Below, piece by piece: positions 1 to 64,000 of a DNA stretch of 64,000 nucleotides. The position numbers were made by a program, and so were the translations under genes. Origin of the DNA: Acidiphilium rubrum (lineage in GTDB: Bacteria > Pseudomonadota > Alphaproteobacteria > Acetobacterales > Acetobacteraceae); NCBI RefSeq assembly GCF_900156265.1, contig NZ_FTNE01000002.1, positions 1 through 64,000 on the forward strand, in the 5' to 3' direction. The notes under the pieces are model-generated. The model was not told the origin of the DNA. It saw nothing but the letters and a program-made list of their open reading frames with translations, and ran no database searches. The stretch's first letter is position 1. Each line of letters begins with the position of its first letter.

Positions 1-366
1 GGGGGGGGGGGGGTGAGAAAGGGGTTTGTTAGGTGGGGTGTTAGACTTTGGTTTGGTGGTGTGGCGGGGGTGGGATGGTGGGGATCATGGGATACGAATC
101 TCACGCTGGCGCGCTGGATGTGCCGCCGCGCTGATCACGATTGCGTGGGTGGGCAGCCGATGCGGTGAACTTGATGCGACAATCAGCAGGGCTGATTGAT
201 ATATGGATGATGATTTGTCGTGGCATTGCGCTGGTCTGTTGATCGATCGACAAAAATCGGCCGATCGAGCGATGATCGAATTCGGTTGACATGATTTTAT
301 CCGTTCGTTATCGATAAAACACAATCAAACGACCGCTTCACCAGAAGCGGCAGAACGGAGGAAACA
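1..366. other. Window edge and upstream region of the sugar transporter; no gene
   Basis: Bases 1-13 are poly-G and roughly the first 90 bases are G/T-rich with almost no C, unlike the rest of the window. This looks like a low-complexity contig edge or sequencing artefact. From about 95 the composition becomes normal. No open frame here has convincing coding character: the two overlapping minus-strand frames lack a ribosome site and recognisable protein features. The last 80 bases carry the promoter and ribosome site for the first binding-protein gene. Confidence 0.6.
286..314 (+). promoter_or_regulatory. Putative sigma-70 promoter of the sugar ABC operon
   Basis: A perfect TTGACA (286-291) is followed 17 bases later by TATCGA (309-314), a weak -10. 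The strong ribosome site GGAGG (about 357-361) lies shortly upstream of the ATG at 367. The -35 is convincing; the -10 is only a partial match, so the transcription start is approximate. Confidence 0.45.
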
Positions 367-1392
367 ATGGACATCAGAAAGCTATTGCTGGCGACGACTG
401 CTTTGCTCGGTACGACGGCACTGGCGAATGCCGCGGCGGTGCACCCTTCAAAAATCACGCAGGCTCAATCGAAGGCGGTGTGTATCAATCCGTCACCCTC
501 GCATATCGATCTGTCGAAGTTGGTGGTGGGGTTTTCGCAATCTGAGTCGAATGCAAACCCGTTCCGGGCTGGCGAAACCAAGTCGGTGCGGGATGCTGCT
601 GCCAGTTTTCATGTCAAGCACCTGATCTATACCAATGCCCATAGCGACGAAGCCCGGCAGGTCGCGGATGTTGAGAGCATGATCAACCAGGGCGCGCAGG
701 CTCTGGTGATTGCGCCGCTCGATGCCACGGGGCTGCAACCCGCCTTTGCCCAGGCGGCGGCGAAGCATATTCCCATTATCACGCTGGACCGGCACACCGC
801 CGGGACCATGTGCACCGATTATCTCAGTTTCATGGGGTCGAATTTCTACTTCAAGCAGGGCGAGATCGACGCGAAAGAACTGGCCAAGGCGACGGGTGGA
901 CACGCCAAAATTGCTGAAATTCAGGGCGCTTACGGCAACTCCGTCGAAGTGGCGCGCACCAAGGGGTTTGCGGCCGGGCTGAAGGCCTATCCGGGGATGA
1001 AAATCGTGACCGAGCAGACCGGCAACTGGTTCACCACCGACGCTGAGAAGGTGATGAGCCAGATCCTGCTGGCACATCCGGATGTCAATGCGGTGTATGC
1101 GCAGGCGGACACCATGGCGTTCGGGGTGATGACGGCATTGCGCGATGCCGGCAAAAAACCAGGTCAGGTCAAGATCGTTTCGATCGACGGGACCAAACAG
1201 GGCGTGCAGGACATTGTGAGCGGCTGGATCTATGCCGATGACGAAACGAATCCGCGGTTTGGCCCCCTGGCATTCTACGAGCTCCAGAACTGGTTCGATG
1301 GCAAGCCGGTGCCCCAGCACGTGGTTTTGACCGATCATCTCTATACCAAGGCGAACGCCGCCGCGGCATTGAAGAATAACATTCCGTTCTGA
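367..1392 (+). CDS. Sugar ABC transporter periplasmic binding protein, YtfQ-like (copy 1)
   Basis: A 341-residue periplasmic binding protein of the LacI/ribose-binding fold. Residues 1-22 form a signal peptide (hydrophobic LLLATTALLGTTALANA). The mature start VVGFSQ...PFRAGETKS closely resembles E. coli YtfQ, the galactofuranose-binding protein, as does the ALVIAPLDATGLQPAF segment. ATG 367 has a strong GGAGG site. It heads a cluster with a second binding protein, one ATPase and two permeases, the same make-up as ytfQRT-yjfF. The sugar is probably a furanose or pentose, but substrate cannot be read from sequence. It is strongly similar along its length to the next gene, pointing to tandem duplication. 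Confidence 0.85.
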   Translation: MDIRKLLLATTALLGTTALANAAAVHPSKITQAQSKAVCINPSPSHIDLSKLVVGFSQSESNANPFRAGETKSVRDAAASFHVKHLIYTNAHSDEARQVADVESMINQGAQALVIAPLDATGLQPAFAQAAAKHIPIITLDRHTAGTMCTDYLSFMGSNFYFKQGEIDAKELAKATGGHAKIAEIQGAYGNSVEVARTKGFAAGLKAYPGMKIVTEQTGNWFTTDAEKVMSQILLAHPDVNAVYAQADTMAFGVMTALRDAGKKPGQVKIVSIDGTKQGVQDIVSGWIYADDETNPRFGPLAFYELQNWFDGKPVPQHVVLTDHLYTKANAAAALKNNIPF

Positions 1393-1409
1393 AACATGTC
1401 GGCCCGGGG

Positions 1410-1431
1410 CCGGTCGAAGCCGTTCGACCGG
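1410..1431 (+). terminator. Hairpin after the first binding-protein gene
   Basis: CCGGTCGAA and TTCGACCGG form a perfect 9-bp stem around a GCCG loop, 18 bases after the stop codon. There is no following T-run, so it may act as a partial terminator or as an mRNA-stabilising hairpin that keeps binding-protein message more abundant than the downstream ATPase and permease message. Confidence 0.45.
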
Positions 1432-1648
1432 TTCGCGGCCGCGCGCGATCGGGGGCGTGATTGACGATGCAAGAAACTGCGTTTATCTTTCAGTCCAGAA
1501 CACGGTTCTGAATTATGGAACTACGCGGATGGTCTGAGGCTGGGTCGGCGTGATCGTGTTGGCCCTGGCGGTTCAGGTTGTTCGATATGGTTCGGTCCAG
1601 ATAATTCTGCCTGTTCTTGCTGCCGCCAATAAACGGAGGAAACCAACA

Positions 1649-2683
1649 ATGACCATCAAGACATCATGGGTCGTCACATCAGTCGCTTGTGCCGCAGCGC
1701 TCGCGGGCGTGGCGCATGCCCAGTCGCCCTCGACGCACGCCGCGCAGATGATCCGCTCGCGCTCCAAGGCGGTTTGCGTCAATCCGCATCCCAACCATAT
1801 GAAAATCTCGGCCATCGTCGTCGGGTTTTCGCAATCGCAGGGCAATGAAAATCCGTTCCGCGCGGAGGAGACCAAGTCCCTCAAGGATGCCGCTGCATCG
1901 TTTCATGCCAAGCGCTACGTTTATACCAACGCACACAGCAACGAGGCCAAGCAGGTCGCCGATGTGGAGAGCATGATCAATCAGGGTGCCCAGGCACTCG
2001 TGATCGCGCCGCTGAACTCGACCGGGCTGCAACCGGCGTTCGCTCAGGCGGTCGGCAAGCATATTCCGATCATCACGATCGATCGCCATACCGCCGGCAC
2101 TGATTGCACCGATTATCTCAGCTTCATGGGCTCGAATTTTTACAAGCAGGGCGAGATCGACGGCGAGCAACTCGCCAAGGCGACCGGCGGCCATGCGGTG
2201 ATCGCCGAAATCCAGGGTGCGTACGGCAATTCGGTCGAGACCGCGCGGACCAAGGGGTTTGCCGCAGCAATCCATAAATATCCGGGCATGAAGATCATTG
2301 CGGCACAGACCGGCAATTGGTCGACGACCGACGCGCAGACCGTGATGAGCCAGATTTTGCTGGCGCATCCGAACGTCAATGCGGTCTACACCCAAAGCGA
2401 CACGATGGCGTTCGGCGCGATCACGGCGCTGCGGGATGCCGGTAAAAAGCCGGGTCAGGTCAAGATCGTGACGATCGATGGCACCAAGCAGGGCGTGCAG
2501 GATATCGTCAGCGGTTGGGTCTATGCCGATGATGAAACCAATCCGCGCTTCGGGCCCATTGCGCTGCACGAGATTCAGAACTGGTTCGACGGCAAGCCCG
2601 TGCCGCAGACCATCGTGATCAAGGATCATCTCTACACGCAGGCCGATGCCAAATCGGCTCTCGCGAGCGATGCGCCCTACTAA
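1649..2683 (+). CDS. Sugar ABC transporter periplasmic binding protein, YtfQ-like (copy 2)
   Basis: A 344-residue paralogue of the preceding gene. I chose ATG 1649 because it has a good site (AACGGAGGAAACC) and begins a clean signal peptide ending in GVAHA at about residue 24; the open frame extends upstream to 1550 but that extension is not signal-like. The body keeps VVGFSQ, the AEETKS region, ALVIAPLNSTGLQPAF and ITIDRHTAGTDCTDYLSF. Copy 1 reads SNFYFKQGE where this copy reads SNFYKQGE, a one-residue difference in length. The gene lies directly upstream of the ATPase gene, so it is the more likely constant partner of the transporter. Confidence 0.85.
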   Translation: MTIKTSWVVTSVACAAALAGVAHAQSPSTHAAQMIRSRSKAVCVNPHPNHMKISAIVVGFSQSQGNENPFRAEETKSLKDAAASFHAKRYVYTNAHSNEAKQVADVESMINQGAQALVIAPLNSTGLQPAFAQAVGKHIPIITIDRHTAGTDCTDYLSFMGSNFYKQGEIDGEQLAKATGGHAVIAEIQGAYGNSVETARTKGFAAAIHKYPGMKIIAAQTGNWSTTDAQTVMSQILLAHPNVNAVYTQSDTMAFGAITALRDAGKKPGQVKIVTIDGTKQGVQDIVSGWVYADDETNPRFGPIALHEIQNWFDGKPVPQTIVIKDHLYTQADAKSALASDAPY

Positions 2684-2702
2684 TTACGGAACTGATACGA
2701 TC

Positions 2703-4220
2703 TTGTCCGATATCATCCTCGAAACCCGCGCCGTGTCCAAGCGCTTTGGCGCGGTGCAGGCATTATCCGACGTGTCGTTCGCCTTGCGGGCGGGCGAAGT
2801 GCATGGGCTGGCCGGTGAAAACGGTGCCGGCAAGTCCACGTTGATCAAGATCCTCACCGGGTTTTATCAGCCCGATGAGGGGGAGATTATCTTGAGCGGC
2901 ACGGCGGTTCGCCTGGATAGCCCGCGTGCCGCGCAGCGCCAGGGGATTAGTGCGGTGTATCAGGAGATCAACCTGATTCCCGAGCGCAGCGTTGCCGAAA
3001 ACCTGTTTCTCGGCAACGAGCCGCGCCGGTTCGGCGTGCTGATCGATCGGGCGCGGATGGAGCGCTCGGCGGCCGAGCTGCTGGCGCGCTACGATCTCGC
3101 GATCGACCCGCGCGCACGGCTTGGCGCGCTGGGTCTTGGTTTGCAGCAGATGGTCTCGATCGCGCGGGGTGTCCGGCTTGGGGCACGGGTTGCGATTCTC
3201 GATGAGCCCAGCTCCGCGTTGACCGGCACCGAGGTGGAAACGCTGTATCGGGTGGTCGACCGGCTGAAGGCCGACGGTATTGCGATTTTGTTCGTCAGCC
3301 ATCGGCTTTCGGAGTCCTATCGGCTGTGCGACCGGCTGACGGTGCTGCGCGACGGCCGCGTGGTGGCCAGTGAAGCGGTTGCGGATTTGCCGCGCGCCGC
3401 GCTGATCGGCGCGATGCTTGGGCGCAATGCCGAGGCCATTCACGGCAATCGGCCCGCACGAACCCCGCGCGAGGGCGTCGCCGCGTTCGAGGCGAGCGGC
3501 CTGCGCTGGCGCAACCGGGTGCGCGACGTATCGTTCGCTGTGCGGCCTGGTGAAGTTGTTGGGTTGGCCGGGTTGCTCGGTTCGGGCCGGACCGAGACGA
3601 TGAAGGCGAGTTTTGGCGCCGAGACCAAAGAGGGCGGGGCAATCCGCGTCGGCGGCAGCTCTGTCCCCTCCCCCACACCCGGACGCTCGATTGCGGCGGG
3701 TCTGGCGTTTTTATCCGAGGATCGGCGTGCGGAGGGGATATTTCCCAAGCTGTCAGTCGCTGAAAATCTGACCGCGACCGCCCTGCCCCGCATTGCCCGG
3801 TTCGGCTTCGTTTCGCGGCGCAAGCAGGCGGCGATGGTTGCCGAATTCACCAAGGTTCTGGGCATCAAGACCGCCGGGCCGAATGCGCCGATCACCTCGC
3901 TCTCGGGCGGCAATCAGCAGAAGGTGCTGCTGGCGCGCTGCCTCGCCACGGCGCCGCGCGCGATCATGCTGGATGATCCGACCCGCGGCATCGATGTCGG
4001 CGCGAAGGCCGAGGTGCATGAGGCGATCAACCGGCTGGTCGAGCAAGGTTTGGGTGTGCTGGTGACATCGTCGGAGATGGAGGAATTGATGGCGCTGGCG
4101 GATCGGTTGATCGTGCTCACCGAAGGGGCGGTAACCGGTGCGACCAGCACCGACGGGCTGGAGGTGCAGGACGTGCTCGACATGCTGGCCCAGCCGCACG
4201 AGGCGGTCGCGCACCCATGA
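2703..4220 (+). CDS. Sugar ABC transporter double ATP-binding protein, YtfR/RbsA-like
   Basis: A tandem two-domain ATPase of about 505 residues that energises sugar import. Domain 1 has Walker A GENGAGKST and a Walker B LDEPSSALT. Domain 2 (from about residue 250) has degenerate Walker A LLGSGRTE, signature LSGGNQQK and LDDPTRGIDVG, the asymmetry typical of RbsA/MglA/YtfR proteins. I prefer TTG 2703, preceded by ACGGA, because family proteins begin near LETRAVSKRFGAVQAL. An in-frame ATG at 2646 would overlap the previous gene by 38 bp. It overlaps the first permease gene by 4 bp (ATGA). Confidence 0.88.
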   Translation: MSDIILETRAVSKRFGAVQALSDVSFALRAGEVHGLAGENGAGKSTLIKILTGFYQPDEGEIILSGTAVRLDSPRAAQRQGISAVYQEINLIPERSVAENLFLGNEPRRFGVLIDRARMERSAAELLARYDLAIDPRARLGALGLGLQQMVSIARGVRLGARVAILDEPSSALTGTEVETLYRVVDRLKADGIAILFVSHRLSESYRLCDRLTVLRDGRVVASEAVADLPRAALIGAMLGRNAEAIHGNRPARTPREGVAAFEASGLRWRNRVRDVSFAVRPGEVVGLAGLLGSGRTETMKASFGAETKEGGAIRVGGSSVPSPTPGRSIAAGLAFLSEDRRAEGIFPKLSVAENLTATALPRIARFGFVSRRKQAAMVAEFTKVLGIKTAGPNAPITSLSGGNQQKVLLARCLATAPRAIMLDDPTRGIDVGAKAEVHEAINRLVEQGLGVLVTSSEMEELMALADRLIVLTEGAVTGATSTDGLEVQDVLDMLAQPHEAVAHP

Positions 4221-5173
4221 GCACCGGTTTGATGGCGCGGACCGGGCATGACAGCCCGATGGCTCTGCTGCGGGCGCAAAGTGTCTATGTGGCGTTTGCC
4301 GCGTTGATCGTGATCGATTTGATTTTCACACCTGGCTTTCGCAACGTGTTCGTGATCCGCAACCTGCTGTTCGAGGCGGCGCCGGTCATTTTGGTGACGC
4401 TGGGGCAGAGCCTCGCCATTGGTACGCGCGGCATCGATCTGTCGGTCGGCTCGACCATGGGGCTGGCCGCGGCGGTGATGGCACTGGCGCTGCCCGGCGG
4501 CTCATGGCTGGCGGTGGCGGCGGGGGTTGGCGCGGGGCTGGTGGTGGGGATGATCAATGGTGGCCTGATCGCGGCGCTTGACATCAATCCGCTGATATCG
4601 AGCCTGGCGCTGCTGGTTGCCGCGCGCGGCACCGCGGAAGCCCTGCTCGATGGTTCGCGCGTGAGCCTGCCGACCGGTGGGTTGTTCGATGCGCTGGGCA
4701 TCGGCGCCGTTTGGATCGTGCCGACCGTCGCGATCATTGCCCTTGCCATTGCGGGGTTGGTCGCTTTTCTGGTCCGCACCACGATGTTCGGGCGATACGT
4801 GCTGTTCATCGGCGCGAACAAGGCGGCGGCGATGATTGCCGGGATCAAGGTGCGGCGCACGTTGTTGCTGGTCTATGCCGCGAGCGGGGTGCTGGCGGGG
4901 CTGGCGGGTGTGTTCGCGGCGGCCAGGCTTGGCGCATCCGACCCCAATTACATCGGCGTCAATTACGAACTCGATGCGATCGCCGCGGCGGTGATCGGCG
5001 GCACGCCGCTGTCCGGCGGGCGGATTTCGATTCTCGGCGGCGTGTTCGGCGTGCTGCTGTTGCAGGTGCTGGGGGCGAGTTTCATTATGAACGACATCAA
5101 TTTCAGCTATGCGCAGATCCTCAAGGCGGTGTTCATCGTCGGTGCGCTGTATTTGCAGCGGGCGGGGGGTTGA
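4217..5173 (+). CDS. Sugar ABC transporter permease, YtfT/RbsC-like
   Basis: A 318-residue inner-membrane permease with about eight hydrophobic segments. It has the BPD_transp_2 signatures LGQSLAIGTRGIDLSVGS near residues 67-85 and AAAVIGGTPLSGG near 255. It is translationally coupled to the ATPase gene (ATGA overlap) and followed three bases later by a second permease. Two different permeases with one double ATPase is the arrangement of the YtfT-YjfF heterodimer. Confidence 0.87.
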   Translation: MSTGLMARTGHDSPMALLRAQSVYVAFAALIVIDLIFTPGFRNVFVIRNLLFEAAPVILVTLGQSLAIGTRGIDLSVGSTMGLAAAVMALALPGGSWLAVAAGVGAGLVVGMINGGLIAALDINPLISSLALLVAARGTAEALLDGSRVSLPTGGLFDALGIGAVWIVPTVAIIALAIAGLVAFLVRTTMFGRYVLFIGANKAAAMIAGIKVRRTLLLVYAASGVLAGLAGVFAAARLGASDPNYIGVNYELDAIAAAVIGGTPLSGGRISILGGVFGVLLLQVLGASFIMNDINFSYAQILKAVFIVGALYLQRAGG

Positions 5174-5175
5174 GC

Positions 5176-6162
5176 GTGTCGGGTACAAGCGCGGCCGTAC
5201 GGGCAGAAGGCGCCGCGCCGGAGCGACGGGCACGGTTGATCGCGCTGATCCAGTCGCGCGGGGCGATTGGCGTGCTGTTGCTGGCCACGATTGTCGCGAG
5301 CCTGCGCTTTCCGTTTTTTCCGACGGTTGCGAATTTCGAGAACATCGGTACCGCGGCGAGTTTTCTGGGCCTGGTGGCGATCGGCCAGACCTTCGTGATC
5401 ATCCTGGGTGGGTTCGATTTATCGGTGGGGTCGCTGATCGGCCTCGGGTCCGTGCTGGCGGCCTATGCGCTGCCCTATGGCTGGTGGGCGGCGTTGCTGG
5501 TGCCTGCGCTGGCCGGTGGCGCGGTGGGGTTGGTCGATGGCCTGTTGATCGCACGCGCCGGCATGGCGCCGTTCATTGTGACGCTGGCGGCCCTGCTCGG
5601 CGTGCGCGGCATTGCGCTGGTGTTGGCGAAGAACAGCCTGGTGATTGCCACGCCCGGGGTGTTCGGCCTGATCGCGAACGGGCAGATCCTTGGGATCGAT
5701 AATCTGATCTGGATTGTGTTTATCGGGTTTGCGATCGCCGCCATCGTGCTCAACCGCACCCGGTACGGTGTGGCGGTGTTTGCGATCGGCGGCAACGAGG
5801 AAGCGGCGCGGATGCTGGGTGTGCCGGTGGCGCGCATCAAAGTGCTCACCTACGTGGTCTCCGGCACGCTCGCCGGGCTGTCGGGCGCGCTGCTGGCGGC
5901 GCATCTGTCATCGGGCATTTCCACCGCCGGTCAGGGTGAGGAATTGAAATCGATCGCGGCGGCGGTGATCGGCGGCGTGCTGTTGACCGGTGGCGTGGGC
6001 ACCATGGCGGGCGCGCTGTCCGGTGTTCTGCTGCTCGGCCTGATCGAGAACGTGATCGATCAGATCGGGAATTTGAGCTCATATTATCAGAATTTGGCGA
6101 GCGGGGTGTTTTTGCTGATCGCCGTGCTGATCCAGACAGTGCTGACCCGGCGGCGCCGATAA
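5176..6162 (+). CDS. Sugar ABC transporter permease, YjfF/RbsC-like
   Basis: A 328-residue permease, the second membrane subunit of the transporter. I chose GTG 5176, directly after the upstream stop; an open frame continuing to 4711 runs inside the previous gene and is not credible. It carries the family motifs GQTFVIILGGFDLSVGS (about residues 70-87) and AAAVIGGVLLTGG near the C-terminus, with about nine membrane segments. The cytoplasmic start is Arg/Ala-rich. It is the last gene of the transporter cluster. Confidence 0.86.
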   Translation: MSGTSAAVRAEGAAPERRARLIALIQSRGAIGVLLLATIVASLRFPFFPTVANFENIGTAASFLGLVAIGQTFVIILGGFDLSVGSLIGLGSVLAAYALPYGWWAALLVPALAGGAVGLVDGLLIARAGMAPFIVTLAALLGVRGIALVLAKNSLVIATPGVFGLIANGQILGIDNLIWIVFIGFAIAAIVLNRTRYGVAVFAIGGNEEAARMLGVPVARIKVLTYVVSGTLAGLSGALLAAHLSSGISTAGQGEELKSIAAAVIGGVLLTGGVGTMAGALSGVLLLGLIENVIDQIGNLSSYYQNLASGVFLLIAVLIQTVLTRRRR

Positions 6163-6349
6163 TCCGGGCCTGACGGCTTTGTGACGGGTTGATCGCGCGC
6201 ATCCGTTGATCGCCGGATGCGCCATCCCAATGTGGGCTGAGGCGCCGTGACGGGACCCGCCATGGGCGCCACGCATGCGCGCGGACATCATAGCCGCGGT
6301 GAAGCAGGGGATGATTGCGATTGTGCAACTGAGGCATCGTGCAGATTTC

Positions 6350-7333
6350 ATGAGGCGGCGATGCGGTTGGTTGCGGCTGTTGCCGCTGGCACTGTTGGCG
6401 TCGCTGTCTGGGTGTTCGGGGCATCAGCTCCGGCTGCTGCATCCGGATGGGCCGATTGCGGCGACGTCGTTGCGGTTGAGCGTGATCGATGTGCTGATCA
6501 TGCTCTGCATCATTCTGCCGACCGGTATTTTCGTTGCGATATCGCTATGGCGTTTCCGGGCCGCGCGCAAGGCTCGCTACGATCCCGGCTTCACGCATTC
6601 GGTTCGGCTCGAGGTTTTGATGTGGGGCGTGCCGTTCGCCGCGGTGGCGGCGCTTGCGTATTTTTCGTGGCGGGGTGTGTTTCTGGTGAACCCCTATGCA
6701 CCGACCGCGCTGGGGCAACGCAAGTCCTTGCTCGCCATGCCGGATCGGCCGGGGACAGGCAATCCGCTGGTGATCGATGTTGTCGCGACCGACTGGCAGT
6801 GGCTGTTTATTTATCCTGATCAGCACATCGCGACACTCAATACGCTGAGCCTGCCGGCGGGGCGGAACATTGAGTTTCGACTGACCGCGACCGATGTGGT
6901 CAATGATTTCTATATCCCGCAACTGATCGGCATGATCGACGTGATGCCGGGGATGCGGACCAAGGACATGATGCGGGCTGACCGGCCCGGCGTGTGGCAG
7001 GGGTTTTCGGCGGATATCAGCGGCGCCGGATTTTCGTGGATGCAGTTTCCGACCCGCGTGATGACGCACGCTGGCTTTGCGGCCTGGGTTGCGAAAACGC
7101 AGGTGGCGCCGCGCCATCTGGACTACGCGGGGTTTCGATCGATCGCGCGTCCCACCATCGATTTACGCGGTGTCACGCGGAATTTTTCGGCGGTTCAGCC
7201 GCATTTGTTCAGCCGGATCGTGCACGCGGCGGTGAAGGGTGCGACCGACACGACGCCGATGTTTCTGACCGAGCATATGCGGCGCGACCTGGCGAGGCGC
7301 GCGCCGTATCTGTCGGGCTATCCGCATTCCTGA
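6350..7333 (+). CDS. cyoA: Cytochrome bo3 ubiquinol oxidase subunit II
   Basis: Subunit II of the quinol-oxidising terminal oxidase in the inner membrane. ATG 6350 gives a lipoprotein signal (MRRRCGWLRLLPLALLASL then lipobox LSGC); upstream in-frame starts at 6275 and 6311 would bury it. Two membrane segments follow, then a cupredoxin domain with DWQWLFIYPDQHIATLN. The CuA cysteine/histidine ligand set of cytochrome c oxidases is absent, which identifies a quinol oxidase. Near 327 residues, normal length. First gene of cyoABCD. Confidence 0.92.
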   Translation: MRRRCGWLRLLPLALLASLSGCSGHQLRLLHPDGPIAATSLRLSVIDVLIMLCIILPTGIFVAISLWRFRAARKARYDPGFTHSVRLEVLMWGVPFAAVAALAYFSWRGVFLVNPYAPTALGQRKSLLAMPDRPGTGNPLVIDVVATDWQWLFIYPDQHIATLNTLSLPAGRNIEFRLTATDVVNDFYIPQLIGMIDVMPGMRTKDMMRADRPGVWQGFSADISGAGFSWMQFPTRVMTHAGFAAWVAKTQVAPRHLDYAGFRSIARPTIDLRGVTRNFSAVQPHLFSRIVHAAVKGATDTTPMFLTEHMRRDLARRAPYLSGYPHS

Positions 7334-7351
7334 AAGTATCGAGGTTCAACA

Positions 7352-9421
7352 GTGCTGGTTCATCTTCAAGGTGCCTGGAACCCCTGGCTGGGGCGGCTGA
7401 CGCTCTCGCAGATACCCTACCACAGCCCGATCGTGCTCGGTGCGTTTGCCTTTGCGCTGCTGGCGGCGGCGCCGATCGTTGGGCTGATGACCTATTATCA
7501 GAAATGGGGCTATCTGATCCGCGAGTGGATCACCACGCTCGACCACAAGAAAATCGGCGTGATGTACATCATCATCGGGCTGGTGATGCTGTTGCGCGGC
7601 TTCATCGATGGCATCATGATCCGCACGCAGCAATTATTGGCCGATGGGCCGCGATCGGCAGCGCATCTGCAGGCGGTGCATGGGTATTTGCCGCCGTTCC
7701 ATTTTGATCAGATCTATAGCTCGCACGGCACCATCATGATCATCTTTGCGGTCACCGTGGTGCTGACCGGGTTTCAGAACATCATTGTGCCGTTGCAGAT
7801 CGGCGCACGGGATATGGCGTTTCCATACCTCAATGCCGTCAGCCTGTGGCTGACCGCGGCGGGTGCGGCGCTGGTGATGATTTCGCTGTTCATCGGCGAT
7901 TTCTCGCATGCCGGCTGGGTGGGCATCGTGCCGCTGACCGAACTGCCCTACAGCCCGGGCGTGGGGGTCGATTACTGGGATTGGGCGTTGCAGCTGAGCA
8001 GCCTGGGCACCACGCTCGGCGCGCTGAACCTGATCACCACGATCATCATGATGCGCGCCCCGGGCATGCGCTGGTTTCGGATGCCGTTTTTCACCTGGGC
8101 GACGCTGAGCACGCAGACCATCGGGCTCACCGCATTTCCGGTGCTGGGCGTGGCCCTCGCGTTGTTGAGCTGTGATCGTTATCTCGGCACGCATTTCTAT
8201 ACTGCGGGTCTGGGTGGCAATTTGATGTTGTATACTGATCTGTTCTGGATCTGGGGGCATCCTGAGGTCTATTTCATCATTCTGCCGGCGTGGGGCATCA
8301 TGTCCGAGGTGATCCCGACGTTTTCGGAGAAGGCGCTGTTCGGTTATACCGTGATGGTTGCGGCGACCTTGTCGATCGCTGGGCTGTCGTGGGCGGTCTG
8401 GCTGCACCATTTTTTCACGATGGGTGCGGGGCCGGGCGTCAATCTGGTGTTCAGTGTCTCGACCATGCTGGTCGGCATTCCGACCGGCGTGAAGGTGTTC
8501 AACTGGTCGCTCACGCTGTATCGCGGCCGGCTGCGCTTTGAGACGCCGATGTTATGGGCGATCGGCGCGCTGTTTCTGCTGCTGGTCGGCGGGTTGACCG
8601 GGATGATGCTGGCGATTCCGGCGATCAACTACACGGTGCATAACAGCGTGTTCGTGGTGGCGCATTTCCACACCATGTTCCTGGTCAGTGTATTCGGTAT
8701 TTTTGCAGGGCTGATGTACTGGTTTCCGAAAGTGTTCGGGTTTCGGCTCGATGAGCGGAGCGGCCGGCGGTTTTTCACGTTTTTCTCGCTCGGCACGGTG
8801 TTCGTGTTTGCCGCGATGTACACGCTGGGCCTGATGGGCATGACCCGCCGGCTCGATTATCTGTACAATCCGCATTGGCAGGCGTTACTGATCATTCAGG
8901 AGTTCGGTATTTTTCTGTATTGTGTATCGGTGTTTTATTTCTGCAAGATGATCTACGTCAGTATCCGCGACCGGGCGAAGGAGGCGCATGGCCAGGATGT
9001 GTGGCGAACCTCGCGCACGCTGGAGTGGATGACGCTGACCCCGGTGCCGTTCTACAATTTTGCGGTGATCCCGGTGGTGCACGGGCGCGATGCCTGGGCG
9101 ATGCGGCGCGACAGCGGACTGACCGCGACATCGCCTGGCGACTACGAGGATATCAATCTGCCGAACAACACCATCGTGCCGGCGATGCTCGGGGCGCTGG
9201 CGTTCGGGTTCGGCTTTGGCATGGTCTGGCGCATCTGGTGGCTGGCCGGGTTGAGCCTGCTCGGGATCATCGGCCTCGTCATTCTGCGCTCGTTCGCGGA
9301 TGATAGAGGTTTCACACTGACGGCCGCGACGGTGCGCCGGATGGAACGCAACCATGAGGATACGGGGATCGTGACCGATCATATCAGCCCGCCGGTTGCC
9401 GAACTGGCGTTGTTCCAATGA
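7352..9421 (+). CDS. cyoB: Cytochrome bo3 ubiquinol oxidase subunit I
   Basis: The 689-residue catalytic heme-copper subunit, which pumps protons and reduces oxygen. Visible ligands are the low-spin heme His in SSHGTIMIIF, CuB His and crosslinked Tyr in WGHPEVYFIILPAWG, the HH pair in WLHHFFTMG, and heme His residues in VAHFHTMFL. It starts at GTG 7352, 18 bases after cyoA, and overlaps cyoC by 4 bp. Length and about 15 membrane segments match CyoB. Confidence 0.95.
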   Translation: MLVHLQGAWNPWLGRLTLSQIPYHSPIVLGAFAFALLAAAPIVGLMTYYQKWGYLIREWITTLDHKKIGVMYIIIGLVMLLRGFIDGIMIRTQQLLADGPRSAAHLQAVHGYLPPFHFDQIYSSHGTIMIIFAVTVVLTGFQNIIVPLQIGARDMAFPYLNAVSLWLTAAGAALVMISLFIGDFSHAGWVGIVPLTELPYSPGVGVDYWDWALQLSSLGTTLGALNLITTIIMMRAPGMRWFRMPFFTWATLSTQTIGLTAFPVLGVALALLSCDRYLGTHFYTAGLGGNLMLYTDLFWIWGHPEVYFIILPAWGIMSEVIPTFSEKALFGYTVMVAATLSIAGLSWAVWLHHFFTMGAGPGVNLVFSVSTMLVGIPTGVKVFNWSLTLYRGRLRFETPMLWAIGALFLLLVGGLTGMMLAIPAINYTVHNSVFVVAHFHTMFLVSVFGIFAGLMYWFPKVFGFRLDERSGRRFFTFFSLGTVFVFAAMYTLGLMGMTRRLDYLYNPHWQALLIIQEFGIFLYCVSVFYFCKMIYVSIRDRAKEAHGQDVWRTSRTLEWMTLTPVPFYNFAVIPVVHGRDAWAMRRDSGLTATSPGDYEDINLPNNTIVPAMLGALAFGFGFGMVWRIWWLAGLSLLGIIGLVILRSFADDRGFTLTAATVRRMERNHEDTGIVTDHISPPVAELALFQ

Positions 9422-10053
9422 GCCGCACGGCACATCGGCTGATCGGGCCTGAGGAACCGCTCTGGGCGCCGCATCACCCCGAAGCGGACCCGGTTTCGCT
9501 GCACACGCTGGGGTTCTGGCTGTATATGATGAGCGATGCGCTGATTTTCGCGGCATTGTTCGCGGCCTACGCGGTGCTCGATCATCCCTATAACGCGGCG
9601 GGCGGACCGCAGATCAGCGATGTGGTGCATCCGGTTGCCGCTTTCATCCAGACCGTCATCATATTCACCAGCGTGTTTGCCTACAGCCTTGCGATGGTCG
9701 GGCTGAAGGCGGGCAACCGGGCCTTTGTGATCGGCGGGCTGGTCGCCGCGGTGCTGCTGGGCGCTGCCTTTCTGGGGCTCGAATTACGGGACTTTGCCGT
9801 GCTCATCGCAGAGGGTGCCACACCGGATCGGAGCGGCCTGCTGTCGGTGTTTTTCGTGCTGGTCGCTACCCATGGCATCCATATGGTGTTCGGCATTTTA
9901 TGGATGCTGGTGATGATCGTTCAGGTGGCCATGAAGGGCTTTACCACCGCGGTGGTGACCCGGCTGCTCAACCTGCGGATTTTCTGGATGTTCCAGGCCT
10001 CGATCTGGGTGTGTGTGTTCGTGTTCGTCTATCTCAACGGAGCCTATCGATGA
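9418..10053 (+). CDS. cyoC: Cytochrome bo3 ubiquinol oxidase subunit III
   Basis: A 211-residue membrane subunit of the cytochrome c oxidase subunit III family, with five hydrophobic helices. LGFWLYMMSDALIFAALFAAY near residues 30-50 and HGIHMVFGILWML near 150 are typical of CyoC. It overlaps cyoB (ATGA) and cyoD (ATGA), showing translational coupling. Confidence 0.92.
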   Translation: MSRTAHRLIGPEEPLWAPHHPEADPVSLHTLGFWLYMMSDALIFAALFAAYAVLDHPYNAAGGPQISDVVHPVAAFIQTVIIFTSVFAYSLAMVGLKAGNRAFVIGGLVAAVLLGAAFLGLELRDFAVLIAEGATPDRSGLLSVFFVLVATHGIHMVFGILWMLVMIVQVAMKGFTTAVVTRLLNLRIFWMFQASIWVCVFVFVYLNGAYR

Positions 10054-10418
10054 GCCTGCATCGCGCCGATCCGCTCGATCATCCGGATGTTCGCAACGCC
10101 AGCGGAATCGCGTTTGTCGCTGGATATGCGGCATCGGTCGGGTTGATGGCCATCGCGCTGATGGTCACGCTGCGGCATGAGATGTCGTATGTGCGGTTTG
10201 TCATCGCTGTCGCCATCCTTGGGGGGTTGGCGTTGCTGGCGCAGGCGGTGCTGATGTTCCGGCTGGATTTGTCGGGCGGACAGCGATGGAAGACCATTTC
10301 GCTGTTGCTGGTCGTGCCGCTGTTCGTGCTGTCGATCGGGTTGACCGGCTGGATGTTTCACACGCTGTACCCGCGCACCATGCTTGATTTCATGCAGGTG
10401 CAGGGCAGCGGGATGTAG
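10050..10418 (+). CDS. cyoD: Cytochrome bo3 ubiquinol oxidase subunit IV
   Basis: A 122-residue protein with three membrane helices, the small subunit IV of the bo3 oxidase. ATG 10050 overlaps the cyoC stop; the frame opens upstream to 9900 inside cyoC, which is not used. RLDLSGGQRWKTISLL after the second helix resembles the CyoD loop before the last helix. No cyoE (heme O synthase) follows, so it must lie elsewhere. Confidence 0.88.
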   Translation: MSLHRADPLDHPDVRNASGIAFVAGYAASVGLMAIALMVTLRHEMSYVRFVIAVAILGGLALLAQAVLMFRLDLSGGQRWKTISLLLVVPLFVLSIGLTGWMFHTLYPRTMLDFMQVQGSGM

Positions 10419-10421
10419 TTG

Positions 10422-10448
10422 ACCCGGGCAGGCTAGCGCCGCCCGGGT
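10422..10448. terminator. Bidirectional hairpin between cyoD and the convergent small gene
   Basis: ACCCGGGC (10422-10429) and GCCCGGGT (10441-10448) form an 8-bp GC stem with an 11-base loop, just after the cyoD stop and just after the stop of the convergent small membrane-protein gene. No clear T-run. Confidence 0.45.
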
Positions 10449-10465
10449 TGAAGCCTTGCGATCGA

Positions 10466-10645
10466 TCAGTGCATGCCGACACCGTTTGCGCCCATGCCGC
10501 CGACCAGCCAGACGACGATCAGCACGATCAGCACGATGCCGAGGACGCCGCCGAGTCCGCGGCCGCCATAGCGGCTGTAGCCATAATAGCCACCACCGCC
10601 GCCAAAGAGAATGACGATCAGGATAATCAGCAGAATGAGACCCAT
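10466..10645 (-). CDS. Small DUF3309-like membrane protein (59 aa)
   Basis: A 59-residue protein read from the minus strand: an N-terminal helix MGLILLIILIVILF, a Gly/Tyr-rich turn (GGGGGYYGYSRYGG), then a second helix (VLGIVLIVLIVVWLVGG). This two-helix layout resembles the small DUF3309 proteins common in Proteobacteria, whose function is unknown. The start is supported by CTGGAGG five bases upstream of ATG 10645. Convergent with cyoD. Confidence 0.65.
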   Translation of the reverse strand: MGLILLIILIVILFGGGGGYYGYSRYGGRGLGGVLGIVLIVLIVVWLVGGMGANGVGMH

Positions 10646-11178
10646 GAAACCTCCAGGTGATTGGCTCGAAGCGGCGACTGACGAACGCTTGAAACCACGC
10701 GAACCATGATTTCAGCTGCCAAGTCGATCCGCAAGAGAGCTGTTTTCTAACATTCGCGATGTGGTGATTGGGCATTATCAAACCAAGTGCTCGAAGGGCG
10801 ATTGCTGAGATATTACTTTATTGTTCGGTAAAATTATATTTTTGACAGAAAACCGATACTCAGTCTTTGGTCGGTCGCTGTTATACCGCCGAGGCCACGC
10901 CGCTGATCGGTAGGATGACCAATCGATAATATCGGCGACATCGACCGGCAGGATCGGCACCATGACAATACGCCCCTCTGCATGTGACCGATCACAATAC
11001 CGTGATAACTAAATATCAGCGCGCTGAGTATTATGGACCTGGATGTGAGTATTCAATTGACGCCATTACCGGCCGTTGCCGCATCACGCCGGCGGATGGC
11101 TGCGAAAAGAGCGGTTACCACAAGCTTGAATGAGCCCGGTACGCTCGCCATGTCGGCGGCGAAAAACCAGGAACGATC
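10646..11178. other. 533-bp intergenic region, AT-rich, no gene seen
   Basis: The region between the small membrane-protein gene and the KaiC-like gene is markedly AT-richer than its surroundings, especially about 10780-11050. A minus-strand open frame at 10778-10963 has no ribosome site or recognisable features. It probably holds the promoters for the two divergent transcription units. I see no convincing operator or RNA structure. Confidence 0.5.
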
Positions 11179-12768
11179 ATGTCCCCTGGCGATAAGGCGC
11201 TGATTGTGAACGATATCGAACAAACGGGGGTCAAGGTGGTGCCCGCTGCGGCCGGCGCGACACAACCCAGCGAGGCGCAGGGGCCCGCACGCATTTCGAC
11301 CGGCAGCACCGGGCTCGATGATATTCTGGGCGGCGGGTTCGATGCCGATCGGATCTATCTCTACGAGGGCCGTCCCGGCACCGGCAAGACGACGCTGGCC
11401 ATGCAATTCCTGCTCGAGGGTGCGCGGCGGGGTGAGCAGACGCTCTACATCACGCTGTCGGAATCGCGGGTGGAACTCGCGGTTGTCGCACAGCGGCATG
11501 GCTGGTCGATCGAGGGCATCGATGTGTTCGAACTGCTCTCGCCCGAGGCGCTGCTCAATCCCGACCACGAGATGACGGTGCTGCATCCGGCGGAGATGGA
11601 GCTGAACGAGACCACGCGGCTGGTGTTCGACCGGGTGGAGGCGACCAACCCGAGCCGCGTGGTGTTCGACAGCCTGTCCGAGATGCGGTTGCTGGCGCAG
11701 AATCCGCTGCGCTATCGCCGCCAGATCCTGGCCCTGAAGCATTTTTTTGCGGGTCGTCGCTGCACGGTCGTTCTGCTCGATGATCTGTCGTCCGCCCAGA
11801 CCGATTTGCAGGTGCACTCGATCTCGCACGGCGTCGTCCTGCTCGAACAGCTCGCGATCGACTACGGCGCGGAGCGGCGGCGGTTGCGGGTGATCAAGAT
11901 GCGCGGCATTCGCTTTCGCGGCGGGTTTCATGATTTCACGATCGAAACCGGTGGGCTTGCGATCTATCCGCGCCTGGTGGCCGCGGAACACCACGCCGCA
12001 TTCACCACCGAACGGACGCCGAGCGGCAATGCCGCGCTCGATGAATTGCTGGGCGGCGGGCTCGAACGCGGCACCAATGTGCTGCTGATGGGGGCTGCCG
12101 GGGTCGGGAAATCGACGCTCGCGCTGACCTACGCGGTCGCCGCCGCCGCGCGCGGCGAGCGCGCCGTGGTGTTCGCGTTCGATGAGGGGCGGGGCACCAT
12201 CATCGCCCGCGCCCGCGCGCTCGGCATGGCGCTGGACGCGGCGCTGGACTCCGGTTTGATCCGCATTCGCCAGATCGACCCGGCCGAGTTATCGCCGGGC
12301 GAGTTCGCCTATCAGGTGCGTGCCGCGGTTGAAGAGCATCAGGCGCGGGTGGTGATCATCGACAGTCTGAACGGTTATTTGAACGCGATGCCGGATGGCC
12401 GCTTCCTGGTGTTGCAGATGCACGAATTGCTGAGCTACCTGAGCCAGATGGGTGTGCTGAGCATCATGATCCTGGCACAGCACGGCATGATCGGGACGAC
12501 CGAAACACCGCTCGATGTGAGTTACCTGAGCGATGCCGTGGTGATGCTGCGGTATTTCGAAGTTGCCGGCACGATCCGGCGCGCCCTGTCGGTCATGAAA
12601 AAGCGCAGCGGCGCGCATGAACATACCATTCGCGAGTTCCGGCTGACCCATGAGGGAATTGCGATCGGCGATCCGCTCGCCGCATTTACCGGCATCCTGT
12701 CCGGCAACCCGGTTTATACCGGCAGTCCCGAACCGCTGCTGGCGGGGGGCGGCGCGCGCGATGGATGA
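11179..12768 (+). CDS. KaiC-like double-domain ATPase
   Basis: A 529-residue protein of the KaiC/RadA-like ATPase family with two tandem domains. CI has Walker A GRPGTGKTT (about residue 70); CII has GAAGVGKST (about residue 310). ISTGSTGLDDILGGGF and SGNAALDELLGGGLERG are the KaiC domain starts. At the cyanobacterial phosphosites (Ser-Thr before a TD), this protein reads VSYLSD, so the Ser is kept and the Thr is Tyr. No kaiA or kaiB is present; it overlaps a hybrid histidine kinase gene by 4 bp. Probably a KaiC-type signalling ATPase rather than a clock core. Confidence 0.85.
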   Translation: MSPGDKALIVNDIEQTGVKVVPAAAGATQPSEAQGPARISTGSTGLDDILGGGFDADRIYLYEGRPGTGKTTLAMQFLLEGARRGEQTLYITLSESRVELAVVAQRHGWSIEGIDVFELLSPEALLNPDHEMTVLHPAEMELNETTRLVFDRVEATNPSRVVFDSLSEMRLLAQNPLRYRRQILALKHFFAGRRCTVVLLDDLSSAQTDLQVHSISHGVVLLEQLAIDYGAERRRLRVIKMRGIRFRGGFHDFTIETGGLAIYPRLVAAEHHAAFTTERTPSGNAALDELLGGGLERGTNVLLMGAAGVGKSTLALTYAVAAAARGERAVVFAFDEGRGTIIARARALGMALDAALDSGLIRIRQIDPAELSPGEFAYQVRAAVEEHQARVVIIDSLNGYLNAMPDGRFLVLQMHELLSYLSQMGVLSIMILAQHGMIGTTETPLDVSYLSDAVVMLRYFEVAGTIRRALSVMKKRSGAHEHTIREFRLTHEGIAIGDPLAAFTGILSGNPVYTGSPEPLLAGGGARDG

Positions 12769-14498
12769 GCGCGATGGATGAGAGTGGCGCGCCATCGGCC
12801 GTGTTCGAACGCAGGGATGAAGACCGGTTTGCGGTGCTGGCGCCGATCGGGCGGGATGCCGCGGCGATTGCCGGGGTTCTGGACCGCGCGGGCTATGCCA
12901 GCGTGATCTGCGGCGATGCGGCGGCGCTGGTTGCGGCGCTCGATGCCGGCGTGGCGGCGGCGTTCATTGCCGAGGAAGGCTTGTTCGGCGCGGGTGAGGC
13001 GGTTCTGGCGGCATGGGTGGACGCGCAGGCGCCCTGGTCCGACCTGCCGTTCATTGTGCTGACCAGCCGGCAGGTCCGCCCCGAGGTGGAGCGCTGGCGG
13101 TTGCGGATGATCGCGACGCTGCGCAATGCGGCGCTGATCGAACGCCCGCTCGATGGGCTGACACTGTCGAGTGCGGCGGGGTCGGCGCTGCGCGCGCGGC
13201 GCCGGCAGTATGAGGTGCGCCATCATCTGGCGGCGCGGGCGCAGACCGCGATCATGCTGGAGCATCTGGTCGAGGATCGGACCCGCGAACTCGCCCATGC
13301 CAATACGGCGCTGCATCAGCAGATTGCCGAGCGCGAACGCACCGAGGAGGCGTTGCGCCAGGCCCAGAAGATGGAGGCGGTCGGTCAGCTGACCGGCGGG
13401 CTGGCGCATGATTTCAACAATATGCTCGCCGGCATTACCGGCAGCCTGGAAATCATGCGCCGGCGCATCGCTCAGGGCCGTCATGGCGAGCTTGCGCGCT
13501 ATGTCGATATTGCCACGGTTTCGGCTACGCGCGCCGCCGCGCTGACCCATCGGCTGCTGGCGTTTTCGCGCCGCCAGACGCTCAGCCCGAAGCCGACCGA
13601 TGCCACCGCGCTGGTGCGCGGCATGGCCGCGCTGATCGGCGGCACGGTCGGCCCGGCCATCCGCGTCGAGACGACCCATGCGCCGGATGTTTGGCCGATC
13701 CTGTGCGATCCGCATCAGTTGGAAAGTGCGGTGCTCAACCTGGTGATCAATGCGCGCGATGCGATGCCCGAAGGCGGGCGGCTGAGCATCGAACTCGGCA
13801 ATACCGTGCTCGACGACGCGTATGTCGCCGATCATGCCGATCTTGAGGCGGGCGATTATGTGGTGCTGAGCATCAGCGATTCGGGCACCGGCATGTCACC
13901 GGAAGTGGCATCGCGGGCGTTCGATCCGTTTTTCACGACCAAGCCGCTCGGCGCCGGCACCGGGCTTGGGCTGTCGATGGTTTATGGGTTCACCAAACAA
14001 TCGAGCGGGCATCTGCGGATTTACAGTGAACTCGGATCGGGCACCACGATCCGGATGTATCTGCCGCGCCATCATGGTGGGGTCGGCAGCGCCGATGCTG
14101 CCGGGCTGAGTGCTGAGATACCGCGTGCGCAACCCGGGGAGACGGTGCTGATCGTGGATGATGAATCAGCGATCCGGATGCTGGTGCGCGAGGTGCTGGA
14201 TGATCTGGGCTATGCCTCGCTCGAGGCCGAGGACGGCCGTGCGGCGCTGCGCATCCTGCGGTCGGGCAATCCGATCAATCTGCTGATCACCGATGTCGGG
14301 CTGCCGAACGGCATGAACGGCCGCCAGTTGGCGGATGCGGCGCGGCAGAACCAGCATGATCTCAGGGTGTTGTTCATTACCGGCTATGCTGAGAAGGCCG
14401 CGGTGGGCAATGGTCTGCTCGATCACGGCATGGAGGTTATGACCAAACCCTTCGCGCTGCATGCGCTGGCCAGCAAGATCCGCGAAATGATCCACTGA
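12765..14498 (+). CDS. Hybrid histidine kinase with degenerate N-terminal receiver
   Basis: A 577-residue cytoplasmic hybrid kinase. Residues about 20-135 resemble a receiver fold, but the strand that should carry the phospho-Asp reads AAFIAEEGLFG, so it is probably a non-phosphorylatable sensor domain. A coiled segment (about 150-205) leads to HisKA with GGLAHDFNNML (His near 214), an ATPase domain with NLVINARDAM, DSGTGM and GTGLGLSMVYG, and a C-terminal receiver with VLIVDDES, phospho-Asp in LITDVGLP and Lys in MTKPF. No membrane segment. Coupled to the KaiC-like gene (ATGA overlap), which suggests it reads or modifies that ATPase. Confidence 0.85.
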   Translation: MSAMDESGAPSAVFERRDEDRFAVLAPIGRDAAAIAGVLDRAGYASVICGDAAALVAALDAGVAAAFIAEEGLFGAGEAVLAAWVDAQAPWSDLPFIVLTSRQVRPEVERWRLRMIATLRNAALIERPLDGLTLSSAAGSALRARRRQYEVRHHLAARAQTAIMLEHLVEDRTRELAHANTALHQQIAERERTEEALRQAQKMEAVGQLTGGLAHDFNNMLAGITGSLEIMRRRIAQGRHGELARYVDIATVSATRAAALTHRLLAFSRRQTLSPKPTDATALVRGMAALIGGTVGPAIRVETTHAPDVWPILCDPHQLESAVLNLVINARDAMPEGGRLSIELGNTVLDDAYVADHADLEAGDYVVLSISDSGTGMSPEVASRAFDPFFTTKPLGAGTGLGLSMVYGFTKQSSGHLRIYSELGSGTTIRMYLPRHHGGVGSADAAGLSAEIPRAQPGETVLIVDDESAIRMLVREVLDDLGYASLEAEDGRAALRILRSGNPINLLITDVGLPNGMNGRQLADAARQNQHDLRVLFITGYAEKAAVGNGLLDHGMEVMTKPFALHALASKIREMIH

Positions 14499-14519
14499 GG
14501 TGCTGCGTTGGCCGTCTGG

Positions 14520-15089
14520 TCAGTCGTGACCATGCACATGGTGAGCGGCGTTGCGCCTGAGAATATCCAATGCCAGGCGCTCGTGCGCCGCGGACCGCAC
14601 GCGCACCCATAGCAGCAGACCGCCGGCGTCCTCCTGCGATGCGATGCCGCGCGCCCGTTTGCGCGTCAGCGCGTAGGCGAGCGCACCGCCGACCAGGGCG
14701 CCGACGCCGCCGGTGGCGGCGGTAACCGCCGCCGTGGCTGCAATTGCCGCACCGGCGCCGGCGGTTGCGGCGGCGGCTCCCATGGCGGGGATCAGCGCGA
14801 AACCGGCGATCAGGCCGCCCTGGGCATCGCCCACCGATTCCGGCGCGATATAGGGTTTGCGCGGCACGGCAGGATCATCCGCCAAATGATGCGGCGCGGT
14901 ATCGGGTGCGGCGTCGTGATCGAGCAGGCCGAGTTCGAAGCGTTCGAAGCCGGCCAGCATCAACTCGTCGATCGCGGCTTGTAGTGAGGCCTGATCGTCG
15001 AAAATACCGACGGCTTCACGCACGGCGACCGGCGTCGCGCTGTTCTGCGGGTCGGTGTCCTGCGGATCGTCATGGGTCGGATTTGTCAT
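14520..15089 (-). CDS. Hypothetical membrane-associated protein with a general-stress-protein-like N-terminus
   Basis: A 189-residue protein. ATG 15089 is favoured because CGGAG lies just upstream; the frame stays open to 15146. The N-terminal AVGIFDDQASLQAAIDELMLAGF resembles the YflT/17M general stress domain (recognised by eye). The middle (about residues 95-150) is a long Ala/Gly-rich hydrophobic stretch, a probable membrane hairpin or glycine zipper. The C-terminal segment LLLWVRVRSAAHERLALDIL may be a small globular domain. It points away from, and sits between, the two kinase genes. No function assigned. Confidence 0.6.
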   Translation of the reverse strand: MTNPTHDDPQDTDPQNSATPVAVREAVGIFDDQASLQAAIDELMLAGFERFELGLLDHDAAPDTAPHHLADDPAVPRKPYIAPESVGDAQGGLIAGFALIPAMGAAAATAGAGAAIAATAAVTAATGGVGALVGGALAYALTRKRARGIASQEDAGGLLLWVRVRSAAHERLALDILRRNAAHHVHGHD

Positions 15090-15142
15090 GATCGGAGGCT
15101 TCCGTTCTGATGGTGGGGCGTTCTGATGGTGGGGGTTCGTGA

Positions 15143-15364
15143 TCAAGATCGCTTCGGGCGGCCCTTTTTTTCCTCATCGAGCGCCCAGTTCATGATGTGG
15201 GGCTGGTCTTCCGGGCGCTCGGCCAGCCAATGCCCGTCGTCCACACGGTCGCGCTCGTTGCACATGCGCTGGATCGCGGCCTGGGCATCCGGGGCGTCCC
15301 ACAAGCCGTCGACGCGCTCGATGACGCCTTCGGAATCGCGGCGGAAGACGATCCATGGCGGCAT
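15143..15364 (-). CDS. Small hypothetical protein (73 aa)
   Basis: A 73-residue soluble protein beginning MPPWIVFRRDSEGV from ATG 15364, although the frame opens to 15409. It is charged and ends in a basic tail (EEKKGRPKRS). DGLWDAPDAQAAIQRMCNERD suggests a short helical region. It is transcribed ahead of the stress-like gene with a 53-bp gap, so the two may be co-transcribed. I recognise no family. Confidence 0.5.
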   Translation of the reverse strand: MPPWIVFRRDSEGVIERVDGLWDAPDAQAAIQRMCNERDRVDDGHWLAERPEDQPHIMNWALDEEKKGRPKRS

Positions 15365-15608
15365 AGGCGGCAGTCTCCAACAGGGTTTCGTTGAGACGAA
15401 ACGTGGCAAGCCGGCGCGCGATCACAAGCGTTTGCGCGCGCGCCACCATGAAACCTTGGTCATCTGCCCCACAGACGATCACAAACCGTGCCGATCGGCG
15501 GCGGTTCAAGCGAGTTTACGTTTACGCAAACCGACCGGTGGTTTATAGGGAACCGCATCGAGACGCTGTTGGTCACGGATCGGGCGTAGCGCAACCCAGG
15601 GAGACAGC

Positions 15609-18600
15609 GTGACAGGACGGCAAGCCGACGAAAACTCTTTTGGTGCAGCCGGCGCGATCGCTGTCGGTCAGATGACGGCGGATCGGTTCTACCGTGCGAT
15701 TTTCCATAGTGCGGTCGATTTTGCGATCGTGGCGCTCGATCGGGACGGCACGATTGTCGATTGGAACAGCGGCGCCGTCCAGATTTTCGGATGGACGGAC
15801 GGGGACGCCGTCGGGCGCGATGTCGCGCTGATCTTTGTGCCGGAGGACCGCGAGCAGGGGCGGCCGGGCCTCGAAATGCGCCGGGCGCTGGCCGATGGGC
15901 GGGCCAATGACGAGCGGTGGCATCTGCGCAAGGACGGCACCAGGTTCTGGGCCAGCGGCGAGATGATGCCGTTGCGCGATGAGGCGGGCGTGCATGTCGG
16001 TTATCTGAAGATCCTGCGCGACCGGACCGATCAGCGCGCCGCCGATGCGACGCTGCGCGAGGCGCGCGGGCTGAATACGCTGATTCTGCGTTCGGCGCGC
16101 GATTGTATTGTTGTGCTCGACCTCGATGGTCACACGCTGTTCGTCAGCCCCGGCGGCATCGAGAGCATGGAAATCACCAATCTCGCCGGCGTGCTGGGGT
16201 CGTCATGGCTGCGGGTCTGGAAGGGCGAGGATCTGATCGCCGCGCGCGCGGCGGTGGCCGAAGCCCGTGCCGGCGGGATCGGCCGGTTTCAGGGGTATTG
16301 TCCGACCCACAAGGGCACGCCGAAATGGTGGGACGTGGTGATTTCGCCGCTGCCCGGCATCGATGGCAGCCCGGAACGGCTGGTTTCGGTCGGGCGCGAC
16401 ATCACGCAGATTCGCGACGCCCAGCAACGTCAGGCGGCGCTGCTGGCGCTCGGCGATCGGATGCGGGACATGGTATCGATCGATGAGATCGCGCTCTGTG
16501 CGGCGGAGACTTTGACGCTGACGCTCGGGGTGAGCCGGGCCGGTTATGGGGTGGTCGATCCGGTCACCGAGACGATCGATGTGCTGCACGATTATCACGG
16601 CGATGCGATCCCCGACGTGATCGGGCTGCACCGGTTGCGGGATTTCGGCCGCTATGTCGAGGATCTGAAGCGCGGCGAAGTCGTTGCGGTGAGCGATGTG
16701 CGGCTGGACGGCCGGACCCGCGGCCGCGCGCGCAACCTGGCTGAACTCCATGTCCGATCCCTGGTCAATCTGCCGATCTTCGAGCAGGGCATGTTTGTCG
16801 CACTCTACTTTGTCGCCTGTGTCGAGCCGCGTGAGTGGTCCAGCGAGGATATCGGCTTCATCCGGGCGGTCGGCGATCGGACCCGCATCGTCACGGAACG
16901 GTTGCGGGCACAGCAGGCGCTCGAGGCGCTGAATGCCACGCTCGAACAGGAGGTTGAACAGCGGACGCGCGAGCGCGATCGCGCGTGGAAAAACTCGCAG
17001 GATCTGCAACTGGTGCTGGACGAGGCGGGCAGCATCCGGGCGGTCAACGATGTCTGGACCGATCTGCTCGGCTGGACCCGCGATGACCTGATCGGCCATA
17101 GTTTTCTCGAATTCGTCCACCCCGAGGACCGGCCGGCGAGCGAGGCGCGGCTGGCCTCGGTTGGGTCACGCCATCTGCCGTTTCATGAGAACCGCTATCG
17201 GCACAAGGATGGCTCGTGGCGCTGGCTCGCCTGGGTTACCGCCGTCGAGGATGGGGTGATCTATGCCAGTGGCCGGCACACCACGATCGAACGCCAGCAG
17301 GCCGAGGCGCTGGAACATTCCGAGGCGCGGTTGCGAACGATTTTCAGCGCGAGTTCGCAGGCGCAGGGTCTGCTGACCCCGGATGGCATTCTGCTCGAAG
17401 CCAATGCGGCATCGCTCAGCCTGGCGGCCACGACGTTGGATCAGATTGCCGGGTTGCGGTTCTGGGAGACGCCGTGGTTTGCCGGCACGCCGGGCATGCC
17501 TGAATTGATGCAAGCCGCGGTGGCGGCCGCGGCGAGCGGCGAGACTTTTGTCCAGGAAATCAGTCTGGCCTTGCCGACGGGCCGGCGGGTGTTCGAACTA
17601 TCGATCCGCCCGGTGCTGAACGTGGCCGGCGAGGTGATCGCGCTGGTGCCTGAGGCGACCGATCTGACCGATCGCCGGCAGGTGGAGGAGCAGTTGCGTC
17701 AGGCGCAGAAGATGCAGGCGATCGGTCAGCTGACCGGCGGCATCGCGCATGATTTCAACAATCTGCTGACCGGGATTTCGGGCAATCTGGAATTGCTGCG
17801 CCGCCGGCTCGATCAGCAACGCTATGATAGGCTCGAGACCTATGTCACCGGCGCGCAGGGTGCGGCATCGCGCGCGGCGGCGCTGACGCACCGGTTGCTG
17901 GCGTTTTCGCGCCGCCAGACGCTGGCGCCGAAACCGACCGACATCAATCTGCTGGCTTCGAGCATGGCGGACCTGATCGAGCGGACGGTGGGGCCGGGCA
18001 TCGATGTCGAACTCGCGTTGTCGAACGATTTGTGGCCGACGCTGTGCGACCCCAACCAGTTGGAAAACGCCCTGCTCAACCTGTGCATCAACGCCCGCGA
18101 CGCGATGCCGGACGGCGGGCGCCTGACCGTGGAGACGCGCAATCGGCGGCTCGATGAACACGCGGCGCGCGCCTGCGATCTGGCAGCCGGTCATTACGTG
18201 TCGCTCTGCGTCAGTGACAACGGCACCGGCATGACGCCGGAGGTGATTGCGCGCGCGTTCGATCCGTTTTTCACCACCAAGCCGATCGGGTTGGGCACCG
18301 GGCTTGGCCTGTCGATGATCTATGGGTTCGCCCGCCAATCAGGCGGGCAGGTCAGGATCTATTCAGAGCCGGGTGAGGGTTCGATGGTGTGTTTGTATCT
18401 GCCGCGGCATCGTGGTGCTGCCGCCGGGCCGGATGCCGCGGTGGCGCCCAGCGATGCGGTGCAGGCCGGTGCGGGTGAAACGGTGCTGATCGTCGATGAT
18501 GAACCCGCGGTGCGTAGTTTGGTGACGGAGGCTCTGAGCGATCTGGGGTATCGCGCGATCGAGGCGGAGGATGGTGCGGGCGGGCTCGCGATCCTGCAAT

Positions 18601-18842
18601 CGCCGGTGCGGGTCGATCTGCTGATCACCGATGTCGGTCTGCCGGGCGGCATGAACGGGCGGCAGATGGCCGATGCCGCGCGGGCGCAACGGCCGGCGCT
18701 GAAAGTGCTGTTCATTACAGGATATGCGGAGACCGCGGTGATCAGCCACGGTCATCTGGATGCCGGGATGCATGTGCTGACCAAGCCGTTTTCGATCGAT
18801 GCGCTCGCCGGGCAGATCAGCCGGTTGATCGCCGGCCACTGA
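15609..18842 (+). CDS. Large PAS/GAF hybrid histidine kinase with C-terminal receiver
   Basis: A 1077-residue multi-sensor kinase starting at GTG 15609 (AGGGAGAC upstream). Order by eye: PAS (about 25-145), PAS (150-270), GAF (275-430), coiled linker, PAS (470-590), PAS (605-710), HisKA with GGIAHDFNNLL (His about 713), ATPase domain with NLCINARDAM and GTGLGLSMIYG, and a receiver with VLIVDDEP, LITDVGLP and LTKPF. No membrane helices, so it senses cytoplasmic signals. From QAQKM onward it is highly similar to the kinase coupled to the KaiC-like protein, pointing to a shared ancestor or domain swap. No separate output regulator is adjacent. Confidence 0.85.
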   Translation: MTGRQADENSFGAAGAIAVGQMTADRFYRAIFHSAVDFAIVALDRDGTIVDWNSGAVQIFGWTDGDAVGRDVALIFVPEDREQGRPGLEMRRALADGRANDERWHLRKDGTRFWASGEMMPLRDEAGVHVGYLKILRDRTDQRAADATLREARGLNTLILRSARDCIVVLDLDGHTLFVSPGGIESMEITNLAGVLGSSWLRVWKGEDLIAARAAVAEARAGGIGRFQGYCPTHKGTPKWWDVVISPLPGIDGSPERLVSVGRDITQIRDAQQRQAALLALGDRMRDMVSIDEIALCAAETLTLTLGVSRAGYGVVDPVTETIDVLHDYHGDAIPDVIGLHRLRDFGRYVEDLKRGEVVAVSDVRLDGRTRGRARNLAELHVRSLVNLPIFEQGMFVALYFVACVEPREWSSEDIGFIRAVGDRTRIVTERLRAQQALEALNATLEQEVEQRTRERDRAWKNSQDLQLVLDEAGSIRAVNDVWTDLLGWTRDDLIGHSFLEFVHPEDRPASEARLASVGSRHLPFHENRYRHKDGSWRWLAWVTAVEDGVIYASGRHTTIERQQAEALEHSEARLRTIFSASSQAQGLLTPDGILLEANAASLSLAATTLDQIAGLRFWETPWFAGTPGMPELMQAAVAAAASGETFVQEISLALPTGRRVFELSIRPVLNVAGEVIALVPEATDLTDRRQVEEQLRQAQKMQAIGQLTGGIAHDFNNLLTGISGNLELLRRRLDQQRYDRLETYVTGAQGAASRAAALTHRLLAFSRRQTLAPKPTDINLLASSMADLIERTVGPGIDVELALSNDLWPTLCDPNQLENALLNLCINARDAMPDGGRLTVETRNRRLDEHAARACDLAAGHYVSLCVSDNGTGMTPEVIARAFDPFFTTKPIGLGTGLGLSMIYGFARQSGGQVRIYSEPGEGSMVCLYLPRHRGAAAGPDAAVAPSDAVQAGAGETVLIVDDEPAVRSLVTEALSDLGYRAIEAEDGAGGLAILQSPVRVDLLITDVGLPGGMNGRQMADAARAQRPALKVLFITGYAETAVISHGHLDAGMHVLTKPFSIDALAGQISRLIAGH

Positions 18843-18878
18843 AAGCGATCAACCCTGGGCAGGGTTGATCGCTTTCAG
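18839..18878. terminator. Perfect 18-bp bidirectional terminator hairpin
   Basis: Bases 18839-18856 and 18861-18878 are perfectly complementary over 18 bp around a GGGC loop. The stem starts inside the kinase stop codon and ends 15 bases before the convergent acnA stop. The stem carries GAAAGCGATC on one side and GATCGCTTTC on the other, giving a short T-run in both directions. Confidence 0.75.
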
Positions 18879-18893
18879 GGTCGGCGTGGTGGG

Positions 18894-21581
<2,688 letters not shown>

Positions 21582-21695
21582 GGTGCTTGTTCCTCTTCGC
21601 AGCGTTCGGCGTGTCGCGCCGCAGCAAAATCGATTTGTGATCCGCTTTAATCACGGTGACCGCCGCGCGTCCATCGCCACCAGGGCGATTTAGCC

Positions 21696-22301
21696 ATGCT
21701 CGAAGCACGGTCCCTGGCCGCGATTCGCGGCGAGCGCCTGGTGTTCCGGGATGTCTCGTTCAGCCTCGCTTCGGGCGGTGCGTTGCTGCTGATCGGGCCG
21801 AACGGGGCGGGCAAATCATCGCTGATCCGGCTGCTCGCGGGCCTCACGCCACCGGCCGCCGGTGATCTGCTCTGGCAGGGCGAGAACGCGCTCGATGATC
21901 CGCCTTCGCATGCGACGCGGCTGTGCTTCGTCGGGCATATGGACGCGATCAAGCCGGGTCTGACGGTCGCCGATAATCTTGGCCTCGCGCGCAAACGGAC
22001 GCGCGGTGATATCATCGCCGCACTCGCCACGGTCGATCTCGATCGGTTTGCCGATCTGCCGGCGCGGCTGCTATCGTCCGGGCAGCGCCGCCGCCTTGCG
22101 TTATCGCGCCTCGCGCTGAGCGACGCGCCGCTCTGGCTGCTCGATGAACCGACCACCGGGCTCGATGCCGCATCGGTCCGCCGGCTGGAACGGAATTTCG
22201 CCGGCCACCGTGCGCGCGGCGGCATGGTGATCGCCGCCACCCATCTGCCGCTCGACCTGCCGGGCGCGGTCCCGTTCGATCTGAGCCGGATGGCAGCGTG
22301 A
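21696..22301 (+). CDS. ccmA: Heme exporter ATP-binding protein CcmA
   Basis: A 201-residue ABC ATPase for cytochrome c maturation (system I), with Walker A GPNGAGKSS, signature LLSSGQRRRLALSRL and Walker B LWLLDEPTTGLD. With CcmB and CcmC it drives release of heme-loaded CcmE. It overlaps ccmB by 4 bp. Only ccmAB are present here; the remaining ccm genes must be elsewhere. Confidence 0.92.
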   Translation: MLEARSLAAIRGERLVFRDVSFSLASGGALLLIGPNGAGKSSLIRLLAGLTPPAAGDLLWQGENALDDPPSHATRLCFVGHMDAIKPGLTVADNLGLARKRTRGDIIAALATVDLDRFADLPARLLSSGQRRRLALSRLALSDAPLWLLDEPTTGLDAASVRRLERNFAGHRARGGMVIAATHLPLDLPGAVPFDLSRMAA

Positions 22302-22951
22302 GTCGGTTTTTGGCGCTGATCCGGCGCGAACTGATCCTCGCCCTGCGCCATGCGGGCGATTCGGTGGCTTCGCTGCTGTTTTTCATTATCGCGGCCAGCC
22401 TGTTTGCCTTCGCGGTCGGCCCCTCGCCGGCCGTGCTCTCCGGCATCGCGCCGGGTGTGATCTGGGTGATCGCCCTGCTCGCCGCGTTGCTGCCGCTGAA
22501 CCGGCTGTTCGCCGCCGATTACGAAGACGGCGGGCTCGATCAATTGATGGTCTCCGGCCTGCCGGCCAGCGCGGTGGCGTTCGGCAAGATTATCGGCCAT
22601 TGGCTGACCACCGGGCTGCCGCTGCTGATCATCGCCGGTCCGGTCGCGATCATGCTGCGGCTCGACGCCAGCGGCGTGCCGCAATTGCTGCTGACCTTGC
22701 TGCCGGGCACCATCCTGCTCTCGCTGGTCGGCGGCATGAGTGCGGCGATCACGCTCGGCGCGCGGGGCGGCACCGTTTTATTGCCGCTCATCGCGCTCCC
22801 TTTGATGATCCCGGCGTTGATTTTCGGGGCGGCCGGTGCGGTGACGCCGCATCCGATCGCGGAATTCGCGATGCTGCTGGGGCTGTTGGCGCTGTTTCTG
22901 CCGCTGGCGCCGTTGGCGGCCGGTGCGGCGTTGCGGGCCGCGGTCTCCTGA
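22298..22951 (+). CDS. ccmB: Heme exporter membrane protein CcmB
   Basis: A 217-residue, six-helix membrane protein. LIRRELILALRHAGDSVASLLFF at the start and DGGLDQLMVSGLP near residues 72-84 are characteristic of CcmB. It is translationally coupled to ccmA. Full length. Confidence 0.92.
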   Translation: MSRFLALIRRELILALRHAGDSVASLLFFIIAASLFAFAVGPSPAVLSGIAPGVIWVIALLAALLPLNRLFAADYEDGGLDQLMVSGLPASAVAFGKIIGHWLTTGLPLLIIAGPVAIMLRLDASGVPQLLLTLLPGTILLSLVGGMSAAITLGARGGTVLLPLIALPLMIPALIFGAAGAVTPHPIAEFAMLLGLLALFLPLAPLAAGAALRAAVS

Positions 22952-23003
22952 TTTGGGGACATAGCGAACGGTGCGTCGCGCCGGGCGTGCGCGGCTGCGT
23001 CGA

Positions 23004-24536
23004 TCATCCAGCCGCGGCGGCATCGCTGCCCAGCGCCTGAGCGAGGGCCGCATCGACCTGGGCCATCGACCAATCCCGCTTGATCAGCGCCCTTCCCGCC
23101 AGCACCGATTGCCGGTGCAGCGCGGCATCGGAGCACAGCGCCAGAATGGCGTCGGCCAAGCCTGCGTCGTCATCGGCGACGCAATGCGCCAGTTTGGCCG
23201 GCCAATCGAGCCCCTCGATGGCAATTGGTGTGGCGACGCAGGGCACGCCGGCGGCCAGACTGTCGAGCAGCTTGCCTTTGATGCCGGCACCGAACCGCAT
23301 GGGGGCGACCGTCAGGGTCAGGCGCGCGAAAAATGCCGGCAGGTCATCGACCGCGCCGAGCAATTGAACGCCGGGGGCGGCCCATTGGCGCATTGCCGGC
23401 GGCATCGCCGAGCCGGCGATCAGGCAGGTGATTGCCGGTATGGCGGCGCGCAGGCGCGGCATGATCTCGAACGCCAGCCGGTGCGCGGCGGCCAGATTGG
23501 GCGCGTGACCGAAATGGCCGATGAACCCGATGGTCGCTTGCGGCACCACAGCGCGAGTCTTGGCCGGGGTGACCAGCCATGGTGCGACGACCACGCGTTC
23601 GGCCGGCAGGGTGCGGCGCAGGATGGCGGCTTCGGCGTGCGAATGGGTCAGGACCGCATCCGCCGCGCCGGCAACCGCCAGTTCGGTATCGCGCACCTTG
23701 CGGGCGTGGGCGATCAGCGCCGGTTCGCGCTCGCTGTAGCCGCGCCGGGCGAGGCGCAGATGATGCAGGTCGGCCACGCTGTAGATCACCCGGGCGCGCG
23801 GCTGATGCAGGCGGACCAGCGGCATGTAGCCCGCCGCCGCATCGAGCCGGTGCAGATAGACCAGGTCGAAGCGCCCGGCCTCCCGCGTCAAAACCTCCTC
23901 CACCGAGCGATGGACCGGCCGGCTGCGCCAGTCGATGCGGGGGTGGCGGGGCGGCGCCGAGCCGTCGGCTGCGGCGAAGCTCACGGCGTAGCCGAGCCTG
24001 ATCAGCGCTTCGACATGCGAGAGGATCGCGTTCGACCCGGCATCCCGCCCGGGGGCGGGCATCGTGGTGTCGATCACCAAAGCGCGCGGCTTGGTACCGG
24101 CGGGGGCGAGCCGGCGGGCCGCGAGGCGATCGATCTGGGCGGAGAGGGCGATGATTGCCGCATCGATCGCCGTGGTCGTGGCCAGACCATCCAGCACCGA
24201 TTGCAGGAGCGAGGTTTCATGCGCATCGAACGCATTGGCCGGGGCGATCACGGCGGGCGAGGCGGCGAGTTCCGCGCCATCACGCTCACGCACCACGCGG
24301 ATCAGATGTTGGCCGAGGCCGGGCAAGCCGCCTTCGAAGCGCAGATCGAACCCGTGCCGGCCATCGCCGATGCCGCCGGCCGCCAGATCCGGCCGAAGCC
24401 GGTTGGCCACCACACGGTCGAGCAGAACATCATTGTCGATGACCAGCAGGGCGATCGGCTGGTGGGGCAGGCGCTCGTCCTGCGCCCAGCCCGAGATATG
24501 GGTTCGCGTGGCGACATCCAGCCGGCCGCGCAGCAT
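23004..24536 (-). CDS. Glycosyltransferase (GT4-like C-terminal domain)
   Basis: About 510 residues. ATG 24536 lies three bases beyond the stop of the upstream Hint gene; the longer open frame to 24938 is a shadow of that gene. An N-terminal domain (about 1-110, VATRTHISGWAQD) precedes a Rossmann-type glycosyltransferase region with RALVIDTTMPAPGRDAGS, VIYSVADLHHLRLARRGYS and C-terminal GT4 signatures PMRFGAGIKGKLLDSLAAGVP (glycosyl donor site). Probably a cytoplasmic sugar transferase acting on a surface glycan. Co-transcribed with the Hint-domain gene. Confidence 0.75.
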   Translation of the reverse strand: MLRGRLDVATRTHISGWAQDERLPHQPIALLVIDNDVLLDRVVANRLRPDLAAGGIGDGRHGFDLRFEGGLPGLGQHLIRVVRERDGAELAASPAVIAPANAFDAHETSLLQSVLDGLATTTAIDAAIIALSAQIDRLAARRLAPAGTKPRALVIDTTMPAPGRDAGSNAILSHVEALIRLGYAVSFAAADGSAPPRHPRIDWRSRPVHRSVEEVLTREAGRFDLVYLHRLDAAAGYMPLVRLHQPRARVIYSVADLHHLRLARRGYSEREPALIAHARKVRDTELAVAGAADAVLTHSHAEAAILRRTLPAERVVVAPWLVTPAKTRAVVPQATIGFIGHFGHAPNLAAAHRLAFEIMPRLRAAIPAITCLIAGSAMPPAMRQWAAPGVQLLGAVDDLPAFFARLTLTVAPMRFGAGIKGKLLDSLAAGVPCVATPIAIEGLDWPAKLAHCVADDDAGLADAILALCSDAALHRQSVLAGRALIKRDWSMAQVDAALAQALGSDAAAAG

Positions 24537-24538
24537 GA

Positions 24539-26053
24539 CTAGGCTGCCGCGAAGGCTGCCGCACTCGATAACACGGCGCGGTCGGCAACACGGCGCACCG
24601 TAATATCCTCGAGCCTGGCGCCGTCCGGCAGCCTGACGCGAAAGCCGCAACGCCCGCTGCCGAACCCGGCGTCCTCGACATCGGGCCGGTGCAGATTGGC
24701 CAGGGCGCGATGGATCACCCGGCCGCGGTGGAGCAGTTCGAAACACACCGGGACCGCCGCATATTGCGGGCAGACCGCCCAGCCGACGGCATGGGTGCCA
24801 TCGCGGTCGGTCTCGACGCGTTCGAGCCAGCCGGCCAGATCGCCCTGCCCTGCCTCGGCCGCGACCGGGCCGGCCAACGCCGCGAGCCGGGCCTGGATCG
24901 CGGCCAGGACCGGGCCATCCTCGATCCGCGCGGCGCAATAGCGGTGATCGATCGCATCCGCGCCGTAGAGGGCGGCATACTCGGCCGCGTTGTGGAACAT
25001 CAGTCGATTGTCGTCGTTGATATAGGTTTCGGAGGCGGCACCCTCGGCGAAGATGACATCATGCCGATCGAGTTCGACGTGGACGTACTCGATCCGCTCG
25101 ACCGCGGTTTCCTGCACGATCGAGACGCCGTTGACGAGGCAGATCGCGGGGATCAGCGCGCCATCGACCAGCATGGCGTGCTGCGGACTGACCCAGAGCG
25201 GGCGGAGCGGGCGGCCGTTGCCGAGCGCGCCGGCGGCAAAATGGACCGGCAGCAGATGCGGCTTGCCGGCGGCGAAGCGGCCCGAATAGGCCCGGCGCCC
25301 CAGCCATTTGATCGGCTTGTGCGACCCATCGGCCGTCAGCACGCGATCGCCGATCGCCAAAGCTTCGACCGGGACATCGCCGGCTGCCGTGGCGATGCGG
25401 GTGCCGACGCGATAGCAGGCCACGGTGATGGCCGAGCCGCCGAGCCCGTCGGTCGTGATGCTGAACTGGCTGCTGGTGAAACTGCCGGTCGACAGCGTGA
25501 TATCGGCGAGATCGGCTTGCGTCGCGGACTCCAGCGTGAGGACGCCGCCGGCGGTGCCCGCGTTTTGGGTCCAGACCGCGCTGGCAACGCCGGTGACGCC
25601 GCGCAGGTCGATCGTGTCGGTGTAGGCAAAGCCGGAAATTGCGCCCAGCGAACTGCTGGAAACGCCGGAATCGACGATCAACTCGTTGTTGGTGCCCGAG
25701 AATTTGAGCGGTGGTGGCGCGGTGACGGTCGCCATATTGTTGCCGAGTTCAAGGGTGCCGAAGCCCGGGGCGCTCGCAGCGCCCGGCGCGAAACCGATCT
25801 CGAGGAACGGAACGATGATACCCAAGCTCGTCGGGTTGAACGTCTCGTACGCGCCGCCGCTGATCTCGTCGGTGAACAGAAAGCCGGTGCCACTCACCGA
25901 AACGATGTCGATGACAAGAGTGGACTGGGCGGAACCAGAAACGTCGAGAATGCCCTGTGTGCCATCGACGACGAGGTCGACGGTACCGCTGGTCGTCACC
26001 TGGGTGTAGGAACCGACCGTGCCTGTACCCACGGTAACCGTTGTCGTGCTCAT
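24539..26053 (-). CDS. Hint-domain protein with N-terminal beta-repeat region
   Basis: A 504-residue protein. Residues about 1-205 are Thr/Gly/Val-rich beta-type repeats with no signal peptide, like secreted adhesin or autotransporter passenger segments. A Hint domain (hedgehog/intein fold) begins at CYRVGTRIATAAGDVPVEAL near residue 210 and includes WVSPQHAMLVDG and NGVSIVQE, with the Cys nucleophile present. A C-terminal extension of about 130 residues follows. Such Hint proteins are frequent in Acetobacteraceae; they are thought to be exported, often by type I systems, and processed by the Hint domain. Operon with the glycosyltransferase. Confidence 0.75.
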   Translation of the reverse strand: MSTTTVTVGTGTVGSYTQVTTSGTVDLVVDGTQGILDVSGSAQSTLVIDIVSVSGTGFLFTDEISGGAYETFNPTSLGIIVPFLEIGFAPGAASAPGFGTLELGNNMATVTAPPPLKFSGTNNELIVDSGVSSSSLGAISGFAYTDTIDLRGVTGVASAVWTQNAGTAGGVLTLESATQADLADITLSTGSFTSSQFSITTDGLGGSAITVACYRVGTRIATAAGDVPVEALAIGDRVLTADGSHKPIKWLGRRAYSGRFAAGKPHLLPVHFAAGALGNGRPLRPLWVSPQHAMLVDGALIPAICLVNGVSIVQETAVERIEYVHVELDRHDVIFAEGAASETYINDDNRLMFHNAAEYAALYGADAIDHRYCAARIEDGPVLAAIQARLAALAGPVAAEAGQGDLAGWLERVETDRDGTHAVGWAVCPQYAAVPVCFELLHRGRVIHRALANLHRPDVEDAGFGSGRCGFRVRLPDGARLEDITVRRVADRAVLSSAAAFAAA

Positions 26054-26164
26054 GTAACAGCCCCACTATGAAGACGCGATCCGCCGAATTTGATTGCAAA
26101 ACGAAACTTAAGGTTGCATAATACGGGAAACGGAGACATTGTCAACGAAAAACTAATATGTTGC

Positions 26165-28138
26165 TCAATTAATAGTAGATGTCTCTGAAATCATACCACC
26201 GCTCGTAACCGTGCGGGTGGGTGCCTCGCGTGCGATGCGCTGGCCCGGAATTGCCATGGCGGCACGCTGCAAGGCATGCAAAGCAGTGGCATGGTCGCGA
26301 TGACGGGGTGGTTTTTCGCCCGCAAGAACGTATGCGTAGCGATTTGCCCCGGATGGAAACGGATGACCCGGGCCCAAGCCGATGCGGCCCGGCGGTACTT
26401 GCGGGCGCAAACCCATGTCGAACCGCGCGTTCATCGCCCGGAGCGCAGAGCCCTCAAGCGGCCTGATCCCGAGCATCGGCCCGATGCGTGCGATGATGCG
26501 CCCCACCGCCGGGGCGGCGACATAGCCGCCGGTCGTGAAACCATAGGAAAAATGGCGCATCTTTTGCGTCGGCTTCGGGTGGACGACCAGCACGTACACC
26601 ACGTAGCGCGGATGATTGGCCGGAAACATCGCCATGAACGAGGCGTTGTTCAGATGGTTGCGATACCGCCCGTCGGCCGCGACGACCTGGGAGGTGCCGG
26701 TCTTGCCGCCGACCCGATAGCCCTTGACCCGCGCATAGACGCCGGTGCCCGACAGCACGACGCCGCGCATCATTTTACGCATCAGAACGGACACGTGGTG
26801 GCGCATGACCCGCACACCGGTGCGCGGCGGCGCGCCCGGCCTTCGCGCGAGCAGGGTGGGCCGGAACAGAATCCCGCCATTGACATCGGCCACCACCGCA
26901 TTGACCAGAATGATCGGCGCCATCGCAATCCCGTTGCCGAAACTCACCGTCATGGTGGTGAGCAGGTTCCAGGTATCCTTCGGATGCCAGATCGGCGGTT
27001 GCGCGCCGGGCATCTGCACCGGCGAGGGGCGGAAAAAACCCATTTTCCGCAGCCACGCCCGCTGGATTTTCCGGCCCAGGATGGTCGCGATACGCGAGGC
27101 GCCGATATTCGATGAATAGGCCAGCACCGCCGGCATCGCGAGCCAATGATGCACCGGTTCGAAATCGGTTACCGAAAACCCATCGACGGACAGCGGGTGG
27201 GTGGTGTCGAACCGGTCCCAATAATGCAGCAGCCCCGATTGCAGGGCCGCCGGCAGGGTCATTAGTTTCATCACGCTGCCCGGTTCGTAGTCGCCGGAAA
27301 TGCAGCGATCGAACAGCGTGTTGCCGGGTGCGTCATGCAGATCGTTGGCGTTATAGTCGGGCAGGCTGACCATGGCGACGATGCGGCCGGTCATGCTCTC
27401 GACGATGCCGCACGCGCCGCGCGCCTGATAATCGTGCATGGCGCGCGCAACCGCGCGATGCACGATCGCCTCGATCCGCAGATCGATCGAAAGGCGCAGC
27501 GGCCGGTTCGGCGCGCTGATCAGGCGCTGGTCGAAATAGGCCTCGATCCCGGCAATGCCGCGCTGGTCCGGCGTGACGCCGCCCAGAATATGTGCGGCAA
27601 GATCGCCCTGCGGATAATGGCGAACCCAGATCGGCTGGAAATAGACCCCGGGAATTCCGAGGCGGTTGACTGCGATTTCCTGCGCCGCGGTCAGTGAGCG
27701 ATCGAGGTAGACGAAGCGCTCGTGAACCAGACCCAGCCGATGCGCGAGCATGGCGCGGTTCAGCATCGGCAATACCGTTGCAAGCCTTGCGGCGTCGCGG
27801 TTTGGGTGCGTGATCTGTGTCGGATCGGCGTATAACGCGGCACCCGGCAGCGACACCGCCAGCAAACGGCCCCGCCGATCGAGAATCCGCGCGCGATCGG
27901 GTGCGTGGAGCATCGTCCGGAAGTCGGGCCGCTGCGCCGCCAGGACCGCCGGGTTCGGCAGGATCGGCGCGATCACGGTGGCATCGATCAGCTTGACCGC
28001 CAGCACGCCGTAGAGCGCCGCAAATCCGACGAGACCCAGCACCGCCCGCGCGCGAAATCGGCGCCACCACTGCTGAGCATCGGCATCAGTGATTGTTTGG
28101 GCCATCGCCTGCCGCGGATTATGCTCCAGAGCCATCAT
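26165..28138 (-). CDS. FtsI-like penicillin-binding protein 2 (class B transpeptidase)
   Basis: A 657-residue inner-membrane transpeptidase with one N-terminal membrane helix (about residues 33-53). The dimerisation region PDFRTMLHAPDRARILDRRG is followed by the transpeptidase motifs SVMK (in EPGSVMKL), SSN (in AYSSNIGAS) and KTGT (in GGKTGTSQ), so it should be active. It is not in a dcw cluster, so it is probably a second FtsI-type enzyme with a specialised role. The first two codons are Met; Met12 (28105) is an alternative start. Confidence 0.82.
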   Translation of the reverse strand: MMALEHNPRQAMAQTITDADAQQWWRRFRARAVLGLVGFAALYGVLAVKLIDATVIAPILPNPAVLAAQRPDFRTMLHAPDRARILDRRGRLLAVSLPGAALYADPTQITHPNRDAARLATVLPMLNRAMLAHRLGLVHERFVYLDRSLTAAQEIAVNRLGIPGVYFQPIWVRHYPQGDLAAHILGGVTPDQRGIAGIEAYFDQRLISAPNRPLRLSIDLRIEAIVHRAVARAMHDYQARGACGIVESMTGRIVAMVSLPDYNANDLHDAPGNTLFDRCISGDYEPGSVMKLMTLPAALQSGLLHYWDRFDTTHPLSVDGFSVTDFEPVHHWLAMPAVLAYSSNIGASRIATILGRKIQRAWLRKMGFFRPSPVQMPGAQPPIWHPKDTWNLLTTMTVSFGNGIAMAPIILVNAVVADVNGGILFRPTLLARRPGAPPRTGVRVMRHHVSVLMRKMMRGVVLSGTGVYARVKGYRVGGKTGTSQVVAADGRYRNHLNNASFMAMFPANHPRYVVYVLVVHPKPTQKMRHFSYGFTTGGYVAAPAVGRIIARIGPMLGIRPLEGSALRAMNARFDMGLRPQVPPGRIGLGPGHPFPSGANRYAYVLAGEKPPRHRDHATALHALQRAAMAIPGQRIAREAPTRTVTSGGMISETSTIN

Positions 28139-28259
28139 GTTGAATTAACACGAAGTCTTCACGCCTTTGTATAAGCCGCTGAAAAACTTTATGTTACCAT
28201 AATCCTCGTTTATAAGTTTTGCCCGCGGTTGTTCAAGCCGTTCATAAAGGGAGCCGATC

Positions 28260-28697
28260 ATGTCGAGATCGAAACTGCATCTGATCAAGCCTTCATTATT
28301 GCTGCTCGGCCTGGCCGCCGCGCTTGCCGGTTGCGGCACCGACGCACCGCACCGCATGGGCACCGGCACCGCCAGCGGGGCTGCGACCGGTGCTGCGTTC
28401 GGGCTGATCGGCGGGCCGATCGGCGTGGTGATCGGCGGGGCGATCGGCGGTGGCATCGGCGCGCTCACCGCTTCGACCACGACGCCGCAGCAGATCAATC
28501 TCGATAACGTCGGCAAAACAGGGACCGGACCGGCGGCCGCCCCCTCGCAGCCAAACACCGCCTACGCCCAGCCGGGGTTGCGCAACCAGATCAATTCATA
28601 TCAGTCGCAACCGCAATCGCTCACCACGGCCGCGCCGCCCGCCGGCTATGGCCAAAGCGTTCAGGCGCAACCGCTGCCGCCGCCCAATACGCAATAG
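28260..28697 (+). CDS. Glycine-zipper lipoprotein (copy 1)
   Basis: A 145-residue lipoprotein with signal LLLLGLAAALAGC (lipid Cys about residue 26) and a glycine zipper (TASGAATGAAFGLIGGPIGV to GGGIGALTAS). The tail is Gln/Pro/Asn-rich. It is similar to the next gene (TTTPQQINLDN here, QTTPQQVNLGA there), so the pair are paralogues. Resembles SlyB/Rick_17kDa-type envelope proteins. GGGAGCC ribosome site upstream. Confidence 0.68.
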   Translation: MSRSKLHLIKPSLLLLGLAAALAGCGTDAPHRMGTGTASGAATGAAFGLIGGPIGVVIGGAIGGGIGALTASTTTPQQINLDNVGKTGTGPAAAPSQPNTAYAQPGLRNQINSYQSQPQSLTTAAPPAGYGQSVQAQPLPPPNTQ

Positions 28698-28889
28698 GGT
28701 TTGTCCTGCATTCGGCGCAGAACGCGCCGAATCCGCACCAGATGAGCGGCGCTTTAAACTTCGTCCATGCGGTACGTGGGCCGGGTTGATCCCCCGGATG
28801 GCGATGCCCACCATATCGGTCCGTCAACGGTCCTGTGCTTCGGGACGACGACAGGTTGGCTCAATACGATCTCGGAAAGGAATACCGAT

Positions 28890-29186
28890 ATGACATTCAA
28901 GAAGACCATCATCGCGGCCCCCGTCGCCCTAGGCATGGCTCTGGCCCTGGCCGGATGCGGCACGTCGCAGCCGGAGCGCGCCCAGGGTGGCGCTGCCGGT
29001 GGCGCGGCAGCCGGCGCCGCGGTCGGTGCGGTGGGCGGCCCGATCGGCGCGCTGGCGGGTGCCGGCATTGGTGCGGTCGGCGGCGCGGTTGCCGGCTCGC
29101 AGACAACGCCGCAGCAGGTTAACCTCGGCGCACCGCCGAAGGTGAAACTGCCGGGCACCTCGTCGGACAGCTCAAGCAGCCAGTAA
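28890..29186 (+). CDS. Glycine-zipper lipoprotein (copy 2)
   Basis: A 98-residue lipoprotein from ATG 28890 (AAAGGA upstream); the open frame extends to 28767 but the signal peptide fits only this start. Signal KKTIIAAPVALGMALALAGC, then a glycine zipper GGAAGGAAAGAAVGAVGGP and the motif QTTPQQVNL shared with the preceding lipoprotein. Short Ser-rich C-terminus. Outer-membrane or periplasmic structural role is likely but unproven. Confidence 0.7.
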   Translation: MTFKKTIIAAPVALGMALALAGCGTSQPERAQGGAAGGAAAGAAVGAVGGPIGALAGAGIGAVGGAVAGSQTTPQQVNLGAPPKVKLPGTSSDSSSSQ

Positions 29187-29202
29187 CGCGATCACGCGCG
29201 AC

Positions 29203-29230
29203 CGCAGGCGGATGTGCTTCCGCCTGCGGC
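29203..29230. terminator. 11-bp hairpin between lipoprotein and CBS gene
   Basis: CCGCAGGCGGA (29203-29213) pairs perfectly with TCCGCCTGCGG (29220-29230) around a 6-base loop, between two convergent genes. Likely bidirectional terminator. Confidence 0.65.
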
Positions 29231-29255
29231 CTGGTTTCAGCCGGCAATTGTCGGC

Positions 29256-29699
29256 TTAGACGGCGCCGCCGGTCACGTAATCGCGCAGGCTGCGGACTTC
29301 CTGGGCCTGCTCATCCATCAAGCCGGCCACCACGTCGCCGATGCTGACCACGCCGATCAGCTTGCCGCCATCCACGATCGGCAGATGGCGGAAGCGGCCT
29401 TCGGTCATCAGGGTTTCGGCTTCGAAAATCGATGTCGCGGGCGTCGCTGTGGTCGGGGCGCGGGTCATCAGCTGGCTTGCCAGCATGTCGACCGTGCCGG
29501 TGCCGTTCGCGGCGAGGCTGCGCACCACGTCGCGTTCCGACAGGATGCCCAGCAGATCGTTGTCGGATGATTGCACGACCACGGCACCGATCCGCTTTTC
29601 GGCCAGCACCACCACCACGTCGCGGATCTTGGTATCGGGCGATACGGAAATCAGCGCAGCCGGTTTCCGTTTCAACAAAGCAGCCATCGTCGTCATCAT
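29256..29699 (-). CDS. CBS-domain pair protein
   Basis: A 147-residue protein consisting of two CBS domains (about 12-65 and 80-135), with motifs VVVVLAEKRIGAVVVQ, GILSERDVVRSLA and HLPIVDGGKLIGVVSIGDVV. Such stand-alone modules bind adenine nucleotides and regulate enzymes or transport. ATG 29699 is preceded by GGGAGGATT; the frame extends to 29762 without a good site. Confidence 0.78.
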   Translation of the reverse strand: MMTTMAALLKRKPAALISVSPDTKIRDVVVVLAEKRIGAVVVQSSDNDLLGILSERDVVRSLAANGTGTVDMLASQLMTRAPTTATPATSIFEAETLMTEGRFRHLPIVDGGKLIGVVSIGDVVAGLMDEQAQEVRSLRDYVTGGAV

Positions 29700-29830
29700 A
29701 ATCCTCCCGAGGATTCTGTGCCCGTGGATCCGGGCCGGCACTTGGGCGTTCGCCTCAGGCAAACATCAGATGACGATCATATGTCATCGAACGATCTCAA
29801 ATCAATAAAATTACCAGCTGTGACCGGATT

Positions 29831-30661
29831 TCATCGCGCCGTTGCGCCCGACGCTGCCGCCACCCATGCAGCCTGGCCCGTCACGATGGCGAGTTCGTCA
29901 CCACCCGCCTGCGCCGTGGCGGCGAGCAGCGCCGCACTCGCCGCACAGGCGGTGTTCACCGCCGCTACCGCGTCGTGATCGCGCAGGTAACGCGCCATGA
30001 ACAATGCGGCGAACGCATCCCCCGCGCCGGAGAACGCGCGATCGAGCTTCGACACCGGGACGAAATGCCGCGCCTCGGGCGTCAGCAACAGAACATCGAG
30101 CATCCCGGGTGCGGTGTCCGCGCCGGTGAAGCCGGTGAGCACCACGATCGGCGGGCCGAGCGCCGCCATCGCGGCGAAGGCGCTCGCGCGATCCGCCAGC
30201 GCCCGGCCGGTCAGAATTTCGAGTTCGAACGGGTTGGGAAACGCGATATCGGCCAGCGGCAGCAGGACATCGCGGAACGCGGCGACCAGCGCCGCCGGCA
30301 CATAGACCCGCCCGGCATCGCCGATCACCGGATCGCACGCATAGAGCGCAGCCGGATGCGCCGCGCGTGCGCGTGCCACCGCATCGCACACCACCGGCAC
30401 CGCCGCCGCCGCGCCGAGATAGCCCGATGCCACCGCGGCACAGCGCGCGAACGCACCGCGCGCGGCAAGGCCCTGGATCAGGGCCGCCATCGACGCCGGC
30501 GCCACGGGGCCACCTTCGGTGCCGCCATGACCCGGATGGTGGGAGAGCAGCGTGGTCGGCAGGGGCCAGACCTCATGACCGAGCCGCGCGTAGATGAACG
30601 CAGCCCCCGCATTGCCGACGCTGCCGTTCAGGACCTGGGACTGGATCGATAAAATCGCCAT
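29831..30661 (-). CDS. pdxY: Pyridoxal kinase
   Basis: A 276-residue PfkB-family kinase that phosphorylates pyridoxal for PLP salvage. MAILSIQSQVLNGSVGNAGA matches the pyridoxal-kinase N-terminus (SIQS), and the anion-hole motif FSGAGDAFAALF is present near residue 220. ATG 30661 fits the family start, although the frame opens to 30811. The start lies 101 bp from the start of the divergent oxidoreductase. Confidence 0.83.
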   Translation of the reverse strand: MAILSIQSQVLNGSVGNAGAAFIYARLGHEVWPLPTTLLSHHPGHGGTEGGPVAPASMAALIQGLAARGAFARCAAVASGYLGAAAAVPVVCDAVARARAAHPAALYACDPVIGDAGRVYVPAALVAAFRDVLLPLADIAFPNPFELEILTGRALADRASAFAAMAALGPPIVVLTGFTGADTAPGMLDVLLLTPEARHFVPVSKLDRAFSGAGDAFAALFMARYLRDHDAVAAVNTACAASAALLAATAQAGGDELAIVTGQAAWVAAASGATAR

Positions 30662-30761
30662 CGCGGCACTTGGCGCGATTGGCCTTCCGCTGGCAAGCTG
30701 GGGCATCGCCGCTACTGGCACGCTGCGGCATCGCCGCGGTTCGAACCCAAGGAGAGTTCCC

Positions 30762-31844
30762 CTGTCACGCATTCCGAAATTGTTGCAGCCGATCACCTTT
30801 CGCGCGGTCACCGCGAAGAACCGGATCGTCGTCTCGCCGATGTGCCAATACAGCGCGATCGACGGGCTGGGTCAGGACTGGCACATCCAAACGCTCGGCG
30901 CCAAGGCGATGGGCGGTGCAGGCATCGTGTTCACCGAAGCGACGCATATAGCGCCCGAAGCGCGCATCACGCCCTATTGCCTCGGCCTGTGGAACGATGC
31001 GCAGGAGGCGTTCATGACCAGGCTCGCCACCTTGATCAGCTATGGCGGCGCCATCCCGGCGATCCAGATCGCCCATGCCGGGCGCAAGGCCAGCACGGTG
31101 GCACCTTGGGAGGGTGAACGGCACATCGCGCCCGATGCGCCGGGCGGCTGGCTGCCCGCCGCACCCAGCGCGATCCCCTACGCGCCGGATCGGCCCAACC
31201 CGCACGCCATGACCGAGGGCGATATCGCGACCACCATCCGCCAGTTTGCCGAGACCGCCGGGCGGGCTTACCGGGCCGGGTTCAAGATTGTCGAACTTCA
31301 TGCCGCCCACGGCTATCTGCTGCATGAATTTCTTTCACCGATCAGCAATCACCGCACCGATCGCTACGGTGGCGACCTGGCAGCGCGTGCGCGCCTGTTG
31401 ATGGAGGTGCTGGATGCGGTCCGCGCGGTCTGGCCGGCCGAACTGCCGGTATTCGTCCGCCTGTCCTGCACGGACTGGATCGAGGGCGGCCACACCATCG
31501 AGGATTCCGTGACGCTGGCGCGCTGGCTGCGCGAGCGTGGCGACGTCGACCTGATCGATTGTTCGAGCGCGGGCATTGCGCCACAGCAGAAGATCGCCTC
31601 GGTCCATCCCGGCTATCAGGTGCCGTTCGCCGAGCGCATTCGCCGCGAGGCCGGCATTGCGACCGGGGCGGTCGGCATGATCCGCGAACCGGAACTTGCC
31701 GCCGAAATCATCGCCAACGAGCGGGCGGACCTCGTGTTCCTCGCCCGCGCGCTGCTGGCGGACCCGGCCTGGCCCAACCGTGCCGCGAGCCACTTCGGGC
31801 TCAAACCCGAGTTGGTGCCACAATATCAGCGCGCGCTGATCTAG
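30762..31844 (+). CDS. NADH:flavin oxidoreductase, old yellow enzyme (YqjM-like)
   Basis: A TIM-barrel FMN oxidoreductase of about 360 residues that reduces activated C=C bonds. Key motifs are RIVVSPMCQYSA (FMN site), QIAHAGRKAS, and ELHAAHGYLLHEFLSP (His-His pair for substrate), with YGG following. The strongest start is CTG 30762, preceded by AAGGAG at 7 bp; no ATG, GTG or TTG lies nearby in frame, and the nearest ATG (30594) lies inside the divergent pdxY coding region. A CTG start is unusual. Confidence 0.8.
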   Translation: MSRIPKLLQPITFRAVTAKNRIVVSPMCQYSAIDGLGQDWHIQTLGAKAMGGAGIVFTEATHIAPEARITPYCLGLWNDAQEAFMTRLATLISYGGAIPAIQIAHAGRKASTVAPWEGERHIAPDAPGGWLPAAPSAIPYAPDRPNPHAMTEGDIATTIRQFAETAGRAYRAGFKIVELHAAHGYLLHEFLSPISNHRTDRYGGDLAARARLLMEVLDAVRAVWPAELPVFVRLSCTDWIEGGHTIEDSVTLARWLRERGDVDLIDCSSAGIAPQQKIASVHPGYQVPFAERIRREAGIATGAVGMIREPELAAEIIANERADLVFLARALLADPAWPNRAASHFGLKPELVPQYQRALI

Positions 31845-31909
31845 CGCGTGACGATCTGACGGCGCGCGCCAAAACAGGAACAAAACGCGATTATTCCGGC
31901 AATACCCCC

Positions 31910-31959
31910 TTGACGCGGCGCGGAATCGCTACCTAGAACATCGTGTTAGCGTTTTGTTC
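31910..31959 (+). promoter_or_regulatory. lexA promoter with SOS-box-like sites
   Basis: TTGACG (31910-31915) and TAGAAC (31934-31939) at 18 bp form a plausible promoter. GTTA-N7-GTTC at 31945-31959 is one mismatch from the alphaproteobacterial SOS box GTTC-N7-GTTC. A weaker half-match, GAAC-N7-GATT, occurs at 31878-31892. LexA would bind over the promoter and repress its own gene. Confidence 0.6.
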
Positions 31960-31989
31960 CAGAACGCGTCAGACCGAAACGAGGGATCG

Positions 31990-32727
31990 ATGCTTACCCG
32001 CAAGCAACACGAACTGCTGGTGTTTATCGACCAGCATCTGCGCCGCACCGGTTGTTCGCCGAGTTTCGAGGAGATGAAGGACGGGCTCGATCTGAAGTCG
32101 AAATCCGGCATTCATCGTCTGATCGGTGCGCTGGAGGAACGCGGCTTCCTGCGCCGGCACAAGCATCGTGCGCGTGCGCTCGAAGTGATCCGGCTGCCGG
32201 CGGACAGCGTGCCCAGCGAACGTGCGCCCGAACGCGCACCCGAGCGCGCACCCGAGCGTGTCATCGATCAGAAATTCGCACCCAATGTTATCCGCGGCGA
32301 TTTTTCCGCCCGCTTTCAGGGTGCGCGCGCCGCCGCCGAAGTGGCGGCGATCAGCCTGCCGCTTTATGGCCGGATCGCCGCCGGCCAGCCGATCGAGGCC
32401 TTGCGCGAGCATCAGATGGAAATCGAGGTTCCGATCGCGCTGATCGGCCAGGGCGATCACTACGCGCTGGAGGTCGCCGGCGATTCGATGATCGAGGCCG
32501 GCATTCTCGATGGCGACACCGCGATTATCCGCAAGGGCGAGACCGCCGAGAACGGGCAGATCGTGGTGGCGCTGGTCGATGACAACGAAGTGACGCTGAA
32601 GCGTCTGCGCCGGCGCGGCAACTCGACCGCGCTGGAACCGGCCAACGCACGGCATGAAACCCGCATTTTTCCCGCCGAACGGGTCAAGGTGCAGGGCTGC
32701 CTGGTTGCGCTGATGCGCCGATATTAG
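31990..32727 (+). CDS. lexA: SOS repressor LexA
   Basis: A 245-residue repressor and self-cleaving serine protease. The winged-helix N-terminus [18 protein letters not shown] is followed by [20 protein letters not shown]. Cleavage Ala-Gly is in [11 protein letters not shown]; the catalytic Ser is in GDSMIEAG and the Lys in NEVTLKRL. The linker contains a short PERA-type repeat ([15 protein letters not shown]), about 15 residues longer than needed. ATG 31990 preferred over 31954. Probably autoregulated through the upstream site. Confidence 0.92.
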
Positions 32728-32775
32728 TCAGGCAGGGCCGGTCCCCCCTTTGACCTGACGGCCCTGCCACCCGAT

Positions 32776-33558
32776 ATGGGACGAATGGCGGTATGGGGTA
32801 AGGTTATCGGCGGCGTCGCCGGCTTCGCGTTCGGCGGGCCGATCGGTGCGATTGCGGGCGCGGCGCTTGGCCATGCGGCCGACACCGGCGATCTCGGTTC
32901 GCTGGGCGCGCGGGTTGGGCGGGTATTGCCGCTCGATTCCGCCCGGTTTGCCGCCATGCTGGGGCGGCGCGAGCAGGTGTTCGCGATCGCCGTCACTGTG
33001 CTTGCCGCCAAGCTTGCCAAATGCGACGGCCCCGTCAATCGCGCCGAGATCGATGCGTTCAAGCGCCAGTTCCGCATCGAGGACGCTGCGGTGCCGATGA
33101 TCGGCCGGCTGTTCGATCAGGCGCGCGACGACGCCTCCGGCTTTGAGCCCTATGCGCGGCAGTTGGCCGAAAGCTTCGCGGACAATCGGCTTGCGCTTGA
33201 ACAGGTGTTCGGCGCCCTGCACGCGATCGCCCGCGCCGATGCGCCGCTCAACGGCCGCGAGGCTGACGTGCTGACCCGGATCGGGGTGGCTTTCGGCCTC
33301 GACGAAGCCGCCCGCAACCGGGCCGCCAACCCCTCATCCTTCGCGCAATCCGACGGCGATCCCTACGAGGTGCTCGGCATCGCCAAGACCGCGAGCAACG
33401 AAACCATCCGCGCCCATTGGAAGCAGCTGATGCGCGAAAACCACCCCGACCAGTTGGCTGCCCGCGGCGTTCCGGCGGAATTCGCCGCGCGCGCGACCGA
33501 TCGCGTTGCCCGAATCAATGCCGCCTGGGACGACATCAAGCGCGAGCGGGGTCTGTGA
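32776..33558 (+). CDS. djlA: DjlA-like TerB/J-domain co-chaperone
   Basis: A 260-residue membrane-anchored DnaJ-like protein. A glycine-zipper-like N-terminal membrane segment (about residues 8-32) precedes a TerB-like helical domain (about 60-170) and a C-terminal J domain (about 195-260) with the HPD motif in MRENHPDQL, which stimulates DnaK. ATG 32785 is an alternative start. It overlaps the amidase gene by 4 bp (GTGA). Confidence 0.78.
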   Translation: MGRMAVWGKVIGGVAGFAFGGPIGAIAGAALGHAADTGDLGSLGARVGRVLPLDSARFAAMLGRREQVFAIAVTVLAAKLAKCDGPVNRAEIDAFKRQFRIEDAAVPMIGRLFDQARDDASGFEPYARQLAESFADNRLALEQVFGALHAIARADAPLNGREADVLTRIGVAFGLDEAARNRAANPSSFAQSDGDPYEVLGIAKTASNETIRAHWKQLMRENHPDQLAARGVPAEFAARATDRVARINAAWDDIKRERGL

Positions 33559-34208
33559 CCTCACCCAACCAGGACGACCGTCCGCCCGGCGCGCCGATCG
33601 ATCATCTGGTACTCCACTACACCGGGATGCGCAGTGCCGCGGATGCGATTGCGCGGCTCTGCGACCCGGCCGCCAAGGTTTCGTCGCATTACGTCATCGA
33701 GGAAGATGGCATGGTCCACCAACTCGTGCCGGAAACACGCCGCGCCTGGCACGCCGGCATCAGTTTCTGGCGCGGGCGGCGCACTCTGAACGATTGCTCG
33801 ATCGGCATCGAAATCGTCAACCCGGGCCATGAATGGGGCTATCGCGCCTTCCCCCCCGCGCAGATCGCCGCCGTCATCACGCTCGCCCAAGGTATCCTGG
33901 CGCGCCACCCGATTCCGGGCGCGCACATCGTCGCGCATTCCGACATCGCGGCCGATCGCAAGCAGGACCCTGGTGAATTGTTCCCCTGGCGGCACCTCGC
34001 GGCGCACGGGATCGGCCTGTGGACCGACGAATTCGCCGCGCCGTCCGACCCGCTCGGGGCACTGACCGCGATCGGGTATGATCCGGGGCTTGATCCGGTT
34101 GTTTCGATCACCGCATTTCAACGGCGATTCTGGCCGTCATGCTGCGATGGCGTGATGGATGAGGCGACGGCCGGGCGGATTGGCGCTGTTGCTGGGGTGT
34201 TGGCTTAG
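33555..34208 (+). CDS. N-acetylmuramoyl-L-alanine amidase, AmpD/AmiD-like
   Basis: A 217-residue amidase_2-domain enzyme that cleaves the MurNAc-L-Ala bond of muropeptides. Zinc and catalytic residues are visible in HLVLHYTG, SSHYVIEEDG, WHAGISFW, IGIEIVN and the C-terminal AHSDIAADRKQDPG. There is no signal peptide, so a cytoplasmic, cell-wall recycling role like AmpD is likely. GTG 33555 overlaps the djlA stop; a longer frame to 33417 is a shadow of djlA. Confidence 0.82.
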   Translation: MTSPNQDDRPPGAPIDHLVLHYTGMRSAADAIARLCDPAAKVSSHYVIEEDGMVHQLVPETRRAWHAGISFWRGRRTLNDCSIGIEIVNPGHEWGYRAFPPAQIAAVITLAQGILARHPIPGAHIVAHSDIAADRKQDPGELFPWRHLAAHGIGLWTDEFAAPSDPLGALTAIGYDPGLDPVVSITAFQRRFWPSCCDGVMDEATAGRIGAVAGVLA

Positions 34209-34209
34209 G

Positions 34210-34370
34210 GGAGGTAAGGAAGCGCTTCTTTTTTGAAAAAAAGAAGCAAAAAACTTTCTGACTCTGGGGCACGGGCGTTTTCACGGGCACGGGCCCAAAT
34301 CAACAAAGTTTTTTTTGCTTCTTTTTTGTTCACAAAAAAGAAGATCCTTCCCTGTCCTTCCCTACCCTCC
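34210..34370. repeat. AT-rich palindromic element (family 2)
   Basis: Two 11-bp hairpins face each other: GCTTCTTTTTT/AAAAAAGAAGC at 34225-34248 and CTTCTTTTTTG/CAAAAAAGAAG at 34318-34343. The inner flanks GCAAAAAACTTT (34247-34258) and AAAGTTTTTTTTGC (34306-34319) are themselves inverted. The unit lies between the amidase stop and a small gene. Each hairpin plus its poly-T would act as a terminator. A purine-rich run outside each arm (GGGGAGGTAAGGAAG and, reversed, GGGAGGGTAGGGAAGG) is also similar. Confidence 0.6.
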
Positions 34371-34436
34371 CATCCCCCGAAACCTTGCATTTCTATATAA
34401 AAACTATATAAAAACCCTGAAATCCGGAGCACACCG

Positions 34437-34640
34437 ATGGCCGTCACCAGTTTCGAAGTCGACCAGCATACCGCCGAAGCGATATCGGAACTGCGCGGCC
34501 TGTTCGGGGTCAAGACCAATGCCGCGGTGATTCGGCGGGCGCTCGCTCTGGCCCAGGTGATCAGCCGTGAGGCGGCGGCGGACCATACCATCACGGTCAG
34601 CGGCCGGGCCGAGCCGGTCCGCATCGTGCTCAACGGGTAG
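34437..34640 (+). CDS. Small possible ribbon-helix-helix protein (67 aa)
   Basis: A 67-residue protein with start site GGAGCACACCG before ATG 34437. FEVDQHTAEAISELRGLFGVKTNAAVIRRALALAQV looks like a short beta strand followed by two helices, the pattern of ribbon-helix-helix antitoxin-like DNA-binding proteins. There is no adjacent toxin; the next gene is a membrane protein 14 bp later. Function unproven. Confidence 0.55.
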   Translation: MAVTSFEVDQHTAEAISELRGLFGVKTNAAVIRRALALAQVISREAAADHTITVSGRAEPVRIVLNG

Positions 34641-34654
34641 GCACGGCGCCGGCG

Positions 34655-35023
34655 ATGAGCGGCACGTCGCCAGGATTGTCGCCGGCGGTCCAGCTCGAGG
34701 ATGTCGAACGCGGCCTGTCGGTCAAGGATCGGATCGCGCTCGGCGATGCGTCGATCCGGCGGCAGATCGCGATCGTGATCATGGCGCTGTTCGCGATCAC
34801 CAACGTGCTCTCGGTCATCTTCATCGGCGTGCTTTATTATTTCGATCAGCGCGACATCGCCGATCACCTGATTCCGGCGACCGCGCGGGTGATTACGCCA
34901 TCGGTCGTGATGAGCCTGCTCGGTGCGACAACCGTGCAACTCGGCGCCATCGCGGTGATCATGGCGCGCGGCATTTTCAACGTGCCCATTGACCAGCCTT
35001 ACCCGATCGTCGAAGAGACCTGA
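34655..35023 (+). CDS. Hypothetical two-helix membrane protein (122 aa)
   Basis: A 122-residue protein with two predicted membrane helices (about residues 39-63, IAIVIMALFAITNVLSVIFIG, and 82-105, VVMSLLGATTVQLGAIAVIMA). The N-terminus is charged. It follows the small RHH-like gene by 14 bp, so they are probably co-transcribed. The stop codon touches the start of rnpB. No family recognised. Confidence 0.55.
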   Translation: MSGTSPGLSPAVQLEDVERGLSVKDRIALGDASIRRQIAIVIMALFAITNVLSVIFIGVLYYFDQRDIADHLIPATARVITPSVVMSLLGATTVQLGAIAVIMARGIFNVPIDQPYPIVEET

Positions 35024-35418
35024 GCCAGACGGTTGGACGGCCGCCGTTCCGGGCAACCGGGGCGGAGGAAAGTCCGGGCTCCACGGAAACACGGTGCCGG
35101 TTAACGACCGGCGGGGGCGACCCCAGGGACAGTGCCACAGAAAACAAACCGCCCGCGCGTGCAAACCCGCGGGCAAGGGTGAAACGGTGCGGTAAGAGCG
35201 CACCGCGCCTGCGGTAACGTAGGCGGCAGGGTAAACCCCACCGGGAGCAAGACCGAATAGGGGTGGCCGGCGGCGTGAGCGATCATGGCCGCGGGGGTGT
35301 TTTCGACCCGTCACCCGGGTTGGTCGCGCGAGGCGCGCAGCAATGCGCGTCCCAGACGAATGGCCGTCCACCATCCGCGAGGATGCGGACAGAACCCGGC
35401 TTACAGACCGTCTGGCAT
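35022..35418 (+). ncRNA. rnpB: RNase P RNA
   Basis: Bacterial type A RNase P RNA. The 5' end GCCAGACGGT (35024-35033) pairs with ACCGTCTGGC (35407-35416), forming helix P1. The conserved GAGGAAAGTCCGGGCTCC (about 35065-35082) and ACAGAACCCGGCTTACAG (about 35389-35406) form the P4/core regions, with AGGGTGAAACGGTGCGGTAAGAG in between. Boundaries are approximate to a few bases. It processes the 5' ends of precursor tRNAs. Confidence 0.9.
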
Positions 35419-35445
35419 CTATATTGATAATGGGAAGTGGGCGCG

Positions 35446-35520
35446 TGGTGCCGGGTGAGGGATTTGAACCCCCGACCTTCGGTTTACAAAACCGCTGCAC
35501 TACCACTGTGCTAACCCGGC
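35446..35520 (-). tRNA. tRNA-Thr (TGT)
   Basis: A 75-base cloverleaf including encoded CCA. Acceptor GCCGGGT pairs with ACCCGGC; T arm GGGTTCAAATCCC; anticodon loop TTTGTAA gives TGT. The anticodon stem has a G-A mismatch at its base. It lies opposite to rnpB and tRNA-Ala. Confidence 0.9.
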
Positions 35521-35608
35521 CGCGCCAGCGACCTCTTATCACGACCGCGCCGGGTTTCCACCCCTTGCCTGCCCCCGCCACCCGGTTTATACGCCGCCCA
35601 CGACCGGT

Positions 35609-35684
35609 GGGGCCATAGCTCAGTTGGGAGAGCGCCTGAATGGCATTCAGGAGGTCGGCGGTTCGATTCCGCTTGGCTCCACCA
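35609..35684 (+). tRNA. tRNA-Ala (GGC)
   Basis: A 76-base cloverleaf with encoded CCA. Acceptor GGGGCCA pairs with TGGCTCC; D arm AGCTCAGTTGGGAGAGC; anticodon loop TGGCATT gives GGC; T arm GGTTCGATTCC. Confidence 0.92.
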
Positions 35685-35741
35685 AATCAATCCTCCACGA
35701 TGAAGAACCAGGTAGCGCAAGGCGCCACGTCGCAACAGTGA

Positions 35742-36686
35742 TCAGGCGGTCCGGAAACCGATCGTGCCGGAATCGCTGATGATGCGCGTCCCCGCATCGC
35801 CATCGATCACCCGTGACAGATCAGCGAGCGCCCCGATCGCCGCTGGCCTGCCGGTGGCGGCCACGAACGATACGGCAGCCGCAACCTTCGGCCCCATCGA
35901 GCCTGCCTTGAACGCCTCGCCGTGGCGCCTCAATGCATCGGGGTCGGCCCGCCCGATTAAGCGCGCGTGTTCCGTGCCATAGTCGAGATAGACGCCTGAC
36001 ACGTCGGTCAGCATCACGAACAGGTCGGCCGCCACCTGTTGCGCCAGCAAGGCGCTGGCCGCGTCCTTATCGATCACGGCCTCGACTCCGTCCATTCGCC
36101 CGTCGACGCCGGCGGCGACGGGAATTCCCCCGCCACCCGCACAGATCACGATGACACCCGCCTCGATCAGCCGTTGAATGGGGCCGATTTCGACAATGGC
36201 TTGCGGCCGCGGCGAAGCGACCACGCGGCGCCATCCCTCACCATCGGGCGCGATCGACCAGTGATGCGTGGCCGCGATCAGGCGCGCGGCCGCTTCGTCC
36301 AGCATCGGGCCGATCGGCTTGGCCGGCGCGGCAAAAGCCGGATCATCCCGAGCGACGACAATCTGGGTCAACAGGGTTGCCACCTCGGTGCCAACCGGCA
36401 GCGCGTTGCGTAATTCGCGCTCGATCGCAAAGCCGATCCAGCCTTCGCTTTCCGCATCCAGCACATCCAGCGGCAACGCCGACTCTGCCGGCCCGGCCGC
36501 CGATTGCAGCGCGAGCAGCCCAACTTGCGGACCGTTGCCGTGCGTCAGGATCAATTGATGGCCGGCCGCGACCAATGCTGCGAGCGCGCGCGCCGCACCC
36601 CGCAGCGTATCCAACTGATTGGCGGCGGTCAGTGGCTGGCCGCGCTTGAGCAACGCGTTGCCGCCGAGTGCGATCACGATGCGCAT
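35742..36686 (-). CDS. arcC: Carbamate kinase
   Basis: A 314-residue kinase that makes ATP from carbamoyl phosphate, the last step of the arginine deiminase pathway. MRIVIALGGNALLKRGQPL, HGNGPQVGLLALQ and ICAGGGGIPV are family signatures. It starts 5 bp after arcB, so the two are clearly co-transcribed. Confidence 0.93.
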   Translation of the reverse strand: MRIVIALGGNALLKRGQPLTAANQLDTLRGAARALAALVAAGHQLILTHGNGPQVGLLALQSAAGPAESALPLDVLDAESEGWIGFAIERELRNALPVGTEVATLLTQIVVARDDPAFAAPAKPIGPMLDEAAARLIAATHHWSIAPDGEGWRRVVASPRPQAIVEIGPIQRLIEAGVIVICAGGGGIPVAAGVDGRMDGVEAVIDKDAASALLAQQVAADLFVMLTDVSGVYLDYGTEHARLIGRADPDALRRHGEAFKAGSMGPKVAAAVSFVAATGRPAAIGALADLSRVIDGDAGTRIISDSGTIGFRTA

Positions 36687-36691
36687 GGCAC

Positions 36692-37690
36692 TCAGCCCAA
36701 CGTCGCGACCAGGATCGCCTTGATGGTGTGCATCCGGTTCTCCGCCTGATCGAACACGATCGATGCCGGGGATTCGAAAACATCATCGGTCACCTCCATC
36801 GCGGTGATGCCGAATTTCGCTTCGATATCGCGTCCGGTCGTCGTCTCTGCATTATGGAACGATGGCAGGCAGTGCATGAATCTGGTCAGCGGATTGCCGG
36901 TTGCGGCCATCAACGCCGCGTTGACCTGATAGGGTTTCAGAAGATCGATCCGTTTCCGCCAGATCGATGGATCTTCGCCCATCGATACCCAGACGTCGGT
37001 ATAGATGAAATCGGCGGCCGCGACCGCCTTGAGCGGATCGGTCTCGTACAGCACGGAGGCACCGCTTGTCGCCTCGAGCGCGCCGATATGATCGATGAAC
37101 GCTGCCTCCGGCCGGAGTGCGGGCGGCGCGCCGATGGTTAGACGCATACCCAGTTTTGCCGCCCCGGTCGCCAGCGAGCGCGCCATATTGTTGCGCCCAT
37201 CGCCCATGAAAGCGAACCGAACGTCCGACAGATTCTTGTGGGTGAATTCACGCATGGTCATGAAGTCCGCCAAGATCTGGGTCGGGTGCGATTGATCGGT
37301 CAAGCCATTGTACACCGGCACGCCGGCATATTGCGCCAGTGTGACCGCGTCCGCCTGGCCGAAGCCGCGAAACTCGATCGCATCGAACATTCGCCCCAGC
37401 ACGCGCGCGGTATCGCGCACGGTCTCGGCCTGACCGATATGGCTGCCGCCGGGCCCCATATACGTCACATGCGCGCCCTGATCGTGGGCCGCGACCTCAA
37501 AGCCGCTGCGTGTGCGGGTCGAATCCTTCTCGAAAATCAAGGCGATATTCTTGCCGGTCAGTGCCGCGCGCTCGAATCCGCCACGCTTGGCGGATTTCAG
37601 ATCTTTTGCCATGTCCAGCAGGTAGCGGATTTCATCGGCGGCGAGATCATCAAGATCGATCACGCTTCTGCCGTGCAGATTGATGGCCAT
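36692..37690 (-). CDS. arcB: Ornithine carbamoyltransferase (catabolic context)
   Basis: A 332-residue enzyme converting citrulline and phosphate to ornithine and carbamoyl phosphate in the catabolic direction. The carbamoyl-phosphate loop FEKDSTRTRSGFE, HPTQILADFMTM and HCLPSFHN are visible. Its length and position between arcA and arcC indicate the catabolic ArcB rather than anabolic ArgF. Confidence 0.93.
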   Translation of the reverse strand: MAINLHGRSVIDLDDLAADEIRYLLDMAKDLKSAKRGGFERAALTGKNIALIFEKDSTRTRSGFEVAAHDQGAHVTYMGPGGSHIGQAETVRDTARVLGRMFDAIEFRGFGQADAVTLAQYAGVPVYNGLTDQSHPTQILADFMTMREFTHKNLSDVRFAFMGDGRNNMARSLATGAAKLGMRLTIGAPPALRPEAAFIDHIGALEATSGASVLYETDPLKAVAAADFIYTDVWVSMGEDPSIWRKRIDLLKPYQVNAALMAATGNPLTRFMHCLPSFHNAETTTGRDIEAKFGITAMEVTDDVFESPASIVFDQAENRMHTIKAILVATLG

Positions 37691-37707
37691 CGGATTGTCC
37701 TGTCTTT

Positions 37708-37774
37708 GGTTGATCAGAGCGGGGGGTTGATCAGATCGGGGGGTTGATCAGATCGGGAGTTGATCAGATCGGGT
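37708..37774. repeat. 17-bp tandem repeat, about four copies, between arcA and arcB
   Basis: GGTTGATCAGATCGGGG repeats at 37708, 37725 and 37742, with a partial fourth copy from 37758. The fourth lies partly inside the arcA stop region. Copy 1 has GAGC for GATC. Each unit contains the palindrome TGATCA. It fills much of the 73-bp arcA-arcB gap. Confidence 0.8.
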
Positions 37775-38990
37775 CGCGTACCAGCGGGCACGTCATGCAA
37801 TGGCCGCCACCGCGGCCGCGCCCGAGTTCCGAACCCGCAATGGTGATCACCTCGACGCCCGATTTGCGGAGTTGCGTGTTGGTATAAACATTGCGGTCGT
37901 AGGCGATCACCACACCGGGCGCGACCGCGACGACATTATTGCCGTCGTCCCATTGTTCCCGTTCCGCCTCGAACGCATCGCCGCCGGTCACGACCCGGCG
38001 CAGCGTCGCAACGCCGACCGCCTGCGCGACCACATCAACGAACGGTCCAACCTCGGTGACCACGCGGATCGCACCGGTGTCATCGCCCGGATAGAGCGAA
38101 AACGCCCTGATGTGATCGACGATGTCGGGAAACACCGTCACCAGATCCCGATCGCAGAAGGTGAACACGGTATCGAGATGCATATAGCTGCGGTCGCGCG
38201 GCATCAGCGCTGCGATCACCCGCCGCGCCGCCCCGTGTGCGAACAGACGGCTGGCATATTCGGTCACGGCCTGCGGCGTCGATCGCTCGCCCATGCCGAT
38301 CAGCACCACACCCTCGGCCAGCGGCATCACGTCGCCGCCTTCCAGGCTCAGCGGGCTGAAATCCTCGTCCGCAGCATCGAGGTAGCGGACGAAATCGGCA
38401 TTCCTGAAGCGCGGGTGAAACCGATACACGCACGCCACATTGATCGCCTCCGGCCGGCGCGCCGGCCAGAACATCGGGTTGATGAACACCCCCTTGTTGA
38501 CCCAACAGGAGCTGTCACGGGTAAATAACTGGTTCGGCAGCGGCGGCAGCACGAATTGATGATCCGCCTGGGTCAGGGCGAACAGGCCCCTCGCCGCAAA
38601 TGGCAGCTCGGCCCGCGCAATCCCGCCGATCAGAAACCTCGCGAGCTGCGCGGCCGGCAATTCATCGAGCCAGGCGCGCATCTCCCCCATCGTACCATGA
38701 CCGAGATGTTTCAGGTCGACCCGCCGATCGAGCAGCCAAGCCCGTGCTGACGCATCGGCCATCGCCTCGGCGAGCATTGCGCCGAATTCGTGCACGATCA
38801 CCCCCCGTTCGCGCAGGGTATCGACAAACGCATCATGTTCCTGGCGCGCCTTCTTGACCCACAGGACATCGTCAAACAGAAACGCGTGGCAGTTGCCCGG
38901 CGTCAGCCGCTCAAGGCCCAGGTCGGGCCGGTGCACCAATACTTCGCGCAATATCCCAACCTCGGAATGAACGCCCAAAACGGCGGTCAT
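37764..38990 (-). CDS. arcA: Arginine deiminase
   Basis: A 408-residue enzyme hydrolysing arginine to citrulline and ammonia. ATG 38990 ([22 protein letters not shown]) fits the family; an open frame to 39065 is ignored. Conserved features are [17 protein letters not shown] and the C-terminal [10 protein letters not shown] carrying the catalytic Cys. It heads arcA-arcB-arcC. No arcD antiporter gene is in the window. Confidence 0.94.
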
Positions 38991-39365
38991 GACTCGATCC
39001 GATCCGGCGAATGGTCCCGCCTGGCGGTCTTTACGATCGCGGCCGGCCGGGTGTGCGCGCAACAAGGTATCGTTCGACTCATTGAATAATCTCCGTCATG
39101 GCGGGGAGCCCCGGTGATGCAAAGTCCACCGGACGATGCGCGATCAACCAGCCCCCGGCAGGTTTCCAGCGTTTAAATGCCGACAGGTCCCGCCTCGCAT
39201 TGATCTGAATCAAGGCACGCTTGGACGGTGTCCGCCACTTTGAGGAACGATCGGATCAAGCGCTGCATCGGGTGATGTCCGGAGGCGTCCACCGCTTCAT
39301 CGCCCACCGACCCGATATCCCACGCCGCGTGTGACCGACCATTTCGTGAAGGATAACAATTTGCG
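38991..39365. other. Shared divergent regulatory region of arcABC and the H+-ATPase cluster
   Basis: The 375-bp gap between arcA and the small membrane-protein gene contains no convincing gene; minus-strand frames in it are shadows. It holds a perfect FNR/ANR-type palindrome, listed separately. It presumably contains the promoters for both directions. Confidence 0.6.
39200..39213. promoter_or_regulatory. FNR/ANR-type site between arcABC and H+-ATPase genes
   Basis: TTGATCTGAATCAA is a perfect match to the FNR/ANR consensus TTGAT-N4-ATCAA. It is about 210 bp upstream of arcA and about 150 bp upstream of the divergent small membrane-protein gene. In Pseudomonas, ANR activates the arc operon, which supports the assignment. 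Confidence 0.65.
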
Positions 39366-39854
39366 ATGCCCAGATCCCCCGGACTTATGCCGCTCGAACC
39401 CTCGTTCGACATCTTTCTGTTTGCCGTGGTCGGGGAAGACAGGCGCGGCGTGCCCGTCAGCGTGCTATCGATCCTGGCGCGCTCGAACATCGATCCGTGG
39501 GAGGAGGCCGCATCCCTTGCCCGACTGCCCCGCACGACCGCTGCCGATCGGCTGGCCGGCCTGATCACGGCTGTGCCGGACGGGATCGAGGGTAGCGCAT
39601 GCCCGGAAACCACCGCCTCACGCCTGGTCAAACTCCTGCCGCACGCCAGCATCGCCATCGATCATCCGTTCGCGACCATGGCGCGCACCACCACCATGCA
39701 ATTTCCAGCCGTCAGTGCGCGCTCCCGCGTCGCCGCCATCCTGCTCTGTGCCGCCCTGATCGCATCGCTCGTCTATGTCGTCTCAAGCAGCGAGCCCGAC
39801 ACGCAAACCGGCCATACGGCCGAAGCCGCCATCACGAGCCCGACCGACCGCTGA
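39366..39854 (+). CDS. Small membrane protein upstream of the H+-ATPase (162 aa)
   Basis: A 162-residue protein. The soluble N-terminal part contains FDIFLFAVVGEDRRGVPVSVLSILARSNIDPWEEA, followed by one membrane helix near residues 119-142 (RVAAILLCAALIASLVYVVSS). A short acidic tail remains. It ends 42 bp before the H+-ATPase start and may be co-transcribed with it; a regulatory or accessory role is a guess. No family recognised. Confidence 0.55.
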   Translation: MPRSPGLMPLEPSFDIFLFAVVGEDRRGVPVSVLSILARSNIDPWEEAASLARLPRTTAADRLAGLITAVPDGIEGSACPETTASRLVKLLPHASIAIDHPFATMARTTTMQFPAVSARSRVAAILLCAALIASLVYVVSSSEPDTQTGHTAEAAITSPTDR

Positions 39855-39896
39855 AACCGCCCGCACATCCGCCCCGTCTTTGAACAGGAATTATGC

Positions 39897-42233
39897 ATGA
39901 CAGCGCCCGCCATCGCCACAACCGGGGCATCAGCGGGCCTGACCAGCAACGAAGCCGCCAGCCGGCTGAAATCCAACGGTCCGAACGCGATGCCGGACGC
40001 GACCGAACATGTGCTGCGCCGCGCCATCGGTAAATTCTGGGCGCCGGTTCCCTGGATGCTCGAAGCCGCGATCGGGCTGGAACTGCTGCGCGGCAGCATC
40101 ATCGAAGCCGCCGTCATCGCGCTGCTGCTCCTGTTCAACGCTGTCCTCGGCCTGGTGCAGGAGGGCCGCGCGCAGGCGACGCTGGATGCGCTGAAATCCC
40201 GCCTCGCCTTGAACGCCTCGGTCCGGCGCGACGGCGCGTGGCGAACCGTGCCCGCCACCGATCTGGTGCCGGGCGATGTCGTGAAACTATCGCTTGGCGG
40301 CGTCGTCGCGGCCGATGTCACGCTCATCAGCGGCGAAATCCTGCTCGATCAATCGATGCTGACCGGCGAATCCGTCCCGATCGAAGGCACCGCTGGCCAG
40401 AAAACCTTCGCCGGCGCGCTGGTGCGGCGCGGCGAAGCCATCGCCGAAGTGACCGCGACGGGTGCGCGCACCAAATTCGGCCGGACCGCCGAACTCGTGC
40501 GGATCGCCCACAACGTCAGCTCCCAGCAAACCGCGGTGCTGCGCGTCGTGCGCAATCTCGCTGGTTTCAATGGCGTGATCACGGTTCTGCTGGTCGGATA
40601 CGCGGTTCATCTCGGCATGACGACCGACCAGATCATCGCGCTCGCGCTCACCGCCGTGCTGGCGAGCATTCCGGTCGCGCTGCCCGCCACCTTCACCCTC
40701 GCCGCCGCACTCGGCGCCCGCGCGCTGGCGGCGCGGGGCGTGCTGCCGACCCGGTTGTCCGCGGTCGATGAAGCCGCCACCATGGATGTGCTCTGCGCCG
40801 ACAAAACCGGCACGCTGACCCGCAACGCGCTCAAAGTAACCGATGTCCACGCCCTGCCCGGCTTCGATGTTGCCCATATCCTCGCGTGCGCCGCCCTCGC
40901 CAGCTCGGATGGCGGGCAGGACCCGGTGGATCGCGCGATTACCACCGCCGCCAAGGCCAAGCCGATCTCCGACGCCCCCCGGCTGATCGGCTTCACGCCG
41001 TTCGATCCGGCGACCAAAATGTCCGCAGCCACGGTGACCGCCTTGAGCGGCGAAACTCAGCGCGTCGTCAAAGGCGCGTTCGCGGCGATTGCGCATCTCG
41101 CCGCCGCGTCGCCCGATGCCGCATCGACCGCCGAAGCCCTCCAGGCCAAGGGGTTTCGTGTGCTCGCCGTTGCCGTCGGGCCGGCGCAAGGCCTGAAATT
41201 GGCCGGTCTGATCGCCCTGAGCGATCCGCCGCGCGATGATTCCGCCGATCTGATCCGCGCGCTGAAAACCCTCGGCGTGCACACCATCATGGTCACCGGC
41301 GATGCCGCCGCCACCGCCGCGATCGTCGCCCACGCCGTCGGGCTCGATGGCGCGATCTGCCCGGCCGGCGCGATTCCGGACAGCATCAGCCCAGGCAGTT
41401 TTGCCGTGTTCGCCGGCGTGCTGCCTGAGGACAAATTCAAGCTGGTCAAGGCGTTCCAGAGCCAGCACCATATCGTCGGCATGTGCGGCGACGGGGCGAA
41501 CGATGCCCCGGCGCTGCGCCAGGCGCAGATCGGCATCGCCGTGGCGACCGCCACCGATGTCGCCAAATCGGCCGCCGGCATGGTGCTGACCGGCGCGGGG
41601 CTCGGCGGCGTGGTCGCCGCGGTCAAGGAAGGGCGCGTGATCTTCCAGCGCATCCAGACCTACACGATCAATACCATCATCCGGAAACTGGTGACGGTGC
41701 TGTTCCTCGCCGTCGGTCTGCTGATGACCGGCCATGCGATTCTATCGCCCATGCTGATGGTCATTTTCATGATCAGCGGCGATTTCCTGTCGATGTCGCT
41801 CTCGACCGACCATGTCAGCTGGTCACCCCAGCCGAATGTCTGGCGCATCGGCCGGCTGACCATCGCCTGCGCCATCATCGCAGCCGGTCTGCTGGTGTTT
41901 TGCAGCGTGACGCTCGCCATCGGGCATTTCGCACTCGGCCTGAGCGCCGCCGCGCAAGAGACGCTCGCCTTCGTCGCCCTGGTGTTTTCCACCCAGACCA
42001 CGATCTACGCGATCCGCGACCGGCGCCATCGCTGGGCGTCGCGCCCGAGCGGCTGGCTGCTGGCATCGTCGGCCGCTGGCATCGGCGGTGTCGCCTGTCT
42101 CGCCATCAGCGGCATTGCGATGCCCGCGCTGGGCGCCCCAGTGGTGCTCGGCGTCTTCGTGGCGTCAGTTCTGCTCGCGCTCATGCTCGATCTGGTGAAA
42201 CTGCCGGTGTTCGCCCGACTCGGTCTTGCATGA
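39897..42233 (+). CDS. P-type H+-exporting ATPase (plasma-membrane type)
   Basis: A 778-residue P-type ATPase of the PMA/type IIIA proton-pump family. Actuator motif TGESVPIEG, phosphorylation motif DKTGTLTRN, GDGANDAPALRQAQIGIAV hinge region and about ten membrane helices, with six C-terminal. The soft-metal Cys-Pro-Cys and Cys-containing N-terminal domains are absent, so not a heavy-metal pump. Likely exports protons using ATP. The arginine deiminase operon lies divergently upstream. Confidence 0.85.
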   Translation: MTAPAIATTGASAGLTSNEAASRLKSNGPNAMPDATEHVLRRAIGKFWAPVPWMLEAAIGLELLRGSIIEAAVIALLLLFNAVLGLVQEGRAQATLDALKSRLALNASVRRDGAWRTVPATDLVPGDVVKLSLGGVVAADVTLISGEILLDQSMLTGESVPIEGTAGQKTFAGALVRRGEAIAEVTATGARTKFGRTAELVRIAHNVSSQQTAVLRVVRNLAGFNGVITVLLVGYAVHLGMTTDQIIALALTAVLASIPVALPATFTLAAALGARALAARGVLPTRLSAVDEAATMDVLCADKTGTLTRNALKVTDVHALPGFDVAHILACAALASSDGGQDPVDRAITTAAKAKPISDAPRLIGFTPFDPATKMSAATVTALSGETQRVVKGAFAAIAHLAAASPDAASTAEALQAKGFRVLAVAVGPAQGLKLAGLIALSDPPRDDSADLIRALKTLGVHTIMVTGDAAATAAIVAHAVGLDGAICPAGAIPDSISPGSFAVFAGVLPEDKFKLVKAFQSQHHIVGMCGDGANDAPALRQAQIGIAVATATDVAKSAAGMVLTGAGLGGVVAAVKEGRVIFQRIQTYTINTIIRKLVTVLFLAVGLLMTGHAILSPMLMVIFMISGDFLSMSLSTDHVSWSPQPNVWRIGRLTIACAIIAAGLLVFCSVTLAIGHFALGLSAAAQETLAFVALVFSTQTTIYAIRDRRHRWASRPSGWLLASSAAGIGGVACLAISGIAMPALGAPVVLGVFVASVLLALMLDLVKLPVFARLGLA

Positions 42234-42355
42234 CGCGTCCAACGTGAGCCGCCCGCTGGTATCAGAAGCAATCGAACAAAAAAACAGCGCCCGCTTTCGA
42301 TCGACAATAGCCGCGGCCCCGCCGATTCATGCCATTCGCGGCCACGCCCCTCTTG

Positions 42356-42395
42356 TTGTCACGTGACCTTCACTGATATGTCATCGCCCTGTCAT
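42356..42395 (+). promoter_or_regulatory. PHO-box array upstream of ugpB
   Basis: ATGTCAT (42378-42384) and CTGTCAT (42389-42395) are separated by four bases, the exact 7-4-7 layout of a PhoB box. In the same 11-bp register upstream lie CCTTCAC (42367) and TTGTCAC (42356), weaker repeats. The array ends 44 bp before ugpB. It predicts PhoB activation under phosphate limitation, as known for E. coli ugp. Confidence 0.75.
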
Positions 42396-42439
42396 CAAGC
42401 CGCGCTAAGCGGCACGGGTCGTCAATAAGGGAATTTTTC

Positions 42440-43768
42440 ATGAAACGCCGCCTCCTGATCGCCGCAGCGCCGGTAACCGCGCTCGCCGCCGCCACCGCCC
42501 GCGCCGCCGCACCCGTGACCATCACGCTCTGGCACGCCATGGCCGGCGCGCTCGGGCAGAAACTCCAGGCGACCGTCGATGCATTCAACAAAAGCCAGAC
42601 GGCCTATCAGGTCGATGCCGTCTATAAAGGCACCTACCCGCAGGTGCTGACCGCGACCATCGCCGCCTGGCGCGCCGGCAAAGCCCCCTCGATTGCGCAG
42701 GTGTTCGACGTTGGCACCGCCGACATGCTCGGCGCCGGGCGTGCCGTGGTCGATGTCTATAAACTCGCGGCCATGACCGGCGTCGCCATCGACCCCGCCA
42801 CCTACATCCCCGCCGTGCGGGGCTACTACAGCCTCAATGACGGCAAGATGGGTGCAGCACCCTTCAACTCCTCCACCGCAACCATGTGGATCAATGAAGA
42901 CGTCTTCGAGAAAGCCGGGCTCGACCCCAAAATGTCCCTCGCCACCTGGGACGACGTGATCAAGGCCGCCCGCGCCATCAAAGCCCGCAACGCCGCACCC
43001 ATCCCGGTGATGACCTCCTGGCCGACCTGGGTGCATTTCGAGCAGTTCGCCGCCATCCACAATGTCGAATACGCAACGCTGAACGATGGCTTCGGCGGCC
43101 CGAAACCCACCCTCAAAATCGACACCGCCCCTTTCGTCAAAAACCTCGGCACCATCCTGTCGATGCAGAAGGAAGGCCTGTTCAAATACCAGGGTCGCGA
43201 CGGCGCCCCCAGCCCGATCTTCTACGCCGGCAAAGCCGGTATCACCTTCGACAGTTCCTCGATCTACGGGCAGCTCAAACAGAGCGCAAAATTCAAATTC
43301 AACGATACCTACCTGCCCTACCACCCCTCGATCATCAAATCGCCGATCAACTCGATCATCGGCGGCGCCGCCTTTTGGGCCATGACCGCACCCGATCGCA
43401 CCAAACCCGAATACACGGCGGTGGCACATTTCTTCAACTTCATCAGCCAGCCCGGCAACGATTCCGGTTGGTCCGAAGCCACCGGCTATATCCCCGTCAC
43501 CACCGCCGGTAACGCACTGATCACCAAACAAGGCTTCTACACCGCCAACCCCGGGACCAATATCGCGGTCGAACAACTCACCCGCACCCAACCCACCAAC
43601 TTCTCGCGCGGCATCCGCCTCGGTGGCATGCCCGAAGTGCGCGTTATCATCGAAGAAGAATGGGAACGCGCCATCCAGAATAACACACCAGCCAAAACCG
43701 CCCTCGCCACCGCCCAACACCGCGCCCAAGCCGTGATCAACCGGTTCGCCCAATCCATCCACGCCTGA
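42440..43768 (+). CDS. ugpB: sn-Glycerol-3-phosphate ABC transporter binding protein
   Basis: A 442-residue periplasmic binding protein with signal peptide ending ATARAAA at about residue 23. VTITLWHAMAGALGQKLQATV, AAPFNSSTATMWINEDVFEKAGLDP and TSWPTWVHFEQFAAIHN match UgpB. It imports glycerol-3-phosphate or glycerophosphodiesters as phosphate source. First of ugpB-A-E-C, behind a PHO-box array. Between it and ugpA lies a large palindromic element. Confidence 0.88.
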   Translation: MKRRLLIAAAPVTALAAATARAAAPVTITLWHAMAGALGQKLQATVDAFNKSQTAYQVDAVYKGTYPQVLTATIAAWRAGKAPSIAQVFDVGTADMLGAGRAVVDVYKLAAMTGVAIDPATYIPAVRGYYSLNDGKMGAAPFNSSTATMWINEDVFEKAGLDPKMSLATWDDVIKAARAIKARNAAPIPVMTSWPTWVHFEQFAAIHNVEYATLNDGFGGPKPTLKIDTAPFVKNLGTILSMQKEGLFKYQGRDGAPSPIFYAGKAGITFDSSSIYGQLKQSAKFKFNDTYLPYHPSIIKSPINSIIGGAAFWAMTAPDRTKPEYTAVAHFFNFISQPGNDSGWSEATGYIPVTTAGNALITKQGFYTANPGTNIAVEQLTRTQPTNFSRGIRLGGMPEVRVIIEEEWERAIQNNTPAKTALATAQHRAQAVINRFAQSIHA

Positions 43769-44032
43769 TGCCGGGGGGTGGGGGTGGCGTGTTGGAAGGA
43801 AAGAAAGGCCAGGGGGCTTTGCCCCCTGGACCCCCACTAAGGGCGGAGCCCTTAGAACCCGCTAGTTTTAGGCAAGGGGAGGGCGCTGCCTCGGTGGTTC
43901 CGTCGATCTGGCCTGGACAGCCCTCCCCTTGCCTAAAACTAATGGATTTTAAAGGCTCCGCCTTTAACGGGGTCCAGGGGCAGAGCCCCTGGCCTTCCTT
44001 GCTTCCAACACGCCACCCCCACACCCCGGCAT
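43768..44032. repeat. Palindromic element copy A (between ugpB and ugpA)
   Basis: A palindrome of about 265 bp. The shared core (about 43805-43997) holds four small hairpins and a perfect 21-bp stem (TAGTTTTAGGCAAGGGGAGG with its complement at 43921-43941) around a loop CGCTGCCTCGG...CTGGACAG. Outside the core, arms 43768-43798 and 44002-44032 are inverted repeats, 30 of 31 positions identical. The arms begin in the ugpB stop codon and end just before ugpA. It may act as a hairpin terminator or RNA-stability element lowering ugpAEC expression. Confidence 0.85.
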
Positions 44033-44040
44033 AGGCGCCG

Positions 44041-44919
44041 ATGGAACGGCGCACGTTGTTCGCGGGTTGGATGCTGCCGGCGGTGCTGGTGGCGCCGCAG
44101 TTGGCGATTACGGTGTTGTTTTTTTTGTTGCCGGCCTGGCGGGCGTTTGGCGAGAGTGTGCGCGCGACGGATGCGTTCGGGCTGAACAGCAGTTTTGTCG
44201 GCCTCGCCAATTTCGCTGAATTGTTTCAGTCATCGACCTATCAGGCGGCGTTGGTGCGCACGTTCGTGTTCTGTATTGCGGTGACGTGTCTGGCGATGGG
44301 ATTTGGTCTGCTGTTGGCGAGCTTCGCCAATCGCGCGATCCGTGGTGCGCGGGTCTACCGGATTTTGCTGATCTGGCCTTATGCCATTGCGCCCGCGATC
44401 GCTTCGGTGATTTTCGTATTCCTGTTGCAGCCGCAGATTGGCCTGCTGACCAATCTGTTTGGGCGTTTGGGTCTCGATTTCAATTATGCCACCCATGCCG
44501 ACCAGGCGTTTCTGCTGGTGATCGTCATCGCCGCGTGGAAGCAGGTGAGCTATAATTTCATTTTCTATCTTGCCGGACTGCAATCGGTGCCGCGCTCGGT
44601 GATCGAGGCGGCAACGCTGGATGGTGCGCGGGGTTTCTATCGGTTTCGGACCATGATCTTTCCGCTGCTGGCACCGACGACGTTTTTTCTGATCATCGTC
44701 AATATCGTCTATGCCGCGTTCGACACGTTCGCTCTGATCTTCGCGCTCACTGCCGGCGGCCCGGGCACCGCGACCGAGACACTCGTGGTCAAGGTCTATC
44801 GTGATGGGATTCTGAACCTCGATATCGGCGGTTCGGCGGCGCAATCGATCATTCTGATGGTCATCATCATCGGCCTCACCACCATCCAGTTCCGCTACAC
44901 CGGGAAACGCGCCGGATGA
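44041..44919 (+). CDS. ugpA: sn-Glycerol-3-phosphate ABC transporter permease UgpA
   Basis: A 292-residue six-helix permease. The EAA-type loop reads IEAATLDGARGFYRFRTMIFPLLAP near residues 184-208. It starts at ATG 44041 immediately after the palindromic element, so its translation may depend on message that reads through the element. Overlaps ugpE by 4 bp. Confidence 0.88.
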   Translation: MERRTLFAGWMLPAVLVAPQLAITVLFFLLPAWRAFGESVRATDAFGLNSSFVGLANFAELFQSSTYQAALVRTFVFCIAVTCLAMGFGLLLASFANRAIRGARVYRILLIWPYAIAPAIASVIFVFLLQPQIGLLTNLFGRLGLDFNYATHADQAFLLVIVIAAWKQVSYNFIFYLAGLQSVPRSVIEAATLDGARGFYRFRTMIFPLLAPTTFFLIIVNIVYAAFDTFALIFALTAGGPGTATETLVVKVYRDGILNLDIGGSAAQSIILMVIIIGLTTIQFRYTGKRAG

Positions 44920-45752
44920 ACCGCAAGCCCGATTATCTGGCCCATGCGGTGCTGCTGCTCGGGGTGGTGATTTTCATCTTCCCGCTCTGGGTCGCCTTTG
45001 CGGGGGCCACGCAATCGGCCGCGGCGATCAACCGGGGCGACATCTCGCTGATCCCCCGCCTCGCCGGGCTGAAGATTTTCATCACGGCGTTCGGCTTCGG
45101 CAACGCGGCCAAGGGCGGCGTGCCGGTCTGGCACATGCTGCTGGTCAGCCTTGGCATGGCGTTGGTCATCGCGATCGGAAAAATCGTTATCTCCGCCTTG
45201 TCCGCCTTCGCCATCGCCTTCTTCCGGTTTCCGTTTCGCATGATTGCGTTTTGGCTGATCTTCATCACGCTGATGCTGCCCGTCGAGGTGCGCATCATCC
45301 CGACCTATGCGGTGATGTCGGATTTCCATTTGATCAACAGCTTCACCGGCCTGACCATGCCGCTGATCGCCTCGGCCACCGCGACCTTGCTGTTCCGCCA
45401 GGTGTTTCTCGCCATCCCTGACGAACTGGTCGAAGCCGCTAAACTCGATGGCGCCGGGCCGATGCGCTTCTTTTTCGACATCCTGCTGCCCGTGTCGGCC
45501 CCCAACCTCGCCGCCTTGTTCGTCATTCTGTTCGTCTACGGCTGGAACCAGTATCTCTGGCCCCTGCTGGTCGCGACCAACGGCAAACTCGACCCGATCG
45601 TGCTCGGCATCGTGCAGATGATCACCACCGACCAGATCCCTCAATGGAACCTCGTCATGGCCGCCACCATCCTCGCCATCATTCCCCCGGTCCTCGTGGT
45701 GGTCGCGATGCAGCGCTGGTTCATTGGCGGCCTGACCGAAGTGGATAAATAA
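44916..45752 (+). CDS. ugpE: sn-Glycerol-3-phosphate ABC transporter permease UgpE
   Basis: A 278-residue permease with six helices and the EAA loop VEAAKLDGAGPMRFFFDILLP near residues 170-190. It begins with the common UgpE-like MNRKPDYLAHAVLLLGVVIF. It shares a base with the ugpC start codon. Confidence 0.88.
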   Translation: MNRKPDYLAHAVLLLGVVIFIFPLWVAFAGATQSAAAINRGDISLIPRLAGLKIFITAFGFGNAAKGGVPVWHMLLVSLGMALVIAIGKIVISALSAFAIAFFRFPFRMIAFWLIFITLMLPVEVRIIPTYAVMSDFHLINSFTGLTMPLIASATATLLFRQVFLAIPDELVEAAKLDGAGPMRFFFDILLPVSAPNLAALFVILFVYGWNQYLWPLLVATNGKLDPIVLGIVQMITTDQIPQWNLVMAATILAIIPPVLVVVAMQRWFIGGLTEVDK

Positions 45753-46825
45753 TGGCGACGCTCGAACTCCAATCCCTGCAAAAAACCTTCGGCGCCACCA
45801 CCGTGCTGCACGGGATCGATCTCGCGCTGGCCGATGGCGAAATGCTGGTGATCGTCGGCGCGTCCGGCTGCGGCAAATCCACCCTGCTCCGCCTGGTCGC
45901 CGGCCTCGAATCACCGAGCGCCGGGCGCATCCTGCTCGATGGCGCGGATATTACCGACCGCGATCCCTCGCGTCGCGACATCGCCATGGTGTTCCAGAAT
46001 TACGCGCTGTATCCGCACATGTCGGTGTTCGACAACATGGGCTACGGACTGAAACTGAAAGGTCTCGACCGCGCCACGATCAAATCGAAAATCGAAATCG
46101 CCGCAGAAACGCTGGGATTGACCCCCCTGCTTGCCCGCAAGCCACGCGAACTCTCGGGCGGTCAGCGCCAGCGTGTCGCCATGGGCCGCGCCATCGTGCG
46201 TGAACCCAAATTATTCCTGTTCGACGAACCGCTCTCCAACCTCGATGCCAAACTCCGCGTCCAGGTTCGCGCCGATATCCGCAAGCTACAGAAACGCCTG
46301 AATATCACGAGCCTCTACGTCACCCACGACCAGGTCGAAGCCATGACCCTGGCCGACCGGCTGATCGTGATGCACCAAGGTCGCGCCGCCCAGATCGCCA
46401 CCCCGATCGAAGTGTTCGACAAGCCGGCGACCATGTACGTCGCAAGCTTCATCGGCGAGCCGGCGATGAATTTCTGCGCCGCCACAATCACCCAGAATGG
46501 CCGCGCCGCCAAACTCGACGCCGGCCCCGAACTCACCTTCACCGCTGGCCCCCGCACCGCGCCCGATGGCACAAAAATCACCCTCGGCATCCGCGCCCAA
46601 CACGCCACCATCGCATCCGGGCCCAACAGCATCCCCCTCGCCGTCGAATTCGCCGAACCGCTGGGCTCGGAAACCCTGCTGCACGGCACCCTGCCCAATA
46701 CCACCCCCTTCACCCTCCGCGTCACCAGCCCAGCACCAACCGACCACACAATCCCCATCGAAATCCCGCCCCACCACATCCACGTCTTCGACCCCACAAC
46801 AGGCACCCGCATGGACCCGGCATAA
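45752..46825 (+). CDS. ugpC: sn-Glycerol-3-phosphate ABC transporter ATP-binding protein UgpC
   Basis: A 357-residue ATPase of the MalK/UgpC type: Walker A GASGCGKST, signature LSGGQRQRVAMGRAIV, Walker B LFLFDEPLSNLDAKLR, switch TSLYVTHDQVEAM and a C-terminal TOBE-type regulatory domain (about 240-355). Operon end; no ugpQ follows. Faces tpiA convergently across palindromic element B. Confidence 0.9.
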   Translation: MATLELQSLQKTFGATTVLHGIDLALADGEMLVIVGASGCGKSTLLRLVAGLESPSAGRILLDGADITDRDPSRRDIAMVFQNYALYPHMSVFDNMGYGLKLKGLDRATIKSKIEIAAETLGLTPLLARKPRELSGGQRQRVAMGRAIVREPKLFLFDEPLSNLDAKLRVQVRADIRKLQKRLNITSLYVTHDQVEAMTLADRLIVMHQGRAAQIATPIEVFDKPATMYVASFIGEPAMNFCAATITQNGRAAKLDAGPELTFTAGPRTAPDGTKITLGIRAQHATIASGPNSIPLAVEFAEPLGSETLLHGTLPNTTPFTLRVTSPAPTDHTIPIEIPPHHIHVFDPTTGTRMDPA

Positions 46826-47068
46826 CGGTGGCGGTGCTGAGGTAAGTAAGGCGGGGGGCTTTGCCCCCTCGACCCCCACTAAGGGCGGAGCCCTTAGAAC
46901 CCGCTAGTTTTAGGTAAGGGGAGGGCGCTGCCTCGGTGGTTCCGTCGATCTGGCCTGTGTCGCCCTCCCCTTACCTAAAACTAATGGATTTTAAAGGCTC
47001 CGCCTTTAACGGGGTCCAGGGGCAGAGCCCCTGGCCTTACTTACCTTAGCGCCGCCTCGGCTATGGCC
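46822..47068. repeat. Palindromic element copy B (between ugpC and tpiA)
   Basis: Same core as copy A, at about 46843-47046, with the same loop CGCTGCCTCGG...CTGG. Where copy A has TTTAGGCAAGG and its partner CCTTGCCTAAA, this copy has TTTAGGTAAGG and CCTTACCTAAA: both sides changed so the pair is kept. Outer arms 46830-46852 and 47034-47056 match at 21 of 23 positions but differ from copy A arms. The right arm contains the tpiA stop and last codons. Confidence 0.85.
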
Positions 47069-47766
47069 ATGAAATCAGTCGCGGTCAGGCTGGCGCCGCC
47101 GACCAGGGCGCCGCCGACCTCGGGGGTTGCGAGCAGGGTGGCAGCGTTGGTGGGTTTCACGGAGCCGCCGTACAGGATGAGCATGGTTTCGCCTGGTTCG
47201 CCGAGTTGTTTTTTGAGGGCGGCGCGGATGGTGGCGTGCATGGCTTGCACGTCGGTTTCGGTTGCGGTTTTGCCGGTGCCGATCGCCCAGACCGGTTCAT
47301 AGGCGACCAGCCCGGTGAAGCCATCCGGCAGACTGCCGGCGAGTTGGGCGCGGACCACGGTTTCGGCTTCGCCGGCATCGCGTTCGGCGAGGGTTTCGCC
47401 GACGCAGATGATCGGGGTCAACCCGGCGGCGATGGCGGTGCGGGATTTGTCGCGCACCAGGGCGGATCGCTCGTTGTGATCGGCCCGGCGTTCGGAGTGA
47501 CCGAGAATGATATGGCTGGCGCCGATTTCAGCCAGCAGGCCGGCCGCCACGTCGCCGGTATGGGCGCCGGATTGTTCGACCGCGCAATCCTGCGCGCCGA
47601 CCGCGATGCCTGGCGCGCAGGCGGCGCGCAGCGGCCCGATCAGCGGGTAAGGCGGGCAGATCAGCAAATCGACGCCTGCGACCCCCTGCCCCAGCGCCGC
47701 CGCGTAGGCGGCGATGCCGGCGAGCGTGCCGTTCATTTTCCAGTTTCCCGCAATCATCTGTCGCAT
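47041..47766 (-). CDS. tpiA: Triose-phosphate isomerase
   Basis: A 241-residue TIM barrel. GNWKMNG (N-terminal Lys), HSERR (His) and AYEPVWAIGTGKTAT (catalytic Glu and loop 6) are present. ATG 47766 has GGGGATAAG upstream; a GTG at 47781 also exists. Minus strand, divergent from the ppiD-like gene. Confidence 0.95.
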   Translation of the reverse strand: MRQMIAGNWKMNGTLAGIAAYAAALGQGVAGVDLLICPPYPLIGPLRAACAPGIAVGAQDCAVEQSGAHTGDVAAGLLAEIGASHIILGHSERRADHNERSALVRDKSRTAIAAGLTPIICVGETLAERDAGEAETVVRAQLAGSLPDGFTGLVAYEPVWAIGTGKTATETDVQAMHATIRAALKKQLGEPGETMLILYGGSVKPTNAATLLATPEVGGALVGGASLTATDFMAIAEAALR

Positions 47767-47913
47767 CGATCTTATCCCCACCGCGTGAAAAATCTTCGCC
47801 TCGTTCAGCCGGGAACGAAGGTGTCGGGTTCCCTAGCCTTACCCGGCACCGGGTGGCAATCGGCCGCGCGCGTGGTAAAGACCCGGCTTTCCGTTGGATG
47901 AGGTTGGAACCGG

Positions 47914-49800
47914 ATGCTCTCGACGATCCGCAAACTGCTCGATAACTGGCTGGTCCGCGCGTTTTTCATGCTGCTGATCGCTGTGTTCATTTTCTGGGGT
48001 GTATCCAGCGTGGTGACCAATCACGCGTCCAGCAACGCGGTCGCGACCGTTGGTGGTCACGCGATCGAGGCGGGCACGGTCAACACCGGCTATCAGCAGC
48101 AGATCACGGCGTATGCGCAGCAGCATAACGGTGCCTCGCCGAGCAAGGGTGAGCGGCGCCTTTATGCGGGCAATGCGCTGGGTCAGGCGATCGACCGGAC
48201 GGCGCTGGCGCTCGATGCCAAGCGTCTTGGCGTTACCGCGCCGCCTGAGGCTCTGCGCCAGCAGATTTTCGGGATCAGCGCGTTCAACGGGCCGAACGGC
48301 AAGTTCGACAAGACCACGTTCAATCAGGTGCTTTCGCAGCACGGGCTGACGCCGGCGGCGTTCATGGCGGATATTGCGCGCGGGCTGAACGCCAGCCAGA
48401 TCGTCCAGGCGATCACGGTGGGTGCGGCCGCACCCAAGCCGCTGGTGCAGCAGATTTTCGACTATGTCGGCCAGGAGCGCACGATCCAGTACGCGCAGCT
48501 GCCGTTTGCCGCCGCAACGCCGCCGCCGGCCCCGGCGCTTGCCGTGCTGCGGCGGTTTTGGCGCAATCATCCGGAGCGGTTCTCGACCCCGGCGCTGCGC
48601 AAGGCCCAGATCGTGATTCTCTCGCCCGCGCTGCTGGCGCAAAGCCAGGTTGTGACCCAAGCGGAGATCGCCAACGAATACGAGGCGGAGAAATCGAAAT
48701 TCGCGCGTACCGCCAGCCGTTCGGTGCACATCATTACCGCCGAGGATGCCGCCAGCGCCGCCAAGCTGGCCGCCTTGTGGCGCAAGGGCACCAGCTGGGC
48801 GGCGATGCAGCAGGCCGCCACCGCCGCGACCGCGACGGGTGTGAGCTTCAAGAACGCGCAGCCCGATCAATTCCCCTCCGGCCGGCTCGCCAAGGCGGTG
48901 TTTGCGGCCACTCCCGGCACGATCTCCGATCCGGTTACCGGGGCACTGGGTACCTATGTGTTCAAGGTGACCCAGGCCAATCCGGGCGGCACCACGCCGA
49001 TGGCGCAGGTCGAACCGCAGCTCAAGGCGGCCGTGCAGCAGCGCAAGGCGCGTGAACTGGTCGATGCCACGGTTTCGAAGTTCCAGGACGCGCTGGCGGG
49101 CAACACGTCCCTCGATCATCTGCCGGGCACGCTGCATCTTGCCGCGGTAGAAGGCACGCTCGATGCCCAGGGGCTCGAGGCTGACGGCAAGCCGGCGCCG
49201 ATCCCCGGCGGCAAGGCGTTGCGCGCCGCGATCATCAAGACCGTCTTTGCGACCGCACCGGGTGCCGCACCCCGCGCGGTGACCGGACCGGATGACAGTT
49301 ATTATGCGGTCAGCGTGCAGAAACTCATTCCGCCGGCGCTGAAACCCTATGATCAGGTCAAGCAGGACGTTCTGCTCGACTGGACCGGCAATCAGGTGAA
49401 GCGCCAGGAGGAAATTGCCGCCGCCGGGCTGATCGGTGCGGTCAAATCGGGCAAGACCTTCGCTCAGGCCGCCAACGCCGCTGGCCAGCCGATCACCACC
49501 AGCCCGCCGATGACCCGCGCGAAACCCGCGCCGGGCATTCCGGCGAAGCTGCTGCCGATCCTGTTCACCCTGAAAATCGGCGAGCCCACCATGGTGGAGA
49601 CCAATTCCGAATTCGTGGTCGGCGTGGTCACCGCGATCACCGAGCCGAAACCCGGCAGCGATCCTGCGATGCTCAAGCGGATCCAGACCGCGTTGAGCAC
49701 CGCGATGCAGACCGATGTTCTGCAAACCTACGCAACCGCCCTGCGGTCGCGCTACCATGTCACCGTCAATGAAAAAAAACTGCAACAGATCAGCGATTAA
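47914..49800 (+). CDS. ppiD: PpiD-like peptidyl-prolyl isomerase
   Basis: A 628-residue periplasmic folding factor anchored by an N-terminal helix (about residues 14-32, VRAFFMLLIAVFIFWGVSS). SurA/PpiD N-terminal chaperone region, then a parvulin-like domain around residues 270-370 (SRSVHIITAEDAASAAKLAALW, FPSGRLAKAVFAATPG), ending with C-terminal helical domain. Length fits PpiD. It precedes trpE by 9 bp, the gene order seen in many alphaproteobacteria. Confidence 0.85.
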   Translation: MLSTIRKLLDNWLVRAFFMLLIAVFIFWGVSSVVTNHASSNAVATVGGHAIEAGTVNTGYQQQITAYAQQHNGASPSKGERRLYAGNALGQAIDRTALALDAKRLGVTAPPEALRQQIFGISAFNGPNGKFDKTTFNQVLSQHGLTPAAFMADIARGLNASQIVQAITVGAAAPKPLVQQIFDYVGQERTIQYAQLPFAAATPPPAPALAVLRRFWRNHPERFSTPALRKAQIVILSPALLAQSQVVTQAEIANEYEAEKSKFARTASRSVHIITAEDAASAAKLAALWRKGTSWAAMQQAATAATATGVSFKNAQPDQFPSGRLAKAVFAATPGTISDPVTGALGTYVFKVTQANPGGTTPMAQVEPQLKAAVQQRKARELVDATVSKFQDALAGNTSLDHLPGTLHLAAVEGTLDAQGLEADGKPAPIPGGKALRAAIIKTVFATAPGAAPRAVTGPDDSYYAVSVQKLIPPALKPYDQVKQDVLLDWTGNQVKRQEEIAAAGLIGAVKSGKTFAQAANAAGQPITTSPPMTRAKPAPGIPAKLLPILFTLKIGEPTMVETNSEFVVGVVTAITEPKPGSDPAMLKRIQTALSTAMQTDVLQTYATALRSRYHVTVNEKKLQQISD

Positions 49801-49809
49801 GGACGCACC

Positions 49810-51321
49810 ATGAACGCCGTGCCCGACCCGACCACCCCATTCCGCGCCGCTTATGAAGCAGGATCGGGCGCGTTGGTCTGGCGGGTGCTCGCAGCCGATC
49901 TGATCACCCCGGTTGCCGCGTTTCTGAAGCTCGCCCATGGCAGACCCTATTCGCTGCTGCTCGAAAGCGTCGAAGGTGGAGCGGCGCGCGGGCGCTATTC
50001 GGTGATCGGTTTCGCGCCCGACCTGATCTGGCGTTGCGAGGGTGGCGCGGTCAGCGTCAACCGCGACGCCAGCACCGACCCGGCGGCTTTCACCACCGAC
50101 CCGCGCGACGCCTTCACCAGCCTGCGCGCCCTGATCGCGGAAACCAGGCTCGACCTGCCCGAGCACCTGCCGCCGATGACCGGCGGGCTCGTCGGCTACC
50201 TCGGCTACGACATGGTCCGCCTGATGGAGCGCCTGCCGGCGTCAAATCCGGACGTACTCGGCATCCCCGATGCGGTGCTGATGCGCCCCGGCATGTTTGC
50301 GATTTTCGATTCCGTGAAGGATGAAATCACCCTCGCCGCACCGGCCTGGCGGCGCGAGGGTGTCTCCGCGGCCGATGCCTACCGCGCCGCGACGGCGCGG
50401 ATCGAAGCCGCGGAAGCAGCGCTCGATCGGCCCACCCCGCACCTGACCGGCTCGCTTTCGGGGGCTGGCGCGCCGGTGCCCAACATGACCGAGGCCGCGT
50501 TCAAGGCGATGGTGCTGCGCGGCAAGGACTACATCGCCGCCGGGGATGTGTTCCAGGTGGTCGCCAGCCAGCGCTTCGCCCAGGAATTCACCGCGCCGCC
50601 CTTTGCCTTCTATCGCAGTCTGCGGCGGATCAACCCCGCGCCGTTCCTGTTTTTCCTCGATTTCGGCAGCTATCAAGCGGTCGGTTCCAGCCCTGAAATC
50701 CTCGTCCGGCTCCGCGATGGCACGGTGACCATCCGACCGCTGGCCGGCACGCGCAAGCGCGGTGCCAACCGCGCCGAGGACGAGGCGCTGGAGACCGAAT
50801 TGCTGGAAGACCCGAAGGAGCGCGCCGAGCATCTCATGCTGCTCGATCTGGCGCGCAACGATGTCGGCCGGGTCGCCAAGATCGGCTCTGTCGCGGTGAC
50901 CGAGAGCTTCGCGATCGAGCGGTTTTCCCATGTCATGCATATTTCATCGACCGTCGAAGGGACCATCCGCGACGATGCCGATGCGCTGGATGCGCTGATC
51001 GCGGGTTTTCCGGCCGGCACGCTCTCCGGTGCGCCGAAGGTGCGGGCGATGGAAATCATCGAGGAGTTCGAACCCTCGCGCCGCGGCCTGTATGGCGGCT
51101 GCATCGGCTATTTCGCCGCCAACGGCACGATGGACACCTGCATCGCCTTGCGCACCGCGCTGATCAAGGACGCTACCCTGTATGTCCAATCCGGCGTTGG
51201 TATCGTGGCTGATTCCGACCCCGATGCCGAATATGCCGAAAGCCTGCAAAAGGCGCGCGCCCTGTTCCGCGCGGCCGAAGATGCGGTGAACTACGTGAGC
51301 GCAAACCGGAGCGCCCCATGA
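49810..51321 (+). CDS. trpE: Anthranilate synthase component I
   Basis: A 503-residue chorismate-utilising enzyme. The N-terminal domain contains the LLLESVEGG motif (tryptophan feedback site). Catalytic domain motifs [26 protein letters not shown] and [11 protein letters not shown] are visible. It overlaps the trpGD start by 4 bp. Confidence 0.94.
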
Positions 51322-52943
51322 TCCTGATCATCGATAATTACGACAGTTTCACCTTCAACCTGGTGCATTTTTTTGGCGATCTCGGCGCCGATTGCGTGGT
51401 CCGCCGCAACGACCAGATCACGCCGGAGGAGGTGCTCGCGCTGCAGCCCGAAGCCATCGTGCTCTCGCCCGGGCCGTGCACGCCGAACGAGGCGGGCATC
51501 TGCCTCGATCTGATCCACGCCGCTGCCGGCAAAGTGCCGATCTTGGGGGTCTGCCTGGGTCATCAGGCGATCGGCCAGGCGTTCGGCGGCGTGGTTAAGC
51601 GCGCGCCGCAGCCGATGCATGGCAAAATGGCCGCGATCCGCCACCAGGGTAGCGACATCTTCGCCGGCGTGCCGGACCAATTCGAAGCCACGCGCTACCA
51701 CTCCCTGATCGTGGAGCGCGAAACGCTGCCGGAAACCCTGATCCCGACCGCCTTCACCGAGGATGGTTTGATCATGGGCTTGCGCCACCGCGACCTGCCG
51801 ATTTTCGGCGTGCAGTTTCATCCGGAAAGCATCGCGACCGCGCATGGCCATACGCTGCTGCGCAATTTCCTGGCACTCGCGCGCGGCCGCAACCAAGGCT
51901 CGGCGGAAATCCTGGCCGATCTGAAACCGGTGCTCGATCGCCTCGCGCGCGGCGACAAACTCAGCGAGGAGCTTTCAGAAGCCGCGTTCGGCGCGATCAT
52001 CGACGGTAAATCGAACGATGCGCAGATCGCCGGCATGTTGATGGCGATGCGGGTGCGCGGCGAAACCGTCGCGGAACTCACGGGGGCGGTGCGAGCGATG
52101 CGCGAGCGGATGCGTGCGATCGCCGCCCCGCAAGGTGCCATCGATGTCTGCGGCACCGGGGGCGATGGCGTCGGCACGCTCAATATCTCGACCGCCGTCA
52201 CCTTCGTGCTCGCCGGGCTGGGCGTACCGGTCGCCAAGCACGGCAACCGCGCGCTTTCCTCGCGCGCCGGTGCGGCCGATGTGCTGGCCGCGCTGGGCGT
52301 TGCGGTCGAACCGCCGTTCGAACGACTCTCGGGCATTTTGAACGAGGCCGGTTGCGTCTTTTTATACGCGCCACGCCACCACGCCGGGCTGCGCCACGCC
52401 GCCGCGGCGCGCATAACGCTGGGCACCCGCACCATCTTCAACCTGCTCGGCCCGCTCGCCAACCCCGCCTCGGTGCGCCGGCAGCTGATCGGCGTGTTCG
52501 ATCCCGCCTGGGCGCGACCGATGGCTGAAACCCTGGCGCAACTGGGCACCGAACGCGCGATGGTGGTGCATGGCCAGGGGCTCGATGAGCTCACTCTGGT
52601 CGGTGAAAGCCGGATCGTCTCGCTCGATCACGGCGCGATCAGCGAACTGACCATCACGCCGGAAGCCGCCGGCCTCGCCCGCGCGCCGCTTGCCGCGATC
52701 ATCGGCGGCGATGCCGCCCACAATGCTGGCCGCCTCAGCGCCCTGCTCGATGGCGAGGCGAGCCCCTATCGCGACGCCGTGCTGTTGAACGCCGCCGCCG
52801 GGTTGATCGTCGCTGGTCGCACCGATGATTTCCGCACTGGCGTTACCATGGCGGCCTCTTCGATCGATAGCGGTGCGGCGCGCGCCAGCCTCGATCGGCT
52901 GCGCCATGCGAGTGCCGCGACAACCTTGGAACTGGCCCGATGA
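51318..52943 (+). CDS. trpGD: Fused anthranilate synthase component II / anthranilate phosphoribosyltransferase
   Basis: A 541-residue TrpG-TrpD fusion. Residues 1-195: class I glutamine amidotransferase with Cys in [15 protein letters not shown] and His/Glu in FHPESI. After a short linker (about 196-205), residues 206-541 form the phosphoribosyltransferase: [43 protein letters not shown]. No stop or start lies between the domains in this frame. Many alphaproteobacteria have separate genes; E. coli has a similar fusion. Confidence 0.92.
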
Positions 52944-53749
52944 ACGATTCGCCTACCGATATTCTGCGCAAGATCTGCGATGATACGCGCGCCGAGGTCG
53001 CCCGCCGCCAGGCCGAACATGATCTCGATGACATCCGCGCGCGCGCCAAGGATGCCGAACCGCCGCGCGGGTTCGCCCGCGCCCTGATGGATGCCGCCGC
53101 CTCCGGCCGCACCGGGCTGATCGCCGAAATCAAGAAAGCCTCGCCCAGCGCTGGGCTGATCCGCCCCGATTTCGACCCCGCGGCGATCGCGACCGCCTAC
53201 AAGGACGGCGGCGCGGTCTGCCTGTCGGTGCTGACCGATGCCACCTATTTCCAGGGCAGCGAAGCCGATTTCACCGCCGCGCGCGCCGCGGTCGATCTGC
53301 CGATGCTGCGCAAGGATTTCATCCTCGACGAATGGCAAATCTATGAAAGCCGGGCGATGGGGGCCGATTGTGTTCTGCTGATCATGGCGGCACTGACCGA
53401 CGAACAGGCCCGCAGCTTCGAGGAACTGGCGACCGCGCTCGATATGAACGTGCTGGTCGAAGTGCATGACGAAGCCGAACTCGAACGCGCGCTGGGCCTG
53501 CGCGCCCGGTTGGTCGGCATCAATAACCGCAATCTCAAGACCATGGTCACCGACATCGCGGTATCCGAACGCATGGCCGTGCAGATCCCGCCGGAACGCT
53601 TTGTTGTCGCGGAGAGCGGCATCCGTGATTTCGCCGATATCGAACGCCTGAAGGCCGCCGGCGTGCAGGGTATTCTGGTCGGCGAAAGCCTGATGCGCCA
53701 GGACGATATCACCAAAGCGACCCGCGCCTTGCTGGGCGTCGGCGCATGA
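52940..53749 (+). CDS. trpC: Indole-3-glycerol phosphate synthase
   Basis: A 269-residue TIM barrel, not fused to Trp[21 protein letters not shown] and [11 protein letters not shown] match TrpC. It overlaps trpGD and moaC by 4 bp each. trpA, trpB and trpF are not in the window. Confidence 0.94.
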
Positions 53750-54219
53750 GCCTCACCCATATCGATGCCACCGGCGCGGCCCGCATGGTCGATGTGTCGG
53801 GCAAGCCAGCCACCGTGCGCGATGCCACCGCCGCCTGCCATGTCACGATGCGGCCGGAAACCCTCGCGCTCGTTACCTCCGGCACTGCGAAAAAGGGTGA
53901 CGTGCTGGCCACCGCCCGCATCGCCGGGATCATGGCCGCCAAACGCACGTCGGACCTCATTCCGCTCTGCCACCCGCTCGCCATCGCCGCCGTCACCATC
54001 GAACTGACACCGGATGACGCACTCCCCGGCATCCGCATCACCGCCACGGTCCGCACCACCGGGCCGACCGGCGTCGAGATGGAAGCGCTCACCGCCACCT
54101 CGGTCGCTGCGCTCACCATTTATGACATGTTGAAAGCCGCCGACCGCGCCATGCGGATCGAGGCGCTGCGCGTCATCGCCAAATCCGGCGGCAAATCCGG
54201 CGATTTCACCCAAGGTTGA
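53746..54219 (+). CDS. moaC: Cyclic pyranopterin monophosphate synthase MoaC
   Basis: A 157-residue molybdenum cofactor enzyme completing conversion of 3',8-cyclo-dihydro-GTP to c[23 protein letters not shown] and the C-terminal KSGGKSGDF are characteristic. The gene overlaps trpC and precedes moeA by 3 bp. Confidence 0.94.
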
Positions 54220-54222
54220 CCC

Positions 54223-55428
54223 ATGCTGAGCGTCCCTGAAGCCCGCGCGCGGATCCTGGCCCTGCTCGCGCCGACCGGCGGGGAAATCATCCCGCTGGCC
54301 GAAGCCGCCGGGCGCGTGCTGGCCGCCCCGCTCATCGCCCGCCTGACCCAGCCGCCGAACGATGTCTCCGCGATGGATGGCTTCGCCCTGCGCGCGGCGG
54401 ATAGTGTGATCGGCGCGCGGCTGCGCATTATCGGCGCGGCCCCCGCCGGCCACCCTTTCGCCGGATCGGTCCGCCCCGGTGAGGCCGTGCGCCTGTTCAC
54501 CGGCAGCGTGGTGCCCGCAGGCGCCGATTGCATCATCATCCAGGAAGAGGCCGAATACGACGACACCACCGTCACGCTGCGCGAAGCCGGCCTCCCCGGC
54601 AAGCATATCCGCGGCGCCGGACTCGATTTTGCCGCCGGCGACACGCTCCTCAGCCCGGGCCGCCACCTCACCGCGCGCGATATCGGCCTCGCCGCCGCCG
54701 CCAATCACCCCTGGATCACCGTCCACCGCAAACCCGTCATCGCCATCCTCGCCACCGGCGATGAAATCGCGATGCCCGGCGATCCCATCCCCGCGGGCGG
54801 CATCGTCAGCTCCAACTCCCACGCGCTCGCCGCCTTCGTCCGCGCCAACGGCGGCATACCGATCATCCTGCCGATCGCACCCGACGACCGCACCGCCATC
54901 GCCAACGCCGCGGCAAGCGCATCACACGCCGATCTGCTGATCACCACCGGGGGCGCCAGCGTCGGCACGCACGACCTGGTACAAGCCGGCCTGTCCGACA
55001 TCGGGCTCGATGTCGATTTCTGGAAAATCGCGATGCGCCCGGGCAAACCCCTCATGTTCGGGCGGCTCGGCAACCTCCCCGTGCTCGGCCTGCCCGGCAA
55101 CCCGGTTTCGGCCATGATCTGCGCGCTGCTCTTCGCCAAACCCGCGATCGAACGCCTCGCCGGCCTGCCCGGCACCGCACCCTCCACCGATTCGGCCCGC
55201 TGCACCATCGCGCTGTCCGCCAACGATCACCGCGCCGATCACCTCCGCGCCACGATCGACCGTGACGCCGACGGACACTGGACCGTCACCCCCTTCGGCC
55301 CCCAAGACAGCTCAATGCTCCGCCGCCTCGCCCGCGCGGACGCCGTCGTCCTCCGCGCGCCCCACGCCCCCGCCACACCCGCCGGCACGACAGTCTCCAT
55401 CATCCGCCTCGCGGCGTGTGGGCTTTAG
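54223..55428 (+). CDS. moeA: Molybdopterin molybdenumtransferase MoeA
   Basis: A 401-residue enzyme inserting molybdate into adenylylated molybdopterin. Motifs PPNDVSAMDGFALRAAD, GEAVRLFTGSVVPAGADC, ILATGDEI and TTGGASVGTHDL are present. The last codons (LAACGL and stop) are repeated in inverted orientation on the far side of the adjacent palindromic element. Confidence 0.93.
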   Translation: MLSVPEARARILALLAPTGGEIIPLAEAAGRVLAAPLIARLTQPPNDVSAMDGFALRAADSVIGARLRIIGAAPAGHPFAGSVRPGEAVRLFTGSVVPAGADCIIIQEEAEYDDTTVTLREAGLPGKHIRGAGLDFAAGDTLLSPGRHLTARDIGLAAAANHPWITVHRKPVIAILATGDEIAMPGDPIPAGGIVSSNSHALAAFVRANGGIPIILPIAPDDRTAIANAAASASHADLLITTGGASVGTHDLVQAGLSDIGLDVDFWKIAMRPGKPLMFGRLGNLPVLGLPGNPVSAMICALLFAKPAIERLAGLPGTAPSTDSARCTIALSANDHRADHLRATIDRDADGHWTVTPFGPQDSSMLRRLARADAVVLRAPHAPATPAGTTVSIIRLAACGL

Positions 55429-55711
55429 GGCCAAGCGCCGGGTGGGGCGGCGGCTTGGGTTAGGAAGACCAGGGGCTCTGCCCCTGGACCCCGTTAAAGG
55501 CGGAGCCTTTAAAATCCATTAGTTTTAGGCAAGGGGAGGGCTGTCCAGGCCAGACCCGCGACAAGTGCGAGGCAGCGCCCTCCCCTTGCCTAAAACTAGC
55601 GGGTTCTAAGGGCTGAGCCCTTAGCGGGGGTCCAGGGGGCAGAGCCCCTTGGCCTTACTGACTCAAAGCGTCATCCCACCCGGCGCTTAGCCCTAAAGCC
55701 CGCACGCCGCG
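55410..55711. repeat. Palindromic element copy C (moeA-amidase intergenic, inverted core)
   Basis: Core at about 55463-55660 is the copy A/B core in the opposite orientation, with the loop ends GTCCAGGCCAGA...GAGGCAGCG kept but the loop centre different. Outer arms 55410-55446 and 55675-55711 are inverted repeats matching at 35 of 37 positions. The left arm contains the final codons of moeA (CGGCGTGTGGGCTTTAG); the right arm carries the reverse complement of the same sequence. Confidence 0.85.
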
Positions 55712-55718
55712 CGGCGGG

Positions 55719-57182
55719 TTATGCGACGTCGTGGAAGCCTGGGGTGGTGCTGAGTGTGGGGGCCGTGGTGAGTTTGGCGATGTCGGGGGTGGGGCGGTTG
55801 AGGTTTGGGTTATCGGCGCACAGGGTTTCGATCGCGCTGGCTACGGCGAGGGTTTTGGCATCGGTATGGCGGGCGGTGATGATTTGGACGCCGAACGGCA
55901 TGCCATCGGCATCGCGCCCCAGTGGCAGCGACAGCGAGGGGTGGCCGGTGAGTGTTACGGCGTAGGCCAGGGCCAGCCAGTGGTAGTAGGATTGGGTTGC
56001 GACGCCGTCGATCTGGGCGGGGAACAATTCGCTCCAGGGGCGGGGCGTGATGGTCACGCTGGGCGCGATGAGCACGTCGTATTGGCCGAAAAACTGTTGC
56101 CATGCTTGGTATATTCGGGTCTGGATCATCAATGCGCGCGCGACATCGGTCGCGCTGTAGCGCAAGCCTTCCTCGACATTGGTGCGCACGTTCGGACCCA
56201 GCCGCTCTGGGTTGGTCTGGTAGGTCGCGCCGAACCCGGCGAGGAAATTGACCGCTCGCAGAATGGCGAACGCCTCATCCGCGCCGGCGCAATCGGGTGT
56301 CGCGGCCTCGGCCGCACCGAACAGCGGCGCCAGCAGGGCGGTCTTGGCGGCGAAGGCCGCGCGGACCGCCTTTGCGGTCGGCGCGAAGCCGAAGTCCGGC
56401 GTGAACGCAACACGCAGCGTCCCGAGGTCGACCGTTTGCGGTTGCAGCGCTGGGTTGGGAAACGCCAGCATATCGCGCGTATCGTAATGCGCGATTGCGC
56501 CGAGCATCAAGGCGAGATCCGGCACGTTGCGCGCCATTGGCCCCAGGACCGACAGGGCCGATGACCCGAGCAGCCGTTTTTCGGACGGCACCAGCCCCGC
56601 CGAAGGCCGCATGCCGACAATGCCGCAGAACGATGCCGGGTTGCGCAAGCTGCCGCCCATATCCGAACCGGTCGCGAGCGGCACCATTCCGGTCGCCAGC
56701 GCCACCGCCGACCCGCCGGATGAACCGGCCGCCGATTTCATCGGATCGAACGGGTTGCCGGTCGCGCCATACACCGCGTTACGCGTATTTGCGCCGGCGC
56801 CGAACTCCGGCGTGTTGGTCTTGCCCAGCACGATGCCGCCGGCACGACGGATATCCGCCACCAGGCGCTGATCCGCCTTCGGCACGTGATCGCGGAACAT
56901 CACGCTGCCATAGGTGGTGCGCAGCCCCTCGGTATCTTCGAGATCCTTGACGCCGATCGGCAGGCCGTGCAGCGGACCGATCGCACCGCCCGCCATCACC
57001 GCCGCCTCGGCCACGATCGCCGCCGCCCGGGCACGCTCGAAATCGCGCGCGACCATCGCATTCACCGCATGATCGACCGCCTCGATCCGCGCAATGCAAC
57101 TGTCCAACAGCTCAACCGGCGAAAGCCGCCGCCCGCCGATCAGGTGCCGCGCTTGGGTCGCTGTCAGGTCACACGCTTGCAT
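55719..57182 (-). CDS. Amidase (amidase signature family)
   Basis: A 487-residue amidase signature enzyme. The Lys is in PIGVKDLED, cis-Ser in SAAGSSGGSA and the Ser nucleophile in GSDMGGSLRNPASFCG. Substrate unknown; GatA-like length but no gatB or gatC beside it, so not the tRNA amidotransferase. It lies downstream of the gamma-glutamyltransferase gene on the same strand, separated by palindromic element D. Confidence 0.83.
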   Translation of the reverse strand: MQACDLTATQARHLIGGRRLSPVELLDSCIARIEAVDHAVNAMVARDFERARAAAIVAEAAVMAGGAIGPLHGLPIGVKDLEDTEGLRTTYGSVMFRDHVPKADQRLVADIRRAGGIVLGKTNTPEFGAGANTRNAVYGATGNPFDPMKSAAGSSGGSAVALATGMVPLATGSDMGGSLRNPASFCGIVGMRPSAGLVPSEKRLLGSSALSVLGPMARNVPDLALMLGAIAHYDTRDMLAFPNPALQPQTVDLGTLRVAFTPDFGFAPTAKAVRAAFAAKTALLAPLFGAAEAATPDCAGADEAFAILRAVNFLAGFGATYQTNPERLGPNVRTNVEEGLRYSATDVARALMIQTRIYQAWQQFFGQYDVLIAPSVTITPRPWSELFPAQIDGVATQSYYHWLALAYAVTLTGHPSLSLPLGRDADGMPFGVQIITARHTDAKTLAVASAIETLCADNPNLNRPTPDIAKLTTAPTLSTTPGFHDVA

Positions 57183-57194
57183 GGAAAGGTCCTC

Positions 57195-57331
57195 GGTTGG
57201 AGATTGAAGGAAGGCGGGGGGCTCTGCCCCCTCGACCCCCGCTAAGGGCGGAGCCGAAGGTTCCGGCGATGCTCTTCATCGCTGGAATGGCTCCGGAGGG
57301 AGAGCCCCTGGCCTTCCTTAATACCCAAGCG
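57195..57331. repeat. Palindromic element copy D, short divergent variant
   Basis: A shorter element between ggt and the amidase gene. It keeps the outer hairpins GGGGGGCTCTGCCCCCTC and GAGCCCCTGGCC, but the core 21-bp stem is replaced by an unrelated one (GGAGCC...CGATG, CATCG...GGCTCC). Outer flanks GGTTGGAGATTGAAGGAAGGC and, reversed, GCTTGGGTATTAAGGAAGGC are similar; the latter includes the last codons and stop of the transferase. Confidence 0.65.
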
Positions 57332-58916
57332 CGCACCCATCCTTCCGAGGGTCTGACCCGCCCGCGAGCACGCCGCTCGTCGGATCGATCAGGATTGCCT
57401 GGCCGCCGCCGTGTGGTCGGGCGGTGGGTGCGACGGTGTGGCCGCGCTGGATCAGGCCATCGATGGTTGCCTGCGGAAAGGTCGGTTCGAGTTCGACGAC
57501 GCCGGCGTAGGGAAACGCGCGTGGCAGGTCGAGCGATTGCTGGACGTCGAGGTTATAGTGCCGCAGGTTGGTGAGGAACCATGACTGGCCCATCGGCTGA
57601 TAGTGGCCGCCCATGACGCCGAACGGCATGATCGCGTGGCCATTGCGTGTGGCCATGCCGGGGATGATCGTGTGCATCGGCCGCTTGCGGGGGGCGATGC
57701 AGTTGGGGTGCCCGCGTTCGAGCCGGAAGCCGAGGCCGCGATTATGGAGGATCACACCGGTGTTCCCGGCCAGAATGCCCGAGCCGAAATTCTCGAAGGT
57801 GGAGTTGATGAACGAGCAGGCATTCCCCTCCTCATCGACGACGCAGAGATAGACGGTGTCGCGGTGGGCCGGGAGTAGAGCCTCGCCGGCGCGCGGCATG
57901 TCCTTGATGGTTTGATCGTCTTTGATCAGGTTGCGCAGCGACGTGAGGTACGCATCGCTCAAAAGGTGCTCGACCGGAACCGACGCGTGCTCGGGGTCGG
58001 CCAGCAGGGCGTCGCGATCGCGATAGACCAGGCGCGCCGCCTCGATATGCCGATGGACACGGATCGGGCCGAGCGGCCCATCCGGCGCCGGGCCGAAGCC
58101 TTCGAGAATCCCCAGCAGCATCAACGCGAGTATGCCCGAACCGTTCGGCGGGCATTCCCAGATTGTGAGACCGTCGAAATCGCGCTGGATCGGCGTGACG
58201 AATTTTGCGGCCGTGCGGCCCTCGGCAAAATCGGCCTCGGTATGCAGGCCGCCGCGGCTGCGCAGTTCCGCCACCATGCCGGCGGCGATCGGCCCCTCGT
58301 AGAACGCCCGCGCGCCTTGTGCGGCGATCGCGCGCAGCGTCGCCGCGAGTTCCGGCTGTTGGATGATGGTGCCGACGCCGGGTGCCGCACCGTTCGGCAA
58401 CAATGCGTGGGCGCCGGTCTTGCGCAGCTTGTCGGCGGTGTGCGCCCAATCGGCGGCGACGCGCGGTGAAACCGCAAATCCGGCCTCGGCGTAATGGATC
58501 GCGGGCGCCAGCGCCGCGGCGAGGCCACGCTTGCCATGAGCCTCGAGCAAGGTCTCCCATGCGCCGACCGCGCCTGGCACGGTCACACCGTGCGGCGAGG
58601 TCGAATCGAGGCTGGTGATGCCATGCGCCTCGTAATGATCGATCGTGGCGGCGGCTGGTGCGCGGCCGGAACCGTTGAGCGCGATCACCTCGGCGCTGCC
58701 GGCCTTTTTATAGAGGCAGAAGCAATCGCCGCCGATACCGGTCGATTGCGGTTCGACCACGCCGAGCAAGGCGGCGGCGGTGACGGCGGCATCGAGCGCA
58801 TTGCCGCCGGCGCGCAGGGCATCGAGTGCGGCAAGTGTTGCAACCGGCATCGAGGTCGCGGCCATGGCCCGCCCGGCATAGACGGCGCTGCGGCCGGGTT
58901 GATGAAAATCGCGCAT
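57318..58916 (-). CDS. Gamma-glutamyltransferase family protein, cytoplasmic
   Basis: A 532-residue Ntn-hydrolase. HRDTVYLCVVDEEGNACSF provides the Thr that becomes the N-terminal nucleophile after autocleavage near residue 355. GIGGDCFCLYKK and FGVMGGHYQPMGQ are conserved. There is no signal peptide, unlike periplasmic E. coli Ggt. Substrate could be glutathione or other gamma-glutamyl or acyl compounds. Confidence 0.83.
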   Translation of the reverse strand: MRDFHQPGRSAVYAGRAMAATSMPVATLAALDALRAGGNALDAAVTAAALLGVVEPQSTGIGGDCFCLYKKAGSAEVIALNGSGRAPAAATIDHYEAHGITSLDSTSPHGVTVPGAVGAWETLLEAHGKRGLAAALAPAIHYAEAGFAVSPRVAADWAHTADKLRKTGAHALLPNGAAPGVGTIIQQPELAATLRAIAAQGARAFYEGPIAAGMVAELRSRGGLHTEADFAEGRTAAKFVTPIQRDFDGLTIWECPPNGSGILALMLLGILEGFGPAPDGPLGPIRVHRHIEAARLVYRDRDALLADPEHASVPVEHLLSDAYLTSLRNLIKDDQTIKDMPRAGEALLPAHRDTVYLCVVDEEGNACSFINSTFENFGSGILAGNTGVILHNRGLGFRLERGHPNCIAPRKRPMHTIIPGMATRNGHAIMPFGVMGGHYQPMGQSWFLTNLRHYNLDVQQSLDLPRAFPYAGVVELEPTFPQATIDGLIQRGHTVAPTARPHGGGQAILIDPTSGVLAGGSDPRKDGCALGY

Positions 58917-59053
58917 CGGACCTCCTGATTCGGTTTTGTATCAAATTGCACGGCTGACGGCAGAATGACAATGCAGGCCCTGCCGCCGGGAGCAATTCGC
59001 CGGGCAACGCATGTCACGGTTGACAAGGACGCGCTGCTGGCCAATGCCGGGCC

Positions 59054-59398
59054 ATGGACAATGCCACCATCACCTACACCGATTTCGAACAGGTCGACAT
59101 CAGGGTCGGCATTATCATCGATGCCAAGCCGTTTCCCGAGGCCAGAAAGCCGGCGATCAAGCTGTGGATCGATTTCGGCGGCGATATCGGCGTCAAGCGA
59201 TCGTCGGCGCAGATCACCGTCCATTACAAGCCGGACCGGTTGCTCGGGCGCCAGGTGTGCGCGGTGGTGAACTTTCCGCCCCGCCAGATCGGCAAGTTCG
59301 TATCGGAAGTCTTGACCCTCGGGATGCCGGATGCCGAAGGGGCGGTGGTTCTGGTCCGACCCGATTTCGAAGTGCCGGTGGGAGGCCGATTGTTCTGA
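59054..59398 (+). CDS. csaA: tRNA-binding protein, CsaA-like
   Basis: A 114-residue single-domain tRNA_bind (OB-fold) protein. [28 protein letters not shown] matches CsaA, implicated in protein export or chaperone activity in other bacteria. Overlaps the gpt start by one base (TGATG). Confidence 0.86.
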
Positions 59399-59868
59399 TG
59401 GCGCAGCATTATTACGTCGTTTCGTGGGACCAGTTGCACCGCGATTCCAAGGCGCTGGCCTGGCGGCTGAACGCCATGCGTCCGTTCGACGGCATCGTCG
59501 CCATCACCCGCGGCGGGTTGATCCCGGCGGCGATCGTGGCGCGCGAACTGGAGTGCCGGCTGATCGAAACCGTGTCGATCGTGACCTATGACGAGGAAGA
59601 GCGCGGCGAACCCCGCATCACGAAACCGCCGACCGCTGCCGGAGACGGCACCGGGTTTCTGATCATCGACGATCTGGTCGATACCGGCACCACGGCCCGG
59701 CAGGTCCGTGCCCTGCTGCCGCGCGCCCATTTCGCGACGGTCTACGCCAAGCCGGCCGGCAAAGAGCTGGTCGATACCTTCATCACCGAGGTTTCGCAGG
59801 ACACCTGGATCCTGTTTCCGTGGGATACCGAGCCGCAATTCATCGCACCGATCGCCCGCAAGGTCTGA
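59398..59868 (+). CDS. gpt: Xanthine-guanine phosphoribosyltransferase
   Basis: A 156-residue purine salvage enzyme. [17 protein letters not shown] and the PRPP-binding [18 protein letters not shown] are diagnostic. [10 protein letters not shown] is the Gpt C-terminus. The correct start is ATG 59398; an open frame to 59011 is a shadow of csaA. Confidence 0.9.
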
Positions 59869-59874
59869 CCGGCG

Positions 59875-60354
59875 TTACGGCACGTTCCGGCCGATCGGCG
59901 CGGTTTTCGACAGCGAGATCAGATAGACTTCGAGGTCGATCATCGCCGGGCTCTCATAAGCGGGCGCCTTGCCGCCGATGCCGGCGCGAATGCAATGCGC
60001 CAACTGGCGTTGCAGCGTGAACACCGCATGTTTCTTCGCATTGTAGCGTGGAAAATCGGCCGCTGCACCGATCAGGCTGGGGATTTGTTTGCCATTCGGC
60101 ATGGTGCCGATGGTTTTGCCGCCGTTGGTGTGGCAAGCGCCGCAGGTCATCGGCTTGGCGTGAAATGCCATGTCGGGCACCCAGGTCAGGGTGCTGCCGA
60201 ACCGCGCGTGATCGAATAATTGTCCACCGCGCGCGACTGCTGCGGCCATCGGGCCTTCGGCGGCGGTCATCGCGGTCGTTGAAGCGGCATGGGCCATGGT
60301 GAGAGCAAGCGATGCCGCTGCCAGCAGGGTCAGGCGCCATGTGTGATCGGGCAT
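59875..60354 (-). CDS. Periplasmic c-type cytochrome
   Basis: A 159-residue mono-heme cytochrome c: signal peptide ending MAHA (about residue 23), heme motif CGACH near residue 72 with a downstream Met candidate in PAMIDL. Length and the KQIPSLIGAA segment resemble SoxX-like or TsdB-like small cytochromes. ATG 60354 fits the signal peptide. Electron-transfer partner unknown. Confidence 0.75.
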   Translation of the reverse strand: MPDHTWRLTLLAAASLALTMAHAASTTAMTAAEGPMAAAVARGGQLFDHARFGSTLTWVPDMAFHAKPMTCGACHTNGGKTIGTMPNGKQIPSLIGAAADFPRYNAKKHAVFTLQRQLAHCIRAGIGGKAPAYESPAMIDLEVYLISLSKTAPIGRNVP

Positions 60355-60425
60355 CGGATTTCTGTTCGTGGTTGGAAACCGGATCAGCATAGCAGAAGCC
60401 GCAGGATACGCGACCCATTTTTCCC

Positions 60426-60455
60426 TTGAATTCGACCTATTTTAGATATATCTAA
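60426..60455 (+). promoter_or_regulatory. PadR promoter with perfect palindromic operator
   Basis: TTGAAT (60426-60431) and TATCTA (60449-60454) at 17 bp form a promoter. The palindrome TTAGATATATCTAA (60442-60455) covers the -10. Repression by the PadR protein encoded just downstream is likely. It is in a 129-bp divergent gap with the cytochrome gene, so it may control both. Confidence 0.65.
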
Positions 60456-60483
60456 TATGGATCGATAGAGAGGAGATCCATTG

Positions 60484-61131
60484 ATGAGACTGTTCAGACG
60501 AATCGAAACAATGTGGGGCGACCATCACGCGGGGAGACACTATGCCGAGGCGATGATGCAGCGCCGCTTCGCGTTCGGTGGCCGGCATGGACCTGACGGC
60601 GCGCATCATGATCATGGCGGGTCGGGGCATGGCGGATCGGGCCACGGCGGTCCGGGGCACGGCAGGCTCCGGGGTGGCCGGTTGCGACGCTTGCTGGAGC
60701 ACGGCGATCTGCGCCTGCTGGTACTGCACCTGATCGCCGAAAAGCCTCGCCATGGCTATGAAATCATCAAAGCGATCGAAGATCTGGCGGGGGGTACCTA
60801 TGCGCCGAGCCCCGGCGTGGTCTACCCGACGCTGGCGATGCTGGAGGATCTGGGCCACGTGACCGGCACCACCGAAGGCAGCCGCAAGAGTTTCACCATC
60901 ACGGCTGAGGGCACCGAAGCGTTAACCGCCAACCGCAAGGCGGTCGATACGATCCTCGCGCGGGTCGGCCATGAGCAGACGCACGAACCAGCACTGCCGG
61001 TGATCCGCGCGATGGAAAACCTGAAGACAGCCCTCCGCCTGAAACGCGGCAGCGGTGCGATTTCCCCCGCGGTCGCCCGCGAGATCGCCGCGCTGATCGA
61101 TCAGGCGGCGCGCAGCATTGAGGAGTTGTAA
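60484..61131 (+). CDS. PadR-family transcriptional regulator with His/Gly-rich N-terminus
   Basis: A 215-residue regulator. A His/Gly-rich region (HHDHGGSGHGGSGHGGPGHG near residues 38-58) precedes the PadR winged helix: LRLLVLHLIAEKPRHGYEIIKAIEDL and YAPSPGVVYPTLAMLEDLG. A C-terminal helical dimerisation region (about 170-215) follows. The His-rich part could bind metal and could make it a metal sensor. ATG 60484 has GGAG 10 bases upstream. Confidence 0.82.
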   Translation: MRLFRRIETMWGDHHAGRHYAEAMMQRRFAFGGRHGPDGAHHDHGGSGHGGSGHGGPGHGRLRGGRLRRLLEHGDLRLLVLHLIAEKPRHGYEIIKAIEDLAGGTYAPSPGVVYPTLAMLEDLGHVTGTTEGSRKSFTITAEGTEALTANRKAVDTILARVGHEQTHEPALPVIRAMENLKTALRLKRGSGAISPAVAREIAALIDQAARSIEEL

Positions 61132-61154
61132 TCGGCGGCAGCGGGCCGGGTTGA

Positions 61155-61193
61155 GCGGCGGGCAGGAGCGGAACCCTGCCCTGCCCGCGCCGC
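61155..61193. terminator. GC-rich hairpin between padR-type gene and hydrolase
   Basis: GCGGCGGGCAG (61155-61165) pairs with CTGCCCGCGCCGC (61181-61193) with a small bulge, between convergent genes. No clear T-run. Confidence 0.4.
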
Positions 61194-61194
61194 C

Positions 61195-61887
61195 CTAATG
61201 GTGGTGGTGATGATGCGGCTCGTCGGCGAGGAACTCCAGAAACAGGGCCGCCGATTCGGCCGGTTTCTCGAGCGTTGGCAGATGGCCGCAGTCTTTCAGG
61301 ACGTGGAAATGGGCGTGCGGCAGATCATCGGCCAGGCTGCGACCGACCGCGACCGGCACGATCGCGTCATCCTTGCCCCACAGCACCATCGCCGGCATGT
61401 GCAGCGCGCCGAGGCGTGACGTCGCTTCCCGGCGGGTGGCCAGCGCGGTCGCCTGCGCGGCACCGGCTTTGCCGCCGATGTGATGGGCCATGGTTTTGAA
61501 GATATCGGCACAAGCGGTCGCATCCTGATGCACCACCAGCCCGGCCAGCATATCGATCACCGCATCGGGCTGCGCGGTCAGACCGCCCGCAAGATCGGGA
61601 CCGCCGGTTTGCGGCGCGGCCGGATCGCAGCCCATCAACCACAGAGCGGTGACCCGTTCGGGGGCCGCGAGCGCCACCTCGAGCGCCAGATTGCCACCGT
61701 AGGACGTGCCCACCAGCGCGAAACGCGCCGGCGCTTGGCTCAGGATATCGGCGACACTCTCGGCGAGATCGGCACGGGGCGAGATCATCACATGGGCGTT
61801 GATCGCGTCGCCGGCGGCGGTGATCACGTCGCGATACAGCGCCTCGTCACACAGCAGGGCGGGGATGAAAACGACGTCGGTAGCCAT
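61195..61887 (-). CDS. Alpha/beta hydrolase with natural His6 tail
   Basis: A 230-residue alpha/beta hydrolase: nucleophile elbow GTSYGG, MVLWGKDDAIVP (acid region) and DCGHLPTLEKP (catalytic His). It ends DEPHHHHHH, six consecutive His residues encoded by CAT/CAC codons. Strong site AAGGAGG before ATG 61887. The tail is native genomic sequence; surrounding context is chromosomal. Substrate unknown. Confidence 0.8.
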   Translation of the reverse strand: MATDVVFIPALLCDEALYRDVITAAGDAINAHVMISPRADLAESVADILSQAPARFALVGTSYGGNLALEVALAAPERVTALWLMGCDPAAPQTGGPDLAGGLTAQPDAVIDMLAGLVVHQDATACADIFKTMAHHIGGKAGAAQATALATRREATSRLGALHMPAMVLWGKDDAIVPVAVGRSLADDLPHAHFHVLKDCGHLPTLEKPAESAALFLEFLADEPHHHHHH

Positions 61888-61992
61888 CGGGTCTGCCTCC
61901 TTGCGGCCGGCGCGGCGGTTGCGCGGCGGTTGATGGTATGCTGGCCTGCACTAAGGACCTTTCAAAACAAGTTTCAAGGATGGAGACCCGAT

Positions 61993-62667
61993 ATGAGTGA
62001 AGCACCACGGTTCGAGCTGTTCGCGTTCTGGCGGACCTCCGCGACCTATCGCGTACGGGTCGCGCTGAACCTCAAGGGCATCGCGGCCGAGGAGCGGATC
62101 GTCGATATCGATGCGAACGAGCAGCGCGGTGCGGCGTTTCTGGCGATCAACCCGCTCGGCGCGATCCCGGCGCTGATCGATCGCGGTGCCGGGCAATCGC
62201 GCGCACCGCTCACTCAGTCACTCGCGATCCTGGAGTTCCTCGACGAGGAATATCCCGAACCCGCGCTGCTGCCGCCTGATCCGCACGGGCGGGCGCGCGT
62301 GCGTGCCATCGCGGCGATGCTGGCGGGCGACACCCATCCGCTGATCACGCCGCGGGTCAGGAAATACCTGACCGGCACCGGCGGCTTTGATGATGCGGCG
62401 TGGCGCGCGTGGCAGATTCACTGGTTCACCACCGGCCTGCAGGCGGTGGAGCACCGGCTGGTGAGCGAGGCGGAGACCCGCGGTTTCTGCCACGGCGATG
62501 CGGTGACCCTGGCTGATATCTGCCTCGCCAGCATCATCGCGGTGATGCGGATTTTCCGCATCGAAATCCCCGGTATTCCGACCATCGAGCGGATCATGCG
62601 CGATTGTGAAGCGCATCCGGCGTTTGCGAAGGCCGATCCGATGATCCAGGTTGGTGCCCCACGCTGA
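61993..62667 (+). CDS. maiA: Maleylacetoacetate isomerase / zeta-class glutathione transferase
   Basis: A 224-residue GST. RTSATYRVRVALNLKGIAAEE is the thioredoxin-fold start with the zeta motif (S-A-T-Y-R-V-R); C-terminal helical domain about 90-220. Catalyses cis-trans isomerisation in tyrosine degradation if MaiA. ATG 61993 follows GGAGACCCGAT. The last 74 bp overlap the convergent acyltransferase gene. Confidence 0.83.
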   Translation: MSEAPRFELFAFWRTSATYRVRVALNLKGIAAEERIVDIDANEQRGAAFLAINPLGAIPALIDRGAGQSRAPLTQSLAILEFLDEEYPEPALLPPDPHGRARVRAIAAMLAGDTHPLITPRVRKYLTGTGGFDDAAWRAWQIHWFTTGLQAVEHRLVSEAETRGFCHGDAVTLADICLASIIAVMRIFRIEIPGIPTIERIMRDCEAHPAFAKADPMIQVGAPR

Positions 62668-63415
62668 TCGGTGCGGCGGCCGCCCCGAAAATCGGCACGC
62701 GCTCACCGGCGATGAGGCCGTGATAGGCGGCATCGTCGGTGCTGATGCCGCGCAGGAATGGCAGGTTGTTGCGGGCCTGATCATAGCTGGTGCGAAAACA
62801 TGCCATCAGGCCTGTTTTGAAAGTCAACCCCGGATATTGGCGCGGTGCCTCAAGCTGCCGGAAGCCGAAACGACGGTACGTCGGCATGTGGTGTGACCGG
62901 ACCGCATTGAACACAACGTCGACATCTCGGTTGAGAATGAGGTACCCGACCGCCCGAAACAATGCGAAAAGAATATCCAAATCCTTGGCATATCCAGGCA
63001 GTCGGGCCAGTTTCCCGATCTCGACGGCACGGGGTTTCCGGCCGCCAGGACGCAATTGACCCAACGCCGATTTGATTTCGGTCTCAAAGATTTCCATCGC
63101 CTGAACGAAATGGTAGTCCGTGTTGAAACTTTCAGGGTCGTAGGAAGCGATTCGGATGGTTGCGGCGGCAACACCGTGTTTGAATACCAAAGCCGTCTGG
63201 CAGTTTGATCGTTCGTCGTACGCATCAGAAAAAATACCGTTCTGCCTCTGCGGCACAAATCCATAGGAGTTATAGGCCTCATATCGAATGCGATAAGCGG
63301 CGTCCTTGAGGTGAGAGCCAGAAGCAAGTTGCGCCTCGATTTGGTCTGTATGCTCGGGACATACTCTGTATTGCGGGGTCCCAAACGTCCGAGGCACGAA
63401 ATCGATACCGTCCAT
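62594..63415 (-). CDS. FeeM/autoinducer-synthase-like GNAT acyltransferase
   Basis: A 273-residue protein. AAYRIRYEAYNSYGF, SDAYDERSNCQTALVFKHG and IGKLARLPGYAKDLD are typical of the FeeM/N-acyl amino acid synthase and LuxI-like GNAT fold, which transfers an acyl chain from ACP or CoA to an amino acid or homoserine. No LuxR regulator is visible. The 3' end overlaps maiA by 74 bp. Local sequence is AT-richer than neighbours, suggesting acquisition. Exact product unknown. Confidence 0.65.
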   Translation of the reverse strand: MDGIDFVPRTFGTPQYRVCPEHTDQIEAQLASGSHLKDAAYRIRYEAYNSYGFVPQRQNGIFSDAYDERSNCQTALVFKHGVAAATIRIASYDPESFNTDYHFVQAMEIFETEIKSALGQLRPGGRKPRAVEIGKLARLPGYAKDLDILFALFRAVGYLILNRDVDVVFNAVRSHHMPTYRRFGFRQLEAPRQYPGLTFKTGLMACFRTSYDQARNNLPFLRGISTDDAAYHGLIAGERVPIFGAAAAPISVGHQPGSSDRPSQTPDALHNRA

Positions 63416-63416
63416 C

Positions 63417-63447
63417 TTCGCTCACCAATGCTGGTTGTATGAGCGAA
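63417..63447. promoter_or_regulatory. Inverted repeat upstream of the acyltransferase gene
   Basis: TTCGCTCA (63417-63424) and TGAGCGAA (63440-63447) are a perfect 8-bp inverted repeat with a 15-base spacer, directly upstream of the acyltransferase start. Could be an operator or leader hairpin; its spacing is long for a typical repressor site. Confidence 0.4.
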
Positions 63448-63539
63448 CAATGATAGCCGGAAATGGATTGTTTGGGATAATTTAAGGGTACCTTAACTTG
63501 CAGGCGGGCCTATATAAGGAATGTTGGAAATAATAATCG

Positions 63540-64000
63540 ATGCAGCTTCTTAATTTTATTACAAATCTCGGTTATTCGTCTAAAAACTCCGACAGGGCCT
63601 CGAGTGATATCAGGCGCCAGATCGAGCTCTCCCAACTTGGCGTGCGTGCAACACTGGCACCACGGATGGGGCTCACCGGGTTTATTGTCGCAGCTGCGCT
63701 ATCATGGAGTTTCTGGGATCATCACGACGCGTTCGCGCTCCGCAGCGGTCTGATCGGCGTCTTTGCAAGCTATATCGGCCTGTTTGCCATTTCGGCATCA
63801 TGGTGGCGTGATCATCGCCGCAACGATCGCTTAAAACGCTATCAGTTTCTGTTTTGCCTGGTCGCGAGCCTGATCGGCGTGTTCTGGTCCGCTGTCATCA
63901 TGTTCGGGTTGCGCGACGCGAACCTCATTCAGACCAGCACATTATACGCCCTGGCTGTCGGATTGATGTCAGCACCCGCATTTTCCGGCCCCGCCCTCTA
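63540..64000 (+). CDS. Membrane protein, truncated by the window end
   Basis: An open frame from ATG 63540 continuing past the window; at least 153 residues. A charged N-terminus (SDRASSDIRRQIELSQL) precedes hydrophobic helices from about residue 45 (GFIVAAALSW, GVFASYIGLFAISA, FLFCLVASLIGVFWSAVIMF). This layout suits the membrane anchor of a sensor such as a GGDEF/EAL protein or histidine kinase, but no catalytic part is in the window. Divergent from the acyltransferase. Confidence 0.6.
   Translation, partial: MQLLNFITNLGYSSKNSDRASSDIRRQIELSQLGVRATLAPRMGLTGFIVAAALSWSFWDHHDAFALRSGLIGVFASYIGLFAISASWWRDHRRNDRLKRYQFLFCLVASLIGVFWSAVIMFGLRDANLIQTSTLYALAVGLMSAPAFSGPAL

Follow-up and report, generated by a model that had tools for sequence, protein, structure and literature searches.

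Many copies of a dispersed palindromic repeat family in Acidiphilium carry locus-specific matched arms, probably through template switching

An intergenic palindrome in the genome of Acidiphilium rubrum raises the question of how the end of one gene can come to lie, inverted, on the far side of a repeat whose core is common to many loci. The palindrome (copy C, 55410-55711) lies in the 64-kb stretch of DNA analysed here, referred to as the window, which was taken from a 3.98 Mb draft genome (G000), and it is one member of a repeat family dispersed in that genome. It is situated between moeA (54223..55428, + strand; Pfam MoeA_N, MoCF_biosynth and MoeA_C) and a convergent amidase gene (55719..57182, - strand; assigned by Pfam). 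The shared core (55462..55659), made up of an outer stem, two 53-nt half-arms that are 83% complementary and a loop of ~35 nt, is bordered by a locus-specific left arm (55398..55461), which holds the last codons and stop of moeA, and by a right arm (55660..55723), the arms being delimited by repeat search and arm scoring and all three features given on the + strand. The last codons and TAG stop of moeA (55410..55428, + strand), presumed from the sequence to be the template, recur inverted on the amidase side (55693..55711, - strand), and this inverted end has no counterpart beside the amidase gene of G003, the nearest relative compared with G000. A preliminary description of this DNA had reported pairing at 35 of 37 positions between 55410-55446 and 55675-55711, and the sequence bears this out. 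The repeat search returned arms of 78 nt (55398-55475 and 55646-55723, 81% complementary) that include a little of the core, and the last 40 nt of moeA scored 24 against the amidase-side flank, as against a mean of 7.8 and a maximum of 12 for 96 flanks of other copies. The predicted fold is a single hairpin (-139.9 kcal/mol, z -17.8) that begins in the final codons of moeA and reaches the amidase gene's end.

A first search of G000, in which 40 of 112 first-look candidates were scored, placed the family at at least about 40 places, and the stretches of this genome that were examined held 54 distinct elements, full or partial. Matches to the family occurred in 13 of the 40 genomes searched (G000 counted), ten of them within Acidiphilium. 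The copies have in common a core of ~198 bp, an imperfect palindrome composed of an outer stem of GGGGCTCTGCCCC-like units, two half-arms of ~53 nt (83-85% complementary) and a loop of ~35 nt; outside this core the arms are private to each locus. The elements are intergenic and mostly adjoin the 3' end of a gene. With genes called by a simple hexamer script, convergent genes flanked 27 of the 53 elements with callable neighbours; in the stretches examined as a whole, 134 of 678 pairs of adjacent genes were convergent. The family had no match above the gathering score in Rfam, by which only RNase P and two tRNAs were matched in the window, nor any in a plasmid collection from which near records may be absent, and dispersal by plasmids was rejected on that search. 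Several elements coincide with gene-order breakpoints between G000 and G003, namely L014 and L017 against L048 (3145-3228), and copies C and D against L037, L047 and L050.

The left arm of each copy was compared by local score with its own right arm and with the arms of other copies, derangements serving as the null. For 49 copies of G000 the own-arm score was 23.2 against 9.6 across copies; the own arm was the best in its row for 44 of them, 34 exceeded the cross-copy 99th percentile, and none of 5000 derangements exceeded 11.6. The 41 hand-anchored copies gave 24.9 against 9.5 (own best in row for 38), and removal of the inner 30 nt left a score of 13.1 against 8.5, with a derangement maximum of 10.3 and 12 of 49 copies above the 99th percentile. 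The same was seen in G003 (19.0 against 9.0, n=42, 21 above the cross-copy 99th percentile) and, with part of the copies of these and other further genomes taken in, in G011 (18.4 against 8.3, n=17, 11 above) and G012 (18.3 against 7.6, n=10, 8 above). Thus most G000 copies have an inverted flank as the preliminary description had claimed, while its wording that each element does so was too strong, since 15 of 49 copies did not exceed the 99th percentile and five of the 54 elements, short or weak (score <120, copy D included), stood outside the arm, coding-end and cross-locus comparisons. Copies free of flank inversion, which had been named in advance as evidence against the reading, exist beside a matched majority in G000.

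The further claim that arms are unrelated between copies was nearly right, the departures from it being a common G/T-rich composition and an inner AAGNAAGGCC. Arm pairs from different loci slightly exceeded composition shuffles (mean 19.6 against 16.5). With three copies that have a common mini-hairpin set apart, five cross-locus pairs scored 33-38, against a shuffle maximum of 32, where own arms averaged 43; these five look G-rich or have an extra stem in common, unlike parent and daughter, and a carriage of arms between loci was not accepted as their origin. A second dispersed family was also observed, ~120 bp long with AT-rich hairpins at both ends and purine-rich flanks (window 34224-34343; L129 7068-7186; L133 1204-1322; others). 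It showed no matched arms, either in G000 (28 copies, 8.3 against 8.7) or in G003 (13 copies, 8.0 against 8.5), and purine-rich composition was therefore rejected as the cause of the arm match. Matched arms are also unlikely to be an artefact of assembly at loci where two separate assemblies have both the arms and their mismatches in common (e.g. L002, L015).

The other copies in the window differ in strength. Copy A (43768..44032 with its arms, + strand; core about 43802-44000), delimited by repeat search, lies between a solute-binding protein gene, called ugpB in the preliminary description, and an ABC permease gene of the same direction (Pfam); its inverted flank was confirmed as 47 nt (43768-43814 and 43986-44032, 85%) with a local score of 40. 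Copy B (46821..47065, + strand; core about 46842-47056), whose core is flipped relative to G003, lies between genes for an ABC ATPase and triosephosphate isomerase (Pfam). Its inverted tpiA end, reported as a match at 21 of 23 positions, is marginal, as that match counts the shared inner AAGTAAGGC; its weak arms scored 14, the best score across copies being 13, and once the inner 5 nt were removed the two values were 10 and 12. Copy D (57207..57332, + strand), adjoined by a gamma-glutamyltranspeptidase gene (Pfam), consists of an outer stem only, in which a mini-hairpin replaces the core. It has no matched arms, and the inverted flank formerly ascribed to it amounts to a gappy alignment with a score of 14. 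The mini-hairpin module CCAGCGATGAAGAGCATCGCTGG was observed at L114 11060, L125 16327, L132 17790, L139 9882 and at about 57255-57295 in copy D; all four exact matches in the G000 stretches examined lie inside an outer stem of the palindrome family, and near-copies occur in copy D and in copy B of G003.

The matching extends into coding sequence. When the last 30 coding nt of adjacent genes, stop excluded, were scored against the opposite flank of their own element, 69 ends gave 10.3 as against 7.6 across copies; none of 5000 derangements rose above 8.35, and 11 ends exceeded the cross-copy 99th percentile. No such signal was given by convergent pairs at which neither hairpin family occurs, in G000 (94 ends, 6.97 against 7.39, none above) or in G003 (72 ends, 7.64 against 7.28, one above), and an element-free control in which 276 ends were compared only with the end of the opposite gene gave 6.73 against 6.84. 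At copy C the score of the moeA end on the amidase side was 24 in G000. In G003 it was 8; the two genes are separated there, no element adjoins either of them at that end, and the coding end of moeA is conserved. Part of the amidase-side sequence also recurs beside moeA, so that each side of copy C seems, on this comparison of flanks, to have received sequence from the other. At L014 the gene on the left is followed, past its stop, by a repeat of the final codons of the gene on the right. L133 had looked like an unambiguous instance of C-terminal copying; this was weakened, since versions of the left gene in outgroups already have a similar ADID/TDLD motif. At L032 (2526-2711) the G000 flank facing a gene that ends in LPWTQK before its stop reads as an open frame, a candidate gene at most, ending in LAWTRK before its stop; the G003 flank has no such open frame.

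The core itself differs in orientation between assemblies. At 35 syntenic sites of G000 and G003 the core had the same orientation at 16, was flipped in place at 11 and was unclear at two, six sites being excluded as short or low-scoring, which gives 11 flips among 27 scorable sites in draft assemblies where orientation may be misassembled. Flips were seen at two of ten syntenic sites between G011 and G012. G000, G003 and G012 are drafts in which a ~200-bp repeat can be misoriented, and flips seen in them could be assembly errors; the G011 copies lie on one 3.64 Mb contig, its partner G012 being fragmented. Flipped loci have stronger arms (27.0 against 21.8, p 0.03). At L036 the arms were exchanged together with the core out to about 45 nt, and at L030 the core only was flipped, so that the place of crossover differs between these two cases.

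Changes in the arms were followed over 906 columns at 23 loci of G000 and G003, three of 26 loci (B, L008, L010) being left aside as their arms were not automatically cut. Both sides had changed in 54 columns, where about 28 would be expected within loci. In 20 columns the two changes were identical; the expectation was 9.3 to 13.9 (P from 0.0002 to 0.045, according to the transition share), and with transitions dominant the excess is weak (P 0.045). The same left-right difference was kept in both species in 129 of the 906 columns, as against 20 concerted and 13 swapped, and a concerted index was positive at eight loci, negative at seven and near zero at eight. Clusters of changes in one arm for which the other arm gave the template were clearest at L020 and modest overall; L020 and L034 carried multi-base changes, indels among them, on both sides. 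Given the excess of changes on both sides alongside 129 old differences, arm rewriting is episodic; most arm differences are old and stable, which counts against the template-switching reading. At the ugpB-ugpA copy of G011 and G012, the orthologue of copy A, the flanks are 98-99% identical, with near-identity reaching the stop codon, and both arms match within each genome (18 in G011, 14 in G012) and not between the genomes (6 and 7), a difference that could be due to independent replacement or to re-insertion.

Nearly all syntenic elements compared were present in both G000 and G003, and these would therefore predate the split of the two, the shared fraction being overestimated because the stretches were chosen around elements. 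Growth of the family by recent insertion was not seen among the sites compared, with the same choice of stretches. The full core was missing in G003 at four of the 35 syntenic sites (L016, L012, L008 and L010); at L012 an AT-rich hairpin stands in G003 in place of the G000 element. As regards ends of the MITE type, inner ends are common to the copies and outer arms are private. No target-site duplication was found, the syntenic sites having given no clean empty and filled pair from which one could be read.

The explanation that best accounts for these observations, and one we consider probable, is template switching, in which synthesis doubles back at the hairpin so that one arm is rewritten from the other. 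During replication of the ~200-bp imperfect palindrome a single strand would fold at the core; the growing strand would switch template, copy the opposite arm, whether hairpin-primed or between molecules, and then switch back. Tracts extending beyond the core would copy the flanking host sequence in reverse and so give each locus its own matched arms, copying would be limited where the flanking gene cannot be overwritten, and switches in opposite arms would invert the core in place. The preliminary description had suggested reverse copying of the flank by template switching or hairpin-primed synthesis, and this is the best-supported reading, since coding ends are copied, arms change in concert at some loci and cores flip, some copies having no matched arms. 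L014 and L133 are no more than suggestive of short homology at the switch points, a point that counts against this reading. Passages of PMC8604942, on yeast genes and amino acid replacements and with earlier phage and E. coli work cited, give arm homogenisation with spacer inversion as the signature of template switching between inverted-repeat arms, and passages of PMC8794818, which concern RNA genes, indicate that template switching can create and maintain hairpins. The mechanism is thus not new, as it has been described for yeast inverted-repeat arms and for RNA genes.

The main rival for the flips is recombination between the arms, RecA-dependent or by strand annealing and perhaps following SbcCD-type cleavage, which would convert the arms and invert the core. 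The differing crossover places at L036 and L030 fit such exchange, as do the stronger arms at flipped loci, but the arms are short and imperfect, and conversion should not extend past homology, whereas the copied gene ends are unique and lie outside the shared core; recombination thus explains gene-end copying less well and is unlikely overall. We infer that template switching in replication, and not recombination, is the agent. Selection that holds the arms base-paired for the sake of a required RNA hairpin, as a terminator or at an mRNA 3' end, explains less still, as does insertion into older palindromes. The very stable hairpin and the placing of 27 of 53 elements between convergent genes (134 of 678 pairs) agree with selection, and a bidirectional terminator or protection of mRNA 3' ends is a plausible candidate function; yet the core by itself is already a long stem, coding ends are copied, multi-base changes that include indels occur on both sides at L020 and L034, and several copies of the AT-rich family lie between convergent genes with no matched arms. 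Selection is accordingly an improbable source of the arms.

The remaining rival, that elements inserted into pre-existing palindromes such as terminators, whose halves then became the arms, bears on the L016 locus, where empty sites could be compared. Empty sites already carrying the inverted flank had been proposed beforehand as contrary evidence, and here the outcome was divided. In G003, which is coreless at this locus, a short stem with perfect pairing stands at the two stops, as insertion into a palindrome would predict, but its score of 13 is within the range of shuffles (maximum 14). Six outgroups were searched, and in the five whose match covered the junction, all of them lacking the element, the best hairpins scored 7-11 as against a shuffle mean of 9.6 and maximum of 14. 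The stem in G003 could be what a deletion left behind, or else a seed. Arms also exceed the usual length of terminator stems, and convergent pairs lacking both hairpin families show no excess of flank matching (G000, 47 pairs, 7.79 against 7.70; G003, 36 pairs, 8.25 against 7.55), a result that slightly lowers the likelihood of this rival, which we regard as highly improbable. A looser survey of convergent pairs gave a small flank excess (G000, 38 pairs, 9.2 against 6.8; G003, 34 pairs, 8.6 against 6.8), partly attributable to ordinary terminators and to the AT-rich hairpins.

Template switching could have a wider consequence, which we put forward tentatively, as a possibility we do not favour. 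The family may be a self-extending palindrome, whose core seeds hairpins that repeatedly copy gene ends across and flip the core, fast enough that flanks 98-99% identical bear different, internally matched arms, and which would thereby move stops and rewrite C-termini genome-wide. Template switching in inverted repeats is usually met as isolated small events, whereas tens of natural copies would be independent replicates in which its rate, reach and direction could be measured in wild bacteria. The family would also show how extended paired stems and changed gene ends can come about where pairing is not selected for.

Long palindromic repeats of the ERIC/IRU type and bacterial MITEs are dispersed, intergenic, imperfectly palindromic and non-coding. 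The Acidiphilium family is all of these, but differs in that its outer arms are private to the locus and that neither a target duplication nor a transposase was found, the sites giving no clean empty and filled pair. In invertible phase-variation elements a segment between inverted repeats occurs in both orientations, as does the Acidiphilium core, whose inverted repeats in contrast differ at each locus and whose crossover varies in two cases. The REP/BIME/REPIN repeats, the subject of PMC3733652 and PMC3116915, are likewise palindromic and extragenic and sometimes lie between genes of the same direction, as does copy A, but REP units measure 20-40 bp and the Acidiphilium core ~198 bp. For the Y1 transposase domain the search of G000 found one match (PF01797, 26.7 bits, G000:C39:264055-264384, L181), and none of nine exact element motifs occurred in the 3330-nt locus around this single gene, which was rejected as a mover of the family. 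No repeat family with arm-copying behaviour was present among matches in the top-ranked open-access literature, nor any Acidiphilium repeat of this kind among literature matches that took in passages of PMC4549789 and the words sought in PMC2267715; the earlier statement that no described repeat family does this thus stands for that literature and not for the mechanism itself, which is known. The closest likeness is to template-switch (quasipalindrome) mutation, which, in passages of PMC8604942 and PMC8794818, shares arm homogenisation, clustered multi-base changes, spacer inversion and changed amino acids. The cases described there concern single short repeats with short spacers, whereas the Acidiphilium family consists of ~200-bp palindromes dispersed at dozens of sites, with private arms and copied gene ends; in our judgement the repeat family is new and the mutational process behind it is one already known.
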